64,000 bases of DNA, taken from positions 186,001 to 250,000 of the forward strand of contig PALG01000029.1 in assembly GCA_002707025.1 (NCBI GenBank), read 5' to 3'. Both the position numbers and the translations under genes were made by a program. This document shows, in pieces, positions 1 through 64,000 of this stretch (positions are counted from its first letter, which is position 1; each line of letters starts with the position of its first letter). Below the pieces are notes generated by a model. It made no database searches and was not told the origin of the DNA. It saw only the letters and a list, made by a program, of their open reading frames with translations. The DNA is from Flavobacteriaceae bacterium. Its GTDB lineage: Bacteria > Bacteroidota > Bacteroidia > Flavobacteriales > Flavobacteriaceae.

Positions 1-140
1 TTATTGGTTAAAACACTTCCGGCGGCCTCCATCACTTGAGGACTTACAAAATTTTCGGAAGCAATAAGTTCCAAACCATTAATTTGACGTTGTTTTTCGG
101 CTTCAATTAATTCAAATATTTGTTCGTCTCTAGCTATCAT
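1..140 (-). CDS. glyA: Serine hydroxymethyltransferase, N-terminal fragment
   Basis: The first 46 codons of a minus-strand gene that runs off the left edge. The translation starts [19 protein letters not shown] and continues with [20 protein letters not shown], which is the highly conserved N-terminal signature of serine hydroxymethyltransferase. The enzyme is PLP-dependent and converts serine plus tetrahydrofolate to glycine plus methylene-tetrahydrofolate in the cytosol. Only the N-terminal arm is visible; the PLP lysine lies outside. The gene is divergent from fahA, with a TAnnTTTG -7 box 24 nt before the ATG. Confidence 0.95.
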
Positions 141-248
141 GATTTGTAAAAAGTTAAGAAAAACCAAAAATACAAAATGCTTAGGGTTACTAGGGAAGAA
201 ATTATATATTTGATTAACAATTTACGAACAATTTAAAAATACCGATTT
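141..248. promoter_or_regulatory. Divergent promoter region glyA / fahA
   Basis: This 108-bp divergent spacer contains one Bacteroidota -7 box on each strand. TATTTTTG on the minus strand (165-172) serves glyA. TATATTTG on the plus strand (205-212) serves fahA and leaves a leader of about 30 nt. The -33 elements are weak on both sides. Assignment is by motif match only. Confidence 0.5.
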
Positions 249-1529
249 ATGCCACTCACTGCCAACGATCCCAACAGAAAAACCTGGTTAGACGTTCCTG
301 CCAACAGTGACTTCCCTATACAAAATATTCCTTTTGGGGTGTTCCTTACCCGTGACGATATCATTACCATAGGTACCCGAATAGGGGACACCGCCATAGA
401 CCTTGGTGCACTGCATCAATTAGGCTACTTTGATGGAATTGAACTTACGGACGATATTTTCCTTCAGGATAGCTTAAACGATTTTATTGCCGACGGAAGA
501 AAAACCTGGCGGTTGGTGCGTAATCGCATCGCAAAAATCTTTGCACACGATAATGCGAAACTACGTGATAATGCAGAACACCGGCAAAAGGTTTTGTTCG
601 ATTTGGATGAAATTGAAATGCAGCTTCCGGTAGATGTGGGGGATTACACCGACTTCTACGCGAGTAAGGAGCATGCCACCAATGTGGGTTCCTTATTCCG
701 TGATCCCGAAAATGCCTTAATGCCCAATTGGCTTCATGTGCCTATTGGCTACCACGGAAGAAGCTCTTCCATTGTTCCTTCTGGAACTCCCATAAGACGC
801 CCCGTAGGGCAATCAAAACCAGGCGACGACGGCGTACCGGGATTCGGCCCTTCCAAACTGCTGGATTTTGAATTGGAAATGGCTTTTATTACTACTGCAG
901 CAAACGATTTGGGGAAAACCATCGCTATTGAAGAAGCCGAAGAAAACATCTTCGGATTGGTACTTTTCAACGACTGGAGTGCCCGTGATATTCAAGCTTG
1001 GGAATATGTTCCTTTAGGACCCTTTCTTGGAAAAAGTTTTGCCTCCACCATTTCTCCCTGGATTGTTACCCTAGACGCTCTTGAGTCTTTTAGAACCAAA
1101 GGGCCGGACCAAGATCCCAAACCCCTTCCCTATCTTCAGCAAACGGGAAATAAAAATTACGACATCCATCTAGAAGCGAGTATCAAACCTTCTGGGGGTG
1201 TAGAGAACGTGGTTTGTCGCTCCAACTTTAAATACATGTACTGGTCCATGGTTCAGCAACTTGCACACCATACCGTAAATGGATGTAACGTACGTAGTGG
1301 CGATATGATGGGAAGTGGAACCATTTCCGGACCCACCCCAGATAGCTACGGATCGATGCTGGAACTTACTTGGCGTGGGCAAAATCCATTAAAATTAAGT
1401 GATGGTACCGAACGTAAATTCATTAACGATGGCGATACGGTCATCCTTCGTGGTTACAGCAAAAATGATCAAGTACGTATTGGTTTTGGGGAATGTAAAG
1501 GAAAGGTGCTTCCCGCAAGGCAAATCTAG
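249..1529 (+). CDS. fahA: Fumarylacetoacetase (fumarylacetoacetate hydrolase)
   Basis: 426 residues, the usual length of the full fumarylacetoacetase. It catalyses the last step of tyrosine/homogentisate breakdown, cleaving fumarylacetoacetate to fumarate and acetoacetate in the cytosol. The N-terminal domain (about 1-120) is followed by the FAH barrel with PIGYHGRSSSIVPSG (about residue 165), FELEMAF and the NDWSARDIQAWEYVPLGPF block, which carries metal and substrate ligands. The ATG at 249 fits the start of the family (MPLTANDPNRKTWL). No other tyrosine-catabolism gene is in the window; the gene stands alone next to glyA. The identity is clear. Confidence 0.95.
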   Translation: MPLTANDPNRKTWLDVPANSDFPIQNIPFGVFLTRDDIITIGTRIGDTAIDLGALHQLGYFDGIELTDDIFLQDSLNDFIADGRKTWRLVRNRIAKIFAHDNAKLRDNAEHRQKVLFDLDEIEMQLPVDVGDYTDFYASKEHATNVGSLFRDPENALMPNWLHVPIGYHGRSSSIVPSGTPIRRPVGQSKPGDDGVPGFGPSKLLDFELEMAFITTAANDLGKTIAIEEAEENIFGLVLFNDWSARDIQAWEYVPLGPFLGKSFASTISPWIVTLDALESFRTKGPDQDPKPLPYLQQTGNKNYDIHLEASIKPSGGVENVVCRSNFKYMYWSMVQQLAHHTVNGCNVRSGDMMGSGTISGPTPDSYGSMLELTWRGQNPLKLSDGTERKFINDGDTVILRGYSKNDQVRIGFGECKGKVLPARQI

Positions 1530-1579
1530 TTTGGCATAGCGCTTGTATTCCCTTAAGCAATAACCAAACTTTTTCAGTT

Positions 1580-2746
1580 ATGAGGACAACTATTACCCTT
1601 TTACTTTTGGCGCTATTGCTCACAGGATGTAATAGTGTAAAACGAAATCAGAAATTTTTGGCGCAAGGCGATTACGATGCCGTCATCGAATTGGCCTTAA
1701 AAAAACTGCAAAAAGATCCTAACGGGAAAAACAGCGAGGCACATGTTGCTTTTCTGGAGGAAGCTTTTAAAAGTGTCGTGGAGGAAGACCAGAGACGCAT
1801 CGCTTTTCTGAAAAAAGAGAATCAGCCTTCCAATACCCGTGAAATCTATTATACCTATTGTGATTTAGGAAAAAGACAGGAAGCTATTAGACCCTTGCTT
1901 TCTTTAATAGATACCGATATCCAATTGAAGGATTACAGTGCTGAAATATTAGCTTCTAAACGGAATTTTGCCGATTACCTTTTCAATGAAGGCAACAAAT
2001 ATTTAAGTCGGAATAGCATTCAAGATGCCCGGAAAGCCTATGGCTTTTTCAGTGATTTGAAAAATCTGCAACCGGATTATTTTCAGGTAGACGAAAAATT
2101 GGACGAAGCCCATTTTCAGGGAACCGATTTTGTTTTTGTAAAACTGAACAACCAGAGCAATCAAATTATTCCCTTCAGGTTAGAACGGGAACTATTGGAT
2201 TTCAATACCTACGGACTCGACGATTTCTGGACCGAATACCACACCCAAAAAGAACAAGGTATTTACTACAATTTTGGGATCGATGTAAATTTTGATGAAA
2301 TCACCATTTCCCCAGAACGTATTTCCGAAAAGGAATACCTTCGAAAAAAAACCATCAAGGATGGCTGGGAATACGTTTTGGATCGCTACGGAAACGTCGT
2401 GAAAGATAGCCTTGGCAACGATATAAAGGTTGATAAGTTCATTACGGTAACCGCGAAAGTTACTTATACCGAGCAAACCAAAGCAACCCGTGTAGGTGGA
2501 AATGTGGTGTATCGCGATTTAAACAGTAACCGTATTATGAATCGTCACCCGCTGGGAACAGAGTTTATCTTTGAAAACATTTTTGCCCGTTACCGAGGCG
2601 ATGAGAGAGCCTTGACTCAAGAAGACATGCAATTTAGCCGAAATGACTTTTTCCCGTTCCCATCGAACCAGCAAATGGTTTTGGATGCCGGAACCGAAAT
2701 GAAAGCAAGGCTGAAAGAAATACTGCAACAAAATAAATTGTACTGA
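1580..2746 (+). CDS. Putative lipoprotein with tetratricopeptide-like N-terminal half
   Basis: 388 residues starting with a lipoprotein signal peptide (residues 1-17, lipobox LLTGC). Residues 20-180 are helical and repeat-like (GDYDAVIELALKKLQKDP, then a second helix block with KAYGFFSDLKNLQPDY), resembling TPR units. The C-terminal half is predicted mixed beta and carries no motif I recognise. A mature protein anchored in the inner or outer membrane and facing the periplasm is expected. It is 50 nt downstream of fahA and ends at a strong terminator. I cannot name a function; TPR lipoproteins in this phylum often act in envelope complexes, but that is only a general inference. Confidence 0.7.
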   Translation: MRTTITLLLLALLLTGCNSVKRNQKFLAQGDYDAVIELALKKLQKDPNGKNSEAHVAFLEEAFKSVVEEDQRRIAFLKKENQPSNTREIYYTYCDLGKRQEAIRPLLSLIDTDIQLKDYSAEILASKRNFADYLFNEGNKYLSRNSIQDARKAYGFFSDLKNLQPDYFQVDEKLDEAHFQGTDFVFVKLNNQSNQIIPFRLERELLDFNTYGLDDFWTEYHTQKEQGIYYNFGIDVNFDEITISPERISEKEYLRKKTIKDGWEYVLDRYGNVVKDSLGNDIKVDKFITVTAKVTYTEQTKATRVGGNVVYRDLNSNRIMNRHPLGTEFIFENIFARYRGDERALTQEDMQFSRNDFFPFPSNQQMVLDAGTEMKARLKEILQQNKLY

Positions 2747-2754
2747 AACTAAAA

Positions 2755-2781
2755 ATGCCCCTTAGAAAAGGGGCTTTTTTT
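2755..2781. terminator. Bidirectional Rho-independent terminator
   Basis: Perfect 7-bp stem GCCCCTT/AAGGGGC (2757-2763 / 2768-2774) with loop agaa, T-run on the plus side and A-run on the other. It sits between the convergent lipoprotein gene and ytxJ and can serve both. Its T-run reaches the ytxJ stop codon. Confidence 0.85.
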
Positions 2782-3175
2782 ATACAAATTTTTCGATATC
2801 GGAAGCTTGGATGCCTTGATGGGAAGCGTGATGAACTGTGCTTTCATTTTGAATGATCAATAACTGCGGACTTTGATGTACCACCTGAAATTGAATCGCT
2901 ACTTCGTTGGAAACGTCCCGAAACACTAAAAGATCTAAGTAATACAAATCGATTTTTCCGTCTTCCACAGCATAATCCCTTTCAAAGGTACGTAGGACCA
3001 TTCTACTTATTCCACAAGTGGTAGAATGCTTAAAAATAACGACAGGACGTGTTTTAGAAGTTTCTTTAACAACCTCTAGTTGTTCTAATCGTGTGAGTTT
3101 CTTCCAAGGTAAGGTTTTAGACTCTTTGGCCGAATTTTCCTTATTACCATTTCCGAATAAATTAAAAAATCCCAT
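2780..3175 (-). CDS. ytxJ: Bacillithiol-system redox-active protein YtxJ
   Basis: 131 residues matching the YtxJ (DUF2847) family, a small thioredoxin-fold protein associated with bacillithiol metabolism and proposed to act as a monothiol bacilliredoxin. The core runs from KKLTRLEQLEVV through VIFKHSTTCGISRMVL, with the single conserved Cys in TCGIS, to a C-terminal segment SPQLLII, the usual cis-proline region of the fold. A lysine-rich N-terminal tail of about 28 residues precedes the domain. Cytosolic, no signal peptide. A TACTTTTG -7 box lies 26 nt upstream. No bacillithiol synthesis gene is in this window. Confidence 0.85.
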   Translation of the reverse strand: MGFFNLFGNGNKENSAKESKTLPWKKLTRLEQLEVVKETSKTRPVVIFKHSTTCGISRMVLRTFERDYAVEDGKIDLYYLDLLVFRDVSNEVAIQFQVVHQSPQLLIIQNESTVHHASHQGIQASDIEKFV

Positions 3176-3201
3176 AATTCCATTTATGTATTAAAGTCGT
3201 G

Positions 3202-3209
3202 CAAAAGTA
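3202..3209 (-). promoter_or_regulatory. -7 promoter box of ytxJ
   Basis: TACTTTTG read on the minus strand, an exact match to the Bacteroidota TAnnTTTG -7 consensus, 26 nt before the ytxJ ATG. No TTG at the ideal -33 spacing was seen. Confidence 0.5.
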
Positions 3210-3261
3210 ACAGACTTTACACAAACTTTTCCATTCGAATATGTATCTTTAATATCAGGAT

Positions 3262-4338
3262 ATGAAAAAACTACACAAAACCAAAAGAAAGAGTCATAAA
3301 AAAACCATCGGTAAAGCACCAGGTACTGCGGGTTATGTTGGGGATAAAAATCGGGAAGTTACCGATATAGAAATTTATGAATACTCAAAAGATCATTTCG
3401 AGGTCATTAAAACCAACGATGTTGAAGATTCCTTCAAATTTAAAACTACCGACCAGATTACCTGGATTAATATAAATGGATTAAATCTTACCGATGAAAT
3501 TTCCAAATTGGGAAATTTCTACGATTTACATCCTTTGGTGATGGAGGATATCCTAAATACCGATCACCGTCCCAAAGTGGATGAATACAAAGACTATCTT
3601 TTTATAGTATTGAAAATGCTGTATTTCAATAAGGAACAGCAATTTACGGTGGAGCATATTTCCTTAATTGTAGGTAAAAATTATGTGCTTACGTTCCAAG
3701 AATCCGAGGAAGATCTTTTCGACCCCCTAAGAGCACGTCTCGACAATCCCGAATCCCGAATCCGAACGTTTGGTGCGGATTATCTAGCTTTTGCCCTCAT
3801 GGATACGATTGTGGATAACTACTTTGCCGTAGTAGAGGATTTTGGAGATAAAATTGAAACATTGGAGGATCAATTATTTGATGAAAACCCAATTGAATCC
3901 ACTCCGCAGGACATTCAAGCTTTAAAACGGGAAGTGCTTCGAATTCGTAGGAGCGTGTTTCCTTTAAGGGAAGTGATTTCCCGAATCGAAAAAATTGAAA
4001 ACCCCATTATTGAAGAACGCACCCGCGATTACTTTAGGGACGTATACGACCATATCATTCAAATCAATGAAAATATTGAAATCTATCGCGATATGGTATG
4101 GGGCCTTATGGACATGTACATGACCACGGTAAGCAATAAGATGAACAACATTATGAAAGTGCTTACCATTATCGCCACAATTTTTATCCCGTTAACTTTT
4201 ATCGCCGGAATCTACGGAATGAACTTCGATCACATGCCCGAATTGCATTACCAATATAGCTACTATATTTTATGGGGCGTGATGATTCTTGTATTCCTGG
4301 CAATGTTGTATTACTTCAGAAGAAAAGGTTGGCTGTAA
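3262..4338 (+). CDS. corA: Magnesium/cobalt transporter CorA
   Basis: 358 residues, typical for CorA. The pentameric inner-membrane channel carries Mg2+ (also Co2+/Ni2+). The long cytosolic domain (about 1-290) ends in the stalk helix, followed by two C-terminal membrane helices. The first is closed by the signature YGMNF (the GMN selectivity motif) and the MPE loop lies between them. The short tail YFRRKGWL is positively charged, as usual. A TATCTTTA box lies 10 nt before the ATG. The stop codon is 1 nt from the stop of the convergent HNH gene. Confidence 0.95.
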   Translation: MKKLHKTKRKSHKKTIGKAPGTAGYVGDKNREVTDIEIYEYSKDHFEVIKTNDVEDSFKFKTTDQITWININGLNLTDEISKLGNFYDLHPLVMEDILNTDHRPKVDEYKDYLFIVLKMLYFNKEQQFTVEHISLIVGKNYVLTFQESEEDLFDPLRARLDNPESRIRTFGADYLAFALMDTIVDNYFAVVEDFGDKIETLEDQLFDENPIESTPQDIQALKREVLRIRRSVFPLREVISRIEKIENPIIEERTRDYFRDVYDHIIQINENIEIYRDMVWGLMDMYMTTVSNKMNNIMKVLTIIATIFIPLTFIAGIYGMNFDHMPELHYQYSYYILWGVMILVFLAMLYYFRRKGWL

Positions 4339-4339
4339 G

Positions 4340-4888
4340 CTAGTATTCCGTGACGCTGGACCAGTTTTCCCCAGTTTTGATTCGGTAAAGTTGCATTTCT
4401 GAAATACCGAATTGTTTTGCGATCATTTTCATGCGCGTACGCCGGTTGGGATCGTTGATCTTCCTCTTGATAAGCTTCACCTTGGTTTCGGTAAGTTTGG
4501 AATACGTACGCTTTCGGGGTTTGTTCTTGTATTCCGGATTACTGAATTGATGCACTTCCTTCTCCCTTTTGGTCGCCCATTTCAGGTTATCCAAGTGATT
4601 GTTCATCTTATCGTAATCCAAATGTATAACATACTCACCATCCCCTTGTTCCAGAAAAGTCTGTGCTACCAATTTGTGTACATAGCGACTCGTGAACTTT
4701 CCATTCTTACGTTGGCGTACCCTAAGGTTTGGATAGCCATTAATGCAAGTCTCATTCACCAGAAACTCTTCTTCTCGATTACAATTGATGATGCGACCGT
4801 AATTAGAGATCTTAAATTTTTCATTAGGATCGATCCCATCGTCAAAAACGATGTCTCTCCATTGCTCTTTTCTTAAATTCTGAATCAT
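4340..4888 (-). CDS. NUMOD4 / HNH homing-endonuclease-like protein
   Basis: 182 residues. Residues 8-45 (EQWRDIVFDDG through FKISNYGRIINC) match the NUMOD4 DNA-binding module. Residues 60-115 (VHKLVAQTFL, VIHLDYDKMNNHLDNLKWAT) match the HNH module of phage and intron homing endonucleases, with the His and paired Asn retained. The tail (about 130-182) carries a helix-turn-helix-like MIAKQFGISEMQLYRIKTGE segment of the NUMOD1/IENR kind. It is free-standing: no intron, intein or phage gene is nearby. It lies tail-to-tail with corA and head-to-head with clpB, with its own TATATTTG box (4932-4939). Nicking activity is plausible but unproven; it may be a domesticated DNA-binding protein. Confidence 0.8.
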   Translation of the reverse strand: MIQNLRKEQWRDIVFDDGIDPNEKFKISNYGRIINCNREEEFLVNETCINGYPNLRVRQRKNGKFTSRYVHKLVAQTFLEQGDGEYVIHLDYDKMNNHLDNLKWATKREKEVHQFSNPEYKNKPRKRTYSKLTETKVKLIKRKINDPNRRTRMKMIAKQFGISEMQLYRIKTGENWSSVTEY

Positions 4889-4931
4889 AATAAATTTAAA
4901 AAAGCTGCTCCCCTAAACTGTTTGTAGTTAA

Positions 4932-4939
4932 CAAATATA
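4932..4939 (-). promoter_or_regulatory. -7 promoter box of the HNH gene
   Basis: TATATTTG on the minus strand, exact TAnnTTTG match, 43 nt before the ATG of the NUMOD4/HNH gene and 27 bp from the first clpB operator-like repeat, so the two divergent promoters are closely spaced. Confidence 0.45.
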
Positions 4940-4966
4940 ACTTCAAAATATCATTTCATGCAAGTA

Positions 4967-5041
4967 TTTCAGACAAATTGTCTTGAAACAAACCTAATTT
5001 TTCAGTCATTTTGTCCTGTTTTTAGCTTGGCTTAGCTTTTG
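4967..5041 (+). promoter_or_regulatory. clpB promoter with tandem 19-bp operator-like repeats
   Basis: Two direct copies of a 19-bp element: TTTCAGACAAATTGTCTTG (4967-4985) and TTTCAGTCATTTTGTCCTG (5000-5018). They agree at 15 of 19 positions, start 33 bp apart (about three helical turns), and each carries a CAGnCA...TTGTC core with dyad symmetry. The second copy includes TTG (5011-5013), which lies 19 nt before TAGCTTTTG (5033-5041), a near match to the TAnnTTTG -7 box. One copy would therefore cover the -33 element, the geometry of a repressor site. The factor is unknown; a heat-shock repressor is the natural guess. Confidence 0.6.
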
Positions 5042-5068
5042 CCCTATACATTTCAAAAAAAAATAACG

Positions 5069-7669
5069 ATGAACTTTAATAATTTTACCATAAAATCACA
5101 AGAAGCGATTCAGCAAGCGCAACAGCTTGCCCAAAGCTTGGGGCATCAGCAAATTGAAAATGAACACCTGCTGAAAGCTCTTTTTGAAGTAGATGAAAAC
5201 GTCACCCCTTTCATCCTCAAAAAATTGAACGTAAACGTACCCTTACTTCAGCAACTATTGACCAAGCAATTGGAATCGTTTGCCAGAGTAGATGGAGGCG
5301 AAATTATGCTATCCCGTGAAGCAGCGAAAACAGTAAACGAAGCGAGCATTGTAGCGAAGAAAATGAACGATGAATATGTAAGTATTGAGCACTTATTACT
5401 TGCCATATTTAATTCTAAAAGTAGCATCGCACAAAGCTTAAAAGACCAAGGGGTCACCGAAAAAGCGTTGAAAGCAGCCATTGAGGAATTGCGCAAAGGA
5501 GACCGTGTCACTTCACAAAGTGCGGAAGAAACCTACAACTCCCTGAACAAATATGCCCGGAATTTGAATCAGTTGGCCAAGGACGGAAAACTAGATCCGG
5601 TGATTGGACGGGATGAGGAAATACGAAGAATCCTTCAAATTCTTTCCCGACGCACCAAAAACAATCCCATGCTTGTAGGGGAACCCGGTACCGGTAAAAC
5701 AGCCATTGCCGAAGGGCTGGCACACCGTATTGTAGACGGCGATGTCCCCGAAAACCTAAAAAGCAAGGAAATCTACTCTTTGGATATGGGGGCGCTTATT
5801 GCGGGAGCTAAATACAAGGGGGAATTCGAAGAACGATTAAAAGCCGTCATCAAGGAAGTTACTTCCAGTGATGGAAATATTGTCTTGTTTATTGATGAAA
5901 TCCATACGTTAGTGGGAGCTGGTGGCGGACAAGGAGCCATGGATGCGGCCAATATCCTGAAGCCTGCCCTCGCGCGTGGCGAACTACGTGCCATTGGAGC
6001 CACGACCCTAGATGAATACCAAAAGTATTTTGAAAAAGACAAAGCCCTAGAGCGTCGTTTTCAGAAAGTAACCGTAGATGAACCCGATACCGAAAGCGCT
6101 ATTTCCATTCTACGGGGTATCAAGGAAAAGTACGAAACACACCACAAGGTTCGCATTAAGGATGAAGCAATTATAGCCGCCGTAGAATTATCGCAACGCT
6201 ATATTACCAATCGCTTCTTGCCCGATAAAGCCATTGACTTGATGGATGAAGCGGCTTCGAAATTACGCATGGAGATCAATTCCAAGCCGGAAGAGCTGGA
6301 TGTATTGGACCGAAAAATCATGCAACTGGAAATTGAAATCGAAGCGATTAAGCGGGAGAAAGATGAAGCAAAACTGAAAACACTTCGGGCCGACTTAGCC
6401 AATTTAAAGGAAGAGCGAAACGAGTTGAACGCGCAGTGGAAAAGCGAAAAAGAGGTGGTGGAGAACGTTCAGAATACCAAAAAGGAATTGGAAGAGTTGC
6501 GTTTGGAAGCCGAAAAAGCAGAGCGGGAAGGCGACTTCGGAAAAGTAGCTGAAATCCGCTACGGAAAAATCAAGGAAGCCCAAGAGCGCTTAAATAAATT
6601 GGAAACCGAATTGGCCAATCAAGGGGAAAGCTCTTTAATTAAAGAGGAAGTGACCAATGACGACATTGCTGAAGTAGTCGCAAAATGGACCGGAATACCT
6701 GTAACCAAAATGCTACAGAGCGAGCGGGAAAAACTATTAAGACTGGAGGAAGAACTTCATAAACGCGTTGTAGGACAAGAAGAAGCCATTGTAGCCGTGA
6801 GTGATGCCATCCGAAGAAGTAGGGCAGGGTTACAGGACGCTAAAAAACCGATTGGTTCCTTCCTATTCCTAGGAACTACTGGTGTGGGTAAAACCGAATT
6901 GGCAAAGGCACTTGCAGAATATCTTTTTGATGATGAAAACGCCATGACCCGAATCGATATGAGCGAATATCAAGAACGCCACAGCGTTAGTAGATTGGTA
7001 GGGGCGCCTCCAGGATATGTGGGGTACGATGAGGGCGGACAGCTTACGGAAGCCGTACGACGCAAACCGTATTCGGTAGTATTGTTGGATGAAATTGAAA
7101 AAGCACATCCAGACACCTTCAACATCCTATTACAGGTATTGGATGAAGGACGTTTAACCGATAACAAAGGACGGGTTGCCGATTTCAAGAATACCATCAT
7201 TATCATGACCAGTAATATGGGAAGCCATATCATTCAAGAGAAGTTTGAAAGCGTTAAGGATATCGATACGGCCATGGAAGCAGCCAAGGTAGAGGTAATA
7301 GGGCTACTGAAACAATCGGTAAGGCCCGAGTTTCTTAATCGTATTGACGACATCATCATGTTCACGCCTTTAACGCAAGCAGATATCAAGGAAATTGTAG
7401 GGCTTCAGTTAAAAGGAGTGACCAAAATGCTTGCCAAGCAACATATTACTTTGGATGCTACGGAAGAAGCCATAGAACATTTGTCCAAGCACGGTTTCGA
7501 TCCGCAGTTTGGAGCAAGACCGGTAAAACGGGTCATTCAGAAAGAAGTGTTGAACGAACTATCAAAAGAGATCCTATCAGGAAAAATAAGTACCGACAGT
7601 ATCATTTTACTGGATAGTTTCGACGACCAATTGGTTTTCAGAAATCAGGAAGATTTAATAGAAAACTGA
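5069..7669 (+). CDS. clpB: ATP-dependent disaggregase ClpB (Hsp100)
   Basis: 866 residues from the ATG at 5069, which gives the normal ClpB start [18 protein letters not shown]; a TTG ten codons earlier is in frame but falls inside the promoter. The Clp N domain (about 1-150) is followed by AAA+ module 1 with Walker A GEPGTGKT, the coiled-coil middle domain (about 400-530) that distinguishes ClpB from ClpA/ClpC, and AAA+ module 2 with Walker A GTTGVGKT and the GYVG pore loop. The hexamer works with DnaK/DnaJ to resolubilise aggregated proteins after heat stress. It is likely stress-regulated through the repeat elements in front of it. Confidence 0.97.
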
Positions 7670-7680
7670 ACGTTACGGGT

Positions 7681-7723
7681 CTAAGGAACCCCTTGCTGAA
7701 GTCCTTTCGGCAAAAAACCTTAG
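7681..7723 (+). terminator. Nested hairpin downstream of clpB
   Basis: Outer arms CTAAGG (7681-7686) and CCTTAG (7718-7723) enclose an inner stem GCTGAA/TTCGGC (7695-7700 / 7706-7711, one G-U pair), followed by a short T stretch. It starts 11 nt after the clpB stop and could be a terminator or an mRNA 3'-end stabilising structure. A second, clearer terminator follows at 7744. Confidence 0.45.
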
Positions 7724-7743
7724 TTTTCATATTTGGTTAGTTG

Positions 7744-7783
7744 AATACGACCCTTGGATATTGTTCCAGGGGTCGTATTTTTG
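7744..7783. terminator. Rho-independent terminator after clpB
   Basis: Arms AATACGACCCTTGG and CCAGGGGTCGTATT, a 14-bp stem with one wobble pair, loop atattgtt, followed by TTTG and more T. The strongest terminator between clpB and the thioesterase gene. Confidence 0.85.
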
Positions 7784-7800
7784 TTTAAAACTAAAAAATC

Positions 7801-8286
7801 ATGTCCAAAGAACCTCCAAAAATTCTCGAAAGTAAAACTACGATACGTTTTCAGCATTGCGATCCCTTTAATCATTTAAATAATTCGGAATACCTGAACT
7901 ATATGGTAAATGCTCGGGAAGACCAATTAATTCAGCATTACGATATCGACATATACAAACTGGGAAGGGAACAAGGAAAAAGCTGGGTAGTTGGAAGCAA
8001 CCAAATTGCTTACCTAAGACCTGCCTGGTTAATGGAAGAAGTCGTCATCCAATCTCAGCTATTACATTTTGACGAAACCAGTCTTAACGTGGAATTACGC
8101 ATGTTCAATCGTGACAAAACCGAACTGAAGGCATTGATGTGGAGCCATTATGTCCATTTTAATCTTCAAACCCAAAAAAGGGAAACCCACGAGGCGCGAT
8201 TTATGGATTTATTTGATTCGGTAAAAACCCCAGTAACGCATAAAAGCTTTGAAGAGAGGGTACTACACTTCAAAAACAAAAAATAA
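7801..8286 (+). CDS. Hotdog-fold acyl-CoA thioesterase family protein
   Basis: 161 residues of the 4HBT/thioesterase hotdog fold. The N-terminal strand RFQHCDPFNHLNNSEYLNYM carries the D-x-x-x-H-x-N catalytic pattern of the YbgC/FcbC type, followed by the long helix (ARED...YDI) and a beta sheet ending SHYVHFNLQTQKRE. A cytosolic enzyme hydrolysing an acyl-CoA or acyl-ACP is expected; the substrate cannot be told from sequence. It is transcribed alone after the clpB terminator. A second hotdog protein of the same superfamily lies at 43050-43448. Confidence 0.85.
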   Translation: MSKEPPKILESKTTIRFQHCDPFNHLNNSEYLNYMVNAREDQLIQHYDIDIYKLGREQGKSWVVGSNQIAYLRPAWLMEEVVIQSQLLHFDETSLNVELRMFNRDKTELKALMWSHYVHFNLQTQKRETHEARFMDLFDSVKTPVTHKSFEERVLHFKNKK

Positions 8287-8347
8287 AATGTAACAAATTT
8301 GAAGCAGGCTCGTCATAATAGTGTAGTAACCAACTAAACTTTATATT

Positions 8348-8476
8348 ATGAAAAGCATTCCTCAAAACAGAAAACAGCTGTACCGAAGAAATACCATTTT
8401 AGGAATTTACAGCCTTTCCATTTTTTTAGTATTTGCCATTTACACTACGATTACCGTAGTACAATATGTAGCATAA
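8348..8476 (+). CDS. Small single-pass membrane protein, 42 residues
   Basis: ATG at 8348 to TAA at 8474-8476. The N-terminal segment is basic (MKSIPQNRKQLYRRNT), followed by one hydrophobic helix (ILGIYSLSIFLVFAIYTTITV) and a short QYVA tail. The positive-inside rule predicts a cytosolic N terminus. The stop codon is followed within 5 nt by a perfect terminator, and the reading frame fits the gap between two terminated units exactly, which supports a real gene. I know no family for it. It lies 61 nt after the thioesterase gene and may be co-transcribed. Confidence 0.6.
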   Translation: MKSIPQNRKQLYRRNTILGIYSLSIFLVFAIYTTITVVQYVA

Positions 8477-8477
8477 A

Positions 8478-8508
8478 AAAACCCTCCGCAAGCGGAGGGT
8501 TCTTCTTT
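8478..8508 (+). terminator. Rho-independent terminator after the small membrane protein
   Basis: Perfect 9-bp stem ACCCTCCGC/GCGGAGGGT (8481-8489 / 8492-8500) with a 2-nt minimal loop, A-run before and TCTTCTTTC after. Confidence 0.85.
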
Positions 8509-8570
8509 CATAACAATTTTCAACAAACAACTTTAACTCTAAAACCTCACTTTCATATACGAAGGAAGCG

Positions 8571-8578
8571 TATCTTTG
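8571..8578 (+). promoter_or_regulatory. -7 promoter box of the histidine phosphatase gene
   Basis: TATCTTTG, exact TAnnTTTG match, 39 nt before the ATG at 8618, in the spacer after the preceding terminator. Confidence 0.5.
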
Positions 8579-8617
8579 GTTTTACTGAAATGAATTTTTT
8601 TTAAAAAAATCACATCA

Positions 8618-9142
8618 ATGTATCGAACCCTAGTATTCATGGTGCTTTTAAGCCTTACTTTTTCTTGTAAAAATGAAACAAAAAAGCCTTCCGAAGAAAA
8701 AACCACCACCTATTATCTGATTCGGCATGCAGAAAAAGATCGCAGCGCGCCTTCCAATCCCAACCCAGTACTCACGGAAAAAGGAACGCAAAGAGCCAAA
8801 CACTGGGCTACTTATTTTGACACCATCCCATTAAACAAAATTTTTTCTACTAACTACCTAAGAACACAGCAAACAGCAGCTTTGGTGGCAAAAAATAAAA
8901 ATTTACCCATCATCCCTTATGATCCAAAAAATGTGATCGATGCAGAGTTTCTTAAAGCTACCGAAAAAAATCAGGTACTTATCGTAGGCCACAGTAACAC
9001 CACTCCTATGCTGGTCAACCAAATTTTGAAACAGCAAAAATACGAGGACATACCAGATAATGACAACAGTCGTTTATATGTGGTACAACTCAAAAATGGG
9101 CAAGCTACCTCTGAAATAAGAACCGTGAACCTTCCCAACTAG
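8618..9142 (+). CDS. Histidine phosphatase family lipoprotein
   Basis: 174 residues. A lipoprotein signal peptide (residues 1-16, lipobox FSC) is followed by a short Lys/Glu linker and a phosphoglycerate-mutase-like phosphatase domain. The catalytic LIRHAEK motif holds the phospho-accepting His, the Arg of TNYLRTQQTA follows, and the second catalytic His is in VGHSNTTP. The protein should be membrane-anchored facing the periplasm and act on a phospho-ester; substrate unknown. It is shorter than cytosolic mutases, as is common for SixA/secreted members. Own TATCTTTG promoter box. Confidence 0.85.
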   Translation: MYRTLVFMVLLSLTFSCKNETKKPSEEKTTTYYLIRHAEKDRSAPSNPNPVLTEKGTQRAKHWATYFDTIPLNKIFSTNYLRTQQTAALVAKNKNLPIIPYDPKNVIDAEFLKATEKNQVLIVGHSNTTPMLVNQILKQQKYEDIPDNDNSRLYVVQLKNGQATSEIRTVNLPN

Positions 9143-9184
9143 GAAATTATTTGGCAAAGCCAATTTTATCCCTATATTCCAATT

Positions 9185-10147
9185 ATGAAAGCATTCCTTT
9201 TACTTTTTCTATTAAGTAGTGCCACACTTACGAGCCAAGAGACTGCCTACCTTACTACTTTGGAAACCTTCAAAAATCATTTTAATGACGCTAATGGAAA
9301 AGCCGTCTTTGAGATGATGGATTCCAATATGCAGCAACAATTGGGAATTGAGAAGGTAACGGCCATTGTTACCACCTTTAGAAACAATCTAGGTTCCATT
9401 GTTTCTTTTAAATTCATTGAGCGGATAAATACTAGTGAGGTTTATGAAACCCTATTTGAAAAGGGAAAACAGAACATTTCCCTGTCGCTGGATAAAGACG
9501 GGAAATTAAACGGGTTACGGTTTTTACCTGCTTCGGAAGACAACGAACTCCCAAAGATGGAGCGAAACAAAACTTCTTTAGGACTGCCTTTTAAAGGAAA
9601 TTGGTTTACGGTTTGGGGCGGTGATACCAAAGCACAAAACTATCATGTTGTTTCCAAGACCCAAAGGCATGCCTTCGATTTCCTGAAAGTGGGGAAAAAC
9701 AATCGTGCTTTTGAAAGGAGCGGCACTCGAAACGAAGACTATTATGCATTTGGCCAGCCCATATTCGCCGTTTGTGATGCGGAAGTAATTCAGGTAAATA
9801 GAGGCATTCCAGATAACAAGCCAGGCGCCATGAACGAGATGAAGCCCTTAGGGAACTCGGTCATTTTGAAAACCAAAAATGAAGAGTATATTGTCTATGC
9901 CCATTTTGAAGAAGGAACCATTGCTGTGGAAGAAGGGCAACAAGTTAAAAAGGGTCAGTATCTTGCCAACTGTGGAAATTCGGGCAATTCCAGCGAGCCA
10001 CATTTGCACCTCCACATTCAAGATGGCCCTAACATCATGACTTCCATAGGAGTGAAATGCTTTTTTGATAATTTGGTGGTCAATGGGGAGACAAAAACAG
10101 ACTATTCGCCCGTAAGATGGAACCGTATTTCCCCTGCGGAAGATTAA
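9185..10147 (+). CDS. Secreted M23 (LytM) family metallopeptidase
   Basis: 320 residues. The signal peptide covers about residues 1-18 (ending LTSQ). Residues 20-120 resemble a DUF3887-type small alpha/beta domain (FEMMDSNMQQQLG). The C-terminal M23 domain has the expected zinc and catalytic residues: RHAFDFLKVG (His and Asp ligands), YAHFEEGT and EPHLHLHIQDG. All ligands are present, so the enzyme should be active on peptidoglycan cross-bridges or another peptide in the periplasm. The pattern of a SnoaL/DUF3887-like domain before M23 is known in Bacteroidota. It sits 42 nt after the phosphatase lipoprotein. Confidence 0.88.
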   Translation: MKAFLLLFLLSSATLTSQETAYLTTLETFKNHFNDANGKAVFEMMDSNMQQQLGIEKVTAIVTTFRNNLGSIVSFKFIERINTSEVYETLFEKGKQNISLSLDKDGKLNGLRFLPASEDNELPKMERNKTSLGLPFKGNWFTVWGGDTKAQNYHVVSKTQRHAFDFLKVGKNNRAFERSGTRNEDYYAFGQPIFAVCDAEVIQVNRGIPDNKPGAMNEMKPLGNSVILKTKNEEYIVYAHFEEGTIAVEEGQQVKKGQYLANCGNSGNSSEPHLHLHIQDGPNIMTSIGVKCFFDNLVVNGETKTDYSPVRWNRISPAED

Positions 10148-10153
10148 TTTTCT

Positions 10154-10161
10154 TACTTTTG
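10154..10161 (+). promoter_or_regulatory. -7 promoter box of smpB
   Basis: TACTTTTG, exact TAnnTTTG match, only 8 nt before the smpB ATG, so the leader would be only a few nucleotides. It lies just after the stop codon of the M23 gene. No clear -33 TTG. Confidence 0.45.
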
Positions 10162-10169
10162 CAATCCTT

Positions 10170-10634
10170 ATGTCCTTACAGAAAAACGTACAAATAAAGA
10201 ACCGTAAAGCGAAATTTGAATACGAAATCCTCGATAAATATACCGCAGGAATCGTACTTAAAGGCACCGAAATTAAAGCCATTCGTGAAGGAAAAGCGTC
10301 TATAGCCGAAAGCTTTTGCGAGTTTTCCAATGGGGAATTGTTCGTTATTAACATGACCATTCAAGAGTACTCCCACGCTACGCATTTCAATCATAATCCC
10401 AAGAACTCCCGAAAGCTGTTATTAAATAGAAGTGAACTGAAAAAACTGGAAAAAGAAGTGAAAAATTCGGGCTTAACGATTATCCCGTTACTGCTTTTCA
10501 CGAATGATCGGGGATTGGCCAAACTTCAAGTGGCACTTTGCCGTGGTAAAAAACAATACGACAAAAGGGAATCGATCAAGGCCCGTGAAAGCAAGCGTAA
10601 TTTAAGCAGGATCAAAAAAGCCTTTAATAACTAA
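10170..10634 (+). CDS. smpB: SsrA-binding protein SmpB
   Basis: 154 residues, normal length. SmpB binds tmRNA and brings it to stalled ribosomes for trans-translation. The OB-fold core includes KAKFEYEILDKYTAGIVLKG and GTEIKAIREGKASI, then LLFTNDRGLAKLQVALCRGK; the basic C-terminal tail KQYDKRESIKARESKRNLSR becomes ordered in the ribosomal A site. The tmRNA gene itself is not in this window. Confidence 0.97.
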   Translation: MSLQKNVQIKNRKAKFEYEILDKYTAGIVLKGTEIKAIREGKASIAESFCEFSNGELFVINMTIQEYSHATHFNHNPKNSRKLLLNRSELKKLEKEVKNSGLTIIPLLLFTNDRGLAKLQVALCRGKKQYDKRESIKARESKRNLSRIKKAFNN

Positions 10635-10733
10635 CATTTCGTTAAGAACTTATCCCGCTTTTTTTTCTAATTTCACCACAGTAAACAACCTTTTACTCAA
10701 AATATGCGTCTTTAGTATAGACAACTATTGCCT

Positions 10734-13232
10734 ATGAAAAAATTGATCCCCCTACTCCTATTTTTTTGCTGTATCTCGCTTTCAGCCCAAATTTCAGGAA
10801 AAGTTACCGACTCCCAAAACCAACCGCTCCCCTACGTCAATATTTACTTGGAAGGGTCTTATAAAGGCACCACCTCAAATGAGGAAGGTCGCTACACTTT
10901 GGATTTAGGAGCGCTTGCTTCAGAAAAGTCCGGAAGCGAAACTTTTACCATTGTATTTCAATCGTTAGGGTTTCAAACCGAATACAGACAGTTGGAAGCT
11001 AACAATTTAAAAGAACCTTTAGATGTGGTATTGAAGGAAGCCTCCGTTAGCTTGGATGAAGTGGTCGTGAATGCTTCCGAAGATCCAGCCTATCGCATTA
11101 TTAGGGCAACGATCAATCAACGGAAGGAAAACCTGGAACGTATTTCTGCCTTCAAAGCCGATTTCTACTCCCGCGGAATTTGGCGGGTGGATAGTGTCCC
11201 AAAAAAAATTCTGGGACAAGAAGTGGGCGATTTCGACGGGGCCTTGGATTCCACCCGAACGGGGATTATCTATCTTTCAGAAACCATTAGCAAAATAGCT
11301 TATAAAAAACCGAACAATTTTAAGGAAACCATCTTAGCCAGTAAAGTGAGTGGTAACGACAGTGGATTCAGTTTTAACAGTGCCCAGGAAGCTAATTTCA
11401 GCTTTTATGAAAATACCTTGGACCTCAACGCTGCTTTGGTCTCCCCTATTGCCAACAATGCGCTTGGCTATTACAATTACAAACTCGACAGGGTATTTTA
11501 TGAAGGCAGTAAACTAGTCAATAAAATAAAAGTGACGCCTAAACGCCCAAACGATCGAGTTTGGGAAGGAATCATATACATCGTGGAAGACGATTGGCAG
11601 CTCTATGGCGTCGAACTGAAAACCAATGGAACAGCCATTCAAGTCCCTTTTGTAAAAGAGTTGCTTTTTAAACAGAGTTTCACTTTCGACAGCATAGAAA
11701 ACGCTTGGATCAAAATTTCCCAAACCATCGATTTCAGTTTTGGTTTCTTCGGATTTAATGGTGACGGCCGCTTTATTGCAGTGTACAGTAATTATGACTT
11801 TCAGCCAGAATTTGATAAAAATACCTTCGGAAACGAAGTGCTGTATTTTGAACCTGAAGCCAATAAAAAAGACAGTCTGTTTTGGGAAAACAAACGTCCT
11901 GTACAACTTACCGAAGAAGAAACGACCGATTACCTTCGAAAGGACAGTATTCAGGAATTAAGAAAATCGAAAACCTATTTAGATTCCATCGATGCCAAAA
12001 ACAACAAATTTTCCTTATTGAGCCCCATAGCAGGGTATTCCTATAAAAACACCTACGACAAATGGGAAGTGAGTTACGAATCCCCATTAACCCATATTAG
12101 CTTCAATACCGTACAGGGCTGGAATGCCAATGCGGGATTGAGCTTTTTTAAATGGTATGACGATAACCGAACCAATTGGTTTTACACACAAATTAAGGCC
12201 GATTATGGTATCGCCGAAGATCGCCTACGTTGGACCGGTACCGCAACCAAGAAATTCAACAATACCAACGATTTACAATTTACACTATACGGTGGAAGCG
12301 AAACTAGGCAGTTTAATGGCAGTGAGCCTATTTCACCACTAATCAATACCGTTTCTTCTTTATTTTTTGAACGAAACTACATGAAACTCTTCGAACTTAA
12401 CTATGGCGGGGTCGCATGGAGTCAAGAATTGCTAAATGGCTTACGGACTTCCCTTTCGGTAAGCTATCAAAATAGGCAACCTTTATTTAATAACACCGAC
12501 TATGTAACCCTCCCAAATGACGATGTAGATTACACCAGTAACAATCCGTTGGCGCCTGCAGATTTCACTAATCCTGCGATTATAGAGCACGATTTGGTGA
12601 AAACCATTTTTACGGCCAATATCACTTTTGGCCAAAAATACATGACCTACCCCGATGGGAAGTTCAATTTGGGGAATCCCGCTTTCCCACGACTTACCCT
12701 ACAACTAGAAAATGCCATGGCCGCTAGCGACAATAACTACAACTATACCCAATTGAATGCTACCATACGCCAAAATGTGAATACAGGGAATCTTGGGGAA
12801 TTCAGCTACCGCTTACAAGGGGGTACTTTTTTTAATGCTGAAGACATTTCCTTTGTCGATTTTCAACATTTTAATGGCAACCAGACCCGTGTAGGTACGA
12901 GTTCCCGATACACCAATGTATTTAACCTTCTTCCCTATTATGCACTAAGCACCAATAAAAGTTATGCCTTGGGACACGCCGAGCATGATTTTAAAGGTTG
13001 GGCCCTCGGAAAAATTCCAGGGATTAATAGATTGGGCTTTAATTTAATTGTAGGCGGACATTTTTTAAGTACGGAAGACCGTAAACCTTACAGTGAAGTA
13101 TCGGTAGGTTTGGATAATTTGGGCTGGGGGAAATACCGCCTCTTCCGAATTGATTATGTGCAATCTTTCTACGGAAACCAAAGAGAAGGAGCCTTTATAT
13201 TTGGGCTGAAATTCCTGAATCTTTTTAACTAG
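10734..13232 (+). CDS. DUF5686 outer-membrane protein with carboxypeptidase-like regulatory domain
   Basis: 832 residues from the ATG at 10734; an upstream in-frame TTG gives only two more residues. Signal peptide (1-20, ending LSAQ), then a CarboxypepD_reg-like beta sandwich (about 22-105: GKVTDSQNQPLPYVNIYLEG through LDEVVVNASEDP), then a long C-terminal region of alternating aromatic beta strands ending FGLKFLNLFN, typical of an outer-membrane barrel. This is the DUF5686 architecture found across Bacteroidota, related to TonB-dependent receptors but without the plug. Function unknown; export or assembly at the outer membrane is a guess. It ends 1 nt from the convergent pcm stop. Confidence 0.85.
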   Translation: MKKLIPLLLFFCCISLSAQISGKVTDSQNQPLPYVNIYLEGSYKGTTSNEEGRYTLDLGALASEKSGSETFTIVFQSLGFQTEYRQLEANNLKEPLDVVLKEASVSLDEVVVNASEDPAYRIIRATINQRKENLERISAFKADFYSRGIWRVDSVPKKILGQEVGDFDGALDSTRTGIIYLSETISKIAYKKPNNFKETILASKVSGNDSGFSFNSAQEANFSFYENTLDLNAALVSPIANNALGYYNYKLDRVFYEGSKLVNKIKVTPKRPNDRVWEGIIYIVEDDWQLYGVELKTNGTAIQVPFVKELLFKQSFTFDSIENAWIKISQTIDFSFGFFGFNGDGRFIAVYSNYDFQPEFDKNTFGNEVLYFEPEANKKDSLFWENKRPVQLTEEETTDYLRKDSIQELRKSKTYLDSIDAKNNKFSLLSPIAGYSYKNTYDKWEVSYESPLTHISFNTVQGWNANAGLSFFKWYDDNRTNWFYTQIKADYGIAEDRLRWTGTATKKFNNTNDLQFTLYGGSETRQFNGSEPISPLINTVSSLFFERNYMKLFELNYGGVAWSQELLNGLRTSLSVSYQNRQPLFNNTDYVTLPNDDVDYTSNNPLAPADFTNPAIIEHDLVKTIFTANITFGQKYMTYPDGKFNLGNPAFPRLTLQLENAMAASDNNYNYTQLNATIRQNVNTGNLGEFSYRLQGGTFFNAEDISFVDFQHFNGNQTRVGTSSRYTNVFNLLPYYALSTNKSYALGHAEHDFKGWALGKIPGINRLGFNLIVGGHFLSTEDRKPYSEVSVGLDNLGWGKYRLFRIDYVQSFYGNQREGAFIFGLKFLNLFN

Positions 13233-13233
13233 T

Positions 13234-13875
13234 TCAGTTTTTATCCTCCAACATGGGAACAAAGCGGAATTCACCGTGTTCGGTTTTTTCGAACTCAGTA
13301 GCACTTTTTCGGGTAAAGACCGTCATAATTTGTACGGGCTCCCCGATTGGGATAACGAGCTTCCCTCCTACTTTTAACTGTGCCAATAAAGGTTTGGGCA
13401 CATAAGGGGCACCTGCTGTGACAACTATTCCGTCGTAAGGAGCAAATTCTTCCAAGCCTTTATAGCCATCGCCAAATATCATTTTCTTGGGGCGATAGCC
13501 CATTTTGGGAAGGGCCAGACTGGTTTTTTTGAACAATTCATTTTGACGTTCAATCGTATACACAGCAATACCCATCTCCAGCAATACGGCACTTTGATAA
13601 CCACTTCCAGTGCCTATTTCCAATACTTTGTCGCCCGCATTAACTTCTAATAACTCGGTTTGCCTTGCAACGGTGTAAGGCTGCGAAATGGTTTGATCGG
13701 CGGCAATAGGAAACGCCTTGTCGGTATAAGCATGATCCAAAAACCCACTGTCCATAAACCAATGCCTTGGCACTTTATTGATTGCCTCCAACACAGCCAC
13801 ATTGGCAATCCCCTTAGCCCTTAGGGTTTCTACCAAACGTTTGCGCATGCCTTTATGAGTAAAAGTATCTTTCAT
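13234..13875 (-). CDS. pcm: Protein-L-isoaspartate O-methyltransferase
   Basis: 213 residues. The enzyme uses S-adenosylmethionine to methylate isoaspartyl residues in damaged proteins and so starts their repair. The Pcm signature is visible: the N-terminal helix RKRLVETLRAKGI, VPRHWFM, DQTISQPYTVARQTELLE (substrate loop), then the SAM-binding motif I VLEIGTGSGYQSAVL and the later IVVTAGAPYVPKPLLAQL. Cytosolic. TACCTTTG box 10 nt before the ATG; divergent from the Gfo/Idh gene. Confidence 0.95.
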   Translation of the reverse strand: MKDTFTHKGMRKRLVETLRAKGIANVAVLEAINKVPRHWFMDSGFLDHAYTDKAFPIAADQTISQPYTVARQTELLEVNAGDKVLEIGTGSGYQSAVLLEMGIAVYTIERQNELFKKTSLALPKMGYRPKKMIFGDGYKGLEEFAPYDGIVVTAGAPYVPKPLLAQLKVGGKLVIPIGEPVQIMTVFTRKSATEFEKTEHGEFRFVPMLEDKN

Positions 13876-13885
13876 GGAAGTATGA

Positions 13886-13954
13886 CAAAGGTAAAAGCAT
13901 CTTTTTTATTTAAAAAGGTTCCTTCGCTATTTTCTTTCAAAAAAAGTATCTTTG
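13886..13954. promoter_or_regulatory. Divergent promoter boxes pcm / Gfo-Idh gene
   Basis: TACCTTTG on the minus strand (13886-13893) for pcm and TATCTTTG on the plus strand (13947-13954) for the Gfo/Idh oxidoreductase, both exact TAnnTTTG matches, 10 and 16 nt from their start codons. Confidence 0.5.
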
Positions 13955-13970
13955 TTGAAAATCTTAATCC

Positions 13971-14939
13971 ATGCTAAAAGCAGGCGTTTTAGGTGCTGGG
14001 CACCTTGGAAAAATTCACTTGAAATTACTTCAGCAGTCTAATAAATATGAATTGGTGGGATTTTACGATGCCGATACCAAAGCTGCTCATAAAATTGAAA
14101 AGGAATTGGGCTATAAAAGCTTTCCTTCCATGGAAGCGTTAATAGAGGCCTGTGATATGATAGATGTGGTAACTCCCACGAGTCATCATTTTAACTGCGC
14201 CAAAAAAGTGATGGAGGCAGGAAAGCATTTGTTTATTGAAAAACCCATCACCCAAACCGTAGAAGAGGCAGAAATACTTCTGAAATTAGCTGCCCAACAT
14301 CATGTAAAAGGTCAAGTAGGACATGTAGAACGGTTCAACCCCGCTTTTATGAGTGTAAAGGATAAGTTTGAAAACCCCATGTTCATCGAAGCGCATCGCT
14401 TGGCCGAATTCAACCCTCGTGGGACCGATGTTCCTGTGGTGTTGGATTTAATGATTCACGATATTGATGCCGTACTAAGTGTGGTAAAAAGCAAGGTGAA
14501 GGGAGTGAGTGCCAGCGGAGTAGCGGTTATTTCAGACACCCCAGATATTGCCAATGCTCGTATTGAGTTTGAGAATGGTTGTGTGGCCAATTTAACGGCG
14601 AGCAGGATCTCCCTGAAAAAAATGCGTAAAGCACGTTTTTTTCAAAGGGACGCTTATATTTCGGTAGACTTTTTAGACAAAAAGGTAGAAGTGGTAAAAA
14701 TGAAAGATGCCCCTAATAAGGCCGATGATTTTGCCATGATCCTTACCAATGCTGAAGGAAAAAAGAAACAGATTTATTTCGACAATCCCAATATTGCAAA
14801 CAACAATGCCATATTGGACGAGTTGGAGACCTTTGCCGAAGCGATTGAAAATGACACAACTCCCGTGGTTACTTTAGCACAAGCCACCGAAGCCTTGCGG
14901 GTTGCGCTTCAGATTATTGAAAATTTTAAACATTTATAA
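13971..14939 (+). CDS. Gfo/Idh/MocA family oxidoreductase
   Basis: 322 residues, cytosolic. N-terminal Rossmann fold with GVLGAGHLGKIHLKLL (NAD(P)-binding glycine motif) and the family EKPITQTVEEAE motif (EKP Lys is catalytic), then the C-terminal alpha/beta dimerisation domain with HVERFNPAF and DLMIHDIDAVL (the conserved His pair region). The substrate cannot be assigned; the family oxidises or reduces sugars, inositols and related compounds. First gene of a plus-strand run that continues to miaA; only 13 nt to the next start. Confidence 0.88.
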   Translation: MLKAGVLGAGHLGKIHLKLLQQSNKYELVGFYDADTKAAHKIEKELGYKSFPSMEALIEACDMIDVVTPTSHHFNCAKKVMEAGKHLFIEKPITQTVEEAEILLKLAAQHHVKGQVGHVERFNPAFMSVKDKFENPMFIEAHRLAEFNPRGTDVPVVLDLMIHDIDAVLSVVKSKVKGVSASGVAVISDTPDIANARIEFENGCVANLTASRISLKKMRKARFFQRDAYISVDFLDKKVEVVKMKDAPNKADDFAMILTNAEGKKKQIYFDNPNIANNNAILDELETFAEAIENDTTPVVTLAQATEALRVALQIIENFKHL

Positions 14940-14952
14940 AACTTATACTTCC

Positions 14953-15840
14953 ATGAAAAATGTAGCTGTTATTGGAGCAGGAACCATGGGGAACGGAATT
15001 GCCCATACTTTCGCTCAACATGATTATAAAGTACAACTCATCGATATTTCACAAAGTTCTTTAGATAAAGGAATTGCCACAATTACCAAAAATTTAGATC
15101 GTATGGTTGCTAAGGAAGTGATTTCCGAAGCAGCTAAAAAACATACCCTTGAAAACATTACCACCTACACCCAATTGGAGGAAGGGGTAAAAAATGTTGG
15201 CTTGGTGGTAGAAGCAGCTACTGAAAATGTAGACTTAAAACTTAAAATATTTAAGGACCTAGCTAAATTTTGTTCCGAAGACACCATTTTGGCGACCAAT
15301 ACTTCTTCTATTTCCATCACGCAAATTGCAGCTGTCACCTCACATCCTGAAAACGTTATTGGGATGCACTTCATGAATCCAGTGCCCATTATGAAATTAG
15401 TGGAAATCATTAAGGGCTACAGTACCGGTCCAGAGACTTACAAAACAGTAGAAGCAATTTCAAAAAAACTGAACAAAGTCCCTGTGGAAGTAAACGATTA
15501 CCCTGGTTTTGTAGCTAACCATATTTTAATGCCCATGATTAATGAAGCCATTGAAACCCTATACAATGGGGTGGCAGGGGTTCAAGAAATTGACACGGTA
15601 ATGAAACTAGGCATGGCACATCCTATGGGGCCTTTGCAATTGGCCGATTTTATTGGATTGGACGTTTGTCTTTCTATTTTGAATGTGATGTACGACGGAT
15701 TTAAAAATCCGAAGTATGCCCCTTGCCCACTACTGGTAAATATGGTGATGGCGGGTAAAATGGGCGTGAAAAGTGGTGAAGGTTTTTACGATTATTCCGA
15801 AAGTAGAAAGGCTGAGAAAGTGGCCCAACAATTTGCTTAA
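14953..15840 (+). CDS. 3-hydroxyacyl-CoA (3-hydroxybutyryl-CoA) dehydrogenase
   Basis: 295 residues from the ATG at 14953; an upstream in-frame start would overlap the Gfo/Idh gene and precede the Rossmann strand by 17 residues. The protein begins MKNVAVIGAGTMGNGIAH, the NAD-binding motif, continues with TNTSSISITQIAA and the catalytic GMHFMNPVPIMKLVEI (His with the following Asn), and ends in the helical 3HCDH C-terminal domain (FVANHILMPMINEAI, MAHPMGPLQLADFIGLD). It interconverts 3-hydroxyacyl-CoA and 3-ketoacyl-CoA, in fatty-acid beta-oxidation or butyrate-type metabolism. Confidence 0.93.
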   Translation: MKNVAVIGAGTMGNGIAHTFAQHDYKVQLIDISQSSLDKGIATITKNLDRMVAKEVISEAAKKHTLENITTYTQLEEGVKNVGLVVEAATENVDLKLKIFKDLAKFCSEDTILATNTSSISITQIAAVTSHPENVIGMHFMNPVPIMKLVEIIKGYSTGPETYKTVEAISKKLNKVPVEVNDYPGFVANHILMPMINEAIETLYNGVAGVQEIDTVMKLGMAHPMGPLQLADFIGLDVCLSILNVMYDGFKNPKYAPCPLLVNMVMAGKMGVKSGEGFYDYSESRKAEKVAQQFA

Positions 15841-15881
15841 CCACTGTCTTTTCTGATAAATAGAAAGAAACTGATACAACA

Positions 15882-17120
15882 ATGCCTAACATCTATCCTT
15901 TTAAAGCGGTACGGCCCACCAGGGACAAGGTAAGCCTTGTGGCTTCACGTTCTTATGAAAGCTATACCCAAGAGGAAAGGGATGCAAGGTTACGGGACAA
16001 TCCGTTTTCCTTTTTGCATATTGTCAACCCCGGATTTAAATACCATAAGGAAATTACCGGGACCGCACGATACCAGTTGGTTAAAAACCGATACTTGGAA
16101 TTTAAGGAGGATGGGGTCTTTCAGCAAGATGAAAAACAGTGCCTCTATGTCTATAAAATCGTTAATCGGGATGGAAATGTCTTTCACGGTCTAGTGGCAG
16201 CGACCAGTATTGAAGATTACGAAAAGGATCTTATTAAAAAGCACGAGGACACCCTTTCGCAAAGGGAGGCCGTTTTTAAGGAGTATTTAAAAACCGTTGG
16301 CTTCAATTCGGAGGCAGTGCTCCTCACCTATCCAGATGATGACTCTTTGAAAGATTTGTTGGAAAGCTTGATGGAAGATCGACCCGAATACGAGTTTACC
16401 ACAACCTATCGCGACACCCATTACTTGTGGGCCATTTCTGAAGAAAAGACGCTTGAAAAGCTCCAGTCCATCTTTGAAAAAATTCCTGCTTTTTACATTG
16501 CCGATGGACATCATCGCTCGGCTTCTTCCTATTTGCTGGCAAAAGACCTTCAGCAGGAAAATGCGAGTCTGAACCAAAGCGATACACACCATTATTTCAT
16601 GAGTTATCTCATCCCAGAGAGTGAACTGAAAATTTATGAATTCAATCGCTTGGTAACCGATTTAAACGGTTTGTCCAAAGAAGAATTCCTTATCGAACTA
16701 GATACACACTTCCGAATTGAAGAACGAGGCGTAGAATATTATAAACCTTCCAAAAAGCATCATTTTAGCATGTATTTGGATGGGGCGTTTTACTCCTTGT
16801 ACCTTCGGAAGGATCACTATGGGTTTGAAAATTCCTTGGAAGCACTCGATACCTTTATCCTACACCGATACATTTTAAAACCCCTCTTAGGCATTAGCGA
16901 TGCGCGAAATGATGACCGTTTGGGCTATGCCCATGGAAAAAGGGATTTAGCCTACGTGAAGTCTTTGGTCGATTCTGGAGAATTTTCCGTAGGCTTCGGG
17001 TTGCTGCCCGTTACGGTTATGGAAATGAAGCAAATAGCCAACGAAGGACTTACCATGCCCCCAAAAAGCACGTATATTGAACCCAAACTACGAAGTGGCG
17101 TTACCATTTATGAGTTTTAA
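15882..17120 (+). CDS. DUF1015 family protein
   Basis: 412 residues of the DUF1015 (uncharacterised, SpoVAD-unrelated) family. Family landmarks: IYPFKAVRPTRDKVSLVASR at the N terminus, NPFSFLHIVNP, YVYKIVNRDGNVFHGLVA, FYIADGHHRSASSYLLAK (the conserved DGHHR block, about residue 205) and the C-terminal GLLPVTVMEMKQIANEGLTMP plus PKSTYIEPKLRSG. The conserved DGHHR and PPKSTYxxPK segments suggest an enzyme, but no activity is established to my knowledge. It is 41 nt after the 3-hydroxyacyl-CoA dehydrogenase gene and probably in its operon. Confidence 0.85.
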   Translation: MPNIYPFKAVRPTRDKVSLVASRSYESYTQEERDARLRDNPFSFLHIVNPGFKYHKEITGTARYQLVKNRYLEFKEDGVFQQDEKQCLYVYKIVNRDGNVFHGLVAATSIEDYEKDLIKKHEDTLSQREAVFKEYLKTVGFNSEAVLLTYPDDDSLKDLLESLMEDRPEYEFTTTYRDTHYLWAISEEKTLEKLQSIFEKIPAFYIADGHHRSASSYLLAKDLQQENASLNQSDTHHYFMSYLIPESELKIYEFNRLVTDLNGLSKEEFLIELDTHFRIEERGVEYYKPSKKHHFSMYLDGAFYSLYLRKDHYGFENSLEALDTFILHRYILKPLLGISDARNDDRLGYAHGKRDLAYVKSLVDSGEFSVGFGLLPVTVMEMKQIANEGLTMPPKSTYIEPKLRSGVTIYEF

Positions 17121-17196
17121 TAACTTCTGAATAAGTACGTCAAATTGACTGTCCATCTACTTGGAATTTGAACGGTTTATGTTGAAATTTGAATCT

Positions 17197-17850
17197 ATGA
17201 GCATTGCACAAAATTTGAAGGAAATACAATCTCAATTACCAGAAGAGGTTTCCTTGGTAGCGGTATCCAAAACCAAGCCGGTTTCCGAAATTATGGAAGC
17301 CTATGAGGCTGGACAGCGTATTTTTGGGGAAAATAAGATTCAGGAAATGACCGAAAAGTGGGAGCAAATGCCTCAAGATGTCAAATGGCACATGATTGGT
17401 CATGTGCAAACCAACAAGGTAAAGTACATGGCCCAATTTGTAAACTTGGTACATGCCGTAGACCGGTTAAAACTTCTGAAGGAAATTAACAAACAAGCCA
17501 AAAAACACAATCGGGTTATTGATTGTTTACTTCAAATAAAAATTGCCGAGGAAGATAGTAAATTCGGAATGACGGAAGACGATGCCTTACAGCTATTAAA
17601 CAGTGAGGCACTTACGATGCTGCCCCATGTAAAAATTAAAGGATTGATGGGGATGGCCACTTTTACCGAGGATGAAAAACAATTAAACGAGGAGTTTTCC
17701 CGTTTGAAACACTTTTACGATACCCACCAAAAAGCTTACGGGTTCTCTATTCTTTCCATGGGGATGAGCGGGGATTTTTCCGTCGCCATTGCCAATGGGA
17801 GCAATATGGTTAGAGTAGGAAGCGCTATTTTTGGAGCACGTAATTATTAA
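17197..17850 (+). CDS. YggS family PLP-binding protein
   Basis: 217 residues from the ATG at 17197, which gives the usual start MSIAQNLKEIQSQL; an in-frame TTG 12 codons earlier is less likely. The PLP lysine lies in LVAVSKTKPVSEI, and the fold-III barrel continues with RIFGENKIQEM, WHMIGHVQTNKVK, VHAVDRLKL and SILSMGMSGDFSVAIANGSN near the phosphate-binding end, plus VRVGSAIFG. The family (PLPBP/YggS) buffers free PLP and affects amino-acid and vitamin B6 homeostasis; it has no known catalysis. Follows the DUF1015 gene. Confidence 0.93.
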   Translation: MSIAQNLKEIQSQLPEEVSLVAVSKTKPVSEIMEAYEAGQRIFGENKIQEMTEKWEQMPQDVKWHMIGHVQTNKVKYMAQFVNLVHAVDRLKLLKEINKQAKKHNRVIDCLLQIKIAEEDSKFGMTEDDALQLLNSEALTMLPHVKIKGLMGMATFTEDEKQLNEEFSRLKHFYDTHQKAYGFSILSMGMSGDFSVAIANGSNMVRVGSAIFGARNY

Positions 17851-17874
17851 TTTTACAGAGAGGAGCCATAATAA

Positions 17875-19254
17875 ATGTATGCCATATTAGATATAGAAAC
17901 CACGGGGGGCAAATACAATGAAGAAGGAATCACAGAAATTGCCATCTATCGATTCGACGGACATAAGATTGTGGATCAATTTAGCAGCTTGGTGAACCCG
18001 GAACGGAAAATCCAACCCTTTGTCGTCAATCTTACAGGAATCAACAATGAAATGCTTCGCAATGCTCCAAAATTTTACGAAGTCGCTAAAAGAATCATCG
18101 AAATTACCAACGGTTGTATTTTAGTAGCCCACAATGCGCAATTCGACAATCGCATCCTCACTACCGAATTTGATCGGTTGGGATATACCTTCGAAAAAGA
18201 TACCCTTTGTACTGTAGAACTGTCCAAAAAATTGATTCCCGATAAAGACTCCTACAGTTTGGGAAAACTTTGCCGCTCGCTGGGAATTCCATTAAGTGAT
18301 CGCCATCGCGCTCAAGGAGATGCCAAAGCCACGGTAGCACTTTTCAAAATGTTATTGTCCAGGGACACTGAAAAGGAAATTATTCAGCAGATGGTCCGAA
18401 AAGACCCTAAAAGGCAATTGGAACCTAAATTACTGGATATTATTGAATCTGCCCCAAGTGAAATCGGGGTTTATTATATGCACCGAAAGGATGGATCCAT
18501 CATTTACATAGGAAAGAGTAAGAACATAAAAAAACGGTTGGTACAACATTTTACCAATGACAATAGAAAATCGAAGAAAATTCAGTTGGAAGTTGCCGAA
18601 GTCACCTACGAAGAAACAGGAAATGAACTTATTGCCCTTCTGAAAGAAAGTGAGGAGATAAAACGCAACAAACCTGTTTACAACAGAGCACTTCGGAAGA
18701 ATCTATTTACGCACCAACTTACCTCTTTTAAAGATGATAATGGGTATTTAAATTTAAAGATAGAAAAAGCCGATAGCCGTAAAAAAGCCATCACTACTTT
18801 TACCAACTACCAACAAGCAAAATCCTCTTTGTTCCGCATTACGGAAGAACACCAACTTTGCCAAAAACTAACAGGCTTGCATGAAACCAAAGGACCTTGT
18901 TTTTTGCATGGAGTGAAAGACTGCTATGGGGCTTGTATAGGCAAAGAACCTTCCGAAGAATACAACGAACGGGTTAAAGGCTTTATTGAAAAATACAGTT
19001 ATGCCAATAAAGACATGCTTATTGTGGACCGTGGCAGAGAAGTAGATGAACGCTCTGCTATCCTTATTGAAAACGGAGCTTATATTGGATTTGGGTTTTA
19101 TAGTTTGAACTACCAAATTACCAATCCAGAGGTGTTGAAATCGATTATAAATCCCATGCAGAACAATCGTGATTCGCAACATATTATCCAGACCTACCTT
19201 CGGAAAAACAAGGTCCTAAAAATTGTAAATTTGGCAACCCATACGGTAGATTGA
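17875..19254 (+). CDS. DnaQ-like exonuclease fused to UvrC-type GIY-YIG nuclease
   Basis: 459 residues. Residues 1-165 form a DEDDh exonuclease domain: ILDIETTGG (DxE), AHNAQFDNRIL and HRAQGDAKATVALF. Residues about 195-285 form a GIY-YIG nuclease: IGVYYMHRKDGSIIYIGKSK, with the Arg in KKRLVQHF and the Glu in GNELIALLKESEEI. The rest (about 285-459) resembles the UvrC/Cho region that follows the nuclease, including cysteines in GPCFLHGVKDCYGACIGK. Proteins with an epsilon-like exonuclease joined to a Cho/UvrC half are known in several phyla and presumed to act in DNA repair. Start at 17875 is 24 nt after yggS. Confidence 0.88.
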   Translation: MYAILDIETTGGKYNEEGITEIAIYRFDGHKIVDQFSSLVNPERKIQPFVVNLTGINNEMLRNAPKFYEVAKRIIEITNGCILVAHNAQFDNRILTTEFDRLGYTFEKDTLCTVELSKKLIPDKDSYSLGKLCRSLGIPLSDRHRAQGDAKATVALFKMLLSRDTEKEIIQQMVRKDPKRQLEPKLLDIIESAPSEIGVYYMHRKDGSIIYIGKSKNIKKRLVQHFTNDNRKSKKIQLEVAEVTYEETGNELIALLKESEEIKRNKPVYNRALRKNLFTHQLTSFKDDNGYLNLKIEKADSRKKAITTFTNYQQAKSSLFRITEEHQLCQKLTGLHETKGPCFLHGVKDCYGACIGKEPSEEYNERVKGFIEKYSYANKDMLIVDRGREVDERSAILIENGAYIGFGFYSLNYQITNPEVLKSIINPMQNNRDSQHIIQTYLRKNKVLKIVNLATHTVD

Positions 19255-19291
19255 GGAAACTTGCTTATTTTTAACCTACAAAACATTTTTC

Positions 19292-20128
19292 TTGGCTGAA
19301 ACAAAACCACAAAGCAAATGGCAAAAAAAGCTTCATGATATTATCTATGAAGCCGATACTCCTGCGGGAAAGTTATTTGATGTGGTGCTATTGATCCTTA
19401 TCCTCCTTAGTGTGGTTTTTGTCATGATAGAAAGCGTGAAAGGTCTTCAGCCAAGAGTTTACCACCTATTGTACATTGGAGAGTGGGTGATTACTATTTT
19501 CTTTACGATTGAATACCTCTTACGTATTATTTGTGTAAAAAAACCTGCGCGATATATTTTCAGTTTTTATGGGGTTATCGACTTTCTTTCAACCATTCCG
19601 CTATACCTTTCTTTTATTTTAGTAGGGAGTAATTATTTGTTAACCGTTCGGGCACTAAGGTTACTTCGGGTTTTCAGGATTTTAAAGATTACCCGTTACA
19701 TCGGCGAAGCCAACAAGCTTTCCAAAGCGTTAAAAGACAGTCGGCCAAAAATCCTGGTATTTCTCTTCGCAGTACTTATAGTGGCAGTTATTGCAGGTAC
19801 GCTAATGTACCTTATTGAAGGCGAGGAAAACGGCTTTACCAGTATCCCGAGAAGTATTTATTGGTGTATCGTAACACTTACTACGGTAGGATTTGGCGAC
19901 ATTGCTCCTGCTACACCTTTAGGGCAATTTCTAGCCACGGTTATTATGGTCTTGGGGTACGGAATTATTGCAGTTCCTACTGGGATAGTAACCGCAGAAT
20001 ACAACAAAAACAAGGATTACGTACACGTAAACACCCAGGCATGCCCTAATTGCAATGCACTAAAACATCGTGATGACGCCAAATACTGTTATGAGTGTGG
20101 TGAAGAACTGAATCCAAATCACAGCTAA
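19292..20128 (+). CDS. Voltage-gated potassium channel-type ion transporter with C-terminal zinc ribbon
   Basis: 278 residues starting at TTG (19292); no ATG lies between it and the first membrane helix, so TTG is the likely start. Six membrane helices are visible: S1 about 25-48, S4 with the arginine ladder VRALRLLRVFRILKITRYI, pore helix and selectivity filter TLTTVGFGDIAP (TVGFGD is K+-selective), then S6 ending GIVTAEYNK. The cytosolic tail is unusual: CPNCNALKHRDDAKYCYECG, a CxxC...CxxC zinc-ribbon. K+ flux across the inner membrane is expected. It overlaps miaA by one base. Confidence 0.9.
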   Translation: MAETKPQSKWQKKLHDIIYEADTPAGKLFDVVLLILILLSVVFVMIESVKGLQPRVYHLLYIGEWVITIFFTIEYLLRIICVKKPARYIFSFYGVIDFLSTIPLYLSFILVGSNYLLTVRALRLLRVFRILKITRYIGEANKLSKALKDSRPKILVFLFAVLIVAVIAGTLMYLIEGEENGFTSIPRSIYWCIVTLTTVGFGDIAPATPLGQFLATVIMVLGYGIIAVPTGIVTAEYNKNKDYVHVNTQACPNCNALKHRDDAKYCYECGEELNPNHS

Positions 20129-21042
20129 TGCCTTTACTGGTTTGTATAGTAGGCCCAACGGCTATCGGGAAAACGCGAATGGGCATTCAATTGGCACAAG
20201 CTTTTCAAACCGAAATCCTATCGGCAGATTCGAGGCAATTTTTTAAGGAGATGACTCTTGGTACGGCGGTTCCTTCGGAAGAAGAATTAACCGCTGTAAA
20301 GCACCATTTTATTCAGAATAAGAGCATCCTGGAATCTTATAGCGTAGGCGATTTTGAACGAGATGCCCTCGCATTGCTGAAAAAACTTTTTCAAAAACAT
20401 GATATTGTTGTAATGGTAGGAGGCTCGGGTCTTTATGTAGATGCTGTTGTAAAAGGATTGGACGAATTTCCGGAAGTCGCTTCAGAAGTAAGGGAGCAAC
20501 TTAATGAAACCCTTAAAAAAGAAGGGCTAGCACCCCTTCAGAAGGAATTGAGCGAAGTAGATCCGAAATATTTTCAGAAAGTTGATATACAGAATCCGCA
20601 AAGGGTTATTAGGGCATTAGAAGTATACCGTAGTTCGGGAAAACCTTTTTCTTCGTTCAGAAAAGCAAAAAAAAACCATCGATTTTTCGACACCCTTTAT
20701 ATAGGCTTAGAAGCGGAAAGAGCAGTAGTATACGACCGTATTAATGTAAGGGTAGATAAAATGATGAGCGAGGGGTTATTGGATGAAGCCAAGGGGCTTT
20801 TAGCACACAAATCGGTCAATGCCTTACAAACTGTGGGGTATCGAGAACTTTTTGAATATCTAGAGGGACGTTGTAGCTTGGAAGAAGCCGTTGAAGAAAT
20901 CAAAAAAAACACTCGAAGGTTTTCCAAAAGGCAAGGTACTTGGTTTCGAAAAAATCCTGAAATAAGATGGTTTCACTATACCGCCCCTGTTTCGGAAATT
21001 AAGACCTATATACAAAAAACCCTTACCCAACCTTCTGGTTGA
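20128..21042 (+). CDS. miaA: tRNA dimethylallyltransferase MiaA
   Basis: 304 residues. Transfers a dimethylallyl group to A37 of tRNAs reading UNN codons. The P-loop VGPTAIGKTRMGIQLA, the SADSRQFF motif, VGGSGLYVDAVVKG and the DxxNPQRVIRALEVYRSSG block are all present; C-terminal NTRRFSKRQGTWFRKN contacts tRNA. The ATG overlaps the stop of the channel gene (TAATG), so the two are translationally coupled. The stop codon lies inside the arm region of a terminator. Confidence 0.96.
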   Translation: MPLLVCIVGPTAIGKTRMGIQLAQAFQTEILSADSRQFFKEMTLGTAVPSEEELTAVKHHFIQNKSILESYSVGDFERDALALLKKLFQKHDIVVMVGGSGLYVDAVVKGLDEFPEVASEVREQLNETLKKEGLAPLQKELSEVDPKYFQKVDIQNPQRVIRALEVYRSSGKPFSSFRKAKKNHRFFDTLYIGLEAERAVVYDRINVRVDKMMSEGLLDEAKGLLAHKSVNALQTVGYRELFEYLEGRCSLEEAVEEIKKNTRRFSKRQGTWFRKNPEIRWFHYTAPVSEIKTYIQKTLTQPSG

Positions 21043-21056
21043 GCAAGGGTTGTTTT
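21018..21056. terminator. Terminator overlapping the end of miaA
   Basis: Arms AACCCTT (21018-21024) and AAGGGTT (21045-21051) with an inner CAACC/GGTTG stem, followed by GTTTT. It serves miaA, whose stop codon is inside it, and may also stop transcripts of the convergent response-regulator gene, where the A-rich stretch becomes a T-run. Confidence 0.75.
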
Positions 21057-21074
21057 CACACTTAATATTTTAAC

Positions 21075-21791
21075 CTATTGGTCTACTTCACTTTTTACGA
21101 CCAATCTAAATCCTTCTCCGTGAATATTGATGATTTCCACATCGTCATCCTTACTTAAATATTTACGAAGTTTTGCAATATATACATCCATGCTTCGGGA
21201 AGTAAAGTAATTATCGTCCCTCCAAATTTTGGTTAACGCCAATTCCCTTGGCATTAAATCGTTTTTATGGAGCGCCAAGAGTCTTAGCAAATCATTTTCT
21301 TTTGGAGAAAGTTTGATAGGCGACTCTTCTTTATAGGTAAGGAAGCGGAGTTTGGAGTTTAAGTGGAAATTTCCCACTTCAAATTCAAACTGCTTGCTAT
21401 CAACGATTGAGTCGGTTGCTTTTCTTTGAATAATGGCCTTGATTTTCATCAACAACACTTCACTATCAAAAGGTTTGTTTAGATAATCATCGGCTCCTAC
21501 TTTATATCCTTTTAGCACGTCTTCTTTCATGGCCTTCGCGGTAAGAAATATAATAGGGATATCCTCATTCTTTTCCCTAATTTCCTTCGCTAGGGTAAAT
21601 CCGTCTTTATAAGGCATCATGACGTCTAGGATACAGAGATCGAAATCGTCTTTTTTAAATTTTTCGAAACCTTCCATACCGTTTTTGGCGTGAACCACTT
21701 CATAGTCGTTCATGTGAAGGTAGTCTTTTAGTACCGTTCCAAAATTTGGATCGTCTTCTACTAATAGAATTTTTTTGTTTTGTGTTTCCAT
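21075..21791 (-). CDS. OmpR/PhoB-type response regulator
   Basis: 238 residues. Receiver domain (about 5-120) with the acidic pair DD of VEDDPNFG, phospho-accepting Asp in LCILDVMMPYKDG, Thr in IIFLTAKAM and Lys in YLNKPFDSE. C-terminal winged-helix DNA-binding domain (about 135-232) with SPKENDLLRLLALHKNDLM and YFTSRSMDVYIAKLRKYLS (recognition helix). Partner of the histidine kinase 3 nt upstream. The pair resembles the RprY/RprX system of Bacteroides, but I do not assign the name. The likely binding site is the repeat cluster before the kinase gene. Confidence 0.93.
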   Translation of the reverse strand: METQNKKILLVEDDPNFGTVLKDYLHMNDYEVVHAKNGMEGFEKFKKDDFDLCILDVMMPYKDGFTLAKEIREKNEDIPIIFLTAKAMKEDVLKGYKVGADDYLNKPFDSEVLLMKIKAIIQRKATDSIVDSKQFEFEVGNFHLNSKLRFLTYKEESPIKLSPKENDLLRLLALHKNDLMPRELALTKIWRDDNYFTSRSMDVYIAKLRKYLSKDDDVEIINIHGEGFRLVVKSEVDQ

Positions 21792-21794
21792 ATG

Positions 21795-23357
21795 TTAAGA
21801 TATTAAGTGTATTTTAATAGTAAATGTACTGCCTTTGCCTTTTTCACTATCTACGTAAATTTCGGCATCGTGGTCGTCCAGGATTCTTTTTACGTATGAA
21901 AGTCCTAGTCCGTGGCCTTTCACATTATGTATATCTCCCGTATGTTCCCGGTAAAATTTTTCAAATATTTTTTTCTGCACACTTTTTGTCATTCCCATAC
22001 CTTGATCTTTCACTTTTAGAATAACGTAGTTTTTTACATTTTCGGTGTATACATCAATTCTGGGTTCGTCATCAGAATATTTTATCGCATTGTCCAATAT
22101 ATTCACAATCACGTTTGTTAAGTGTGATTCATTTGCCAAGACTGAAGATTTCATGGCATCAAAATGAGTTTTTACATATCCTCCACGATCTTCAATTATC
22201 AAGCTTACGTGAGAAATAGCATCTTCAATGATCTCATGAAGTTTCACCCGTGTTTTAGGCAAATCCAGTTCATTCTTTTCCAATTTAGAAATACGAAGCA
22301 CGTTTTCCACTTGGGCATGCATTCTTCTATTTTCATCACGAATCATTTTTAAATACCGTTGAACAAACTCAGGCTTTTCTGAAACCTTAGGGTTTTTAAG
22401 TGCATCCAGCGCTAGGTTAATGGTTGCTATGGGTGTTTTAAACTCATGCGTCATATTATTGATGAAATCGGTTTTAATCTGCGAAATCTGCCGCTGTCTA
22501 AACAGTTGACGTAAGGCGCTTGAGTAAGCCAATACAATAACGCCTGTAAAAGCAAGTGACAATAAAGCCATTCCCAGAATAGAATTTAGGATTTCCTGCC
22601 CTTTTCCCGAAAAATTCACATACAGCTGGTACTGGGCATTAAAGGTGTCGTTCACAAACAATGGCACCCCATACGTGCTTTCAGGATCCAACTGAAAGTT
22701 CCTAGAATGAATTTTCGTCGCTAAGTCGTTACTATACACGGCAAACTCAAATTTTGATTTTATGCCACGTTCTCGAGCTTCCGTTTCAATTAAATCCTTG
22801 ATATCTTCATTGGAAACTCTGTTGTGGATAGGGGTTCTAGAAGTGATATTACTAACCGCATCTTCAAATACCTTTTTCTCGTAATCTTTTAACCTGTTAA
22901 AATCCAAGGTAGTTTCTGTAAGGTCTCCAGTACCATCTATTGCAGTTCTAATTTTAGTCGTCTTCTTCTGGTTGGTGATTTTTTTGAAATTAATACTATC
23001 GTACTCCGTGTCCAAAAAGAGGGAAGAGAGTTTGTAATCTTCTTCAATAATGCCGTCAGAAAATATTACAGTTTCATTCTTGTTTTCATTGGCAATTCTA
23101 TAAATAAGCTCTGTAACACTTATAGAATTCGGGGCTTCGAGACTATCGACGAGGCCACTATATAAGTTATAGTACCTTTCGTTTTCTCGTAATTGAACAC
23201 TTTTTGCAACTTCAATTAAAACCTGTCGAACACTTAGAGTGAATTGATCCTCTTTGGTTCTGTAGGCATTGCTTATCCAATATCCCTGCACGAAGATAAT
23301 TCCCAATAAAGCTAGCGACATGGATGCAATAAGTAATGCAAACAATTTTTTGTTCAT
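21795..23357 (-). CDS. Membrane sensor histidine kinase
   Basis: 520 residues. First membrane helix about 5-28 (LLIASMSLALLGIIFVQGYW), periplasmic sensor region of about 210 residues, second membrane helix about 260-282 (ILGMALLSLAFTGVIVLAYS), then the HisKA domain with phospho-accepting His in NNMTHEFKTPIATINLALD, N box NVIVNILDNAIKYS, and G boxes VKDQGMGM and GHGLGLSYVKRI. No HAMP domain is evident between helix 2 and HisKA. The sensed signal is unknown. It is the first gene of the pair and has a TAATTTTG box 4 nt before the ATG with an inverted repeat behind it. Confidence 0.93.
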   Translation of the reverse strand: MNKKLFALLIASMSLALLGIIFVQGYWISNAYRTKEDQFTLSVRQVLIEVAKSVQLRENERYYNLYSGLVDSLEAPNSISVTELIYRIANENKNETVIFSDGIIEEDYKLSSLFLDTEYDSINFKKITNQKKTTKIRTAIDGTGDLTETTLDFNRLKDYEKKVFEDAVSNITSRTPIHNRVSNEDIKDLIETEARERGIKSKFEFAVYSNDLATKIHSRNFQLDPESTYGVPLFVNDTFNAQYQLYVNFSGKGQEILNSILGMALLSLAFTGVIVLAYSSALRQLFRQRQISQIKTDFINNMTHEFKTPIATINLALDALKNPKVSEKPEFVQRYLKMIRDENRRMHAQVENVLRISKLEKNELDLPKTRVKLHEIIEDAISHVSLIIEDRGGYVKTHFDAMKSSVLANESHLTNVIVNILDNAIKYSDDEPRIDVYTENVKNYVILKVKDQGMGMTKSVQKKIFEKFYREHTGDIHNVKGHGLGLSYVKRILDDHDAEIYVDSEKGKGSTFTIKIHLIS

Positions 23358-23361
23358 ATTT

Positions 23362-23412
23362 CAAAATTAAGATTTTAACATTTAGGTTTGGGGGTGTTTA
23401 ACCAAATGTTAA
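23362..23412 (-). promoter_or_regulatory. Promoter and repeat cluster before the sensor kinase
   Basis: On the minus strand a TAATTTTG -7 box (23362-23369) lies 4 nt from the kinase ATG. Behind it is an inverted repeat, TTAACATTT (23375-23383) with AAATGTTAA (23404-23412), extended inward by GGTT/AACC with one bulged base. Read on the minus strand the distal half shows GTTAACATTTGGTTAAACA, two GTTAA-type heptads 11 bp apart, the spacing OmpR-family regulators use. No TTG is present at the -33 spacing, so an activated, autoregulated promoter is plausible. Confidence 0.5.
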
Positions 23413-23437
23413 CAAAACTGAAGATTCTGCAAAAAAC

Positions 23438-24019
23438 CTATACTTCCAGCAATATTTTATGAATATGCTCTACCCTATTCTTTGTCTTTGAGAGGGTTAT
23501 GTTTTCAATAACAAAGTCGGCTAGGGGTATTTTTTTACTGTCGGGCCATTGATTGTCCATCCGGTCTTTTATTGCCTCTTCCGATGATGCGTCCCTTTGT
23601 TGAATACGTTGAATTCGCAGATGTTTAGGTGCGGTGACCAAAATGGTATAATCGCATTTTTGATAGCCGCCGTTTTCAAACAAAACAGCGGCTTCTTTGA
23701 TACAGTAAGGGGCATCTTGCTTTTTTGCCCATCTGTTAAAGTGCTGTTGTACCCTTGGGTGTATGATGGCGTTCACCTTTTGAAGCAGTATGGGATCTTT
23801 AAAAATTTTAGCTGCAACAAAAGCACGGTTAATTCCTTCTTCTTGAAACGCTTCCTCCCCCAGCAAGGCTATGAGTTTTTTTCGAATAAACTTAGAGCGA
23901 TTGGTTAACTTTTTCGCTTCAATATCTGCTATGTATATTGGGGCCCCCAATGCTTCAAATAAGTAAGCTACCGTTGTTTTTCCGCTCCCTATACCTCCTG
24001 TTAAACCAATGATCTTCAT
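23438..24019 (-). CDS. coaE: Dephospho-CoA kinase
   Basis: 193 residues. Last step of coenzyme A synthesis: phosphorylation of the 3'-OH of dephospho-CoA. P-loop GLTGGIGSGKTTVAYLF at the N terminus, ADIEAKKLT (DxD-like motif), IIHPRVQQHF and LVTAPKHLRIQRIQQRD follow, all typical. Its start is 1 nt from the stop of the upstream YbbR-like gene, so the two are co-transcribed. CoaBC, an earlier step of the same pathway, is at 32458-33669. Confidence 0.95.
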   Translation of the reverse strand: MKIIGLTGGIGSGKTTVAYLFEALGAPIYIADIEAKKLTNRSKFIRKKLIALLGEEAFQEEGINRAFVAAKIFKDPILLQKVNAIIHPRVQQHFNRWAKKQDAPYCIKEAAVLFENGGYQKCDYTILVTAPKHLRIQRIQQRDASSEEAIKDRMDNQWPDSKKIPLADFVIENITLSKTKNRVEHIHKILLEV

Positions 24020-24020
24020 A

Positions 24021-24965
24021 TTATTTGAAGATTAAGTATTCTATTTTCCTTGGAGATAATTCTACTCGGTAAATTCCTTTTGGCTGATTTAAAATTTTGG
24101 GAATCATAAAATTGCCTTCGGAAACTTTTTCGGAAAAATCGCATACCACTCGAAAATCGGAACCTGAAATATCATTAAAATTATCGACCATTACATCAAA
24201 GCTCAGGTTTATATTTTCCGGAATGATTTTCAAGGAGGTATTGCTCGGAACATTCAATAACTCGATGGGTACAGTCACTTGTTTTTGGCTAAATTCCTTT
24301 ACTTCAAATGAAACCGTAACCTTTTTGGGTACTACTTTTATTTTAGGATTTTCAAATTCCAGAAGTGCTACATCTTCCGTAAAATTCCCTTGCAATTCCT
24401 TCTTCGTAATTTCCTGGGTAGGGATATAGGTAATTTCCTTGATAAATTCTGAAGGACCGTATAATAGAACCGAATCTGGTTTCATCTGTGCACTATCTAT
24501 GGCTCTAAACCCCTCTTTGTAGTGTAGGTTTAAAGTAGCTTTAACAGGTAGTTTTTTTGATATGGTCCTGTCCAAAAAAACCTTGAGTTCGTTATTAGTA
24601 AAATTACGGGCATTATAGATGCTCAATTGGCGTTCTACCAACTTGGAGAGTGATGTCTCAGGAATTTGAATAATACTATCACCTTCTTTGTAAAAATCCA
24701 TTAAAGGAATTTCCAAAATAGGCTTTTTGACCGAATGGAATAATACTTGGAATCCATTAGAGGTTACGTCAAAAGAAATTTCTTCTTGGTTTTTGTCAGA
24801 TAGTAAGGTATTATTAGGTAATTGCTCATAAGTTATGCCCACCGTAAGGGTTGCTGCAGTTTCTTTTGAAAACTTTGTAAGGAGCCAAATAACAATGGCG
24901 ACCCCTAAAAAAAAGAGAAAGTTTTTAATTTTTGAATTTCGGTACTTACTATTTCCTGAACTCAT
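24021..24965 (-). CDS. YbbR-like domain protein
   Basis: 314 residues. A single N-terminal membrane anchor (about residues 12-30, IKNFLFFLGVAIVIWLLTKF) followed by YbbR-like beta domains (about 35-110, 135-200 and 225-310), recognisable from the repeated pattern ending in VLLYGPSEFIKEI and VTVSFEVKEF. In Firmicutes the YbbR family (CdaR) regulates the cyclic di-AMP cyclase; in Bacteroidota it is paired with coaE as here and its role is not known to me. Most of the protein faces the periplasm. Confidence 0.82.
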   Translation of the reverse strand: MSSGNSKYRNSKIKNFLFFLGVAIVIWLLTKFSKETAATLTVGITYEQLPNNTLLSDKNQEEISFDVTSNGFQVLFHSVKKPILEIPLMDFYKEGDSIIQIPETSLSKLVERQLSIYNARNFTNNELKVFLDRTISKKLPVKATLNLHYKEGFRAIDSAQMKPDSVLLYGPSEFIKEITYIPTQEITKKELQGNFTEDVALLEFENPKIKVVPKKVTVSFEVKEFSQKQVTVPIELLNVPSNTSLKIIPENINLSFDVMVDNFNDISGSDFRVVCDFSEKVSEGNFMIPKILNQPKGIYRVELSPRKIEYLIFK

Positions 24966-24974
24966 TCCTTAAAA

Positions 24975-25973
24975 TTACTTAAAAAATAGGTGAGGGAATT
25001 TTTTCTTTGGATCTTTTTTTAAAAATCTGATATAGAAAGTCGATTTTAAAAAAGCCAAGCCATAGCCGAAAAACTGAACAAGTACAGCCCATAAAGCAAG
25101 AAAACCAATGGTAATGCTTTTATTCTGAAGAGCGGCTCCAAAAAATACCAAAAGGAGGTAAGATAATAATGGCACACATGCCCATATAGACCATAAAAAG
25201 CTCAATAATAAAGAAGCCATAGTAAAAAACACGAATAATGTAGGAAACCAAAACGTGATTTTAGAGGACTGCGGATGCCAACTATTCAAAATAGGCCGTA
25301 CCAATCCGAACTTCTTTACCTGAGTATAGAACTTAGACCAAGAAATCCTTCTTTTATGAAAAACCTGAGCATTAGGGATAAACTGGGTTTCAAGTCCTGC
25401 TTTTAAAATTCGCTGGGAGAGATCTGGATCCTCCCCTGGATGTATTTTGGAAAAGCCTCCTGTTTCATCAAAGGCCTTTTTTGAAATACCCATGTTAAAA
25501 CTTCTAGGTTCAAACTTTTGAATACTTTTTTTATGGCCCCGTATGCCTCCTGTAGTAATAAATGAGGTCATGGTAAAATTAATGGCCTTTTGAAGGGAAC
25601 TGAAATTTTCATGAGCGGTATCGGCGCCTCCAAAACAATCGGTAAAATTATTTTGTAAATGGCTTCGAACTACTTTAAAATAATCTGGTTTAAGAATACA
25701 ATCAGAATCTAAGATGATAAAATAGTTTCCTTTAGCTACGCGCATACCATAGTTTCTTGAGTCGCCAGGGCCAGTATTCTCCTTAAAATAATAGGATATC
25801 GGCAACTTATCGGAGAATTTTTGAACCACTTCTTTACAATCAATTGAAGAGCCATCTTCCACGATGACTATCTCATAGTCCTGACCTTCCATTTTTGAGA
25901 AACTTTGAAGAAGCTCTTCTATTTCTTCAGGGCGATTGTAAACAGGAATTATGAAAGAAAAATGTAATTGCAT
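24975..25973 (-). CDS. GT2 family glycosyltransferase, membrane-associated
   Basis: 332 residues from the ATG at 25973; the in-frame TTG three codons earlier lies in the -7 box and is unlikely. N-terminal GT-A fold: FIIPVYNRPEEIEELLQS, VIVEDGSS, GPGDSRNYGMRVAKG, then the DxD-like metal motif IILDSDCIL, and GEDPDLSQRIL with the catalytic acid region. The C-terminal part has two to three membrane helices (about 235-315). A processive or lipid-linked glycosyl transfer at the inner membrane is expected. Followed closely by the ybbR-like gene (10 nt), which forms an operon with coaE. Confidence 0.9.
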   Translation of the reverse strand: MQLHFSFIIPVYNRPEEIEELLQSFSKMEGQDYEIVIVEDGSSIDCKEVVQKFSDKLPISYYFKENTGPGDSRNYGMRVAKGNYFIILDSDCILKPDYFKVVRSHLQNNFTDCFGGADTAHENFSSLQKAINFTMTSFITTGGIRGHKKSIQKFEPRSFNMGISKKAFDETGGFSKIHPGEDPDLSQRILKAGLETQFIPNAQVFHKRRISWSKFYTQVKKFGLVRPILNSWHPQSSKITFWFPTLFVFFTMASLLLSFLWSIWACVPLLSYLLLVFFGAALQNKSITIGFLALWAVLVQFFGYGLAFLKSTFYIRFLKKDPKKKFPHLFFK

Positions 25974-25979
25974 ACGATG

Positions 25980-25987
25980 CAAATTTA
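25980..25987 (-). promoter_or_regulatory. -7 promoter box of the glycosyltransferase gene
   Basis: TAAATTTG on the minus strand, exact TAnnTTTG match, 6 nt before the chosen ATG at 25973, so the mRNA would be nearly leaderless. The promoter begins directly after the terminator of the upstream T9SS gene. Confidence 0.45.
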
Positions 25988-25991
25988 CACA

Positions 25992-26020
25992 ATAAAAAAA
26001 GCCACCTCACAAGAGGTGGC
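25992..26020 (-). terminator. Rho-independent terminator of the T9SS cargo gene
   Basis: Perfect 8-bp stem GCCACCTC/GAGGTGGC (26001-26008 / 26013-26020), 4-nt loop, followed on the minus strand by a T-run. Ends the 26045-28840 gene. Confidence 0.88.
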
Positions 26021-26044
26021 TTAAAATTTAAGAATTATTTATAC

Positions 26045-28840
26045 TTACTTTTTGATTAGTTTGTAAGTACCCACTTGTCCATTTACAGTTACTTTCATTA
26101 CGTAAGCTCCTGTAGCTAAGTTAGAAACGCTAAGTTCTGAAGAAGTTGCATTCACTTCTTGAGACACAACTTTCTGACCTAAGATATTGTAAATAGCAAT
26201 GCTGTCGATAATTTCGGCAGAAGTGAAGTTCACCATATCGTTGGCTGGGTTTGGATAGAAAGCAAAACCTTCAATAGTAGCACCATCTACTCCAAGTGTT
26301 CCTTCACATTCATCGAATACGATGTCTGTAATACCACCAGAATTCACTACAAATGCGTAGTAAGCTTGTCCCGCTACATAAGGAATTCTTGCTGTTTCAC
26401 TTGGTAAACATTGGTTTTCAAACCAGTCGACCAATACCAATTCGTTCTCAGAAGAGCTCTCATCTGGAGCAGTATAGAAAGTTACAGAGCTAAATCCAGC
26501 TGGAGTAACAATTGTTCCTCTAATGAAACCATCGGCAACAGGAGTAAATTTATACCATACACCGTTTGCCCCACTAATATCACAATCTGTTGGATTTCCA
26601 GCTTCAGTTGTTGCAGCTGGCATCGCAACGTCTTCATCAGTGAAAGGACATCCTACCTCATCAAGATCGATTGCGTTAGCAATTTCATCGTTATCTGGAG
26701 GTACAGGAATACAGGTAAGGTTTAGAGAGAAATCTCCAGTAGCCCCACCAAATCCGTGAACTAGGATATAATAAGTTGTGTTTCCGTCACCAGAGAAAGC
26801 AACTTCAGACTGTAGTCCACAGCTATCATCATTTCCATCCACACAAACAAGGTTATCACAATCTCCTGTATAAACACTTAACTTACTATCGTAAGCAGTT
26901 CCACCATCACAAAGGGAAACCACATAGTCTGAAGCAAGTCCAGAAGTATCTTCAAAAATATACCATACACCTGGAGAAGTTACCGTAGTTCCACACTCAG
27001 GAGCGTTATCATCAAGGGTCGCATTATTGGTAGATCCTAAAACAGTATCTCCACAATCAATGGCAATTGCACCATCACACAAATCGTTTGGTTCTGGATC
27101 TTGACAAGTAACCGCTAAGCTAAAGTTACCAGCACTACTACCAAATCCTTCTACCATGATATAATAAGTAGAAGTACCGTCTGAGTAGAAGTTCAATTCA
27201 GACTGAAGTCCACAAGAATCATCATTTGTAGCAATCTCGTTTCCGCCACAAGCATCAAATACTCTTAGTAAAGAATCGTAATCGGTACCTCCATCACATA
27301 AAGATATAGTTACAATTTGAGGAGCTCCATCACCTGTGAATCGGAACCACTCATCATTTGCAGGGTTAGAACCAGAATCGGTATCACTTAAAGTTTCCCC
27401 TACATAAACATCACCACATTCGATATTGTAAGCATTATCACACTCATCGTTAGTAGCAGAAGGAGAGTTTGGCATACTTGACCAACCAACTTGAGCTAAT
27501 CCCCCAGGAAGGATACCTCCTACAAGAGTAGTTGCTCCAGTAGCAGTATCTACAGTTCGTAATTCTGATTCAAAGAGAGTATTGTTGAAAGCTGAGATAT
27601 AAATAGTATCCGTATTTTCATCCCAAAACATTCCTTGGCCAAAATTAGCATCATATCCTAAAAGACCTACTTGAGTCCCAACCCCTGTTCCAAGATCGAT
27701 TGACCATAAGCTATCATCTACGACATCGTGGGCATAAGCATTTCCGTTTCCATCGATAGCTAATGCCACAGCGAGAGGCATTCCAGTGGTTCCAACCAAT
27801 GTAGAGGTAAGACCGCCAATATCAATAGTGTGTAATTCTAAAGAAGTAATGGCATAAAGCGTTCCATCACTTGGGTCAAATTCTAAACCAGTGATATCAC
27901 TCAAACCAACATTTCCTAAAGATGTATAAACTCCACTTGCAATGTCTACGCTAAATGCTTCTCCAGCATTATCGATAACATATGCAGTACCATTGTCATT
28001 TGGGTCGATAGCACCTGCTCCTTCAAAGTTGACAGTAATTGGGCTAGCTCCAACAGTATTGAAGACAGCAGGGGCGCCAATATCGAAGTTTCCATAGTTT
28101 CCTCCAACATTTTCTACTCCATAGGCAAGCGTTCCGCCGCCTCCGCCTCCACCACCACCATTGGTGATTTCAGCTTCCCAACCACCATAGTCAACTACAG
28201 CAGAAGCTCGGAATTCAAATGTAAGACTTCCTCCAGTTGATGTAAATACGGAAGAGCCGTAAGAAGCTATCATATCTGATAAAGTAATATCTCCGTCATT
28301 AGCTCCTCCAGGTCCATTATCATATAGAACCGTTCCTGAAGTGTCTGGTGAATCATAAATTTTCAACCAATCAAAATTACCAAAAACACTAAAGAATGTA
28401 AATGTAATTTCATCTACACCATTTAATGTGGTTGTCGTGATACAGTTACAGTTAGGATAATTTCCAGGGGTTCCTCCAGTACTGCTTCCTCCAGGTCCTC
28501 CCGGATCGAAGAAGAAATCACCTGTAGTCACTGCGAAGGTTTCCGTAGCACCTGCCGTTGGAATAATGTCAGCTTCAGGGTTTCTGTTTTGAGATCTGAA
28601 ATGAGCTTGAAGGGTTCTAATTTCTTCCGTAGTGAAAAAACTAGCGATACCCTCTTGGGAATCTGAAATTTGATTCAAACGTTGCAACAAATCATCAATA
28701 GAAATGTCGTTGCTTGTGAAGTTAGCACTAGCATTAATTTCCGCTTGTTCCGCAGAAGTAAGGTTAGAGCTATTAACTTGGGCATTTACTGAAAAGCTTA
28801 CCGCCATCAATAAAAACCAGAAAAAAGTAAATTTTCTCAT
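26045..28840 (-). CDS. Secreted T9SS-sorted protein with CUB, beta-propeller-like and repeated PPC-like domains
   Basis: 931 residues. Signal peptide 1-20 (ending VNAQ). A CUB domain follows (about 105-225: FDWLKIYDSPDTSG, STGGSLTFEFRASAVV), then a run of nine glycines, a DUF4394/propeller-like region (about 240-455: LYAITSLELHTIDIGG, WSIDLGTGVGTQVG), two near-identical pre-peptidase-C-like modules (each with SLCDGGTxYDS and DDSCGLQSE, about 465-715) and a third more distant one. The C terminus is a type A T9SS sorting domain (FAFYPNPANDMVNF to GTYKLIKK). It should cross the outer membrane through the type IX system and attach to the surface. No catalytic motif is visible. Confidence 0.88.
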   Translation of the reverse strand: MRKFTFFWFLLMAVSFSVNAQVNSSNLTSAEQAEINASANFTSNDISIDDLLQRLNQISDSQEGIASFFTTEEIRTLQAHFRSQNRNPEADIIPTAGATETFAVTTGDFFFDPGGPGGSSTGGTPGNYPNCNCITTTTLNGVDEITFTFFSVFGNFDWLKIYDSPDTSGTVLYDNGPGGANDGDITLSDMIASYGSSVFTSTGGSLTFEFRASAVVDYGGWEAEITNGGGGGGGGGTLAYGVENVGGNYGNFDIGAPAVFNTVGASPITVNFEGAGAIDPNDNGTAYVIDNAGEAFSVDIASGVYTSLGNVGLSDITGLEFDPSDGTLYAITSLELHTIDIGGLTSTLVGTTGMPLAVALAIDGNGNAYAHDVVDDSLWSIDLGTGVGTQVGLLGYDANFGQGMFWDENTDTIYISAFNNTLFESELRTVDTATGATTLVGGILPGGLAQVGWSSMPNSPSATNDECDNAYNIECGDVYVGETLSDTDSGSNPANDEWFRFTGDGAPQIVTISLCDGGTDYDSLLRVFDACGGNEIATNDDSCGLQSELNFYSDGTSTYYIMVEGFGSSAGNFSLAVTCQDPEPNDLCDGAIAIDCGDTVLGSTNNATLDDNAPECGTTVTSPGVWYIFEDTSGLASDYVVSLCDGGTAYDSKLSVYTGDCDNLVCVDGNDDSCGLQSEVAFSGDGNTTYYILVHGFGGATGDFSLNLTCIPVPPDNDEIANAIDLDEVGCPFTDEDVAMPAATTEAGNPTDCDISGANGVWYKFTPVADGFIRGTIVTPAGFSSVTFYTAPDESSSENELVLVDWFENQCLPSETARIPYVAGQAYYAFVVNSGGITDIVFDECEGTLGVDGATIEGFAFYPNPANDMVNFTSAEIIDSIAIYNILGQKVVSQEVNATSSELSVSNLATGAYVMKVTVNGQVGTYKLIKK

Positions 28841-28949
28841 AATTAAATTAATAGATTAGTTAATAAGTCATAAAAATATCTAAAAAAAAGGAACTAAAAA
28901 AGTTTTTTGGGGGTAAAAGAAATTATTTTCCACAATAAAAATGAAATAA

Positions 28950-28976
28950 AAAAATCCCGCAAAAATGCGGGATTCA
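28950..28976 (-). terminator. Rho-independent terminator of fabI
   Basis: Perfect stem AATCCCGC/GCGGGATT (28953-28960 / 28967-28974) with a T-run on the minus strand. Lies 25 bp past the fabI stop codon. Confidence 0.85.
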
Positions 28977-28999
28977 ATATCAATCGTTGTTAAAAAGTT

Positions 29000-29815
29000 C
29001 TATTCTTTCATAAAGTAGTCCATCACTTCATTACTTACTCCCATATTGGAGAAGCCTCCATCATTGTAGAGGTTTTGCAACGTAACTCTTTTCGTTAAAT
29101 CGCTAAATAAAGATACGGTGTAATTGGCGCAATCCATAGCGGTCGCATTCCCTAAAGGTGACATTTTTTCGGCATAGGCAATAAATCCATCGAAGCCCTT
29201 CACCCCTTGTCCAGCTGTCGTTGGGGTTGGGGATTGCGAAATGGTATTTACCCGTACTTTTTTGTCTTTTCCGAAGAAATAGCCAAAGCTTCTTGCAATC
29301 GATTCCAAATACGCTTTATTATCGGCCATATCATTATAATCTGGGAATACACGCTGCGCAGCCATATAAGTTAGAGCAACAATACTCCCCCATTCATTCA
29401 TCGCATCTTTTTGATATAAAACTTGCATAGTCTTATGAAAAGAAAGCGCTGAAACGTCCCATCCTTTATGGGTCCAATCATAATTTTGATCGGTATAATG
29501 TTTTCCTTTCCGAACATTAACAGACATCCCAATAGAATGCAATACGAAATCCAACTTTCCGCCAAGTACCTCAACAGCTTCGTCAATAAGTTTTTCCAGA
29601 TCTTCCAAATTGGTGGCATCGGCAGGAATCACCTTAGAACCTGTTTTCTCGGCTAATACGTTAATTTGTCCCATACGCATTGCAATAGGTGCGTTGGTCA
29701 ACACAAAACTCCCCCCTTCTTCATGAACTCTTTCAGCGGTTTTCCAAGCAATGGAGTTTTCATCCAGAGCTCCAAATATGATTCCTCGTTTTCCTTTTAG
29801 TAAATTGTAGGACAT
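29000..29815 (-). CDS. fabI: Enoyl-[acyl-carrier-protein] reductase (NADH)
   Basis: 271 residues. Catalyses the last reduction of each fatty-acid elongation cycle. It is a short-chain dehydrogenase of the FabI type: start KRGIIFGALDENSIAWKTA (dinucleotide motif), FVLHSIGMS, and the catalytic Tyr-x6-Lys in YNDMADNKAYLESIARSF; the substrate-binding loop with TISQSPTPTTAGQGVKGF follows. Cytosolic. Monocistronic between recN and its own terminator. FabI is the target of triclosan-like inhibitors. Confidence 0.95.
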   Translation of the reverse strand: MSYNLLKGKRGIIFGALDENSIAWKTAERVHEEGGSFVLTNAPIAMRMGQINVLAEKTGSKVIPADATNLEDLEKLIDEAVEVLGGKLDFVLHSIGMSVNVRKGKHYTDQNYDWTHKGWDVSALSFHKTMQVLYQKDAMNEWGSIVALTYMAAQRVFPDYNDMADNKAYLESIARSFGYFFGKDKKVRVNTISQSPTPTTAGQGVKGFDGFIAYAEKMSPLGNATAMDCANYTVSLFSDLTKRVTLQNLYNDGGFSNMGVSNEVMDYFMKE

Positions 29816-29847
29816 AGTGTTGTTGTTTAGTTTTTGGTAAATATACG

Positions 29848-31500
29848 TTAATTCAATAATTGTTTTGCATGGGCAATTGCCGATTCTCCTACGGAGCTCC
29901 CTCCAATCATCTGCGCAATCTCATTAATTCGCTCGTCTCCAACCAGGTCTTTTATATCGGTAAAAGTAGCCGTATCGGTATTGATTTTAAACACTTTTTT
30001 ATGATAATTCCCCTTGGCTGCTATTTGCGGAAGGTGCGTGATGCTAATTAATTGCACTTTTTCGCTCATCGTACCCATAATTGTCGCCATCTTGTAAGCA
30101 ATTTCCCCAGAAACCCCTGTATCAATTTCATCAAAAATAATCGTAGGCAAATTCTTGTAAGTGGCCAAAATCGCTTTAATGGAAAGCATGATGCGACTCA
30201 TCTCCCCTCCAGAAGCCATTTTATGGACCAACCCGGGTGCCATTCCCTTATTGGCAGAAAAAAGCATTTCCAGAGCATCCCTTCCAGTGTCCCTAAAAGT
30301 ATCCTGAGGCGTCAATTGAAACTGGAATTGCGCATAGGGCAAACCCAATTCGTCGAGGTAGTTTTCCAAATTTGCCTTAAGGGAAGGAAAAGTTTGCAAA
30401 CGATGCTCACGAAGGGCTTCTGCTTTGGACACCAGCTCCTTTTGGATTTCACTAACTTCTTTTTCCTTTTTCTGAATGTCTAATTCCAAATTGGTACCAA
30501 ACTGTAATTTTCCTTCTAATTCAGACTGAATACTTAGTAATTCCTCCACAGTAGTCACCGAGTGTTTCTTCTGAAGACGATAGAGTTCCTCCAAACGTTC
30601 CTGTAAAAGGCTGAGCTTTTCAGGATCCATTTCTACCGTGTCCGAAACGGCATCCAATTCCTGAAGGAGGTCCTCCAACTCCAATACCAAGCTATTTAAT
30701 CGTTCCCAAAGGGAATTAAATGCATTCCCAAAAGATTTTATTTTTTGAAGGGCATTCCGTGCCTGTACCAAGGTATCGTTTGAACCTGTCCCCTCATAAG
30801 AAAGTACTTGTACAGCTTCTTCCAAAGTGGTTTTTATCACTTCTACATTATTCAGTTTTTCAAATTCATCCTCAAGATCTTGTTGTTGTATTTCAACAAG
30901 TTTTGCCGCTTCCAATTCTTCGTACAAAAATTGGACATAATCTTCCTCTTTCCGGGCTTCCTCTTGCTGTTGTCTTAAATCCTCTAAATCTTTTTTAAGT
31001 GTGTGAAATGTTCTTAACTGTGCTCGATAAGCTGCCAGCAAGGTCTCGTTTCCCGCTAACACGTCTACCATTTCCATTTGGTAAGATTCTGAAGCTAAAT
31101 GCTGCGTATCAAACTGACTGTGAATATCCACCAATTTCCCACCTAAACTTTGCATTTGCTGAAGGGTCACTGGACTATCATTAATAAAAGCCCGGGATTT
31201 CCCGCTAGGCAAAATCTCTCGGCGTAAAATGGTAGGTTCTTCGTAATCCAAGTCATTTTCTGCAAACAATTCCTTTAACTGATAAGGAGCGACAGAAAAG
31301 ACTCCTTCAATAATGCATTTTTTTTCTTTTCCGCGAATTTGGGACAAGTCTGCACGTTTCCCCAACAATAAGGAAAGTGCGCCAAGAAGAATGGATTTTC
31401 CAGCACCCGTTTCTCCGGTAATCACTGTAAGCCCTTCATTAAAGTCTACCTCAACATCTTTAATGAGGGTGTAATTTTTTATGGAAAGGTGTTGGATCAA
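29848..31500 (-). CDS. recN: DNA repair protein RecN
   Basis: 550 residues, normal length. SMC-like ATPase acting early in double-strand-break repair. N-terminal Walker A ITGETGAGKSILLGALSLLL, long coiled coil (about 150-370, for example VQFLYEELEAAKL and VSEIQKELVSKAEAL), C-terminal signature MASGGEMSRIMLSIKAILA and Walker B TIIFDEIDTGVSG. Last gene of the bamD-rpoZ-coaBC-DUF4835-recN group, 71 nt after DUF4835. Confidence 0.96.
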   Translation of the reverse strand: MIQHLSIKNYTLIKDVEVDFNEGLTVITGETGAGKSILLGALSLLLGKRADLSQIRGKEKKCIIEGVFSVAPYQLKELFAENDLDYEEPTILRREILPSGKSRAFINDSPVTLQQMQSLGGKLVDIHSQFDTQHLASESYQMEMVDVLAGNETLLAAYRAQLRTFHTLKKDLEDLRQQQEEARKEEDYVQFLYEELEAAKLVEIQQQDLEDEFEKLNNVEVIKTTLEEAVQVLSYEGTGSNDTLVQARNALQKIKSFGNAFNSLWERLNSLVLELEDLLQELDAVSDTVEMDPEKLSLLQERLEELYRLQKKHSVTTVEELLSIQSELEGKLQFGTNLELDIQKKEKEVSEIQKELVSKAEALREHRLQTFPSLKANLENYLDELGLPYAQFQFQLTPQDTFRDTGRDALEMLFSANKGMAPGLVHKMASGGEMSRIMLSIKAILATYKNLPTIIFDEIDTGVSGEIAYKMATIMGTMSEKVQLISITHLPQIAAKGNYHKKVFKINTDTATFTDIKDLVGDERINEIAQMIGGSSVGESAIAHAKQLLN

Positions 31501-31571
31501 AAGTACTTTTTAAAAGGATTTTCCTTTTACTAAAGTAAATTAGTTTCGCCTCTCTTGCAAGAAAAAGAAGG

Positions 31572-32465
31572 CTATAATTTAATGTTTCTCCAGCTGGAAC
31601 TTCGCGTAGGTGCGATGCGGTTGAGCGTGTCTAACAAGGTATTGACCTCTACTGTGGGACCACCACTAAAGATATCGGCAATCTCATCGGTTTTTGCATC
31701 AAAAAAAGTACGTAAAAGATAGGAGTTTGGCCTTCTGTCGTTAATACTTTTTAACTTGGAAATAGCCTGAATGATATTGCTTTTTGCTTCTTTTGGGTTT
31801 TGATACATCCTATCCAAGCCATGCCTGTGGTAGGTGTACAAAGCATCTTGGTATTCGCTGTACACATTTGAAATAATGGCATCATTATAGCGAAATCTAG
31901 ATTGAGGGCCACTGGTGGCTTTCCAACCGGTATAATTACTGGAGGCGGCCGTGTTCACAATCTGCTTTGCAATGGTAAAATACTCCATTCCACCACCCAA
32001 ACTAAAAGTTGAGGCATCCAACCCAATGATGGTATATACATGATAAGCCAATACCGACACCAAATTAGAGTCGAAAGAATTTATATTAAACACCAATGGT
32101 TGGAATTCGGAATATTCAAAACTAAAATCCCGGTCGTTGTAATTATAAATAGAAGAGTCGTAAGTAGAGCCATACACAGGTCGAGAGGATTGAATTTGGA
32201 GTTGCCCTGTGAAACTAGTAGACTCAAAACTCTGGATTATTAGTGTAAAATTGCAATCTATCCTTTCCTGGGTTTTATATTCCCTAGCAGTCCATTGGGT
32301 ATTATTCAGAAAGTCGGTCAATTGATCCTTCAAGGTTCTAAAAACCTGATAATTAGGCTGTCCTGTTTGCTCGGCATCTATGGTTACGGTCGCATTTAAT
32401 TCTTGCGCAGGAAGGCTTACAATCGAGGCGCTAAAAAATAGAAATAGAAAATAAAATTTACGCAT
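31572..32465 (-). CDS. DUF4835 family periplasmic protein
   Basis: 297 residues. Signal peptide about 1-20 (ending LPAQ), then a domain of unknown function found only in Bacteroidota as far as I know (starts ELNATVTIDAEQTGQPNYQV). No catalytic or metal-binding motif is evident; the rest is mixed alpha/beta with an aromatic-rich middle (YNYNDRDFSFEYSEFQPLVF). Its start overlaps the coaBC stop by 8 nt, and the operon also holds bamD, hinting at an envelope role. The link is positional only. Confidence 0.8.
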   Translation of the reverse strand: MRKFYFLFLFFSASIVSLPAQELNATVTIDAEQTGQPNYQVFRTLKDQLTDFLNNTQWTAREYKTQERIDCNFTLIIQSFESTSFTGQLQIQSSRPVYGSTYDSSIYNYNDRDFSFEYSEFQPLVFNINSFDSNLVSVLAYHVYTIIGLDASTFSLGGGMEYFTIAKQIVNTAASSNYTGWKATSGPQSRFRYNDAIISNVYSEYQDALYTYHRHGLDRMYQNPKEAKSNIIQAISKLKSINDRRPNSYLLRTFFDAKTDEIADIFSGGPTVEVNTLLDTLNRIAPTRSSSWRNIKL

Positions 32466-33669
32466 GCAATTCGTTCATTAGGTAGCGAAAGAGGTCTTTT
32501 GCTACTTCAGTTTTACTTTTAACTTCAAAAGGGGTTACTTTATTGTTTGCTTCAATGAAAGTTACTTTATTGTTTTCAGAACCAAAAGCAACTCCTTTAT
32601 CATTCAGCGAATTTAGTACAATTAAATCTAAATTCTTTTTTTGAAGCTTGGTTTTTGCATTTTCTAACTCATTTTGAGTTTCCAAGGCAAACCCCACTAA
32701 TACCTGGTGCTTCTTAATAGCGCCTAAAGAGGCTAAAATATCCTTTGTTTTTTCTAAAGTTAAGGTAAGCTCTCCCTCCTTTTTCTTAATTTTCTGAGAG
32801 GCGACCTCTTTTGGACGGTAATCGGCTACAGCGGCACTTAGTATCGCAATATCGCATTCCGTAAAATGTTGATGTACAGCTTCGTACATTTCCTGAGCGG
32901 ACGTCACGGGAATTTTCTCGATAAAAGAATGCGACACTTCTAAATGGGTGGGTCCAGAAACCAGAAACACTTTTGCTCCTAAGTCAGCCGCTTCCTGGGC
33001 AATAGCGTATCCCATCTTACCACTACTATGATTTCCTATAAAACGAACAGGATCGATGGCCTCATACGTAGGCCCCGCCGTAATTAAGACCTTTTTCCCA
33101 TAAAGGGGTGCCTTCTGAAGTAGGTCTTCTTCTAAAAAACGAACGATTTCTTCTGGTTCGGCCATACGGCCTTTTCCTACCAATCCGCTTGCTAATTCCC
33201 CATGAGTTGCAGGAATCATGACATTACCAAATTCCTGTAGTTTTTGAAAAGTTTCCTTGGTAGCAGTATGCTCATGCATATCCAAGTCCATAGCGGGCGC
33301 AAAATAAACTGGGCATTTCGCAGAAAGATAGGTAGCAATTAAGAGGTTGTCACTGCTTCCATTGGCCATTTTGGACAACGTATTTGCCGTAGCAGGCGCG
33401 ACTATAAATAAATCTGCCCAAAGGCCTAACTCCACGTGGTTATTCCATTGGGCATTTTCATTTTCTTCTTGGGTGAATGAAGACAACACTTCATTCTTGG
33501 AAAGTGTTGAAAGCGTGAGTGGTGTCACAAAATCTTTTGCTGAAGGCGTCATCACTACTCGAACTTCAGCACCTTTTTTCACTAACAACCTTACTAAAAA
33601 GGCACTTTTGTAAGCGGCAATACCGGCCGTGATGCCCAGCAATACTTTTTTACCGCTTAAAATAGACAT
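32458..33669 (-). CDS. coaBC: Bifunctional phosphopantothenoylcysteine decarboxylase/synthetase CoaBC
   Basis: 403 residues covering both steps from phosphopantothenate to 4'-phosphopantetheine. The N-terminal CoaC flavoprotein half has LLGITAGIAAYKSAFLVRLL, the active-site His in WNNHVELGLWADL and PAMDLDMHEH. The E. coli active-site Cys position reads ELASGLVGKGRM here, Ser in place of Cys. The C-terminal CoaB half has LITAGPTYEAIDPVRFIGN and AVADYRPKE (about residues 205-290). Starts 2 nt after rpoZ and ends overlapping DUF4835. Confidence 0.95.
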   Translation of the reverse strand: MSILSGKKVLLGITAGIAAYKSAFLVRLLVKKGAEVRVVMTPSAKDFVTPLTLSTLSKNEVLSSFTQEENENAQWNNHVELGLWADLFIVAPATANTLSKMANGSSDNLLIATYLSAKCPVYFAPAMDLDMHEHTATKETFQKLQEFGNVMIPATHGELASGLVGKGRMAEPEEIVRFLEEDLLQKAPLYGKKVLITAGPTYEAIDPVRFIGNHSSGKMGYAIAQEAADLGAKVFLVSGPTHLEVSHSFIEKIPVTSAQEMYEAVHQHFTECDIAILSAAVADYRPKEVASQKIKKKEGELTLTLEKTKDILASLGAIKKHQVLVGFALETQNELENAKTKLQKKNLDLIVLNSLNDKGVAFGSENNKVTFIEANNKVTPFEVKSKTEVAKDLFRYLMNELHA

Positions 33670-33671
33670 GA

Positions 33672-34004
33672 TTATCCTTCTAGTTCTTCGTCCTTGGTAT
33701 TCCTATGGTAAATTTTACCTTCCAACCATTCCTGTACTGCCAAGGCATGAGGCTTGGGAAGTCTTTCGTAGAATTTAGAAACCTCTATTTGCTCTTTGTT
33801 TTCAAAAATTTCCTCTAAGCTATCGTTGTAGGTTGCAAATTCATCCAACTTTTCCAACAACTCCTTTTTAATATCTCCATTAATCTGTCCCGCTCTCTTT
33901 GAAATGATCGAAATCGCTTCATAGATATTATCCGTTGGCGCATCGATTAGGTTCTTATCGATAGTGGTGGTGGTTACTGGTGCATCAGAATTTTTAATAT
34001 CCAT
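33672..34004 (-). CDS. rpoZ: RNA polymerase omega subunit (Bacteroidota type)
   Basis: 110 residues from the ATG at 34004 (MDIKNSDAPVTTTTI); a longer in-frame start would run back into bamD. The match to omega is the LIDAPTDNIYEAISIISKRAGQING segment, which carries the conserved helix contacting beta-prime; the later part is the phylum-specific extension (VSKFYERLPKPHALAVQEWL). Omega helps assemble RNA polymerase. It lies between bamD and coaBC, as is usual for rpoZ, which is commonly next to coaBC or gmk. Confidence 0.9.
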   Translation of the reverse strand: MDIKNSDAPVTTTTIDKNLIDAPTDNIYEAISIISKRAGQINGDIKKELLEKLDEFATYNDSLEEIFENKEQIEVSKFYERLPKPHALAVQEWLEGKIYHRNTKDEELEG

Positions 34005-34008
34005 ATCC

Positions 34009-34830
34009 TTACTTAATTTCGGTGTTATTATATAATGACAATCGTTCGTTAATATCTTGTATAATCTCATCGGCATCTGGTTTGCGATCACTCTCACCAA
34101 AATACTTATTGAAACTATTGTAATGTCTTTTCGATTCCTCTAAACGTTCTTTTACCAGTCTAGGCAAACTGTTAATGGCCAATAGGTAAGACGATTTCAT
34201 TCGAAGGAAAAAAGCATCTTTTCTATAAATAGACCCAGGATGGTCCTGAATAAAATTATCGAAGGCAGCGATAGCAGCCTTATAATCGTAAATTCTTAAA
34301 TACTGTTCAGCCGTTTCAAAATCCTTTTTTTCCAGCTTGGTTTTAAGTTCAACCACCATATCATTGGCTTCAGCACGATAGTCTGAATTTGGAAATTGAT
34401 CTACAAACCCCTGAAGTTTTTCCAAAGCCGTATAGGTTTCTTTCTGTTCTAAAGAATACTTTGGAGATATAAAGTAGTAACTTTTCGCAGAACGGTATGC
34501 AGCTGTTTCGGTGCTGTCACTCTTCGGGTACGAAGAAACGAAACGTTCAAACTGATATCCTGAACTATAATAATCTTCTAGCTTGTACAATGTATTGGCA
34601 TATCGAAACATTAAGGCTTCCGCTTGAGGCTTCCCCCGATACACTGGAACAATTTGCTCCATAAGCCCTAATGCCTTTTTATACTTTCCAAGCTTATACA
34701 ATGAGTCTGTGGCCTCATATTTTTTGGCAGCATCATCAGATCGCAACAGCTTTTGATATTTTCCACAGGAAACCGCAAACAAAGCGAACAAGATTACTAA
34801 AAGACTCTTTTTCATTGTTTTATAAAACAT
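34009..34830 (-). CDS. bamD: Outer-membrane assembly lipoprotein BamD
   Basis: 273 residues from the ATG at 34830, or 268 from MKKSLL at 34815; the -7 box position favours the upstream ATG. Lipoprotein signal with lipobox FAVSC, then five TPR-like repeats (KKALGLMEQIVPVYRGK, YSSGYQFERFVSSYPKSD, EKLQGFVDQFPNSDYRAEA, AIAAFDNFIQDHPGSIYRKDA). BamD is the essential lipoprotein of the BAM complex that inserts beta-barrel proteins into the outer membrane. First gene of the operon with rpoZ, coaBC and DUF4835. Confidence 0.94.
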   Translation of the reverse strand: MFYKTMKKSLLVILFALFAVSCGKYQKLLRSDDAAKKYEATDSLYKLGKYKKALGLMEQIVPVYRGKPQAEALMFRYANTLYKLEDYYSSGYQFERFVSSYPKSDSTETAAYRSAKSYYFISPKYSLEQKETYTALEKLQGFVDQFPNSDYRAEANDMVVELKTKLEKKDFETAEQYLRIYDYKAAIAAFDNFIQDHPGSIYRKDAFFLRMKSSYLLAINSLPRLVKERLEESKRHYNSFNKYFGESDRKPDADEIIQDINERLSLYNNTEIK

Positions 34831-34835
34831 CGTGC

Positions 34836-34864
34836 AAAAGTAGTGAAATTTAAGTGATTACAAA
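34836..34864 (-). promoter_or_regulatory. Promoter of the bamD operon
   Basis: On the minus strand TTG, 18 nt, then TACTTTTG (34836-34843), a full match to the Bacteroidota promoter. The -7 box ends 5 nt before the ATG at 34830, so the transcript should begin at or next to the start codon. Confidence 0.65.
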
Positions 34865-34945
34865 AACAAAATTATGCGGCTAAAATAGACGAACCCTTAA
34901 GCCTATCCGCTCTTTTCTGAAAAGTTTAACGCTAAAAAAACCGTT

Positions 34946-35827
34946 TCATTTTTTAAAACCGTCAATAAAGGCATCGATCTTGGCTTGAAGCTCCTCACTC
35001 ACATTCACTAAAGGCAACCGTAACGTATCTTCACAGATTCCCAATTTATGGAATACCGCTTTAATTCCGGCAGGGTTTCCTTCCGCAAAAATATAATCGA
35101 TTGCTGGAGCGATGGCATAATGTATCTTGTAGGCTTCGGTTACCTTGCCTTCCAAGCCTAAACGGATCATGGTAGAGAATTGTTTTGGGAAGCCTTCCCC
35201 AATCACTGAAATCACTCCGGCCCCGCCCGCCAAAACCATAGGCAGTGCAATCATGTCATCTCCAGAAATCACCAAAAACCCTTGAGGGGTCGCATCAATC
35301 ATGCGCATGGCCTGTACCATATCCCCTGCCGCTTCCTTAATCGCTATGATGTTTTCAAAATCGTGTGCCAAACGTGCCACTGTATTGGGAAGCATGTTGC
35401 TCGCTGTACGACCGGGTACGTTATACAATATGATGGGTTTCGGGCTCACTTTCGCGATAGCGGCAAAATGTTGGTAAATTCCTTCCTGTGTAGGTTTGTT
35501 GTACATGGGGGATACCGAAAGGATAGCCGTAAAAGCCGATAAATCGCTAGATTGCAATTCGGAAATTACCGCCTGAGTATCATTGCCCCCTACCCCTAAA
35601 ACAAGTGGTAATCGATTGTTATTGGCTTCAATAACGGTTTGTATCACTAGCTTTTTCTCTTCTTTGGAAAGCACCACACTTTCCCCCGTGGTTCCTAACA
35701 CTACCAAGTAATCAATACCGTTTTCTATCTGAAAATTCACTACACGCTTCAGTGCCGCTACATCTACTTCTTGCTGCGATGTAAAAGGGGTTACAAGTGC
35801 GACGCCAGTTCCAATCAATTCTTTCAT
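34946..35827 (-). CDS. dapA: 4-hydroxy-tetrahydrodipicolinate synthase DapA
   Basis: 293 residues. Condenses pyruvate with aspartate semialdehyde, the committed step to diaminopimelate and lysine. The class I aldolase barrel shows [11 protein letters not shown], the [13 protein letters not shown] motif (Thr pair), [14 protein letters not shown] (catalytic Tyr) and the Schiff-base Lys in [11 protein letters not shown]. dapF, a later step of the same pathway, lies at 50151-50927. Its stop is preceded by the DUF6913 gene 1 nt upstream, so both are in one transcript. Confidence 0.96.
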
Positions 35828-36343
35828 TTATATTTTATTGAGAAGGGTTAAATATTTTTTTAATTCTTTTTCAAATCCAGAAATATCAGTTATGGGAAGA
35901 TGGATCAATAAGTCGAACAAACGGCTATCACCACCCGGAAAACCTACTTTAAACTTAGCATTACTTTCAGAAACCAACAAATCCAAAAAACGATGGGTTC
36001 CCGAGTACCAACCTATCAACACATCAAAATCCTGCTGTAAAAAGTCGATTGCATTTTGATTTTCAATTTCCCCTTTCCAGTTAAAATCTTTATGGTAAAC
36101 CTGATTTTGCCTAAGACTGGGCAACTTTTTCTTCGCCTCCAAAAAAGAGAACACTTTCACATCTTTGGGAGGTAAGGAAAGACTTTTTGAAAAATCGTAC
36201 AACTTATCAAAGTCCTGAAGGGCTTTTTCATCTACTAGAAAACCCAACGTCCTTAAAGGGGCATTTATTTCTGAAAGGTCCCTTTGCTTCAGGTTTTTCT
36301 CTAAGTGTTTCCGAAGGGATCGTTGCTTTAATTTTTCAAACAT
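35828..36343 (-). CDS. DUF6913 family protein
   Basis: 171 residues, cytosolic, matching a flavobacterial family of unknown function (DUF6913). Basic N-terminal helix (KLKQRSLRKHLEKNLKQRD), then an alternating alpha/beta core with conserved VLIGWYSGTHRFLDLLV and FKVGFPGGDSRLFDLLIHLP, which suggest an enzyme-like fold with a Gly/Asp-rich loop. It directly precedes dapA (TAA and ATG separated by 0 nt) and is conserved beside it in relatives as I remember, but no function is known. Confidence 0.75.
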   Translation of the reverse strand: MFEKLKQRSLRKHLEKNLKQRDLSEINAPLRTLGFLVDEKALQDFDKLYDFSKSLSLPPKDVKVFSFLEAKKKLPSLRQNQVYHKDFNWKGEIENQNAIDFLQQDFDVLIGWYSGTHRFLDLLVSESNAKFKVGFPGGDSRLFDLLIHLPITDISGFEKELKKYLTLLNKI

Positions 36344-36398
36344 TCTAGAACGTCGATTGATTTACAAAATTACAAGATTCGAGACAAAAAAGAGACCG

Positions 36399-38444
<2,046 letters not shown>

Positions 38445-38449
38445 TTATA

Positions 38450-38484
38450 AACAAAAAAAGGCCGTCTTTTAAGACGACCTTCTT
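38450..38484 (-). terminator. Terminator of the LOG-family gene
   Basis: Stem CGTCTT/AAGACG (38463-38468 / 38471-38476) extended by AGG/CCT with one mismatch; T-run on the minus strand. About 90 bp past the stop codon of the LOG gene. Confidence 0.7.
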
Positions 38485-38571
38485 TCAAAATTCAAATGAA
38501 AAAAATTATCAACAATCAATAATTCTTTATTTTTTTAACAAATATGTTAAAAAATATAATTTCAGGAATAA

Positions 38572-39162
38572 TCAAGCTCTCTCAGGATTGAGCCATTTGG
38601 GAAGTTTTGGGGATTTAAATTGTTCCATCTTTTCCAGAAGTTTTTCTATGGAATCGGAAACCAAAAGCAGTTCGTAGTTTTCCATGGAAAGAAACCCTTT
38701 TCGGACCATGGTTTCCAAAAGTTGCAGCAAGTCATCGTAAAAATGATTGGTGTTTAAAAGCCCAACAGGTTTGGAGTGCAACCCCAACTGAAGCCAGGTA
38801 AGGATTTCAAAAAGCTCTTCTAAAGTACCCATCCCCCCAGGCAATGCAATAAAACCATCACTTTCCTGCTGCATGCGAAGTTTTCGCTCGTGCATGTTTT
38901 CGGTAGTTATCAATTCGGAAAGCCCTAAATGCACCACTTCCTTTTTCTTTAGAAATTCGGGGATAATGCCTACAACATGCCCGTGGTGATCTAAAACCGA
39001 TTGTGCCAAAACACCCATGATCCCAATCTTTGCAGCCCCATACACCAAGGTAATTTCTTTTTCAGCAAAGGTTTTCCCCAATTCAGTTGCAGCTTGGGAT
39101 ATTGCAATATCGTTGCCTTCACTGCTTCCGCAAAACACACATATTTTTTCAAGCTTATTCAT
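38572..39162 (-). CDS. LOG family protein (cytokinin riboside 5'-monophosphate phosphoribohydrolase-like)
   Basis: 196 residues of the TIGR00730/LOG family, a Rossmann-like fold long misnamed lysine decarboxylase. Motifs: ICVFCGSSEGND, LVYGAAKIGIMG, and the signature FIALPGGMGTLEELFEILTW with PGGxGTxxE and catalytic Glu. Family members remove ribose-phosphate from modified AMP; physiological role in flavobacteria unknown. Starts 8 nt inside the prmC stop and follows a GNAT-prmC pair. Confidence 0.9.
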   Translation of the reverse strand: MNKLEKICVFCGSSEGNDIAISQAATELGKTFAEKEITLVYGAAKIGIMGVLAQSVLDHHGHVVGIIPEFLKKKEVVHLGLSELITTENMHERKLRMQQESDGFIALPGGMGTLEELFEILTWLQLGLHSKPVGLLNTNHFYDDLLQLLETMVRKGFLSMENYELLLVSDSIEKLLEKMEQFKSPKLPKWLNPERA

Positions 39163-40012
39163 CTAGACTACATTTCAACATTCGGTCTTTTCCGAAGAGA
39201 TCTTGCTTCAGGATACACCTTTTAAACCCTTCATTTTGAAGCAACTCTATTAACTCCTCACTAAGATACTCATTTATTTCGAAGTATAGCGCTCCTCCAG
39301 AGGTAAGCTGTTTTTTGGCTAAATGCGCTATTTTTTGGTAATACCGAAGGGGGTCTTCATCATCTACATAGAGCGCCGTATGAGGTTCGTAATTCAAAAC
39401 ATTTTTTTGCATAGCCTTCTTCTCGGACTCACGTACATACGGCGGATTGGAAATAATAACGTCATAAGATTTCGGGAGACTATCTGCTTGTAAAATGTCC
39501 CTTTCAAAGAAATCGATTTCTACTTGATTGTGCTGAGCATTCTCTTCCGCAACCCCTAAAGCTTTCTTGGAGACATCCAACGCCGAAATGTTTGCCCAAT
39601 GGAGCTTTTTAGCCAAAGACACTGCGATACAGCCCGAACCGGTCCCAATATCCAGCAGTTCCAAGCTTTCCGATTTATGGTTTTTGTACTCCTGAACCAC
39701 CCAATCTACCAACTCTTCGGTTTCGGGGCGGGGAATCAAAACATAGGGGGACACCTTGAAAGGGAGTCCGTAGAACTCCGTTTCCTCCAGGATATACTGA
39801 ATGGGTTCACTTTTTTTCAATCGATTTAAACAACCATGAATCATAATACTCTCCCCCATACTCACCTCCTCTTTAAGACTGGCCAAGGTTTTCGACTTGG
39901 AAAAACCAAACTCCTTTTGCACGATCATAAAAAAGAACATGTCGATTTCTTCGGAAGAGAAAATCCCCTTTAATTCTTCTTGAAAGTTTTTTTTAATCTC
40001 TTGTAGTGTCAT
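39155..40012 (-). CDS. prmC: Release factor glutamine methyltransferase PrmC
   Basis: 285 residues. Methylates the Gln of the GGQ motif of class I release factors. The SAM-binding motif LDIGTGSGCIAVSLAK and the catalytic NPPY motif in VIISNPPYVRESEKKAM are present, with PRPETEELVDWVV in the substrate-binding N-terminal part. Overlaps the GNAT gene by 4 nt (ATGA) and the LOG gene by 8 nt, so it is a three-gene operon. Confidence 0.95.
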   Translation of the reverse strand: MTLQEIKKNFQEELKGIFSSEEIDMFFFMIVQKEFGFSKSKTLASLKEEVSMGESIMIHGCLNRLKKSEPIQYILEETEFYGLPFKVSPYVLIPRPETEELVDWVVQEYKNHKSESLELLDIGTGSGCIAVSLAKKLHWANISALDVSKKALGVAEENAQHNQVEIDFFERDILQADSLPKSYDVIISNPPYVRESEKKAMQKNVLNYEPHTALYVDDEDPLRYYQKIAHLAKKQLTSGGALYFEINEYLSEELIELLQNEGFKRCILKQDLFGKDRMLKCSLDE

Positions 40013-40500
40013 GGTTGTAAGGTTAAGATCATATTAACGCCACAGGCATGGTGACCGGTATCGCCCATGGGGCCTTCCAAATATTGGAAACCGTATTTTC
40101 TATATAATTTTTGAGCCTCATGCATGTAGTCCATGGTTTCAAGGTAACATTGTTCAAAACCGAATTTTTGAGCCTCCCGCAAACAGGTGTCGATCATTTT
40201 TGTGCCCAAACCCCTTCCCCTGGCTTCTGGCAAAAAATACATTTTCTGAAGTTCACAGACGTTGCCTTCATAATTGGCCAATTGTGCAATTCCGCCTCCT
40301 CCAATAATACTACCGTTCTCTTCTAACACAAAATAAGCAGCTCGGGGCGATTGATACGTTTCAAACATACAGTCTAGGGCTGCATCTGCATACGCAGTCC
40401 CTACTTTTGGTACATTGAAGTCTTCCAAGACCGATCGAATAATTCTGGCAATGTGAGGGTTATCTGCTTTTTGAATCAACCGAATGATAGGGGCATTCAT
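40009..40500 (-). CDS. GNAT family N-acetyltransferase
   Basis: 163 residues, GNAT fold. Acetyl-CoA-binding pyrophosphate loop LPEARGRGLGTKMIDT (Q/RxxGxG/A pattern), followed by EAQKFGFEQCYLETMDYMHEAQKLYRKYGF, the typical beta-alpha tail; the N-terminal half has the IGGGGIAQL strand. Substrate unknown. First gene of an operon with prmC, and it could act on a small molecule or on an N-terminal residue. Confidence 0.85.
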   Translation of the reverse strand: MNAPIIRLIQKADNPHIARIIRSVLEDFNVPKVGTAYADAALDCMFETYQSPRAAYFVLEENGSIIGGGGIAQLANYEGNVCELQKMYFLPEARGRGLGTKMIDTCLREAQKFGFEQCYLETMDYMHEAQKLYRKYGFQYLEGPMGDTGHHACGVNMILTLQP

Positions 40501-40517
40501 AACTCAATTTTTACTTG

Positions 40518-40525
40518 TACTTTTG
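40518..40525 (+). promoter_or_regulatory. -7 promoter box of ribD
   Basis: TACTTTTG, exact TAnnTTTG match, ending 4 nt before the GTG start of ribD, another near-leaderless arrangement. The -33 TTG is not at standard spacing. Confidence 0.5.
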
Positions 40526-40529
40526 AACT

Positions 40530-41573
40530 GTGAAGATACACCAAAAATATATGATGCGTTGCATCGAATTGGCTAAAAATGGGCTAGGAACCACCTATCC
40601 TAACCCTTTGGTGGGCTGTGTCATCGTTCACGAGCAAAAGATCCTTGGCGAAGGATGGCACTACCAAGCGGGGAGACCCCATGCCGAAGTGAATGCCATT
40701 AAAAGCGTAACCCAAAAAAAGCTGTTACAAGAGGCTACACTGTATGTAAGTTTGGAGCCCTGTAGTCATTTTGGAAAAACCCCTCCTTGCGCTCACCTAA
40801 TCATTGAGAAAGGAATTAAAAAAGTAGTGATAGGTAGTTTGGATCCGAACCCCCTAGTAGCAGGTAAGGGAATTCAAAAACTGAAGGAGGCAGGATGTGA
40901 GGTGATTGTTGGGGTCTTGCAGAAAGAGTGTGATACGCTAAACAAACGCTTCTTTACCTTTCACCGAAAAAAAAGGCCCTATGTATTTTTAAAATGGGCT
41001 GAAAGTCAAGACGTTTTTATCGCCCCAAAAAGCAGAAACGAACAAAAACCGGTTTGGATTACCAACTCTTTTTCAAGGCAACGAGTCCATAAAATGAGAG
41101 CAGAGGAGCAGGCCATTTTAGTGGGCACCCAAACCGTACTCATGGACAACCCTAGCCTTACCACCAGGGATTGGGAGGGCCATTCGCCGCTACGGGTTAT
41201 TTTGGACAAAAATTTACGCATTCCTAAAACCGCTCATGTTTTTGATGAAACCGTTCCCACACTGGTTTTTTCTGAAAAAGCGGCAGAAAATAGTAGTCAT
41301 GTAACGTATCAAGTGATTGATTTTTCCAAAGATGTAGCCACCCAAATACTTTCTGTCCTTTATGATAAAAACATACAAAGCCTTATGGTAGAAGGGGGCG
41401 CACAAACCCTTCAAACCTTTATCGATGAAAATCTGTGGGATGAAGCTTTTGTGTTTAAAGGGCCTGTTTCTTTTACGGAAGGCATCAAAGCCCCTACAAT
41501 AAACGGAACCCTAATTCATCAGGATAGTTTAAAAGAAGACCAATTGTTTCATTTCAAAAACCCTGAATCTTGA
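40530..41573 (+). CDS. ribD: Bifunctional riboflavin biosynthesis deaminase/reductase RibD
   Basis: 347 residues from the GTG at 40530 (MKIHQKYMMRCIELAKNG); the ATG at 40548 is an alternative but would drop conserved residues. N-terminal cytidine-deaminase-like domain has the zinc ligands in RPHAEVNAI and LEPCSHFGKTPPCAHLI. The C-terminal reductase (about 145-347) has VFLKWAESQDVFI and LMVEGGAQTLQTFI. It performs steps two and three of riboflavin synthesis. Its stop overlaps the TTG of the next gene. Confidence 0.95.
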   Translation: MKIHQKYMMRCIELAKNGLGTTYPNPLVGCVIVHEQKILGEGWHYQAGRPHAEVNAIKSVTQKKLLQEATLYVSLEPCSHFGKTPPCAHLIIEKGIKKVVIGSLDPNPLVAGKGIQKLKEAGCEVIVGVLQKECDTLNKRFFTFHRKKRPYVFLKWAESQDVFIAPKSRNEQKPVWITNSFSRQRVHKMRAEEQAILVGTQTVLMDNPSLTTRDWEGHSPLRVILDKNLRIPKTAHVFDETVPTLVFSEKAAENSSHVTYQVIDFSKDVATQILSVLYDKNIQSLMVEGGAQTLQTFIDENLWDEAFVFKGPVSFTEGIKAPTINGTLIHQDSLKEDQLFHFKNPES

Positions 41574-42442
41574 CCGCTTTACTTTTAAGCATCCTTTCTT
41601 CGACCCTCATTTTTGTGGTTTTTAAACTCTTTAGCCGCTTTAAGGTAAATACCTTGCAGGCCATTGTGGTCAATTATTTTGTCGCCTGCGGAACGGGCTT
41701 GTTGTTGTACGACGGTGAAATCGTCCTTCAAAAAATCCCGGAATATCCTTGGTTTTTATATGCACTGGCCTTAGGAAGCCTATTTATTGGTATTTTCAAT
41801 TTAATGGCCTGGACCACGCAACGTAGTGGGTTGTCGGTAGTTTCGGTAGCGACCAAAATGAGTGTGGTAGTTCCAATTCTCTTTGGATTGTTATACTACG
41901 GGGAAAGCCTTGGAGCCATTAAATTAGTAGGAATTCTTCTAGCGCTAGTTGCTGTCTACCTGGCTTCGGTCAAGACCAAAAGCGGACTACCAATAGACCG
42001 AAAAAACATTCTCTACCCTGCCATGGTGTTTTTGGGAAGCGGGGTAATAGACACCTCCATCAAATATCTTGAAAATACTTATGTAGAAAATAACGAAGTA
42101 CCCCTATTCTCTTCAACGGTATTTTTTTCTGCAGCGGTCATAGGAATTAGCATTCTTTTCATTCAAAAAATTAGAGGCGTTTTCATTTTTCAATGGAAAA
42201 ACCTTTTAGGAGGCATTGCCCTTGGAGTCCCGAATTTCTTTTCCATTTATTTTTTGGTTCAGGCATTAAAAAGTGGGGTTCTGGAAAGTTCGGGAATATT
42301 CACGGTAAATAATGTAGGGATTGTGATGTTTTCTACCCTTTTGGGAATTGTACTTTTTAAGGAAAAACTTTTATGGAAAAACTGGCTGGGAATTGTACTT
42401 GCGGTGATTAGTATTTACCTTGTAGCCCTGGCAAAATTATAA
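41570..42442 (+). CDS. EamA/DMT-superfamily transporter
   Basis: 290 residues starting at TTG (41570) that overlaps the ribD stop (TTGA), indicating translational coupling; no ATG is available before the first helix. Ten hydrophobic helices in two halves of five, as in the 10-TM drug/metabolite exporter family. Recognisable features are a first helix LLSILSSTLIFVVFKLFSR, the GLLYYGESLGAIKLVGILLALVAVYLA pair and the matching LLGIVLFKEKLLWKNWLGIVLAVISIYLVAL pair near the end. Substrate unknown; the operon partners are ribD and yigZ, but no flavin transport function follows from that. Confidence 0.85.
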   Translation: MTALLLSILSSTLIFVVFKLFSRFKVNTLQAIVVNYFVACGTGLLLYDGEIVLQKIPEYPWFLYALALGSLFIGIFNLMAWTTQRSGLSVVSVATKMSVVVPILFGLLYYGESLGAIKLVGILLALVAVYLASVKTKSGLPIDRKNILYPAMVFLGSGVIDTSIKYLENTYVENNEVPLFSSTVFFSAAVIGISILFIQKIRGVFIFQWKNLLGGIALGVPNFFSIYFLVQALKSGVLESSGIFTVNNVGIVMFSTLLGIVLFKEKLLWKNWLGIVLAVISIYLVALAKL

Positions 42443-43053
42443 TGGAAAAAGACACGTACAAAACCCTTTTAAAACCTTCCAAGGAAGTTCTTTTTAAAGA
42501 TCGCGGCAGTAAGTTTTTTGGGTATGCGTTTCCAGTTACTTCGGAAGAGGCCATCAAAGAACATCTAGAAGACCTAAAAAAACAGCATTACAATGCGAGG
42601 CATTGGTGCTATGCCTGGCAACTCGGAAAGGCCTACGAACAGTATCGTGCCAATGACGATGGAGAGCCCAGCAACAGTGCGGGAATGCCTATTTACGGGC
42701 AATTGCAATCGTTTGGAGTCACCAACACTTTAGTAGTGGTGGTTCGTTATTTTGGCGGTACGAAGCTTGGGGTTGGCGGATTGATACAGGCGTATAAAAC
42801 CACGGCGCAAATGGCACTTGAGGCCTCAAAAATTAAAGAAAAAACGATAGACGAAACCTTCCTCCTCACTTTCGAATATCCCGAAATGAATACCGTAATG
42901 CGAATCATTAAAGAGGAAAATCTACAGATTATAGACCAAAAATTGGAATTGAATTGTGAAATTCAGATTTCCGTGAGACTAAAAGAAGCAGAAAAAATTT
43001 TTCAACTATTTGAAAATACCTACAAAGTTTCAGTAAAAAAAATGGAAGATTAG
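42442..43053 (+). CDS. yigZ: YigZ/IMPACT family protein
   Basis: 203 residues. The UPF0029/IMPACT fold with the conserved core ARHWCYAWQLG, NDDGEPSNSAGMPIYGQL and VVVRYFGGTKLGVGGLIQAYK, plus the C-terminal ferredoxin-like domain (about 135-203). The family binds nucleotides or ribosomal partners; the eukaryotic homologue inhibits GCN2, the bacterial function is not settled. ATG overlaps the upstream stop (TAATG); the stop overlaps the stop of the convergent thioesterase gene. Confidence 0.9.
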   Translation: MEKDTYKTLLKPSKEVLFKDRGSKFFGYAFPVTSEEAIKEHLEDLKKQHYNARHWCYAWQLGKAYEQYRANDDGEPSNSAGMPIYGQLQSFGVTNTLVVVVRYFGGTKLGVGGLIQAYKTTAQMALEASKIKEKTIDETFLLTFEYPEMNTVMRIIKEENLQIIDQKLELNCEIQISVRLKEAEKIFQLFENTYKVSVKKMED

Positions 43054-43448
43054 CCTTTCAGTTTTTCCAATAAATATTCTGGAGCCCTTCTAATTTTTTG
43101 AGTGGGCGTATCTATAAAAACCAAGGTGGTGTTAGCTGTCACCAATAACTGATTTTCAGCATTAAAAATCTCGTAATAAAATTCAATTTTAACTGTAGGA
43201 ATATTCTCTAAAGTAGTGATAACGGTAATTTCATCGTCATATCGTGCGGGAGCCTTGTATTGAATATGCAATTCGGTTACGGGTAACTGAATATTATTTT
43301 CCTCCATCCAACGGTAGGAAAAGCCTAATTCCCTGAGCCATTCGGTTCTCCCTTGTTCAAGGTATAGCGGGTAGTTACCGTAATACACGACCCCCATTTG
43401 ATCGGTCTCCCCATAACGTACCCGAATTTTTGTACTCGTCTTTTTCAT
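43050..43448 (-). CDS. YbgC-type acyl-CoA thioesterase
   Basis: 132 residues, hotdog fold of the YbgC/FadM type. N-terminal strand RVRYGETDQMGVVYYGNYPLYLEQGR has the catalytic Asp-x-x-x-x-(V/Y)-x-x-x-x-Y pattern, then WLRELGFSYRWMEE and the beta strands TTLVFIDTPTQKIRRAPEYLLEKLK. Hydrolyses short-to-medium acyl-CoA; Tol-Pal-associated YbgC is the paralogue. Cytosolic. Stop codon overlaps that of yigZ by 4 nt. Confidence 0.88.
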   Translation of the reverse strand: MKKTSTKIRVRYGETDQMGVVYYGNYPLYLEQGRTEWLRELGFSYRWMEENNIQLPVTELHIQYKAPARYDDEITVITTLENIPTVKIEFYYEIFNAENQLLVTANTTLVFIDTPTQKIRRAPEYLLEKLKG

Positions 43449-43657
43449 AAATAGTTAGGATAAAAAAGGAACTTTTTTTGTAGCTTTATACAAGTTGAAG
43501 TATGGGAAAAAAAAATTAGAAATTCAATACCCATTTCATTTTTTTTTTCATTTTTTTGTTCACATATTTGCAGTGTTAAGAAAATGTTAGCGAAGCATCT
43601 TTTTCGTTCCATTCTTGGCCGCATTTTTAACTAACTAAAACTTCTATTAAAAGAACT
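43449..43657. promoter_or_regulatory. Intergenic region upstream of dnaA
   Basis: About 209 bp between the divergent thioesterase gene and dnaA. It is A/T-rich with several T-runs and holds CATATTTG (7 of 8 to TAnnTTTG) about 90 bp before the dnaA ATG. I found no cluster of DnaA boxes of the TTATCCACA type, so no replication origin is evident here. Confidence 0.3.
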
Positions 43658-45085
43658 ATGAGTAAAACTGCCGAAACAGTTTGGAGCAATTGTTTGTCCT
43701 TTATTGAAGATAATATATCGACACAAGCTTACAAAACTTGGTTTGAGCCCATTAAGGCAGTAAAACTCAATGAAAACGCCCTTAGCATACAAGTTCCCAG
43801 CAAGTTTTTTTACGAATGGCTAGAGGAGCATTATGTGAAGTTATTAAAAGTTGCCCTAACCAAAGAATTAGGAACACAGGCCAAATTGGTGTACATCATT
43901 AAAATGGAGAACACCTATGGCAACAAACAACCCTTTACGGAAAAAATCCCCAGTTCCAACAGAAGCCAGGTAAAAGACCAAGAAGTTGATGTTCCCATTA
44001 AAAACAAAAGCCCCGAGCTAAAAAACCCTTTTGTAATCCCGGGAATCCGTAATGTAAAAATTGAGTCGCAACTCAATCCCAATTACAGTTTCGATAATTT
44101 TCTGGAAGGCGAATCCAATCGTTTGGCAAGATCGGCAGGTTATGCCGTAGCCAATAAGCCCGGAGGCACTTCCTTTAACCCCTTATTGATTTTTGGAGGA
44201 GTTGGTTTAGGGAAAACCCACCTCGCCCATGCTATTGGGGTGGAGATTAAGGAAAAATATCCAGAAAAGACCGTTTTATATATTTCCGCGGAAAAATTTA
44301 CACAACAGTACATCGAATCGGTAAAAAAGAACAACCGGAATGATTTCATCCATTTTTACCAAATTATCGACGTGCTTATAGTAGATGATATTCAGTTGCT
44401 TTCGGGGAAAGCAGGAACCCAAGATGTGTTTTTCCATATCTTTAACCACTTGCACCAAAATGGGAAACAGGTCATACTTACCAGCGATAAAGCACCGGTA
44501 GACATGATCGATATTGAACAACGTTTGTTATCCCGTTTTAAGTGGGGGCTTTCCGCAGAATTGAATCACCCAGATTACGACACCCGTGTGGCGATTATTA
44601 AAAATAAGCTTTACCGCGACGGAGTTGAAATGCCCGAAGACATCATCGAGTTTTTGGCCAATAATATCAAAACCAACATCAGGGAGCTGGAAGGCGCTAT
44701 TATTTCATTAATTGCGCATTCGTCTTTCAACAAAAGGGAAATTACGATAGACCTTGCCAAAAAGATTGTTGACAATTACGTTAAACACACCAAGCGCGAA
44801 GTCTCCATAGATTACATTCAAAAAGTAGTAAGTGAATACTTCCAGATGGATGTAGAAACCCTTCAGTCTAAAACCCGTAAAAGACATATTGTACAAGCTA
44901 GGCAACTGGCCATGTTCTTTGCCAAAAAATTCACTAAAGCTTCTTTGGCTTCTATTGGATCGCAAATTGGACAAAGGGACCATGCTACTGTATTACACGC
45001 ATGCAAAACCGTAGACAATCTTTCCAGTACCGATAAACAGTTTCGAAAGTATGTTGACGATCTCAATAAAAAATTAACACTATAA
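43658..45085 (+). CDS. dnaA: Chromosomal replication initiator DnaA
   Basis: 475 residues. Domain I about 1-80 (ETVWSNCLSFIEDNI), variable linker, AAA+ domain with Walker A FGGVGLGKTHLAHAIG and Walker B VLIVDDIQLLSGK, then domain IV with the DnaA signature IGSQIGQRDHATVLHACKTV, which contacts the DnaA box. It initiates chromosome replication. Stands alone, with its own terminator; the origin itself is not identified here. Confidence 0.97.
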   Translation: MSKTAETVWSNCLSFIEDNISTQAYKTWFEPIKAVKLNENALSIQVPSKFFYEWLEEHYVKLLKVALTKELGTQAKLVYIIKMENTYGNKQPFTEKIPSSNRSQVKDQEVDVPIKNKSPELKNPFVIPGIRNVKIESQLNPNYSFDNFLEGESNRLARSAGYAVANKPGGTSFNPLLIFGGVGLGKTHLAHAIGVEIKEKYPEKTVLYISAEKFTQQYIESVKKNNRNDFIHFYQIIDVLIVDDIQLLSGKAGTQDVFFHIFNHLHQNGKQVILTSDKAPVDMIDIEQRLLSRFKWGLSAELNHPDYDTRVAIIKNKLYRDGVEMPEDIIEFLANNIKTNIRELEGAIISLIAHSSFNKREITIDLAKKIVDNYVKHTKREVSIDYIQKVVSEYFQMDVETLQSKTRKRHIVQARQLAMFFAKKFTKASLASIGSQIGQRDHATVLHACKTVDNLSSTDKQFRKYVDDLNKKLTL

Positions 45086-45087
45086 TA

Positions 45088-45113
45088 AGTCCCGCTCCAA
45101 GCGGGATTTTTTA
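45088..45113 (+). terminator. Rho-independent terminator after dnaA
   Basis: Perfect 6-bp stem CCCGCT/AGCGGG (45091-45096 / 45100-45105, extended by T/A), 3-nt loop and a T6 run. The next gene starts 11 nt after the T-run. Confidence 0.85.
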
Positions 45114-45123
45114 ATTTTAGGCT

Positions 45124-45582
45124 ATGAAGAAAACAAGAGTACTCATGGTGTGCCTGGGGAATATTTGCAGGTCTCCCTTAGCGGAAGGTATTTTAAAATC
45201 GAAAGTAGACAGTTCGAAGGTAGTTGTCGAATCTGCTGGTACCGGAGGTTGGCATGTAGGGGAAAAACCCGACGAAAGAAGCATTGATGTAGCACGAAAG
45301 CATGGATTGGATATTACCGATCAGCGAGGGCGTAAGTTTTCTGCTTATGATTTTGAAAACTTCGACTATATTTTTGTCATGGATAATTCCAACTATCGCG
45401 ATGTTGTAACATTAGCCAATACAGAAGAAGAAAAGGAAAAAGTACAGTTAATTCTAGAAGAAATCTTTCCTGGAGATAATGTGGATGTACCCGACCCCTA
45501 TTATGGTGGCAACCAAGGTTTTGAAAATGTATACCAAATGCTAAATGAAGCCTGCGAAAAGATTGCAAATAGGCTTCAATAA
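45124..45582 (+). CDS. Low-molecular-weight protein-tyrosine phosphatase
   Basis: 152 residues. Active-site P-loop VCLGNICRSPLAEG (C-x5-R-S) at residues 9-18, with the general-acid Asp in VPDPYYGGNQGFENVY. Complete, normal length. Dephosphorylates tyrosine in the cytosol; in bacteria often linked to polysaccharide kinases, but none is nearby. Start is 4 nt after a TAATTTTA -7-like box, so the mRNA could be leaderless. The ATG at 45124 directly follows the dnaA terminator. Confidence 0.92.
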   Translation: MKKTRVLMVCLGNICRSPLAEGILKSKVDSSKVVVESAGTGGWHVGEKPDERSIDVARKHGLDITDQRGRKFSAYDFENFDYIFVMDNSNYRDVVTLANTEEEKEKVQLILEEIFPGDNVDVPDPYYGGNQGFENVYQMLNEACEKIANRLQ

Positions 45583-45623
45583 TGCATTTAATTTTTTTCT
45601 TATCTTTAAGAAAAATCACTTCT

Positions 45624-47000
45624 ATGAAAAAAATAACGCTTACCCTTCTTTCATTTGTTTTAGGCATAACCTCACTTTGTTCCCAAAATTTCGAACTTAC
45701 TGTCTTTGCTTCTGGAATCACCCAGCCCACTCATTTGGTAAATGCTGGGGATGAACGTTTGTTTGTAGCTGAAAAAACAGGCGCCATTCGTGTCATCAAT
45801 GCAGATGGAACAGTAAATACCACTCCTTTTTTAGACCTTTCAGGACAAATTACCACAAATAGTGAACGGGGACTATTAGGAATTGCATTTCATCCAGATT
45901 ATGCCAATAATGGGTACTTTTATGTAAACTATTCTGACTTAAATGGCGATAATCAAATTTCGAGATTTAGTGTAAGTACAGCAGATCCAGATATAGCTGA
46001 CCCTACCAGCGAGTTGCCCCTTTTAGACATCACGCAAACCTTCAGCAATCATAATGGCGGCTGCTTGGCTTTTGGCCCCGATGGTTACTTGTACATTTCA
46101 TCTGGAGATGGTGGAGAACAAGGCGATCCCAATAATCTTGCTCAAAACACAGAGTTATTATTGGAGAAAATTCTACGGATAGATGTTGACAATCCTAGTG
46201 GAGGAAACAATTATGGGATTCCTGCAGACAACCCTTTTGCGGGAGATCCATCCAATGCGCAAGAAATTTGGGCCTACGGACTGAGAAACCCATGGAAGAT
46301 TAGTTTTGATAGAGACACAGGGGATTTCTGGGTAGCCGATGTAGGACAAAATTCTGTTGAAGAGGTGAATCAAGTAGCAAGTACGGAAGCAGGGATTAAT
46401 TATGGATGGCACTGTTTTGAAGGGTCTGATCCTTATGATAGTTCTGGTTGCCCTCCTCAAAATGAACTCACTTTTCCTGTAGCAGAATATTCCCATACTG
46501 AAGGGTTCTCCATCACAGGAGGCTACGTGTATCGTGGTATTTTATCCAATACGATTAATAATTTATACTTTTTTGGTGATTTCGGAACCGGTATCATTGG
46601 CACCGTAGACGCAACCACCAGTGAGATGAATATTTATGATAATTTTTCTGGAAACTGGTCTACCTTTGGAGAGGATAACCAAGGAGAACTTTACGTGGCA
46701 AGTTATGGAGGAACTATTTATAAAATAACTGGTTTTATCATTGGCACAGAAGACTTTAACCAAGAGAATGTGACTTTATACCCCAATCCGGCAGATGATG
46801 TTTTAACAATCAATTCGAGTCTGCAGAATTTACAACGGGTAGCGCTTTTTGACATAAACGGAAAAAAGGTAAAGGAAATAAATGCTTCGAATCGGCAAGA
46901 AGTTGAATTATCTGTTGCACAATTAAACCCTGGGCTATACATGGTTAAAATTACCTCTGAAAAGGGACAGCAACATATCGAAAAGCTAATTGTAAAATAA
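45624..47000 (+). CDS. Secreted PQQ-dependent sugar dehydrogenase-like protein with T9SS domain
   Basis: 458 residues from the ATG at 45624 (MKKITLTLLSFVLGITSL); the in-frame ATG at 45582 would add 14 residues that do not look like a signal peptide. Signal peptide about 1-20, then the glucose/sorbosone dehydrogenase (Gdh/NHL) beta-propeller: RGLLGIAFHPDYANNGYFYV, GDGGEQGDPNNLAQN, GLRNPWKISFDRDTGDFWVAD, GINYGWHCFEG. The C-terminal 75 residues are a T9SS type A sorting domain (LYPNPADDVLTINS to HIEKLIVK). Likely surface-located sugar oxidation or sugar binding. Confidence 0.9.
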   Translation: MKKITLTLLSFVLGITSLCSQNFELTVFASGITQPTHLVNAGDERLFVAEKTGAIRVINADGTVNTTPFLDLSGQITTNSERGLLGIAFHPDYANNGYFYVNYSDLNGDNQISRFSVSTADPDIADPTSELPLLDITQTFSNHNGGCLAFGPDGYLYISSGDGGEQGDPNNLAQNTELLLEKILRIDVDNPSGGNNYGIPADNPFAGDPSNAQEIWAYGLRNPWKISFDRDTGDFWVADVGQNSVEEVNQVASTEAGINYGWHCFEGSDPYDSSGCPPQNELTFPVAEYSHTEGFSITGGYVYRGILSNTINNLYFFGDFGTGIIGTVDATTSEMNIYDNFSGNWSTFGEDNQGELYVASYGGTIYKITGFIIGTEDFNQENVTLYPNPADDVLTINSSLQNLQRVALFDINGKKVKEINASNRQEVELSVAQLNPGLYMVKITSEKGQQHIEKLIVK

Positions 47001-47005
47001 GTTTC

Positions 47006-47719
47006 ATGACACCCGAGGTTGGTTCTTTATATCTTATCCCTTGCCCTCTTGGAGAGACGCCTCCTTTGGAAGTTCTTCCACTTTCTGTTAGGAAAGCCGT
47101 AGAAACCATAGACCATTATATTGTGGAGCATGAAAAAAATGCACGGAGGTTTATAAAAGCTATTGTTCCGAAGAAATCCCAGCCCAGTTTGCACATGCAA
47201 ACCATAAACAAATTTACCGACCCTACAGAAATACCTGCTATGCTTCAACCTTGTTTTGATGGGTTTTCCGTGGGAGTTATTAGTGATGCAGGTTGTCCAG
47301 GCGTAGCCGATCCTGGAGCCGTAATTGTGGAGCAAGCGCATAGGAACGGTATAAAAGTGATTCCCTTGGTAGGCCCTTCCTCCATTTTAATGGCCCTAAT
47401 GGCTAGTGGTTTCAATGGACAAAATTTTGCTTTTAACGGGTATCTTCCTATCGACAAGCAAGATCGGAAAAGGGAACTAAAACGTTTGGAAAAACTTTCA
47501 GAACAAAACCAACAATCCCAGCTTTTTATCGAGACCCCCTATCGCAATAACCAGCTACTGGAAAGTATGCTTCAATTTTTACACGAGGACACGAAGGTTT
47601 GTGTAGCCTGCGATATCACCCTTCCTACGGAATATATAAAAACACAACCTATTCGGCTTTGGAAAAAAACAAAGGTGGATCTTCACAAAAGACCCACCCT
47701 TTTTCTACTTCAGAAGTAA
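47006..47719 (+). CDS. SAM-dependent methyltransferase, tetrapyrrole-methylase fold (RsmI-like paralogue)
   Basis: 237 residues of the TP_methylase family. Typical blocks: GSLYLIPCPLGETPP, VISDAGCPGVADPGAVIVEQAH (SAM-binding region), VIPLVGPSSILMALMASGF and NFAFNGYLPIDKQDR. It resembles RsmI, the 16S rRNA C1402 ribose methyltransferase, but differs from it near the N terminus (LGETPP in place of the usual LGNxxD). Bacteroidota often have a second paralogue like this. The precise substrate is uncertain. It is 6 nt after the T9SS gene. Confidence 0.85.
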   Translation: MTPEVGSLYLIPCPLGETPPLEVLPLSVRKAVETIDHYIVEHEKNARRFIKAIVPKKSQPSLHMQTINKFTDPTEIPAMLQPCFDGFSVGVISDAGCPGVADPGAVIVEQAHRNGIKVIPLVGPSSILMALMASGFNGQNFAFNGYLPIDKQDRKRELKRLEKLSEQNQQSQLFIETPYRNNQLLESMLQFLHEDTKVCVACDITLPTEYIKTQPIRLWKKTKVDLHKRPTLFLLQK

Positions 47720-47728
47720 ACTTTACAA

Positions 47729-48373
47729 TTAAAATAAGCTTGGTTTTTTTTGGGCTTTGATAAAGGAAGTATCGTAACCAGAGAATTTTTTAAGGTAATA
47801 CTGAATAGAAGTGCCAAAGGCATCCGCAAATTCATAAGCCCCGCCACTTCTCAAGTATTTTTTCACATTTCCGGCACCTGCAAGATGCGCAGCTGCCAAA
47901 ATTCCAGACTCGGTTACCTTTACCCCGCGGATGTAACTTCCCACGTAGCGCTTAATATCCCTTCGTAAAATCCATTTATTACGGGAAGTATACATCTGAA
48001 AGGCATCTTCCTGAAGCCTGGAGTCATCCAGAAAATCTTCCGTATTATAAATGCCAATCATGTGTAAGGTGTTTTTATTGAATTGGTATTTCCCTAAATA
48101 CCCAAAACTATTAATGGTAGAATAATCCCCTTGGGATTCTTTAAAGCCAAGAGCTTCCTTGAATCCTAAAAAGGTCTTTCCCAAAAACAATTGATACCGA
48201 AAATTCACACTTTCTTTGGAAACCATTTCATTTTCGTTGGGAACGTGGTAGCAGAAACTCCCTTCACTTACCTTATAAGATGAAAGGTCTACTTTGCTTT
48301 TAAAAGACAGCCCTGTATAGGCTACTCCTAGCACAAAAACAAAAATCGTAATTCGTAATATTTCGCGTTTCAT
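47729..48373 (-). CDS. Lytic-transglycosylase-like membrane-anchored protein
   Basis: 214 residues from the ATG at 48373 (MKREILRITIFVFVLG), or 225 from the ATG at 48406. One N-terminal membrane segment, then a periplasmic domain with lysozyme-fold hallmarks: KEALGFKESQGDYSTINSFGYLGKYQFN (the catalytic-Glu and GxYQF region of SLT/glucosaminidase enzymes) and ILAAAHLAGAGNVKKYLRSGG. Active on peptidoglycan is likely but the exact activity is not certain. A TATTTTTG -7 box lies 12 nt before 48406. Confidence 0.72.
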   Translation of the reverse strand: MKREILRITIFVFVLGVAYTGLSFKSKVDLSSYKVSEGSFCYHVPNENEMVSKESVNFRYQLFLGKTFLGFKEALGFKESQGDYSTINSFGYLGKYQFNKNTLHMIGIYNTEDFLDDSRLQEDAFQMYTSRNKWILRRDIKRYVGSYIRGVKVTESGILAAAHLAGAGNVKKYLRSGGAYEFADAFGTSIQYYLKKFSGYDTSFIKAQKKPSLF

Positions 48374-48417
48374 TTTTTCGATTTCTGAATAATTAGTATC
48401 ATTCAAATTTCAGCGTG

Positions 48418-48425
48418 CAAAAATA
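48418..48425 (-). promoter_or_regulatory. -7 promoter box of the SLT-like gene
   Basis: TATTTTTG on the minus strand, exact TAnnTTTG match, 11 nt before the alternative ATG at 48406 and 44 nt before 48373. The spacer to mltG (48426-48587) shows nothing else recognisable. Confidence 0.4.
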
Positions 48426-48587
48426 CGACTTTTTTTACAAATTTGATTATCAGGTAGTTAAATTATGTTAAATCCCTTCCGAAAACGATTGAAATCAGTA
48501 GTTCCTGAGAGTCATTTTCAAAGCTACTATTATAAGTTTTTGATAATGAACCTTTTAAAAATAAGAAATAAACAAAGTTGTGAACAA

Positions 48588-49637
48588 TTACCGGTTGACC
48601 CCTTGTTGATTGATCCAACGTACGTATTCGGCCTTATTAACATTGTGCTGGGCTAGTGTTTTAGCAAACTTATGGTACCCAAACTTATTGACATTTGCGA
48701 CAAAATAATAATACCCATGATCTTCGGCATTGAGAACTGCATCAATGGAAGAGATATCCGGCATGGTGATAGGCCCAGGGGGAACACCCGCGTATTTGTA
48801 GGTATTGTAGGGAGAATCCAGTTCCAAATCACGATAAAGTACCCGTTTAATTACCTGTTCAAAGTTTCCTTCCGTCAATTTCTTGGCATAAATCACGGTA
48901 GGATCGGCTTGTAAAGGCATTCCAGCCTTAATTCGGTTTAAATAAACCCCTGCCACCCTAGGGCGCTCTTCAACTTTAGCTGTTTCCTTTTGTACAATAG
49001 CTGCCAAAGAAATTACTTGGTCACGTGACAAACCAATATTTTCGGCTTTTGAATTTCGGGACTCATTCCAGAAACGATTGTACTCTTTGAGCATTTTATC
49101 CCTAAAATTTTCCGCAGACGTATTCCAATATACCTCGTATGTATTGGGGATGTACATTCCCAAGGCATTATTTTTGGTAAACCCCGCTTGTTTCAAAAAA
49201 GCACTGTCTTTAAAAACCGACAGGAGCTCCAAGCTATCCGGTTCTATCTGAAAAGCTATTTGTGCAGCAAGGTTTTCCAATCGTTCTTGATTATTGAACT
49301 TTATATTTACAGGAATGTTTCGGCTTCGTATGGTGTTGATGATTTCATTATTGTTCATCCCTTTTTTTATGATGTAGTGCCCAGATTTAACGTTTACATC
49401 ATACCCTTTGCGTCGCGCTACGGCAATAAATGAATTCGTGTTTTTTAACAAAGGGGCCATATCGTCTACCACTTCCTGAAAAGAGGCTTCACTCCCCACA
49501 TATACATGTGCTTCTTCATTATTAAACGCCGTATTGGGAACAAAAATATTGGAATACACATAATAGGCAAAGATGCCCATGCCCACCAAACCTACCAACA
49601 AGGTAGCAACGATAACTTTTCTAAGGTTCTTACTCAT
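48588..49637 (-). CDS. mltG: Endolytic murein transglycosylase MltG
   Basis: 349 residues, about the usual length. Single N-terminal membrane helix (VIVATLLVGLVGMGIFAYYV), LysM-like subdomain (about 60-130: VDDMAPLLKNTNSFIAVARRKGYD), then the YceG catalytic domain with ALGMYIPNTYEVYWNTS, VISLAAIVQKETAKVEERPR (catalytic Glu) and AGVPPGPITMPDISSIDAVL. Cuts nascent peptidoglycan glycan strands in the periplasm. Start overlaps the GNAT stop by 8 nt. Confidence 0.95.
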   Translation of the reverse strand: MSKNLRKVIVATLLVGLVGMGIFAYYVYSNIFVPNTAFNNEEAHVYVGSEASFQEVVDDMAPLLKNTNSFIAVARRKGYDVNVKSGHYIIKKGMNNNEIINTIRSRNIPVNIKFNNQERLENLAAQIAFQIEPDSLELLSVFKDSAFLKQAGFTKNNALGMYIPNTYEVYWNTSAENFRDKMLKEYNRFWNESRNSKAENIGLSRDQVISLAAIVQKETAKVEERPRVAGVYLNRIKAGMPLQADPTVIYAKKLTEGNFEQVIKRVLYRDLELDSPYNTYKYAGVPPGPITMPDISSIDAVLNAEDHGYYYFVANVNKFGYHKFAKTLAQHNVNKAEYVRWINQQGVNR

Positions 49638-50154
49638 GGATCAATTGGTACAATAATTCATTTTTAAAACTTCCGTTGGAGAGAATCCAATCGCGCTTCT
49701 CCCCTATTTTCTGAAAACCTAACTTTTCAAACAGATGTACGCTTTTTTTATTGTCTGAAGTGATATTGGCAAATACTTGATGCAGGTCCAAATGTTGAAA
49801 GCCATAATTGCAACATAATGTAATCGCTTCTGAAGCATATCCCTTCCTGCGGTTTTCTTCAGAGAAGATTACAATCCCCAATCCTATTCTACGGTGCTTG
49901 GGTTCAAAATCGAAGAAATCCACAAATCCCACCGCTTTTTCCGAAGCTATTTCACAAACCACCAATCGTAATTGTTTTACTTCATAGATATCCCGATGTG
50001 CATTATCAAGATATTGTTTTAGCACATATTTAGAATAAGGAGTGATGGTATTGCTAATTTCCCAAACCGATTCATCATTTTCCAATTCGTAAAGAACGTT
50101 TAAATCGGTGGGCTCCAAAGCTCTTAAAAATATATGTTCCCCGCGTAATGTCAT
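49630..50154 (-). CDS. RimJ/RimL-type GNAT acetyltransferase
   Basis: 174 residues from the ATG at 50154 (MTLRGEHIFLRALEP), which overlaps the dapF stop as ATGA. GNAT fold with HRRIGLGIVIFSEENRRKGYASEAITL (acetyl-CoA loop) and DLHQVFANITSDNKKSVHLFEKLGFQKIG, the pattern of RimJ/RimL and SpeG-like enzymes. Substrate unknown. Middle gene of the dapF-GNAT-mltG operon. Confidence 0.86.
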   Translation of the reverse strand: MTLRGEHIFLRALEPTDLNVLYELENDESVWEISNTITPYSKYVLKQYLDNAHRDIYEVKQLRLVVCEIASEKAVGFVDFFDFEPKHRRIGLGIVIFSEENRRKGYASEAITLCCNYGFQHLDLHQVFANITSDNKKSVHLFEKLGFQKIGEKRDWILSNGSFKNELLYQLIHE

Positions 50155-50927
50155 GCCCAAGTCCCTTTAAAAACCTGTAAGGCAGGCCCGTTTAAAAAAA
50201 CCTTCTCGAAATGGCCTTCCTTAGGTTCGAATGTAATTTGCAAAGTTCCGCCCGGGGTTTCAAGTGTCACATTTTTGGCAGTGGTTTTTCCTAAGGTGTA
50301 CATCGCCAAGGCTACTGCCGTAACACCGGTACCACAAGAAAGGGTTTCATTTTCCACTCCTCGTTCATAAGTTCGAACCCGAAAGCTATTATCTGAAAGT
50401 GGTGTCACGAAATTGACATTCGCCCCGGCTTTTCCATATATATCATGGCGAATGTTTCGGCCCTCCGAAACCACATCAAAGGCAGTAACGTTCTCCACTA
50501 ATTGCACATGGTGCGGAGATCCCGTATCCAAGAATACATATCCCGTTTCTTGACGAACCTCTTTTACATCATTCATCCCTAAAGAAACCCAGTTATTTTC
50601 CAGAATCCTTGCAAAGTGCAGTCCATCTACCGCTTCAAAAGTTGCTTCGTGTTTTATAATCCCCAGAAATCTTGCGAATTGCACCAAGCACCGCCCGCCA
50701 TTACCACACATGGAGCTTAGGTTTCCATCACTGTTGTAGTACACCATTTTAAAATCGTATTCTGGATGGTCTTCCAAAAGGATGAGGCCGTCTGCCCCTA
50801 TGCCAAATTTTCGGTCACACAGAGTGGCTACCAATTTGGTATTATTTTTGGAGAATTGCAACAAACGATTGTCGATCATTATAAAATCGTTTCCCGTTCC
50901 TTGGTATTTATAAAATTCGATAGGCAT
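50151..50927 (-). CDS. dapF: Diaminopimelate epimerase DapF
   Basis: 258 residues from the ATG at 50927 (MPIEFYKYQGTGNDFIMID). Interconverts LL- and meso-diaminopimelate for cell wall and lysine synthesis. The two catalytic cysteines are in LSSMCGNGGRCLVQFARF and NETLSCGTGVTAVALAM. GANVNFVTPL and DTGSPHHVQLV are family-typical. First gene of the operon with GNAT and mltG. A TACCTTTG -7 box lies only 5 nt before the ATG, so the transcript may be leaderless. Confidence 0.96.
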   Translation of the reverse strand: MPIEFYKYQGTGNDFIMIDNRLLQFSKNNTKLVATLCDRKFGIGADGLILLEDHPEYDFKMVYYNSDGNLSSMCGNGGRCLVQFARFLGIIKHEATFEAVDGLHFARILENNWVSLGMNDVKEVRQETGYVFLDTGSPHHVQLVENVTAFDVVSEGRNIRHDIYGKAGANVNFVTPLSDNSFRVRTYERGVENETLSCGTGVTAVALAMYTLGKTTAKNVTLETPGGTLQITFEPKEGHFEKVFLNGPALQVFKGTWA

Positions 50928-50932
50928 TGCCA

Positions 50933-50940
50933 CAAAGGTA
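50933..50940 (-). promoter_or_regulatory. -7 promoter box of dapF
   Basis: TACCTTTG on the minus strand, exact TAnnTTTG match, ending 5 nt before the dapF ATG. No strong -33 TTG at 18-20 nt. Confidence 0.5.
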
Positions 50941-51061
50941 ACAAATCCGAAAACTAAAAGGAACCTAAAAACAGTGTTAAATAGTCGTTAATTATGAAAT
51001 TTCTTAACAATACAATCGTCTTTTGAATGTTAATTTTAATGTCACAAAATCTATTCTTGTT

Positions 51062-52459
51062 ATGAAACAAACCATCCGTTTATTCTTAGTTGCATTAGTA
51101 GCGGGAGCTGCTACCTTGGGCGGATATAAATTATTCGTCGAAAACAAAACTCAAATTGAAGTAGTAAATGCTACCGAAAAGTCTTCGTTTTTACCCACAA
51201 ACTATTCGGCCACCACTGCCCTAAATAGTGGTGTCGATTTCACCGAGGCAGCCGAAAAAAGTGTTCACGCAGTAGTTCACGTAAAAAATACGACCATAAG
51301 TACTCAACCAACCAACATGATGGACCTCATGTTAGGTCGTGGTACGCCCAGAGCTATGGTAGGAATGGGTAGTGGTGTAATTATTAGTCCAGACGGATAT
51401 ATTATCACAAACAACCATGTTATTGAAAATGCCTCCCAATTGGAAGTGACTCTCAATAATAATAAAATTTATAAGGCAGAACTTATTGGGAGTGACCCTA
51501 AAACAGACATAGCTTTAATAAAGGTGGATGCCAATGAGGACCTACCTTACATTCCTTTTGCCGATTCTAACACCCTGAAATTAGGGGAATGGGTCTTGGC
51601 GGTTGGAAACCCCTTCAATCTTACCTCAACCGTAACCGCTGGGATTGTAAGTGCTAAAGCTAGAGACCTTAATGAGTTTGATAGCAACCCACAATCCTTC
51701 ATTCAAACCGATGCTGCCGTAAACCGAGGGAATAGTGGTGGTGCTTTGGTAAACTCCCAAGGCCAATTGGTAGGGATTAACACCGCCATTACCAGTGAAA
51801 CCGGTTCTTATGTAGGTTATTCGTTTGCGGTTCCTTCCAACACGGCTAGAAAAGTAATTGAAGACATCATGGAATATGGAAATGTACAACGAGCGATGTT
51901 GGGTATTGTAGGCGGAAGTCTTAACTCTAAAGTTTCAGATCGAGTTGGTGTCACTGAAACCGAAGGTATTTATGTAGATTCCGTAGAAAAAGGAAGTGGT
52001 GCCGATAAAGGGGGCATTCGTCAAGGGGATGTTATCAAAAAAATAGACAATTATAAAATCTCAAAGTTTTCAGATTTAACGGGGTACCTAGGGTCTAAAC
52101 GCCCTAATGATGTGGTGGACGTTACGGTTTCCCGAAATGGAGAGGAAAAAGTGATTCCGGTAACTTTAGTCAAATTGGAAGTTTATCAAATAGAAGAGTT
52201 AGGCTTAGAGGTTAAAAATATCAATAAATCTGAATTACGCTCCTTAGGAATCCAAAATGGTGTGAAAGTAAATCGTGCGTTAACCAAAGACATGGAACGA
52301 TATAATTTAAGCGGGATAGTCATTACCAAAATTAATGATACCGATGTGGCAGATATTGATGATGTAAAAAGTATCATGGACCAAAGAAGTTATAATGAAC
52401 CCATTAAAATGACCTTTGTAAACGATCGAGGGGAAACCCAGTCCTTTATCTTCAGATAA
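51062..52459 (+). CDS. Periplasmic HtrA/Deg-family serine protease
   Basis: 465 residues from the ATG at 51062 (MKQTIRLFLVALVAGAATLG); the earlier in-frame start gives no signal peptide. Signal/anchor about 1-22, then the trypsin domain with catalytic His in IITNNHVIENA, Asp in DPKTDIALIKVD and Ser in NRGNSGGALVNSQGQLVG. Two PDZ domains follow (about 280-370 and 385-465). It degrades or refolds misfolded envelope proteins. The triad is complete. Followed by a terminator. Confidence 0.94.
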   Translation: MKQTIRLFLVALVAGAATLGGYKLFVENKTQIEVVNATEKSSFLPTNYSATTALNSGVDFTEAAEKSVHAVVHVKNTTISTQPTNMMDLMLGRGTPRAMVGMGSGVIISPDGYIITNNHVIENASQLEVTLNNNKIYKAELIGSDPKTDIALIKVDANEDLPYIPFADSNTLKLGEWVLAVGNPFNLTSTVTAGIVSAKARDLNEFDSNPQSFIQTDAAVNRGNSGGALVNSQGQLVGINTAITSETGSYVGYSFAVPSNTARKVIEDIMEYGNVQRAMLGIVGGSLNSKVSDRVGVTETEGIYVDSVEKGSGADKGGIRQGDVIKKIDNYKISKFSDLTGYLGSKRPNDVVDVTVSRNGEEKVIPVTLVKLEVYQIEELGLEVKNINKSELRSLGIQNGVKVNRALTKDMERYNLSGIVITKINDTDVADIDDVKSIMDQRSYNEPIKMTFVNDRGETQSFIFR

Positions 52460-52479
52460 AAACTCCTTAATTAGGAACG

Positions 52480-52523
52480 AAATAGCCTGTTGGAAGCTTC
52501 TTCTTTCGGGCTATTTTATTTTT
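52480..52523 (+). terminator. Rho-independent terminator after the HtrA protease gene
   Basis: Perfect 8-bp outer stem AAATAGCC/GGCTATTT (52480-52487 / 52509-52516) with an internal GAAGCTTC palindrome in the loop, then TATTTTT. Confidence 0.8.
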
Positions 52524-52556
52524 AAGAATATCCTTTACGAAAACGTTTTAGTTGTG

Positions 52557-52564
52557 TACTTTTG
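52557..52564 (+). promoter_or_regulatory. -7 promoter box of the GAPDH gene
   Basis: TACTTTTG, exact TAnnTTTG match, 33 nt before the ATG of the GAPDH gene. Confidence 0.5.
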
Positions 52565-52597
52565 CAGCAATTTTAAATCCCTTTAAATTCTATCCTT

Positions 52598-54046
52598 ATG
52601 AGTTTTGATGAAGTTTATGAAAAAGAACTTTCTTTCCAAACCGACCGTCGTAAAGCCAGTGTTGAGTTTATTAAAATTGTAAGCGACCTTTGGTACGACA
52701 AATCCATTGAGCTGGTCCTTTTCAGAAATCAACTAATCGATCGCAACGTCAGTGAAATTTTAAACCTGCACGAATATGCGGGCGAATTTGTGCAAAAGCC
52801 TATTTCTATTTTTGATAGTGTTGAAATAGCACAAGCCATTAAAACCTTGGACCTACCTCCTGCGAAGTTGGATATTGGAAAGCTTACCTACGAATACCAT
52901 TTGGAGGATAATCAATATCAAGATGCCCTTGCTTTTGTAAGCGATAAATTAAAGGGTGCCAAAAAACAAAAAGCCATCGTTCCTAAGGATGTAGTGTTGT
53001 ATGGCTTCGGAAGAATTGGTCGATTATTGGCCCGTGAATTAATGACACGAACCGGAAAAGGCAATCAAATGCGTCTTCGGGCCGTGGTAACCCGAGGTAC
53101 GGTTGATGAAACCGTATTGGAGAAAAGAGCGTCTTTACTTCAGTTTGATTCGGTGCATGGCGATTTTCCTGGAACTGTGAGCACCGATTTGGAAAACAAG
53201 GCTTTAATCATTAATGGGACTACCGTACACATGATTAGCGCCAATGCTCCTGAAGAAATAGACTATACAGCGTATGGTATTGAAGATGCCCTAGTTATCG
53301 ATAATACCGGTGCTTTTCGGGATGAAGAAGCCCTAAGCCGTCACTTAAAGGCCAAAGGGGTTTCTAAAGTTTTGCTTACAGCACCGGGTAAAGGAATTCC
53401 AAATATCGTACATGGTGTGAATCATCTAGAATACGATCCTAAAAAAGTAGATATCTTTTCGGCAGCCTCGTGCACCACTAACGCTATAACTCCTGTATTA
53501 AAAGCTGTAGAAGATAGTTTCGGAGTGGTACAAGGCCATTTGGAAACCATTCATGCCTACACCAACGACCAGAACTTGGTAGATAACATGCACAAAAAAT
53601 ACCGTCGTGGACGTGCTGCAGCTTTAAATATGGTAATTACCGAAACGGGTGCTGGTAGTGCCGTGAGCAAAGCGCTTCCTTCTTTTGAAGGAAAACTAAC
53701 ATCCAATGCCATCCGCGTTCCCGTTCCCAACGGATCCTTAGCTATTTTGAACCTTTACTTAGAAAAAGAAACCTCTAAAGAGGGGCTTAATACCATCATG
53801 AAAAAATACGCCCTGGAAGGGGATTTGGTGGAGCAAATAAAGTACTCCCTAAACAATGAATTGGTTTCCAGTGATATTGTAGGGTCATCGGCACCCTCGA
53901 TTTTTGATAGTAATGCTACCATTGTCACTGCCGATGGAAAAAATGTGGTTTTATATGTTTGGTATGATAATGAATATGGATACAGCCATCAGGTAATTCG
54001 CTTGGCCAAATATATCGCCGAAGTAAGACGCTACACGTATTATTAG
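52598..54046 (+). CDS. gap: Glyceraldehyde-3-phosphate dehydrogenase, long Bacteroidota form
   Basis: 482 residues. About 130 residues precede the canonical Rossmann domain (VLYGFGRIGRLLARELM), typical of the long GAPDH of Bacteroidota and some other phyla. The catalytic Cys is in FSAASCTTNAITPVLKAV, and VPVPNGSLAILNL plus YVWYDNEYGYSHQV complete the catalytic domain. Oxidises glyceraldehyde 3-phosphate in glycolysis or runs in reverse for gluconeogenesis; the cofactor preference of this form is not evident from sequence. Confidence 0.95.
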   Translation: MSFDEVYEKELSFQTDRRKASVEFIKIVSDLWYDKSIELVLFRNQLIDRNVSEILNLHEYAGEFVQKPISIFDSVEIAQAIKTLDLPPAKLDIGKLTYEYHLEDNQYQDALAFVSDKLKGAKKQKAIVPKDVVLYGFGRIGRLLARELMTRTGKGNQMRLRAVVTRGTVDETVLEKRASLLQFDSVHGDFPGTVSTDLENKALIINGTTVHMISANAPEEIDYTAYGIEDALVIDNTGAFRDEEALSRHLKAKGVSKVLLTAPGKGIPNIVHGVNHLEYDPKKVDIFSAASCTTNAITPVLKAVEDSFGVVQGHLETIHAYTNDQNLVDNMHKKYRRGRAAALNMVITETGAGSAVSKALPSFEGKLTSNAIRVPVPNGSLAILNLYLEKETSKEGLNTIMKKYALEGDLVEQIKYSLNNELVSSDIVGSSAPSIFDSNATIVTADGKNVVLYVWYDNEYGYSHQVIRLAKYIAEVRRYTYY

Positions 54047-54067
54047 GAACTAGTTTTTCTGAAATAA

Positions 54068-54098
54068 AAAAACCGCCTATTCTGGGCGGTTTTTCTTT
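54068..54098. terminator. Bidirectional terminator between gap and the SRPBCC gene
   Basis: Stem AAAACCGCC/GGCGGTTTT (about 54069-54077 / 54085-54093) with A-run before and T-run after. Overlaps the last codons of the convergent SRPBCC gene. Confidence 0.85.
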
Positions 54099-54550
54099 TC
54101 TACCATTATTTTTAATTGTTGAAGGGCTTTTTCCCAAGTCTCATTAAAGTAGTTTTCATATTCCTCATCGCTATCGGTTTCAATAATCACGGTCGTAATT
54201 CCTTCCTCTTCCTGAAACGTATAATTTTCAAGCATACCGGCCCAAGGGGCTACTTCAGGACCTTCCGTTATTTCCTTTTCCCCTTTTAAGATTCCTATGT
54301 GCTTTATGGAGATAAATTCATTCGGAATATTTTTTTCAATTTTTGAAACCATTCCTCCAACAGTTCCTTCTTCATCCGTTCCAGTAAAATACATTTTGGA
54401 ACCCTCCCCCCAAGTACCCTTAAAAGTAGAAGTGGGGTTGAAAGCAGCGGTCCATTCCTCGTAATCCTTTTTCCGGTGTATCCCCAACATGGTATCATAC
54501 ACCAAAGAAGCAGGCGCCTTAATAGTTTTCGTAAACTGAAGTTTTTTCAT
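54077..54550 (-). CDS. SRPBCC (START/Bet v1-like) family protein
   Basis: 157 residues from the ATG at 54550 (MKKLQFTKTIKAPASLVYD); the longer open frame upstream does not look coding. Matches polyketide-cyclase/SRPBCC fold: KTIKAPASLVYDTMLGI, FKGTWGEGSKMYFTG, FISIKHIGILKG and IETDSDEEYENYFNETWEKAL (the C-terminal helix). Binds a hydrophobic ligand; no ligand can be named. Next gene (54583) is upstream on the same strand, separated by 32 nt, so they may share a transcript. Confidence 0.82.
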   Translation of the reverse strand: MKKLQFTKTIKAPASLVYDTMLGIHRKKDYEEWTAAFNPTSTFKGTWGEGSKMYFTGTDEEGTVGGMVSKIEKNIPNEFISIKHIGILKGEKEITEGPEVAPWAGMLENYTFQEEEGITTVIIETDSDEEYENYFNETWEKALQQLKIMVEKKNRPE

Positions 54551-54582
54551 AGCTATAAATTTCTTCCTTAAAATTACGTGTT

Positions 54583-54996
54583 TTAAGGTTTCCCAATTGC
54601 TAATTTTCCGCCAAAAAGTGCCATTGGGATATACGCCAATACAGTATCGACTATAGTGTACCAAACAGGCGAAGGCAACATATATGCAGCAGCTATTCCT
54701 CCCAGCAAAAACCAACAACCTACGACTATTGCCAGTTTTAATTGGTGGGTTTTAGCAATTTTAGCAGCCACAAAAGCTCCCAACAAGGTTCCTAAAGCAT
54801 GTGCTAAAAAGGGGGGCACAAAATGTTTCGCTTCAAACAAGCGCATTCCTTCTTTCAAACCTTCCATGGTCGTGCTGTCTACTCCTTCGGGAGGCGGAAT
54901 TATATAAGGGCCTAGCGCCACGATGACCATATTGAGGGCACCTCCCATTACGATTCCTGCGACAACCGCTAAAATATTCCTAAGAATGGGGTTCAT
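54583..54996 (-). CDS. Four-helix membrane protein of unknown function
   Basis: 137 residues with four hydrophobic segments (about 5-30, 62-82, 88-108, 112-132), for example LAVVAGIVMGGALNMVIVAL and LAIVVGCWFLLGGIAAAYML, joined by a loop with PPPEGVDSTTMEGLKEGM. Inner-membrane location expected. I do not recognise the function; similar small proteins occur across Bacteroidota. It is 32 nt from the SRPBCC gene and 27 nt from the Gfo/Idh gene on the same strand. Confidence 0.7.
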   Translation of the reverse strand: MNPILRNILAVVAGIVMGGALNMVIVALGPYIIPPPEGVDSTTMEGLKEGMRLFEAKHFVPPFLAHALGTLLGAFVAAKIAKTHQLKLAIVVGCWFLLGGIAAAYMLPSPVWYTIVDTVLAYIPMALFGGKLAIGKP

Positions 54997-55022
54997 AGCT
55001 TTTGGATTTTAAAATAATACCA

Positions 55023-56435
55023 TTACAATTCCCATCCATCACGATAGGTACCTTTCACCCAATCATTGGCTTCTTCCCAATTGGTCACCTTCATATTTTG
55101 TCCATCCCATTGAATGGTGCGTCGTCCTGGATAGGTGTAAGGATCCCAATCCCCTACTTTTTTACCTTCTTTCAAGGCTTTGTATTGATACGCTTTAATC
55201 GCAAGATTCCCCATAAGTACTGCTTCAGTGAGTGGTCCTCCATAGGAAAAGGGAGAAGAAGTGGTTCCACCGTTTAGTATCGCGTTCACCCATTCCCCCT
55301 GATGACTATCGGTCACTCTTTTCAAGGTTTGAGCGGGTGGTACAAAAGCCTCCATACGCTCTTTCGGAAGCAATCTGGGGTTTCCAGAATACGTGTCGGT
55401 AACCATAATTCCTTCGCTTCCATGGAATATGCTTCCTCCGCCGTTGGCTCCCGGACTTTCACCATCACCCAATTCGGGTGGCAAATCGGGCATAATACCT
55501 CCATCGTACCAGTTTAAGGAAAGTTTTCCATGCGCTTCGGTATCGAACATTAGGCGTACAATGGAAGAGGGCGGACACGCTTCGCTGTAATCCGCTTCCA
55601 CAAAATCGTTGGACCAAATCGTGGTACAACTGGCTTCAGCCTCATACGGAAAGCCCAGTCCTAAAGTTTTAAATGGTGTTTCCATGATGTGGCATCCCAT
55701 ATCCCCCATAGCTCCTGTTCCGAAGTCCCAGAAGCCACGCCATTTAAAAGGTAAATAATTGGGGTTGTAAGGACGCATGGCTGCAGGTCCCAGCCATAAA
55801 TCCCAACTTAAGGAGTCGGGAATGGGAGCGCCTTCGGTAATATGTTTAAATCCTTGTGGCCAAACCGGACGATTGGTCCAGCAGTCCACACGATGTACTT
55901 TTCCAATTACCCCAGCATTTATCCATTCTTGAGCGGTTCGAATTCCATCACTGGAAGCCCCCTGATTTCCCATTTGGGTCACAATGCCTTGTTCGGCAGC
56001 TACTTGCGCCATGGTTCGCGCTTCATAAATATTATGGGTTAAGGGTTTTTCTACATAGGCGTGCTTTTTTGCCTTCATAAAGGGCAAGGCGATAGTGGCA
56101 TGGGTATGATCTGGTGTAGCGACCATCACTGCATCGATATCTTTTAGATCGTTATCGTACATTTTCCGAAAATCACGATACTTCTTAACATTGGGGAACT
56201 TAGCATACGTATTGGCGGCACGAACCTCATCGACATCACACATGGCCACGAATTTTACCTTTCCTGTTTCAAAAAGTCCATTAACGACCCCTTCTCCACG
56301 TCCTCCAACTCCTACAGCACCTATATATAGGGTATCACTAGGCGGAATATGGTTTTTTCCCAATACGAAGCTGGGTACAATGGTAAAAGCGGCACTAGCC
56401 GCAGCAGATTTTTTAATAAAGGATCGGCGTTTCAT
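55023..56435 (-). CDS. Gfo/Idh/MocA oxidoreductase with twin-arginine signal
   Basis: 470 residues. N-terminal twin-arginine signal MKRRSFIKKSAAASAAF (RRSFIKK), then Rossmann domain GAVGVGGRGEGVVNGLF, EKPLTHNIYEARTMA with the conserved Lys, and the C-terminal domain with MGDMGCHIMETPF (catalytic His) and HGSEGIMVTDTYSGNP. It should be exported folded, with bound NAD(P), to the periplasm; this group often acts on sugars. No sugar-transport gene is nearby. Divergent from the DUF748 gene. Confidence 0.9.
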   Translation of the reverse strand: MKRRSFIKKSAAASAAFTIVPSFVLGKNHIPPSDTLYIGAVGVGGRGEGVVNGLFETGKVKFVAMCDVDEVRAANTYAKFPNVKKYRDFRKMYDNDLKDIDAVMVATPDHTHATIALPFMKAKKHAYVEKPLTHNIYEARTMAQVAAEQGIVTQMGNQGASSDGIRTAQEWINAGVIGKVHRVDCWTNRPVWPQGFKHITEGAPIPDSLSWDLWLGPAAMRPYNPNYLPFKWRGFWDFGTGAMGDMGCHIMETPFKTLGLGFPYEAEASCTTIWSNDFVEADYSEACPPSSIVRLMFDTEAHGKLSLNWYDGGIMPDLPPELGDGESPGANGGGSIFHGSEGIMVTDTYSGNPRLLPKERMEAFVPPAQTLKRVTDSHQGEWVNAILNGGTTSSPFSYGGPLTEAVLMGNLAIKAYQYKALKEGKKVGDWDPYTYPGRRTIQWDGQNMKVTNWEEANDWVKGTYRDGWEL

Positions 56436-56539
56436 AAGGTACTATTTAGGTTGAAAGAATTATTTTCAGTAATCATTCATTAAATATATAAAAAGTGTTT
56501 CAGCAAATCTTAACATGGCTTTTAAAGTTTTTCATATGC

Positions 56540-56565
56540 TTTTATGAGTATGTTAACTCATAAAA
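56540..56565. repeat. Perfect 10-bp inverted repeat before the DUF748 gene
   Basis: TTTTATGAGT (56540-56549), 6-nt spacer, ACTCATAAAA (56556-56565): a perfect 10-bp dyad 12 nt before the ATG at 56578, in the divergent region between two genes. It could be an operator or a hairpin at the 5' end of the transcript; no T-run follows that would make it an ordinary terminator. Confidence 0.6.
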
Positions 56566-56577
56566 ACACGTTTTTCT

Positions 56578-57831
56578 ATGAAATTTGTTGAAAACCAAGC
56601 TATGGGTTCCAAAAAGAAGCGAAAATTCTACCAAAAAAGGCGCTTTAAAATCACTGTGTTTATTCTTGTGATTTTAATAGGATTCCGATTATACCTACCT
56701 ACTTTGGTTAAAAATTACGTCAATAAAGTGTTAGCAGATATCCCAGGATACTACGGCTATGTAGACGATATTGACATTGCGCTTTATCGTGGAGCCTATG
56801 TTATTAACGACATGTATCTCAATAAAGTGACTGCCGAAACACAAGTAGATTTCCTTAAATTTCCCAAAACCGATATTTCCCTTCAGTGGAAAGCCCTATT
56901 TCAAGGGGAAATAGTGAGCGAAATTATCATGACCAGTCCGCATGTAACTTATGTTTTTGAAGACCAACAAAAGGAAACAGAAGGGGAAGCCGATGTGGAA
57001 GATTGGACCAAGGCATTAAAAGACTTGGTTCCTATCGATATCAATAATTTTGAAGTGTACGATGGAAAAGTAGGCTTTGTACAATTACAAACCGAACCTA
57101 CGATCGACCTATTTATCGACCAAATAACCTTAAATGCGAAAAACCTTCGGAATGTAGAGGACAAAGAAAATGTGCTCCCCTCTCCCATTACCGCGACTGG
57201 CGTTTCTTTAGGCCAGGGAAAAGTGTCTGTAGAAGGCAACCTGAATCTTCTTAAGCAAATCCCAGATATGGATATCTCCTTTAAATTGGAGGATAGCGAT
57301 GTCACCGCTTTGAACAGTTTTACACGTCATTACACCGGATTGGATTTCGATAAAGGAAAATTTGCCCTGTACAGTGAAGTGGCTATTGCCGATGGGTATA
57401 TGAAAGGCTATGTGAAACCTCTTTTTACCGATACGAAGTTAATTGGAAAAGATGATGGGTTTTTAGGGGTTCTCTGGGAAGGGTTTGTTGGCTTGTTTAA
57501 ATTTATTCTGAAAAATCAAGGAACCGATACCTTAGCCACTAGGGTCCCTTTGGAAGGTGACTTGAACAATGTGAATGCCGGGGTTTGGCCTACCGTATTC
57601 CATATTTTTGAAAATGCATGGTTCAAAGCTTTTAAAGGGGAAATAGATGATGATATCAATTATCAAGATGCTTTGGACAATCCAAATTTAACAAAAGAAG
57701 AAAAAAAGGAGTTGCGCAAAAAACGTAGGGAGGCTAGAAGAAAAGAGCGGGAAAAAGATACAACCGGCCTATTTTACGATTTGTTCCACGGCGATGATGA
57801 CAAAGAGAAAAAAGATTCGGGAGATTCCTAA
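56578..57831 (+). CDS. DUF748 / AsmA-like membrane protein
   Basis: 417 residues from the ATG at 56578; the ATG at 56602 (MGSKKKRKF) is an alternative. One N-terminal membrane helix (about 26-44, ITVFILVILIGFRLYLPTL) after a very basic tip, then a periplasmic domain with repeating beta strands as in AsmA/DUF748 proteins (NVEDKENVLPSPITATG, TLATRVPLEGDLNNVNAGVW). The last 60 residues are highly charged (KEEKKELRKKRREARRKERE), unusual and likely exposed. The family is thought to act in envelope lipid or protein transport; role here unknown. Confidence 0.78.
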   Translation: MKFVENQAMGSKKKRKFYQKRRFKITVFILVILIGFRLYLPTLVKNYVNKVLADIPGYYGYVDDIDIALYRGAYVINDMYLNKVTAETQVDFLKFPKTDISLQWKALFQGEIVSEIIMTSPHVTYVFEDQQKETEGEADVEDWTKALKDLVPIDINNFEVYDGKVGFVQLQTEPTIDLFIDQITLNAKNLRNVEDKENVLPSPITATGVSLGQGKVSVEGNLNLLKQIPDMDISFKLEDSDVTALNSFTRHYTGLDFDKGKFALYSEVAIADGYMKGYVKPLFTDTKLIGKDDGFLGVLWEGFVGLFKFILKNQGTDTLATRVPLEGDLNNVNAGVWPTVFHIFENAWFKAFKGEIDDDINYQDALDNPNLTKEEKKELRKKRREARRKEREKDTTGLFYDLFHGDDDKEKKDSGDS

Positions 57832-57841
57832 GATTATTCCC

Positions 57842-57849
57842 TACTTTTG
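57842..57849 (+). promoter_or_regulatory. -7 promoter box of the TPR-trmD operon
   Basis: TACTTTTG, exact TAnnTTTG match, 21 nt before the ATG at 57871. Confidence 0.5.
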
Positions 57850-57870
57850 TGATACTAAATCATCTTACCC

Positions 57871-58365
57871 ATGGATCACTTAACAAAACTGGAAGAGCTT
57901 CTGGATCAAGCTAATTTGGACATCAAAAATGGCCTCTACGATGAAGCGACCAACAAATTGGAAAAGATACTGGATATCGATTCCAACTTCGGAAAGGCTT
58001 ATAATCATTTAGGGTACCTATATGAAGTAAAGTTCAAGGACTTTGAAAAGGGGGAAACTTTGTACAAGTTGTGTTTGGAGAAATCACCCATGTACCCAAG
58101 TGTGTATTACAATTACGCCATTTTACTTTCCACGTTGGGAAAATGGAATGAGCTAAAAGAATTACTGGATCAAGCCATGACCGTTCCAGGTATCACCAAA
58201 TCCACTATTTATAACGAGTACGCTATTATGTACGAGCAACAAGGAATGTTGGAGGAAGCCATAGAACATTACCGTAAGGCAGGACTGAACACTTTGGACA
58301 AAGGTGTCTTGGAAAGGGCAAAAGCGTCTATAGAACGTTGTAAGATGAAGAAAGAATTGTTTTAA
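57871..58365 (+). CDS. Tetratricopeptide-repeat protein
   Basis: 164 residues, about four TPR units ([78 protein letters not shown]). Cytosolic, no signal peptide. Overlaps trmD by one base (TAATG), so it is co-transcribed and coupled with trmD. It probably acts as a scaffold for a partner that cannot be named from sequence. Confidence 0.85.
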
Positions 58366-59042
58366 TGCGTATAGATATTATTACCGTACTTCCCGAACTT
58401 TTAGAAAGTCCTTTTGAAGCTTCCATTTTAAAAAGAGCGATTGAAAAAGGATTGGTAGAAGTACATTTTCACAACCTTCGCGACTATTCTTCCAATAAAT
58501 ACAAACAAATCGATGACTACCAGTTTGGTGGGGGTGCCGGAATGGTCATGATGATTGAACCCATTGATAAGTGTATTTCACAATTAAAAGCGGAAAGGGA
58601 ATACGATGAAATTATTTACATGACCCCAGATGGAAGCACGTTGAATCAAAATAGGGCCAACGAACTTTCCCTCAAGGGAAACCTCATGATTTTATGTGGT
58701 CACTATAAAGGAGTAGACCAAAGAGTTCGGGATCATTTCATTACCAAAGAAATTTCCGTGGGCGATTTTGTATTGAGCGGTGGTGAATTGGCAGCCGCTG
58801 TCCTCTGCGACTCCATTATCCGTTTAATCCCTGGGGTCCTCAATAATGAAACCAGTGCCTTAACCGATTCGTTTCAGGACAATCTCCTAGCCCCTCCTAT
58901 CTATACCCGTCCTTCAGAATATAAGGGTTGGAAAGTGCCTGAGATTCTTTTAAGCGGAAACACTCCTAAAATAGAAGCTTGGCGCGAGTCGGAAGCCTTA
59001 AAAAGAACTCAGGAAAGACGTCCCGATTTATTGAATCAATAA
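58365..59042 (+). CDS. trmD: tRNA (guanine-N1)-methyltransferase TrmD
   Basis: 225 residues. Methylates G37 of tRNAs reading CNN codons. The SPOUT trefoil knot is visible: [52 protein letters not shown] and [17 protein letters not shown]. Commonly grouped with rplS, as here (dps lies between). Coupled to the TPR gene. Confidence 0.97.
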
Positions 59043-59111
59043 GTCTTATGGTAGGTTTTTATTTAACTATACAAAAGTCTAGTAAAAAATAGGCTTTCTT
59101 TGTAAATTTAT

Positions 59112-59130
59112 GGTGTTAATTTAAAACACC
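59112..59130 (+). promoter_or_regulatory. Hairpin in the dps leader
   Basis: GGTGTT (59112-59117), 7-nt loop, AACACC (59125-59130), ending 5 nt before the dps ATG. A -7-like box TTTCTTTG (59095-59102, 7 of 8) lies just upstream. The hairpin is small and may be chance; it could mask the ribosome-binding region. Confidence 0.35.
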
Positions 59131-59135
59131 TAATC

Positions 59136-59612
59136 ATGAGCACTTTAAACACCATAGGCCTAGATGCCAAAAAAAGCGAGGAGCTTTCCAATAAGTTAAA
59201 CGACCTATTAGCCAATTATACCTTATTTTATCAAAACGTACGAGGTTACCATTGGAATGTAAAAGGGGAAAATTTTTTTGAATTGCATGTAAAGTTCGAA
59301 GAACTTTACAACAATCTCTTTTTAAAAATCGATGAAATAGCCGAACGGATCCTTACGTTGGGGCATACGCCCAATCATAAATCTTCAGAATACCTTAAAA
59401 CATCCGAGATTTCAGAAACGAAGGAAGTGAATGACGGGTTTAAAGCGGTGGCCAATATTTTAAACGCTTTACAAACACTGCTAACCAAACAAAGAGTGAT
59501 TCTAAACCTCTCAGGGGAAATTGATGATGAGGGAACCAACTCGATGATGAGTGATTATATTCGGGAACAGGAAAAATTGGTTTGGATGTATTCTGCTTTC
59601 TTAGACAAATAA
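59136..59612 (+). CDS. dps: Dps/ferritin-like DNA-protection protein
   Basis: 158 residues, the standard length. Forms a dodecamer that oxidises and stores iron and protects DNA. The ferroxidase ligands sit in RGYHWNVKGENFFELHVKFEELYN (His and the later Asp/Glu), then DEIAERILTLGHTPNHK. Four-helix bundle intact. Stress-regulated expression is expected; a leader hairpin and weak -7 box precede it. Confidence 0.94.
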   Translation: MSTLNTIGLDAKKSEELSNKLNDLLANYTLFYQNVRGYHWNVKGENFFELHVKFEELYNNLFLKIDEIAERILTLGHTPNHKSSEYLKTSEISETKEVNDGFKAVANILNALQTLLTKQRVILNLSGEIDDEGTNSMMSDYIREQEKLVWMYSAFLDK

Positions 59613-59659
59613 CTACGGAAAAATATTGCTTATAAAGTTGCGGGTAGTGCAATTTTGTG

Positions 59660-59740
59660 TATTTTTGCAACCGATTTGTTCCAACCTCTGGCGAAGTACG
59701 TGAATGTTGTTACAAGCTTAACCATTTTGAAACTGAAACC
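59660..59740 (+). promoter_or_regulatory. rplS promoter and structured leader
   Basis: TATTTTTG -7 box (59660-59667), then a leader of about 66 nt holding a hairpin TTGT-CAAC / GTTG-ACAA (59676-59679, 59682-59685 with 59706-59709, 59712-59715) with a 2x2 internal loop. Ribosomal-protein genes often carry autoregulatory leaders and L19 leaders have been described in flavobacteria as I recall; whether this is one needs a covariance-model search. Confidence 0.5.
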
Positions 59741-60091
59741 ATGGAATCGTTAATTAAATTTGTTCAAGACGAATTCGTAACTAAAAAAGATTTTCCAGAA
59801 TTTTCATCTGGAGACACCATCACTGTATTTTACGAAATCCGTGAAGGTGAAAAAACAAGAACACAGTTCTTTAGAGGAGTTGTGATTCAAGTAAAAGGAA
59901 CAGGACTTACCAAGACCTTTACCATCCGTAAAATGTCTGGAACCGTAGGTGTGGAACGTATTTTCCCAATCAACATGCCTGCATTGCAAAAAGTTGAAAT
60001 CAATAAAAAAGGTAGTGTTCGTAGAAAGCGTATTTATTACTTCAGAGGACTTACCGGTAAAAAAGCAAGAATTAAGGATAGAGCTATCTAG
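59741..60091 (+). CDS. rplS: 50S ribosomal protein L19 (bL19)
   Basis: 116 residues from the ATG at 59741 (MESLIKFVQDEFVTKKDFPE); upstream in-frame codons belong to the leader. The family hallmark GTGLTKTFTIRKMSGTVGVE and VERIFPINMPALQKVEI are followed by the basic tail VRRKRIYYFRGLTGKKARIK. It sits at the interface of the two ribosomal subunits. Followed by its own terminator. Confidence 0.97.
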   Translation: MESLIKFVQDEFVTKKDFPEFSSGDTITVFYEIREGEKTRTQFFRGVVIQVKGTGLTKTFTIRKMSGTVGVERIFPINMPALQKVEINKKGSVRRKRIYYFRGLTGKKARIKDRAI

Positions 60092-60112
60092 TACTCGTCC
60101 AAAAAAAGCTTA

Positions 60113-60143
60113 CAAAGGCGGTTCCATAAGGGCCGCCTTTTTT
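60113..60143 (+). terminator. Rho-independent terminator of rplS
   Basis: Stem AAAGGCGG/CCGCCTTT with an 11-nt loop, followed by a T-run. Confidence 0.85.
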
Positions 60144-60155
60144 ATTGACATTTGT

Positions 60156-60184
60156 TAATAACTCAAGTTAAAAAACTGTTATTA
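60156..60184 (+). repeat. Hairpin upstream of the candidate ncRNA
   Basis: TAATAAC pairs with GTTATTA (7 bp, 60156-60162 / 60178-60184), continued inward by AGTT/AACT (4 bp) after a 3-nt bulge, closing an A4 loop. A/T-rich, no strong T-run; could be part of the RNA or an independent element. Confidence 0.4.
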
Positions 60185-60239
60185 TTAAGTTTCCACAAAA
60201 ATTTGCAAAACTCAATTCTTGCATTACATTAGCAATATC

Positions 60240-60545
60240 AAAGTGATTCACCAATCACAGCGATACATAAAGTAACGTTCTTTATCATATTCTTTTGACA
60301 GTTGTTTTAAAACGCTTAGCCCGTAGTGGTGTAAGCGAACAGATTGGAAAAAGAAGAGTGGGTCTTTAAGAAGCAAATTGATTGATATCGATATACTTTC
60401 AGAAAAGATATAAAAACCACTCATTTGAAACAAATCACAGCCGCAGGGGTATAATAAACCTGTCCTAGAATTGTAACGATTGGCTGGTAACGATGTGTTT
60501 CACAAGAAGCCATATCAGTGTAGCAATACCGTGATATGGCTTTTC
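60240..60545 (+). ncRNA. Candidate structured non-coding RNA between rplS and icd
   Basis: A 578-bp gap holds no credible ORF but a chain of inverted repeats: GTGATT/AATCAC (60243-60258), ATAAAG/CTTTAT (about 60267-60285), CGCTTA/TAAGCG (around 60313-60337) and GAGTGG/CCACTC spanning about 70 nt (around 60356-60422). The direct repeat AATCACAGC occurs at 60253 and 60433. The 3' end is a 10-bp terminator stem AGCCATATCA/TGATATGGCT (60508-60517 / 60532-60541) followed by TTTTCTT. It lacks tmRNA, RNase P and SRP signatures. A 6S-like RNA is one possibility; the 5' end is uncertain. Confidence 0.55.
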
Positions 60546-60547
60546 TT
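60508..60547 (+). terminator. Rho-independent terminator of the candidate ncRNA
   Basis: Perfect 10-bp stem AGCCATATCA/TGATATGGCT (60508-60517 / 60532-60541), 14-nt loop, then TTTCTT. It is 366 bp past the rplS terminator, so it implies a separate transcript. Confidence 0.85.
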
Positions 60548-60588
60548 GGTTTTAGGCATTCTTTTTCATTTTCTTAAAGCCCGTTTTC

Positions 60589-60643
60589 TTGAAACCTAGG
60601 GTTCTATTCCGTATATTTGCTAGCCTTCGTTTTATTGAAGGCT
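60589..60643 (+). promoter_or_regulatory. icd promoter with 5'-terminal hairpin
   Basis: TTG (60589-60591), 20 nt, then TATATTTG (60612-60619): a full Bacteroidota promoter. Start of transcription is predicted near 60624, at a hairpin AGCCTTC/GAAGGCT (60622-60628 / 60637-60643) with 8-nt loop, followed by TTATTGTTTTTT, which resembles an intrinsic terminator. A 5'-end stabiliser or attenuator before icd is plausible. Confidence 0.55.
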
Positions 60644-60666
60644 TTATTGTTTTTTGAAAAATATAA

Positions 60667-62895
<2,229 letters not shown>

Positions 62896-62916
62896 TAATC
62901 CTTAATTATACAGACA

Positions 62917-62945
62917 AAGCCACCTCCATAAGGTGGCTTTTTTTT
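62917..62945 (+). terminator. Rho-independent terminator after icd
   Basis: Perfect 9-bp stem AAGCCACCT/AGGTGGCTT (62917-62925 / 62931-62939), loop ccata, then a T-run. Confidence 0.88.
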
Positions 62946-62973
62946 ATATTTAATTTTTATAAGAAAATTGACC

Positions 62974-64000
62974 TTGAAAAATTTCATTCTACTCTGTTTC
63001 ATCTTTTTGGGAGCAACTCTTTACGCACAAGATAAATTTACGTTAAGCGGTTCGGTTACGGAAGCAGCCTCTGGGGAAACCCTTATTGGGGTTAATGTAC
63101 TCATTCCAGAAATCAATGCTGGCTCTATCACCAATGAGTATGGCTTTTATTCCATCACATTACCCAAAGGTACTTATCAAGTATCGTTCAGCAGTATTGG
63201 GTACACTACGATAACCAAAACTATTGAACTCAACCAAAGTATTACCGAAAATATCGCTTTGGCTTTTTCTACGGAAGAACTAGACGAAGTAGTCGTGACG
63301 GCCGATTCGGAACGGACCAATATCAAGGCGCCTCAAATGAGTGTTTCTACTCTATCCACTCAAACCATTAAAAGTGTTCCAGTAGTGTTAGGGGAAGCCG
63401 ATGTAGTTAAGTCCCTTTTACTATTGCCCGGAGTTAGTAATGCCGGAGAGGGTTCTTCTGGATTCAATGTGCGGGGTGGTGCTGCCGATCAAAACTTGAT
63501 TTTATTGGATGAAGCCACCATTTTTAATTCTTCCCATCTCTTTGGGTTCTTTTCCGTTTTTAACCCTGATGCGATAAAAGATGTGAAACTTTTTAAAGGA
63601 AGTATCCCATCTCGATATGGTGGAAGGGTTTCCTCGGTTTTAGAAATTTTTCAGAAGGAAGGTAACAGCAAGGAATACAAGTTTAGTGGTGGAATTGGCG
63701 CTGTGGCCAGCCGATTGCTCGCTGAAGGTCCATTGGTAAAGGATAAGGCGGCTTTTCTAGTAGGCGGAAGGGCTTCCTACGCCCATTTATTCCTCCCCTT
63801 ATTCGATATTGATAATAGCGCTTATTTCTATGACCTAAATACTAAATTAAACTATCGAATCAATGAAAGAAATAATATATTCCTCTCTGGATATTTCGGT
63901 AGGGACTTGTTCAGTATTAACGATAGCTTTGTAAATGTATATGGCAATGCCCTTGTTAACTTTCGATGGAACCACATTTTTTCAGATAAATTGTTCTCCA
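62974..64000 (+). CDS. TonB-dependent outer-membrane receptor, N-terminal part
   Basis: The gene runs off the right edge. The start is a TTG at 62974 (a second TTG lies at 62968), giving signal peptide MKNFILLCFIFLGATLYAQ, then a carboxypeptidase-like regulatory domain (GSVTEAASGETLIGVNVL to EELDEVVVTADSERTN, the TonB-box-like end) and a plug domain (VLGEADVVKSLLLLPGVSN, FNVRGGAADQNLILLDEATI, RYGGRVSSVLEI). The beta-barrel follows. Substrate unknown. No SusD partner is visible in the window. Confidence 0.9.
   Translation, partial: MKNFILLCFIFLGATLYAQDKFTLSGSVTEAASGETLIGVNVLIPEINAGSITNEYGFYSITLPKGTYQVSFSSIGYTTITKTIELNQSITENIALAFSTEELDEVVVTADSERTNIKAPQMSVSTLSTQTIKSVPVVLGEADVVKSLLLLPGVSNAGEGSSGFNVRGGAADQNLILLDEATIFNSSHLFGFFSVFNPDAIKDVKLFKGSIPSRYGGRVSSVLEIFQKEGNSKEYKFSGGIGAVASRLLAEGPLVKDKAAFLVGGRASYAHLFLPLFDIDNSAYFYDLNTKLNYRINERNNIFLSGYFGRDLFSINDSFVNVYGNALVNFRWNHIFSDKLFS

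Follow-up and report, generated by a model that had tools for sequence, protein, structure and literature searches.

The window analysed here, a 64,000-nucleotide stretch of Flavobacteriaceae DNA, has a gap of 578 bp between the stop codon of rplS (60091) and the ATG of icd (60670). Does this gap hold a gene of its own, and if so, what kind of product would that gene make? A preliminary description of the same DNA had proposed a dedicated structured non-coding RNA (ncRNA) of about 300-400 nt and had raised a 6S-like RNA as one possibility.

Coding potential and transcription signals of the gap

No credible ORF is present in the 578-bp gap, as had been stated in the preliminary description, and no plus-strand ORF is widely common to 35 relatives, among which 393 of the 528 gap runs are not multiples of three. 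A protein gene on either strand was rejected on the strength of this indel pattern and of the missing common plus-strand ORF. Some minus-strand ORFs have a common start column, and that column is a conserved RNA stem.

Promoters of Bacteroidetes have the consensus TTTG at -33 and TAnnTTTG at -7. The predicted ncRNA promoter (Table 1) matches this consensus and is kept in relatives, while the terminator, correctly set apart from that of rplS in the preliminary description, is among the best-conserved parts of the relatives' alignments. We conclude that there is strong support for the gap being an independent transcription unit, with its own predicted promoter, an RNA of ~313 nt and its own terminator. 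The regulatory DNA would span 60142-60232, and the boundaries of the RNA are best set at ~60236-60549. Upstream, a Dps/ferritin-like gene (59136-59612, its translation judged by eye) lies between trmD (58365-59042) and rplS and breaks the usual trmD-rplS order.

Table 1. Features of the rplS-icd region, in window coordinates
Feature	Position	Strand	Remarks
L19-Flavobacteria leader	59682-59709	+	Rfam RF03130, 42 bits; 5' neighbour of rplS, outside the ncRNA
rplS	59741-60091	+	ORF; conserved neighbour upstream of the ncRNA
rplS terminator	60115-60143	+	Stem GGCGG/CCGCC, then a T-run
Upstream DNA element	60142-60190		20-bp near-palindrome TTATTGACATTTGTTAATAA (60142-60161), then GTTNATAA-like repeats; presumed regulator site
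Predicted ncRNA promoter, Bacteroidetes type	60202-60232	+	-33 TTTG (60202-60205), 19-bp spacer, -7 TACATTAG (60225-60232)
Structured ncRNA, short form, ~313 nt	60236-60549	+	Start set by the promoter, end by the terminator
P1 hairpin GTGATT/AATCAC	60243-60258	+	Two-sided changes at 4 of 4 counted pairs
P2 hairpin ATAAAG-UAACGUU-CUUUAT	60267-60285	+	Most conserved segment; common to short and long forms
P3 arm	60290-60355	+	Within- versus between-species pairing, 0/2000; long-form comparison
P4 arm, 67 nt	60356-60422	+	Closed by GAGTGG/CCACTC (60356-60361 with 60417-60422)
P5 domain	60426-60502	+	Closing helix UGAAACA/UGUUUCA; invariant asymmetric loop A/GUAAC; three-way junction with P6 (loop GGUAUAAUAAA) and P7
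Intrinsic terminator of the ncRNA	60507-60547	+	Stem AAGCCATATCA (60507-60517) / TGATATGGCTT (60532-60542); conserved in short and long forms
icd -7 element TATATTTG	60612-60619	+	Separate from the ncRNA promoter; conserved in relatives
icd, 741 aa	60670-62895	+	Usual neighbour downstream of the ncRNA

The palindrome and the direct GTTNATAA repeats that precede the promoter are conserved family-wide, being present in most of the loci read that carry the RNA and mostly missing where the RNA is missing. A regulon-wide operator was rejected, as the 3.05-Mb genome has a single exact match of TTATNRACAWWTGTTNATAA, the one in the rplS-icd gap. A factor presumed to bind the conserved palindrome would regulate transcription of the ncRNA. 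The same DNA could also be read as a replication origin, with a functional palindrome, DnaA boxes and an RNA fold that is incidental, as suggested by the DnaA-box-like TTATNAACA repeats and by dnaA lying 15.5 kb upstream of the locus. This is extremely improbable, given that compensatory base-pair changes (see below) require an RNA and that GC skew sampled along a complete genome (G268) rules an origin out, its minimum, at ~1.3 Mb, being distant from the locus at 2.23 Mb as well as from dnaA at 0.4 kb. The dnaA domain (PF00308) is located at 44072-44557 of the window, and the distance from dnaA to the rplS locus is ~10-40 kb in several genomes and 0.3 to >1 Mb in others.

Fold and covariation of the short form

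The RNA strand has a folding energy of -87.7 kcal/mol, compared to a mean of -63.7 (sd 5.0) for dinucleotide shuffles (z -4.8; 0/100). In an alignment of the 3' domain and terminator from 55 species, 19 of 29 pairs show compensatory (two-sided) changes, a value reached by 0/500 shuffles; all five measures beat every one of the 500 shuffles, and pairing falls from 98% to 31-45% once the partners are displaced by 1-3 columns. Across 35 full-length short-form RNAs, compensatory changes are found at 34/56 pairs (0/500 shuffles), again with a collapse when partners are slid. The P5 domain has multiple compensatory changes in both alignments, and its P5b helix gives the clearest covariation, with AGC/GCU, AAC/GUU, GAC/GUC, GGU/GCC and GCC/GGC all seen. 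The GAGTGG/CCACTC stem, described earlier as closing an arm of ~70 nt, is real and covaries, with GAATACA/TGTATTC and GAGCG/CGCTC among the relatives' versions.

For arms whose alignment is uncertain, we compared the pairing of strands within and between species, a column-independent test. For P3 (-9.5 vs -5.0 kcal/mol), P4 (-7.6 vs -5.2) and the P5 closing helix (-7.1 vs -5.4), a 5' strand pairs more strongly with the 3' strand of its own species than with the 3' strands of the others, with 0/2000 permutations in each case. Judging from the size and spread of the covariation, and with controls that remove relatedness only partly, there is little doubt that the fold of the rplS-icd RNA is selected. 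One element of the preliminary description did not hold up: the 9-nt direct repeat AATCACAGC occurs twice in the window only (0/34 relatives) and is attributable to chance, some repeated 9-mer being found in 82/200 shuffles of the segment.

Distribution and synteny

A DNA search with the gap gave matches in 76/299 Flavobacteriaceae genomes, nearly all of those examined being downstream of rplS. A pattern for the 3' domain matched 44 named contigs, including those of Altibacter lentus, Ulvibacter litoralis, Aequorivita, Marixanthomonas spongiae, Marinirhabdus gelatinilytica, Cochleicola gelatinilyticus, Aureitalea, Halomarinibacterium sedimenti and Pukyongia; rplS precedes the RNA on the same strand in every contig that extends far enough, and icd follows it in most. 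The short form is that of the window's own lineage, near Altibacter, Ulvibacter, Aequorivita and Marixanthomonas. A model of the 3' domain matched 152/395 Flavobacteriaceae genomes at E <= 0.001, ~35 of them strongly and the others weakly and partly due to the terminator stem, with the weak matches almost always located downstream of rplS; in order- and class-level samples it had no match outside the family. The P2 pattern was found in 193/329 Flavobacteriaceae genomes versus 57/286 in the class sample, which has considerable background, and its exact form AAAGTAACGTTCTTTA occurs once outside Flavobacteriaceae among the class-sample matches listed. Taken across the RNA loci, same-strand rplS is upstream in nearly all wherever the contig reaches. 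Four genomes of the large genus g142 (probably Flavobacterium, judging by its size) and some other genera have a short rplS-icd gap without the RNA, which is also absent from the rplS-icd loci read in other families of the order.

This synteny, together with the covariation and the RNA's own promoter and terminator, bears out the dedicated structured ncRNA of the preliminary description, now placed at ~60236-60549. It also raises the question of whether the RNA belongs to icd, as a 5' UTR acting as a leader or attenuator in cis whose terminator is conditionally read through. Same-strand icd does follow in most loci, but this explanation is improbable. A separate icd promoter (TATATTTG) lies 3' of the ncRNA terminator, and linkage to icd is not obligate: nine loci keep the RNA with icd absent from the downstream stretch examined, and in L019/L107 and L075 icd is ~1 kb further off. 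An RNA that is kept at loci from which icd has moved away or is missing would not work on icd in cis, and a cis-regulatory leader was rejected on this loss of linkage. In three of the nine loci, the aligned sequence downstream of the RNA resembles by eye the beginning of a gene for an ABC-transporter ATPase.

A longer form in other genera

The loci of the weakly matching genomes have the upstream palindrome, the promoter, the P2 hairpin (AAAGUAACGUUCUUU) and the terminator as in the short form, with a predicted transcript of ~430-500 nt versus ~313 nt. An end-to-end alignment of 22 such long-form RNAs contains 123 pairs in 22 helices, with 94% of cells paired and two-sided changes at 69 pairs; 0/500 shuffles reach the observed covariation, which collapses when partners are slid. 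Long stretches are near-invariant (e.g., AUCAAGAAAAACAA and GUCAAUACAUUUUGA), and GNRA tetraloops cap hairpins whose stems covary (CAUGAAAAUG, CGUGAAAACG, CACGCAAGUG), with C-GAAA-G in 19/22. Conserved GNRA tetraloops may be read as a sign that the long form is packed through tertiary contacts.

The two forms have in common the P2 hairpin, the P3 base, the closing P5 helix and the terminator. In the short form the P3 base closes a small hairpin, and in the long form an additional domain of >200 nt lies inside it; the RNA of the window is therefore a compact variant of a larger one. In its central part the short form is unalignable with the long form, and homology there would have to be argued from synteny, from the DNA element upstream, from P2 and the position of P5, and from the terminator. 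The P6 loop GGUAUAAUAAA belongs to the short form only, and has no counterpart sequence in the long form. Six marine flavobacterial MAGs have a short-form 3' domain ~680-730 nt from rplS, a distance which suggests a third, longer architecture.

Search for known RNA families

With Rfam 15, the L19 leader was the sole match in the window and in two sets of 20 loci, one of short-form or near loci, the other of divergent ones. A permissive scan returned only sub-threshold noise for the gap, and for one long form a best match of 19.9 bits (E 0.39). OLE, ROOL, GOLLD, raiA or any other Rfam 15 family was rejected on the lack of an Rfam match for the window or its relatives. The preliminary description had noted that tmRNA, RNase P and SRP signatures were absent, and this holds: ARAGORN found no tmRNA in the window and the gap has no Rfam match, so that a tmRNA or SRP RNA was rejected, while the single RNase P RNA match of the genome (RF00010, class A, 186 bits) is on another contig (C20), outside the window. 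The 6S-like RNA raised there, a regulator of RNA polymerase, would suit the size class and the flavobacterial location of the RNA, but is very improbable. The genome's 6S-Flavo RNA (107 bits) is on contig C11, the gap has no match to RF01685 (for which at least 85 bits are needed) at the gathering threshold or at E up to 10, and the rplS-icd RNA is without a single long hairpin with a central bubble. Because 6S and RNase P RNA are both encoded elsewhere in this genome, the ncRNA is neither of them.

The RNA has the attributes of large structured ('ornate') ncRNAs, namely many covarying helices, no coding capacity and a stand-alone gene. Our literature search found no report naming it, and an unnamed entry in the 2017 catalogue of 224 motifs or in supplementary tables is possible. 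We rate it as a putative undescribed family within a known kind of molecule; an RNA found in the same place across many genera, with no family in public catalogues, is probably an undescribed bacterial RNA machine or regulator.

Proposed explanation

We suggest, with a probability of roughly 60%, that the gap encodes a dedicated structured ncRNA of an undescribed family, spread across much of the Flavobacteriaceae and anchored between rplS and icd, and that this is a compact, trans-acting RNA, probably protein-bound. Sequence comparison establishes predicted transcription signals, a fold of at least five arms under strong compensatory selection, synteny and a larger form of 22 helices. Tertiary contacts would hold the ncRNA in a compact shape, in which it would act in trans, probably with bound protein in the manner of an RNP or a scaffold, rather than as a simple antisense RNA. 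The combination of invariant loops and variable stems would fit an RNA recognised by its shape or by a protein.

The main rival to such a compact trans-acting RNA is base-pairing regulation of mRNAs, in which the fold of a trans-acting sRNA merely displays one or more single-stranded seeds (e.g., the P6 loop GGUAUAAUAAA or the P2 loop UAACGUU). The loop sequences are indeed conserved, and there is a precedent in Rfp18 of F. psychrophilum, a structured, conserved sRNA that is needed for normal protease mRNA levels and is predicted to pair with protease mRNAs through one stem-loop (PMC9723704). Nevertheless, we consider this unlikely, as the rplS-icd RNA is much larger and more elaborate than typical sRNAs of this type, and as its long form has 22 helices that covary and lacks the P6 loop sequence.

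Returning to the compact trans-acting RNA, almost all of 64 sequences compared carry ACGU, a self-complementary core, in the P2 loop, which, as speculation, would permit a kissing dimer. A bolder and more doubtful possibility, put forward tentatively, is that of a new class of large tertiary-structured RNA, an RNA-only or RNA-protein machine that may be homo-oligomeric via this ACGU core.

Comparison with known systems

Bacteria have few large structured RNAs, most of the understood ones being ribozymes, RNP cores or unusual RNA assemblies. Many genera of a major marine family of polymer degraders carry the rplS-icd RNA as a fixed gene of the chromosome, its address often constant, which makes it deletable and open to study in cultivable strains. 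With the alignments, the covariance model and a defined promoter in hand, its function is directly testable.

Like 6S-Flavo (RF01685), it is a stand-alone ncRNA of Flavobacteria; unlike it, it is found at another locus, 6S-Flavo having 108 positions and matching nothing in the gap, either by sequence or by structure. The L19-Flavobacteria leader (RF03130; PMC7247131) is a structured RNA of the same locus and adjoins the rplS-icd RNA, but is a 29-nt cis leader upstream of rplS and independent of it. Flavobacterial RNA-seq studies report sRNAs without Rfam matches (PMC9723704, PMC5395568). Rfp18 and other independently transcribed sRNAs of F. psychrophilum are likewise structured flavobacterial sRNAs without an earlier family (PMC9723704); they differ in that their conservation is mainly within the genus Flavobacterium, whereas the sampled g142 genomes are without the rplS-icd RNA. 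OLE, ROOL, GOLLD and raiA are large, elaborately folded bacterial RNAs with poorly understood functions (PMC12286853). They have other hosts and genomic settings, and neither form of the rplS-icd RNA matches them in Rfam. The likeness lies in a large, elaborate fold found by covariation, with a long form that nears their size. By analogy, the rplS-icd RNA would work like the OLE/ROOL/GOLLD group without belonging to it.
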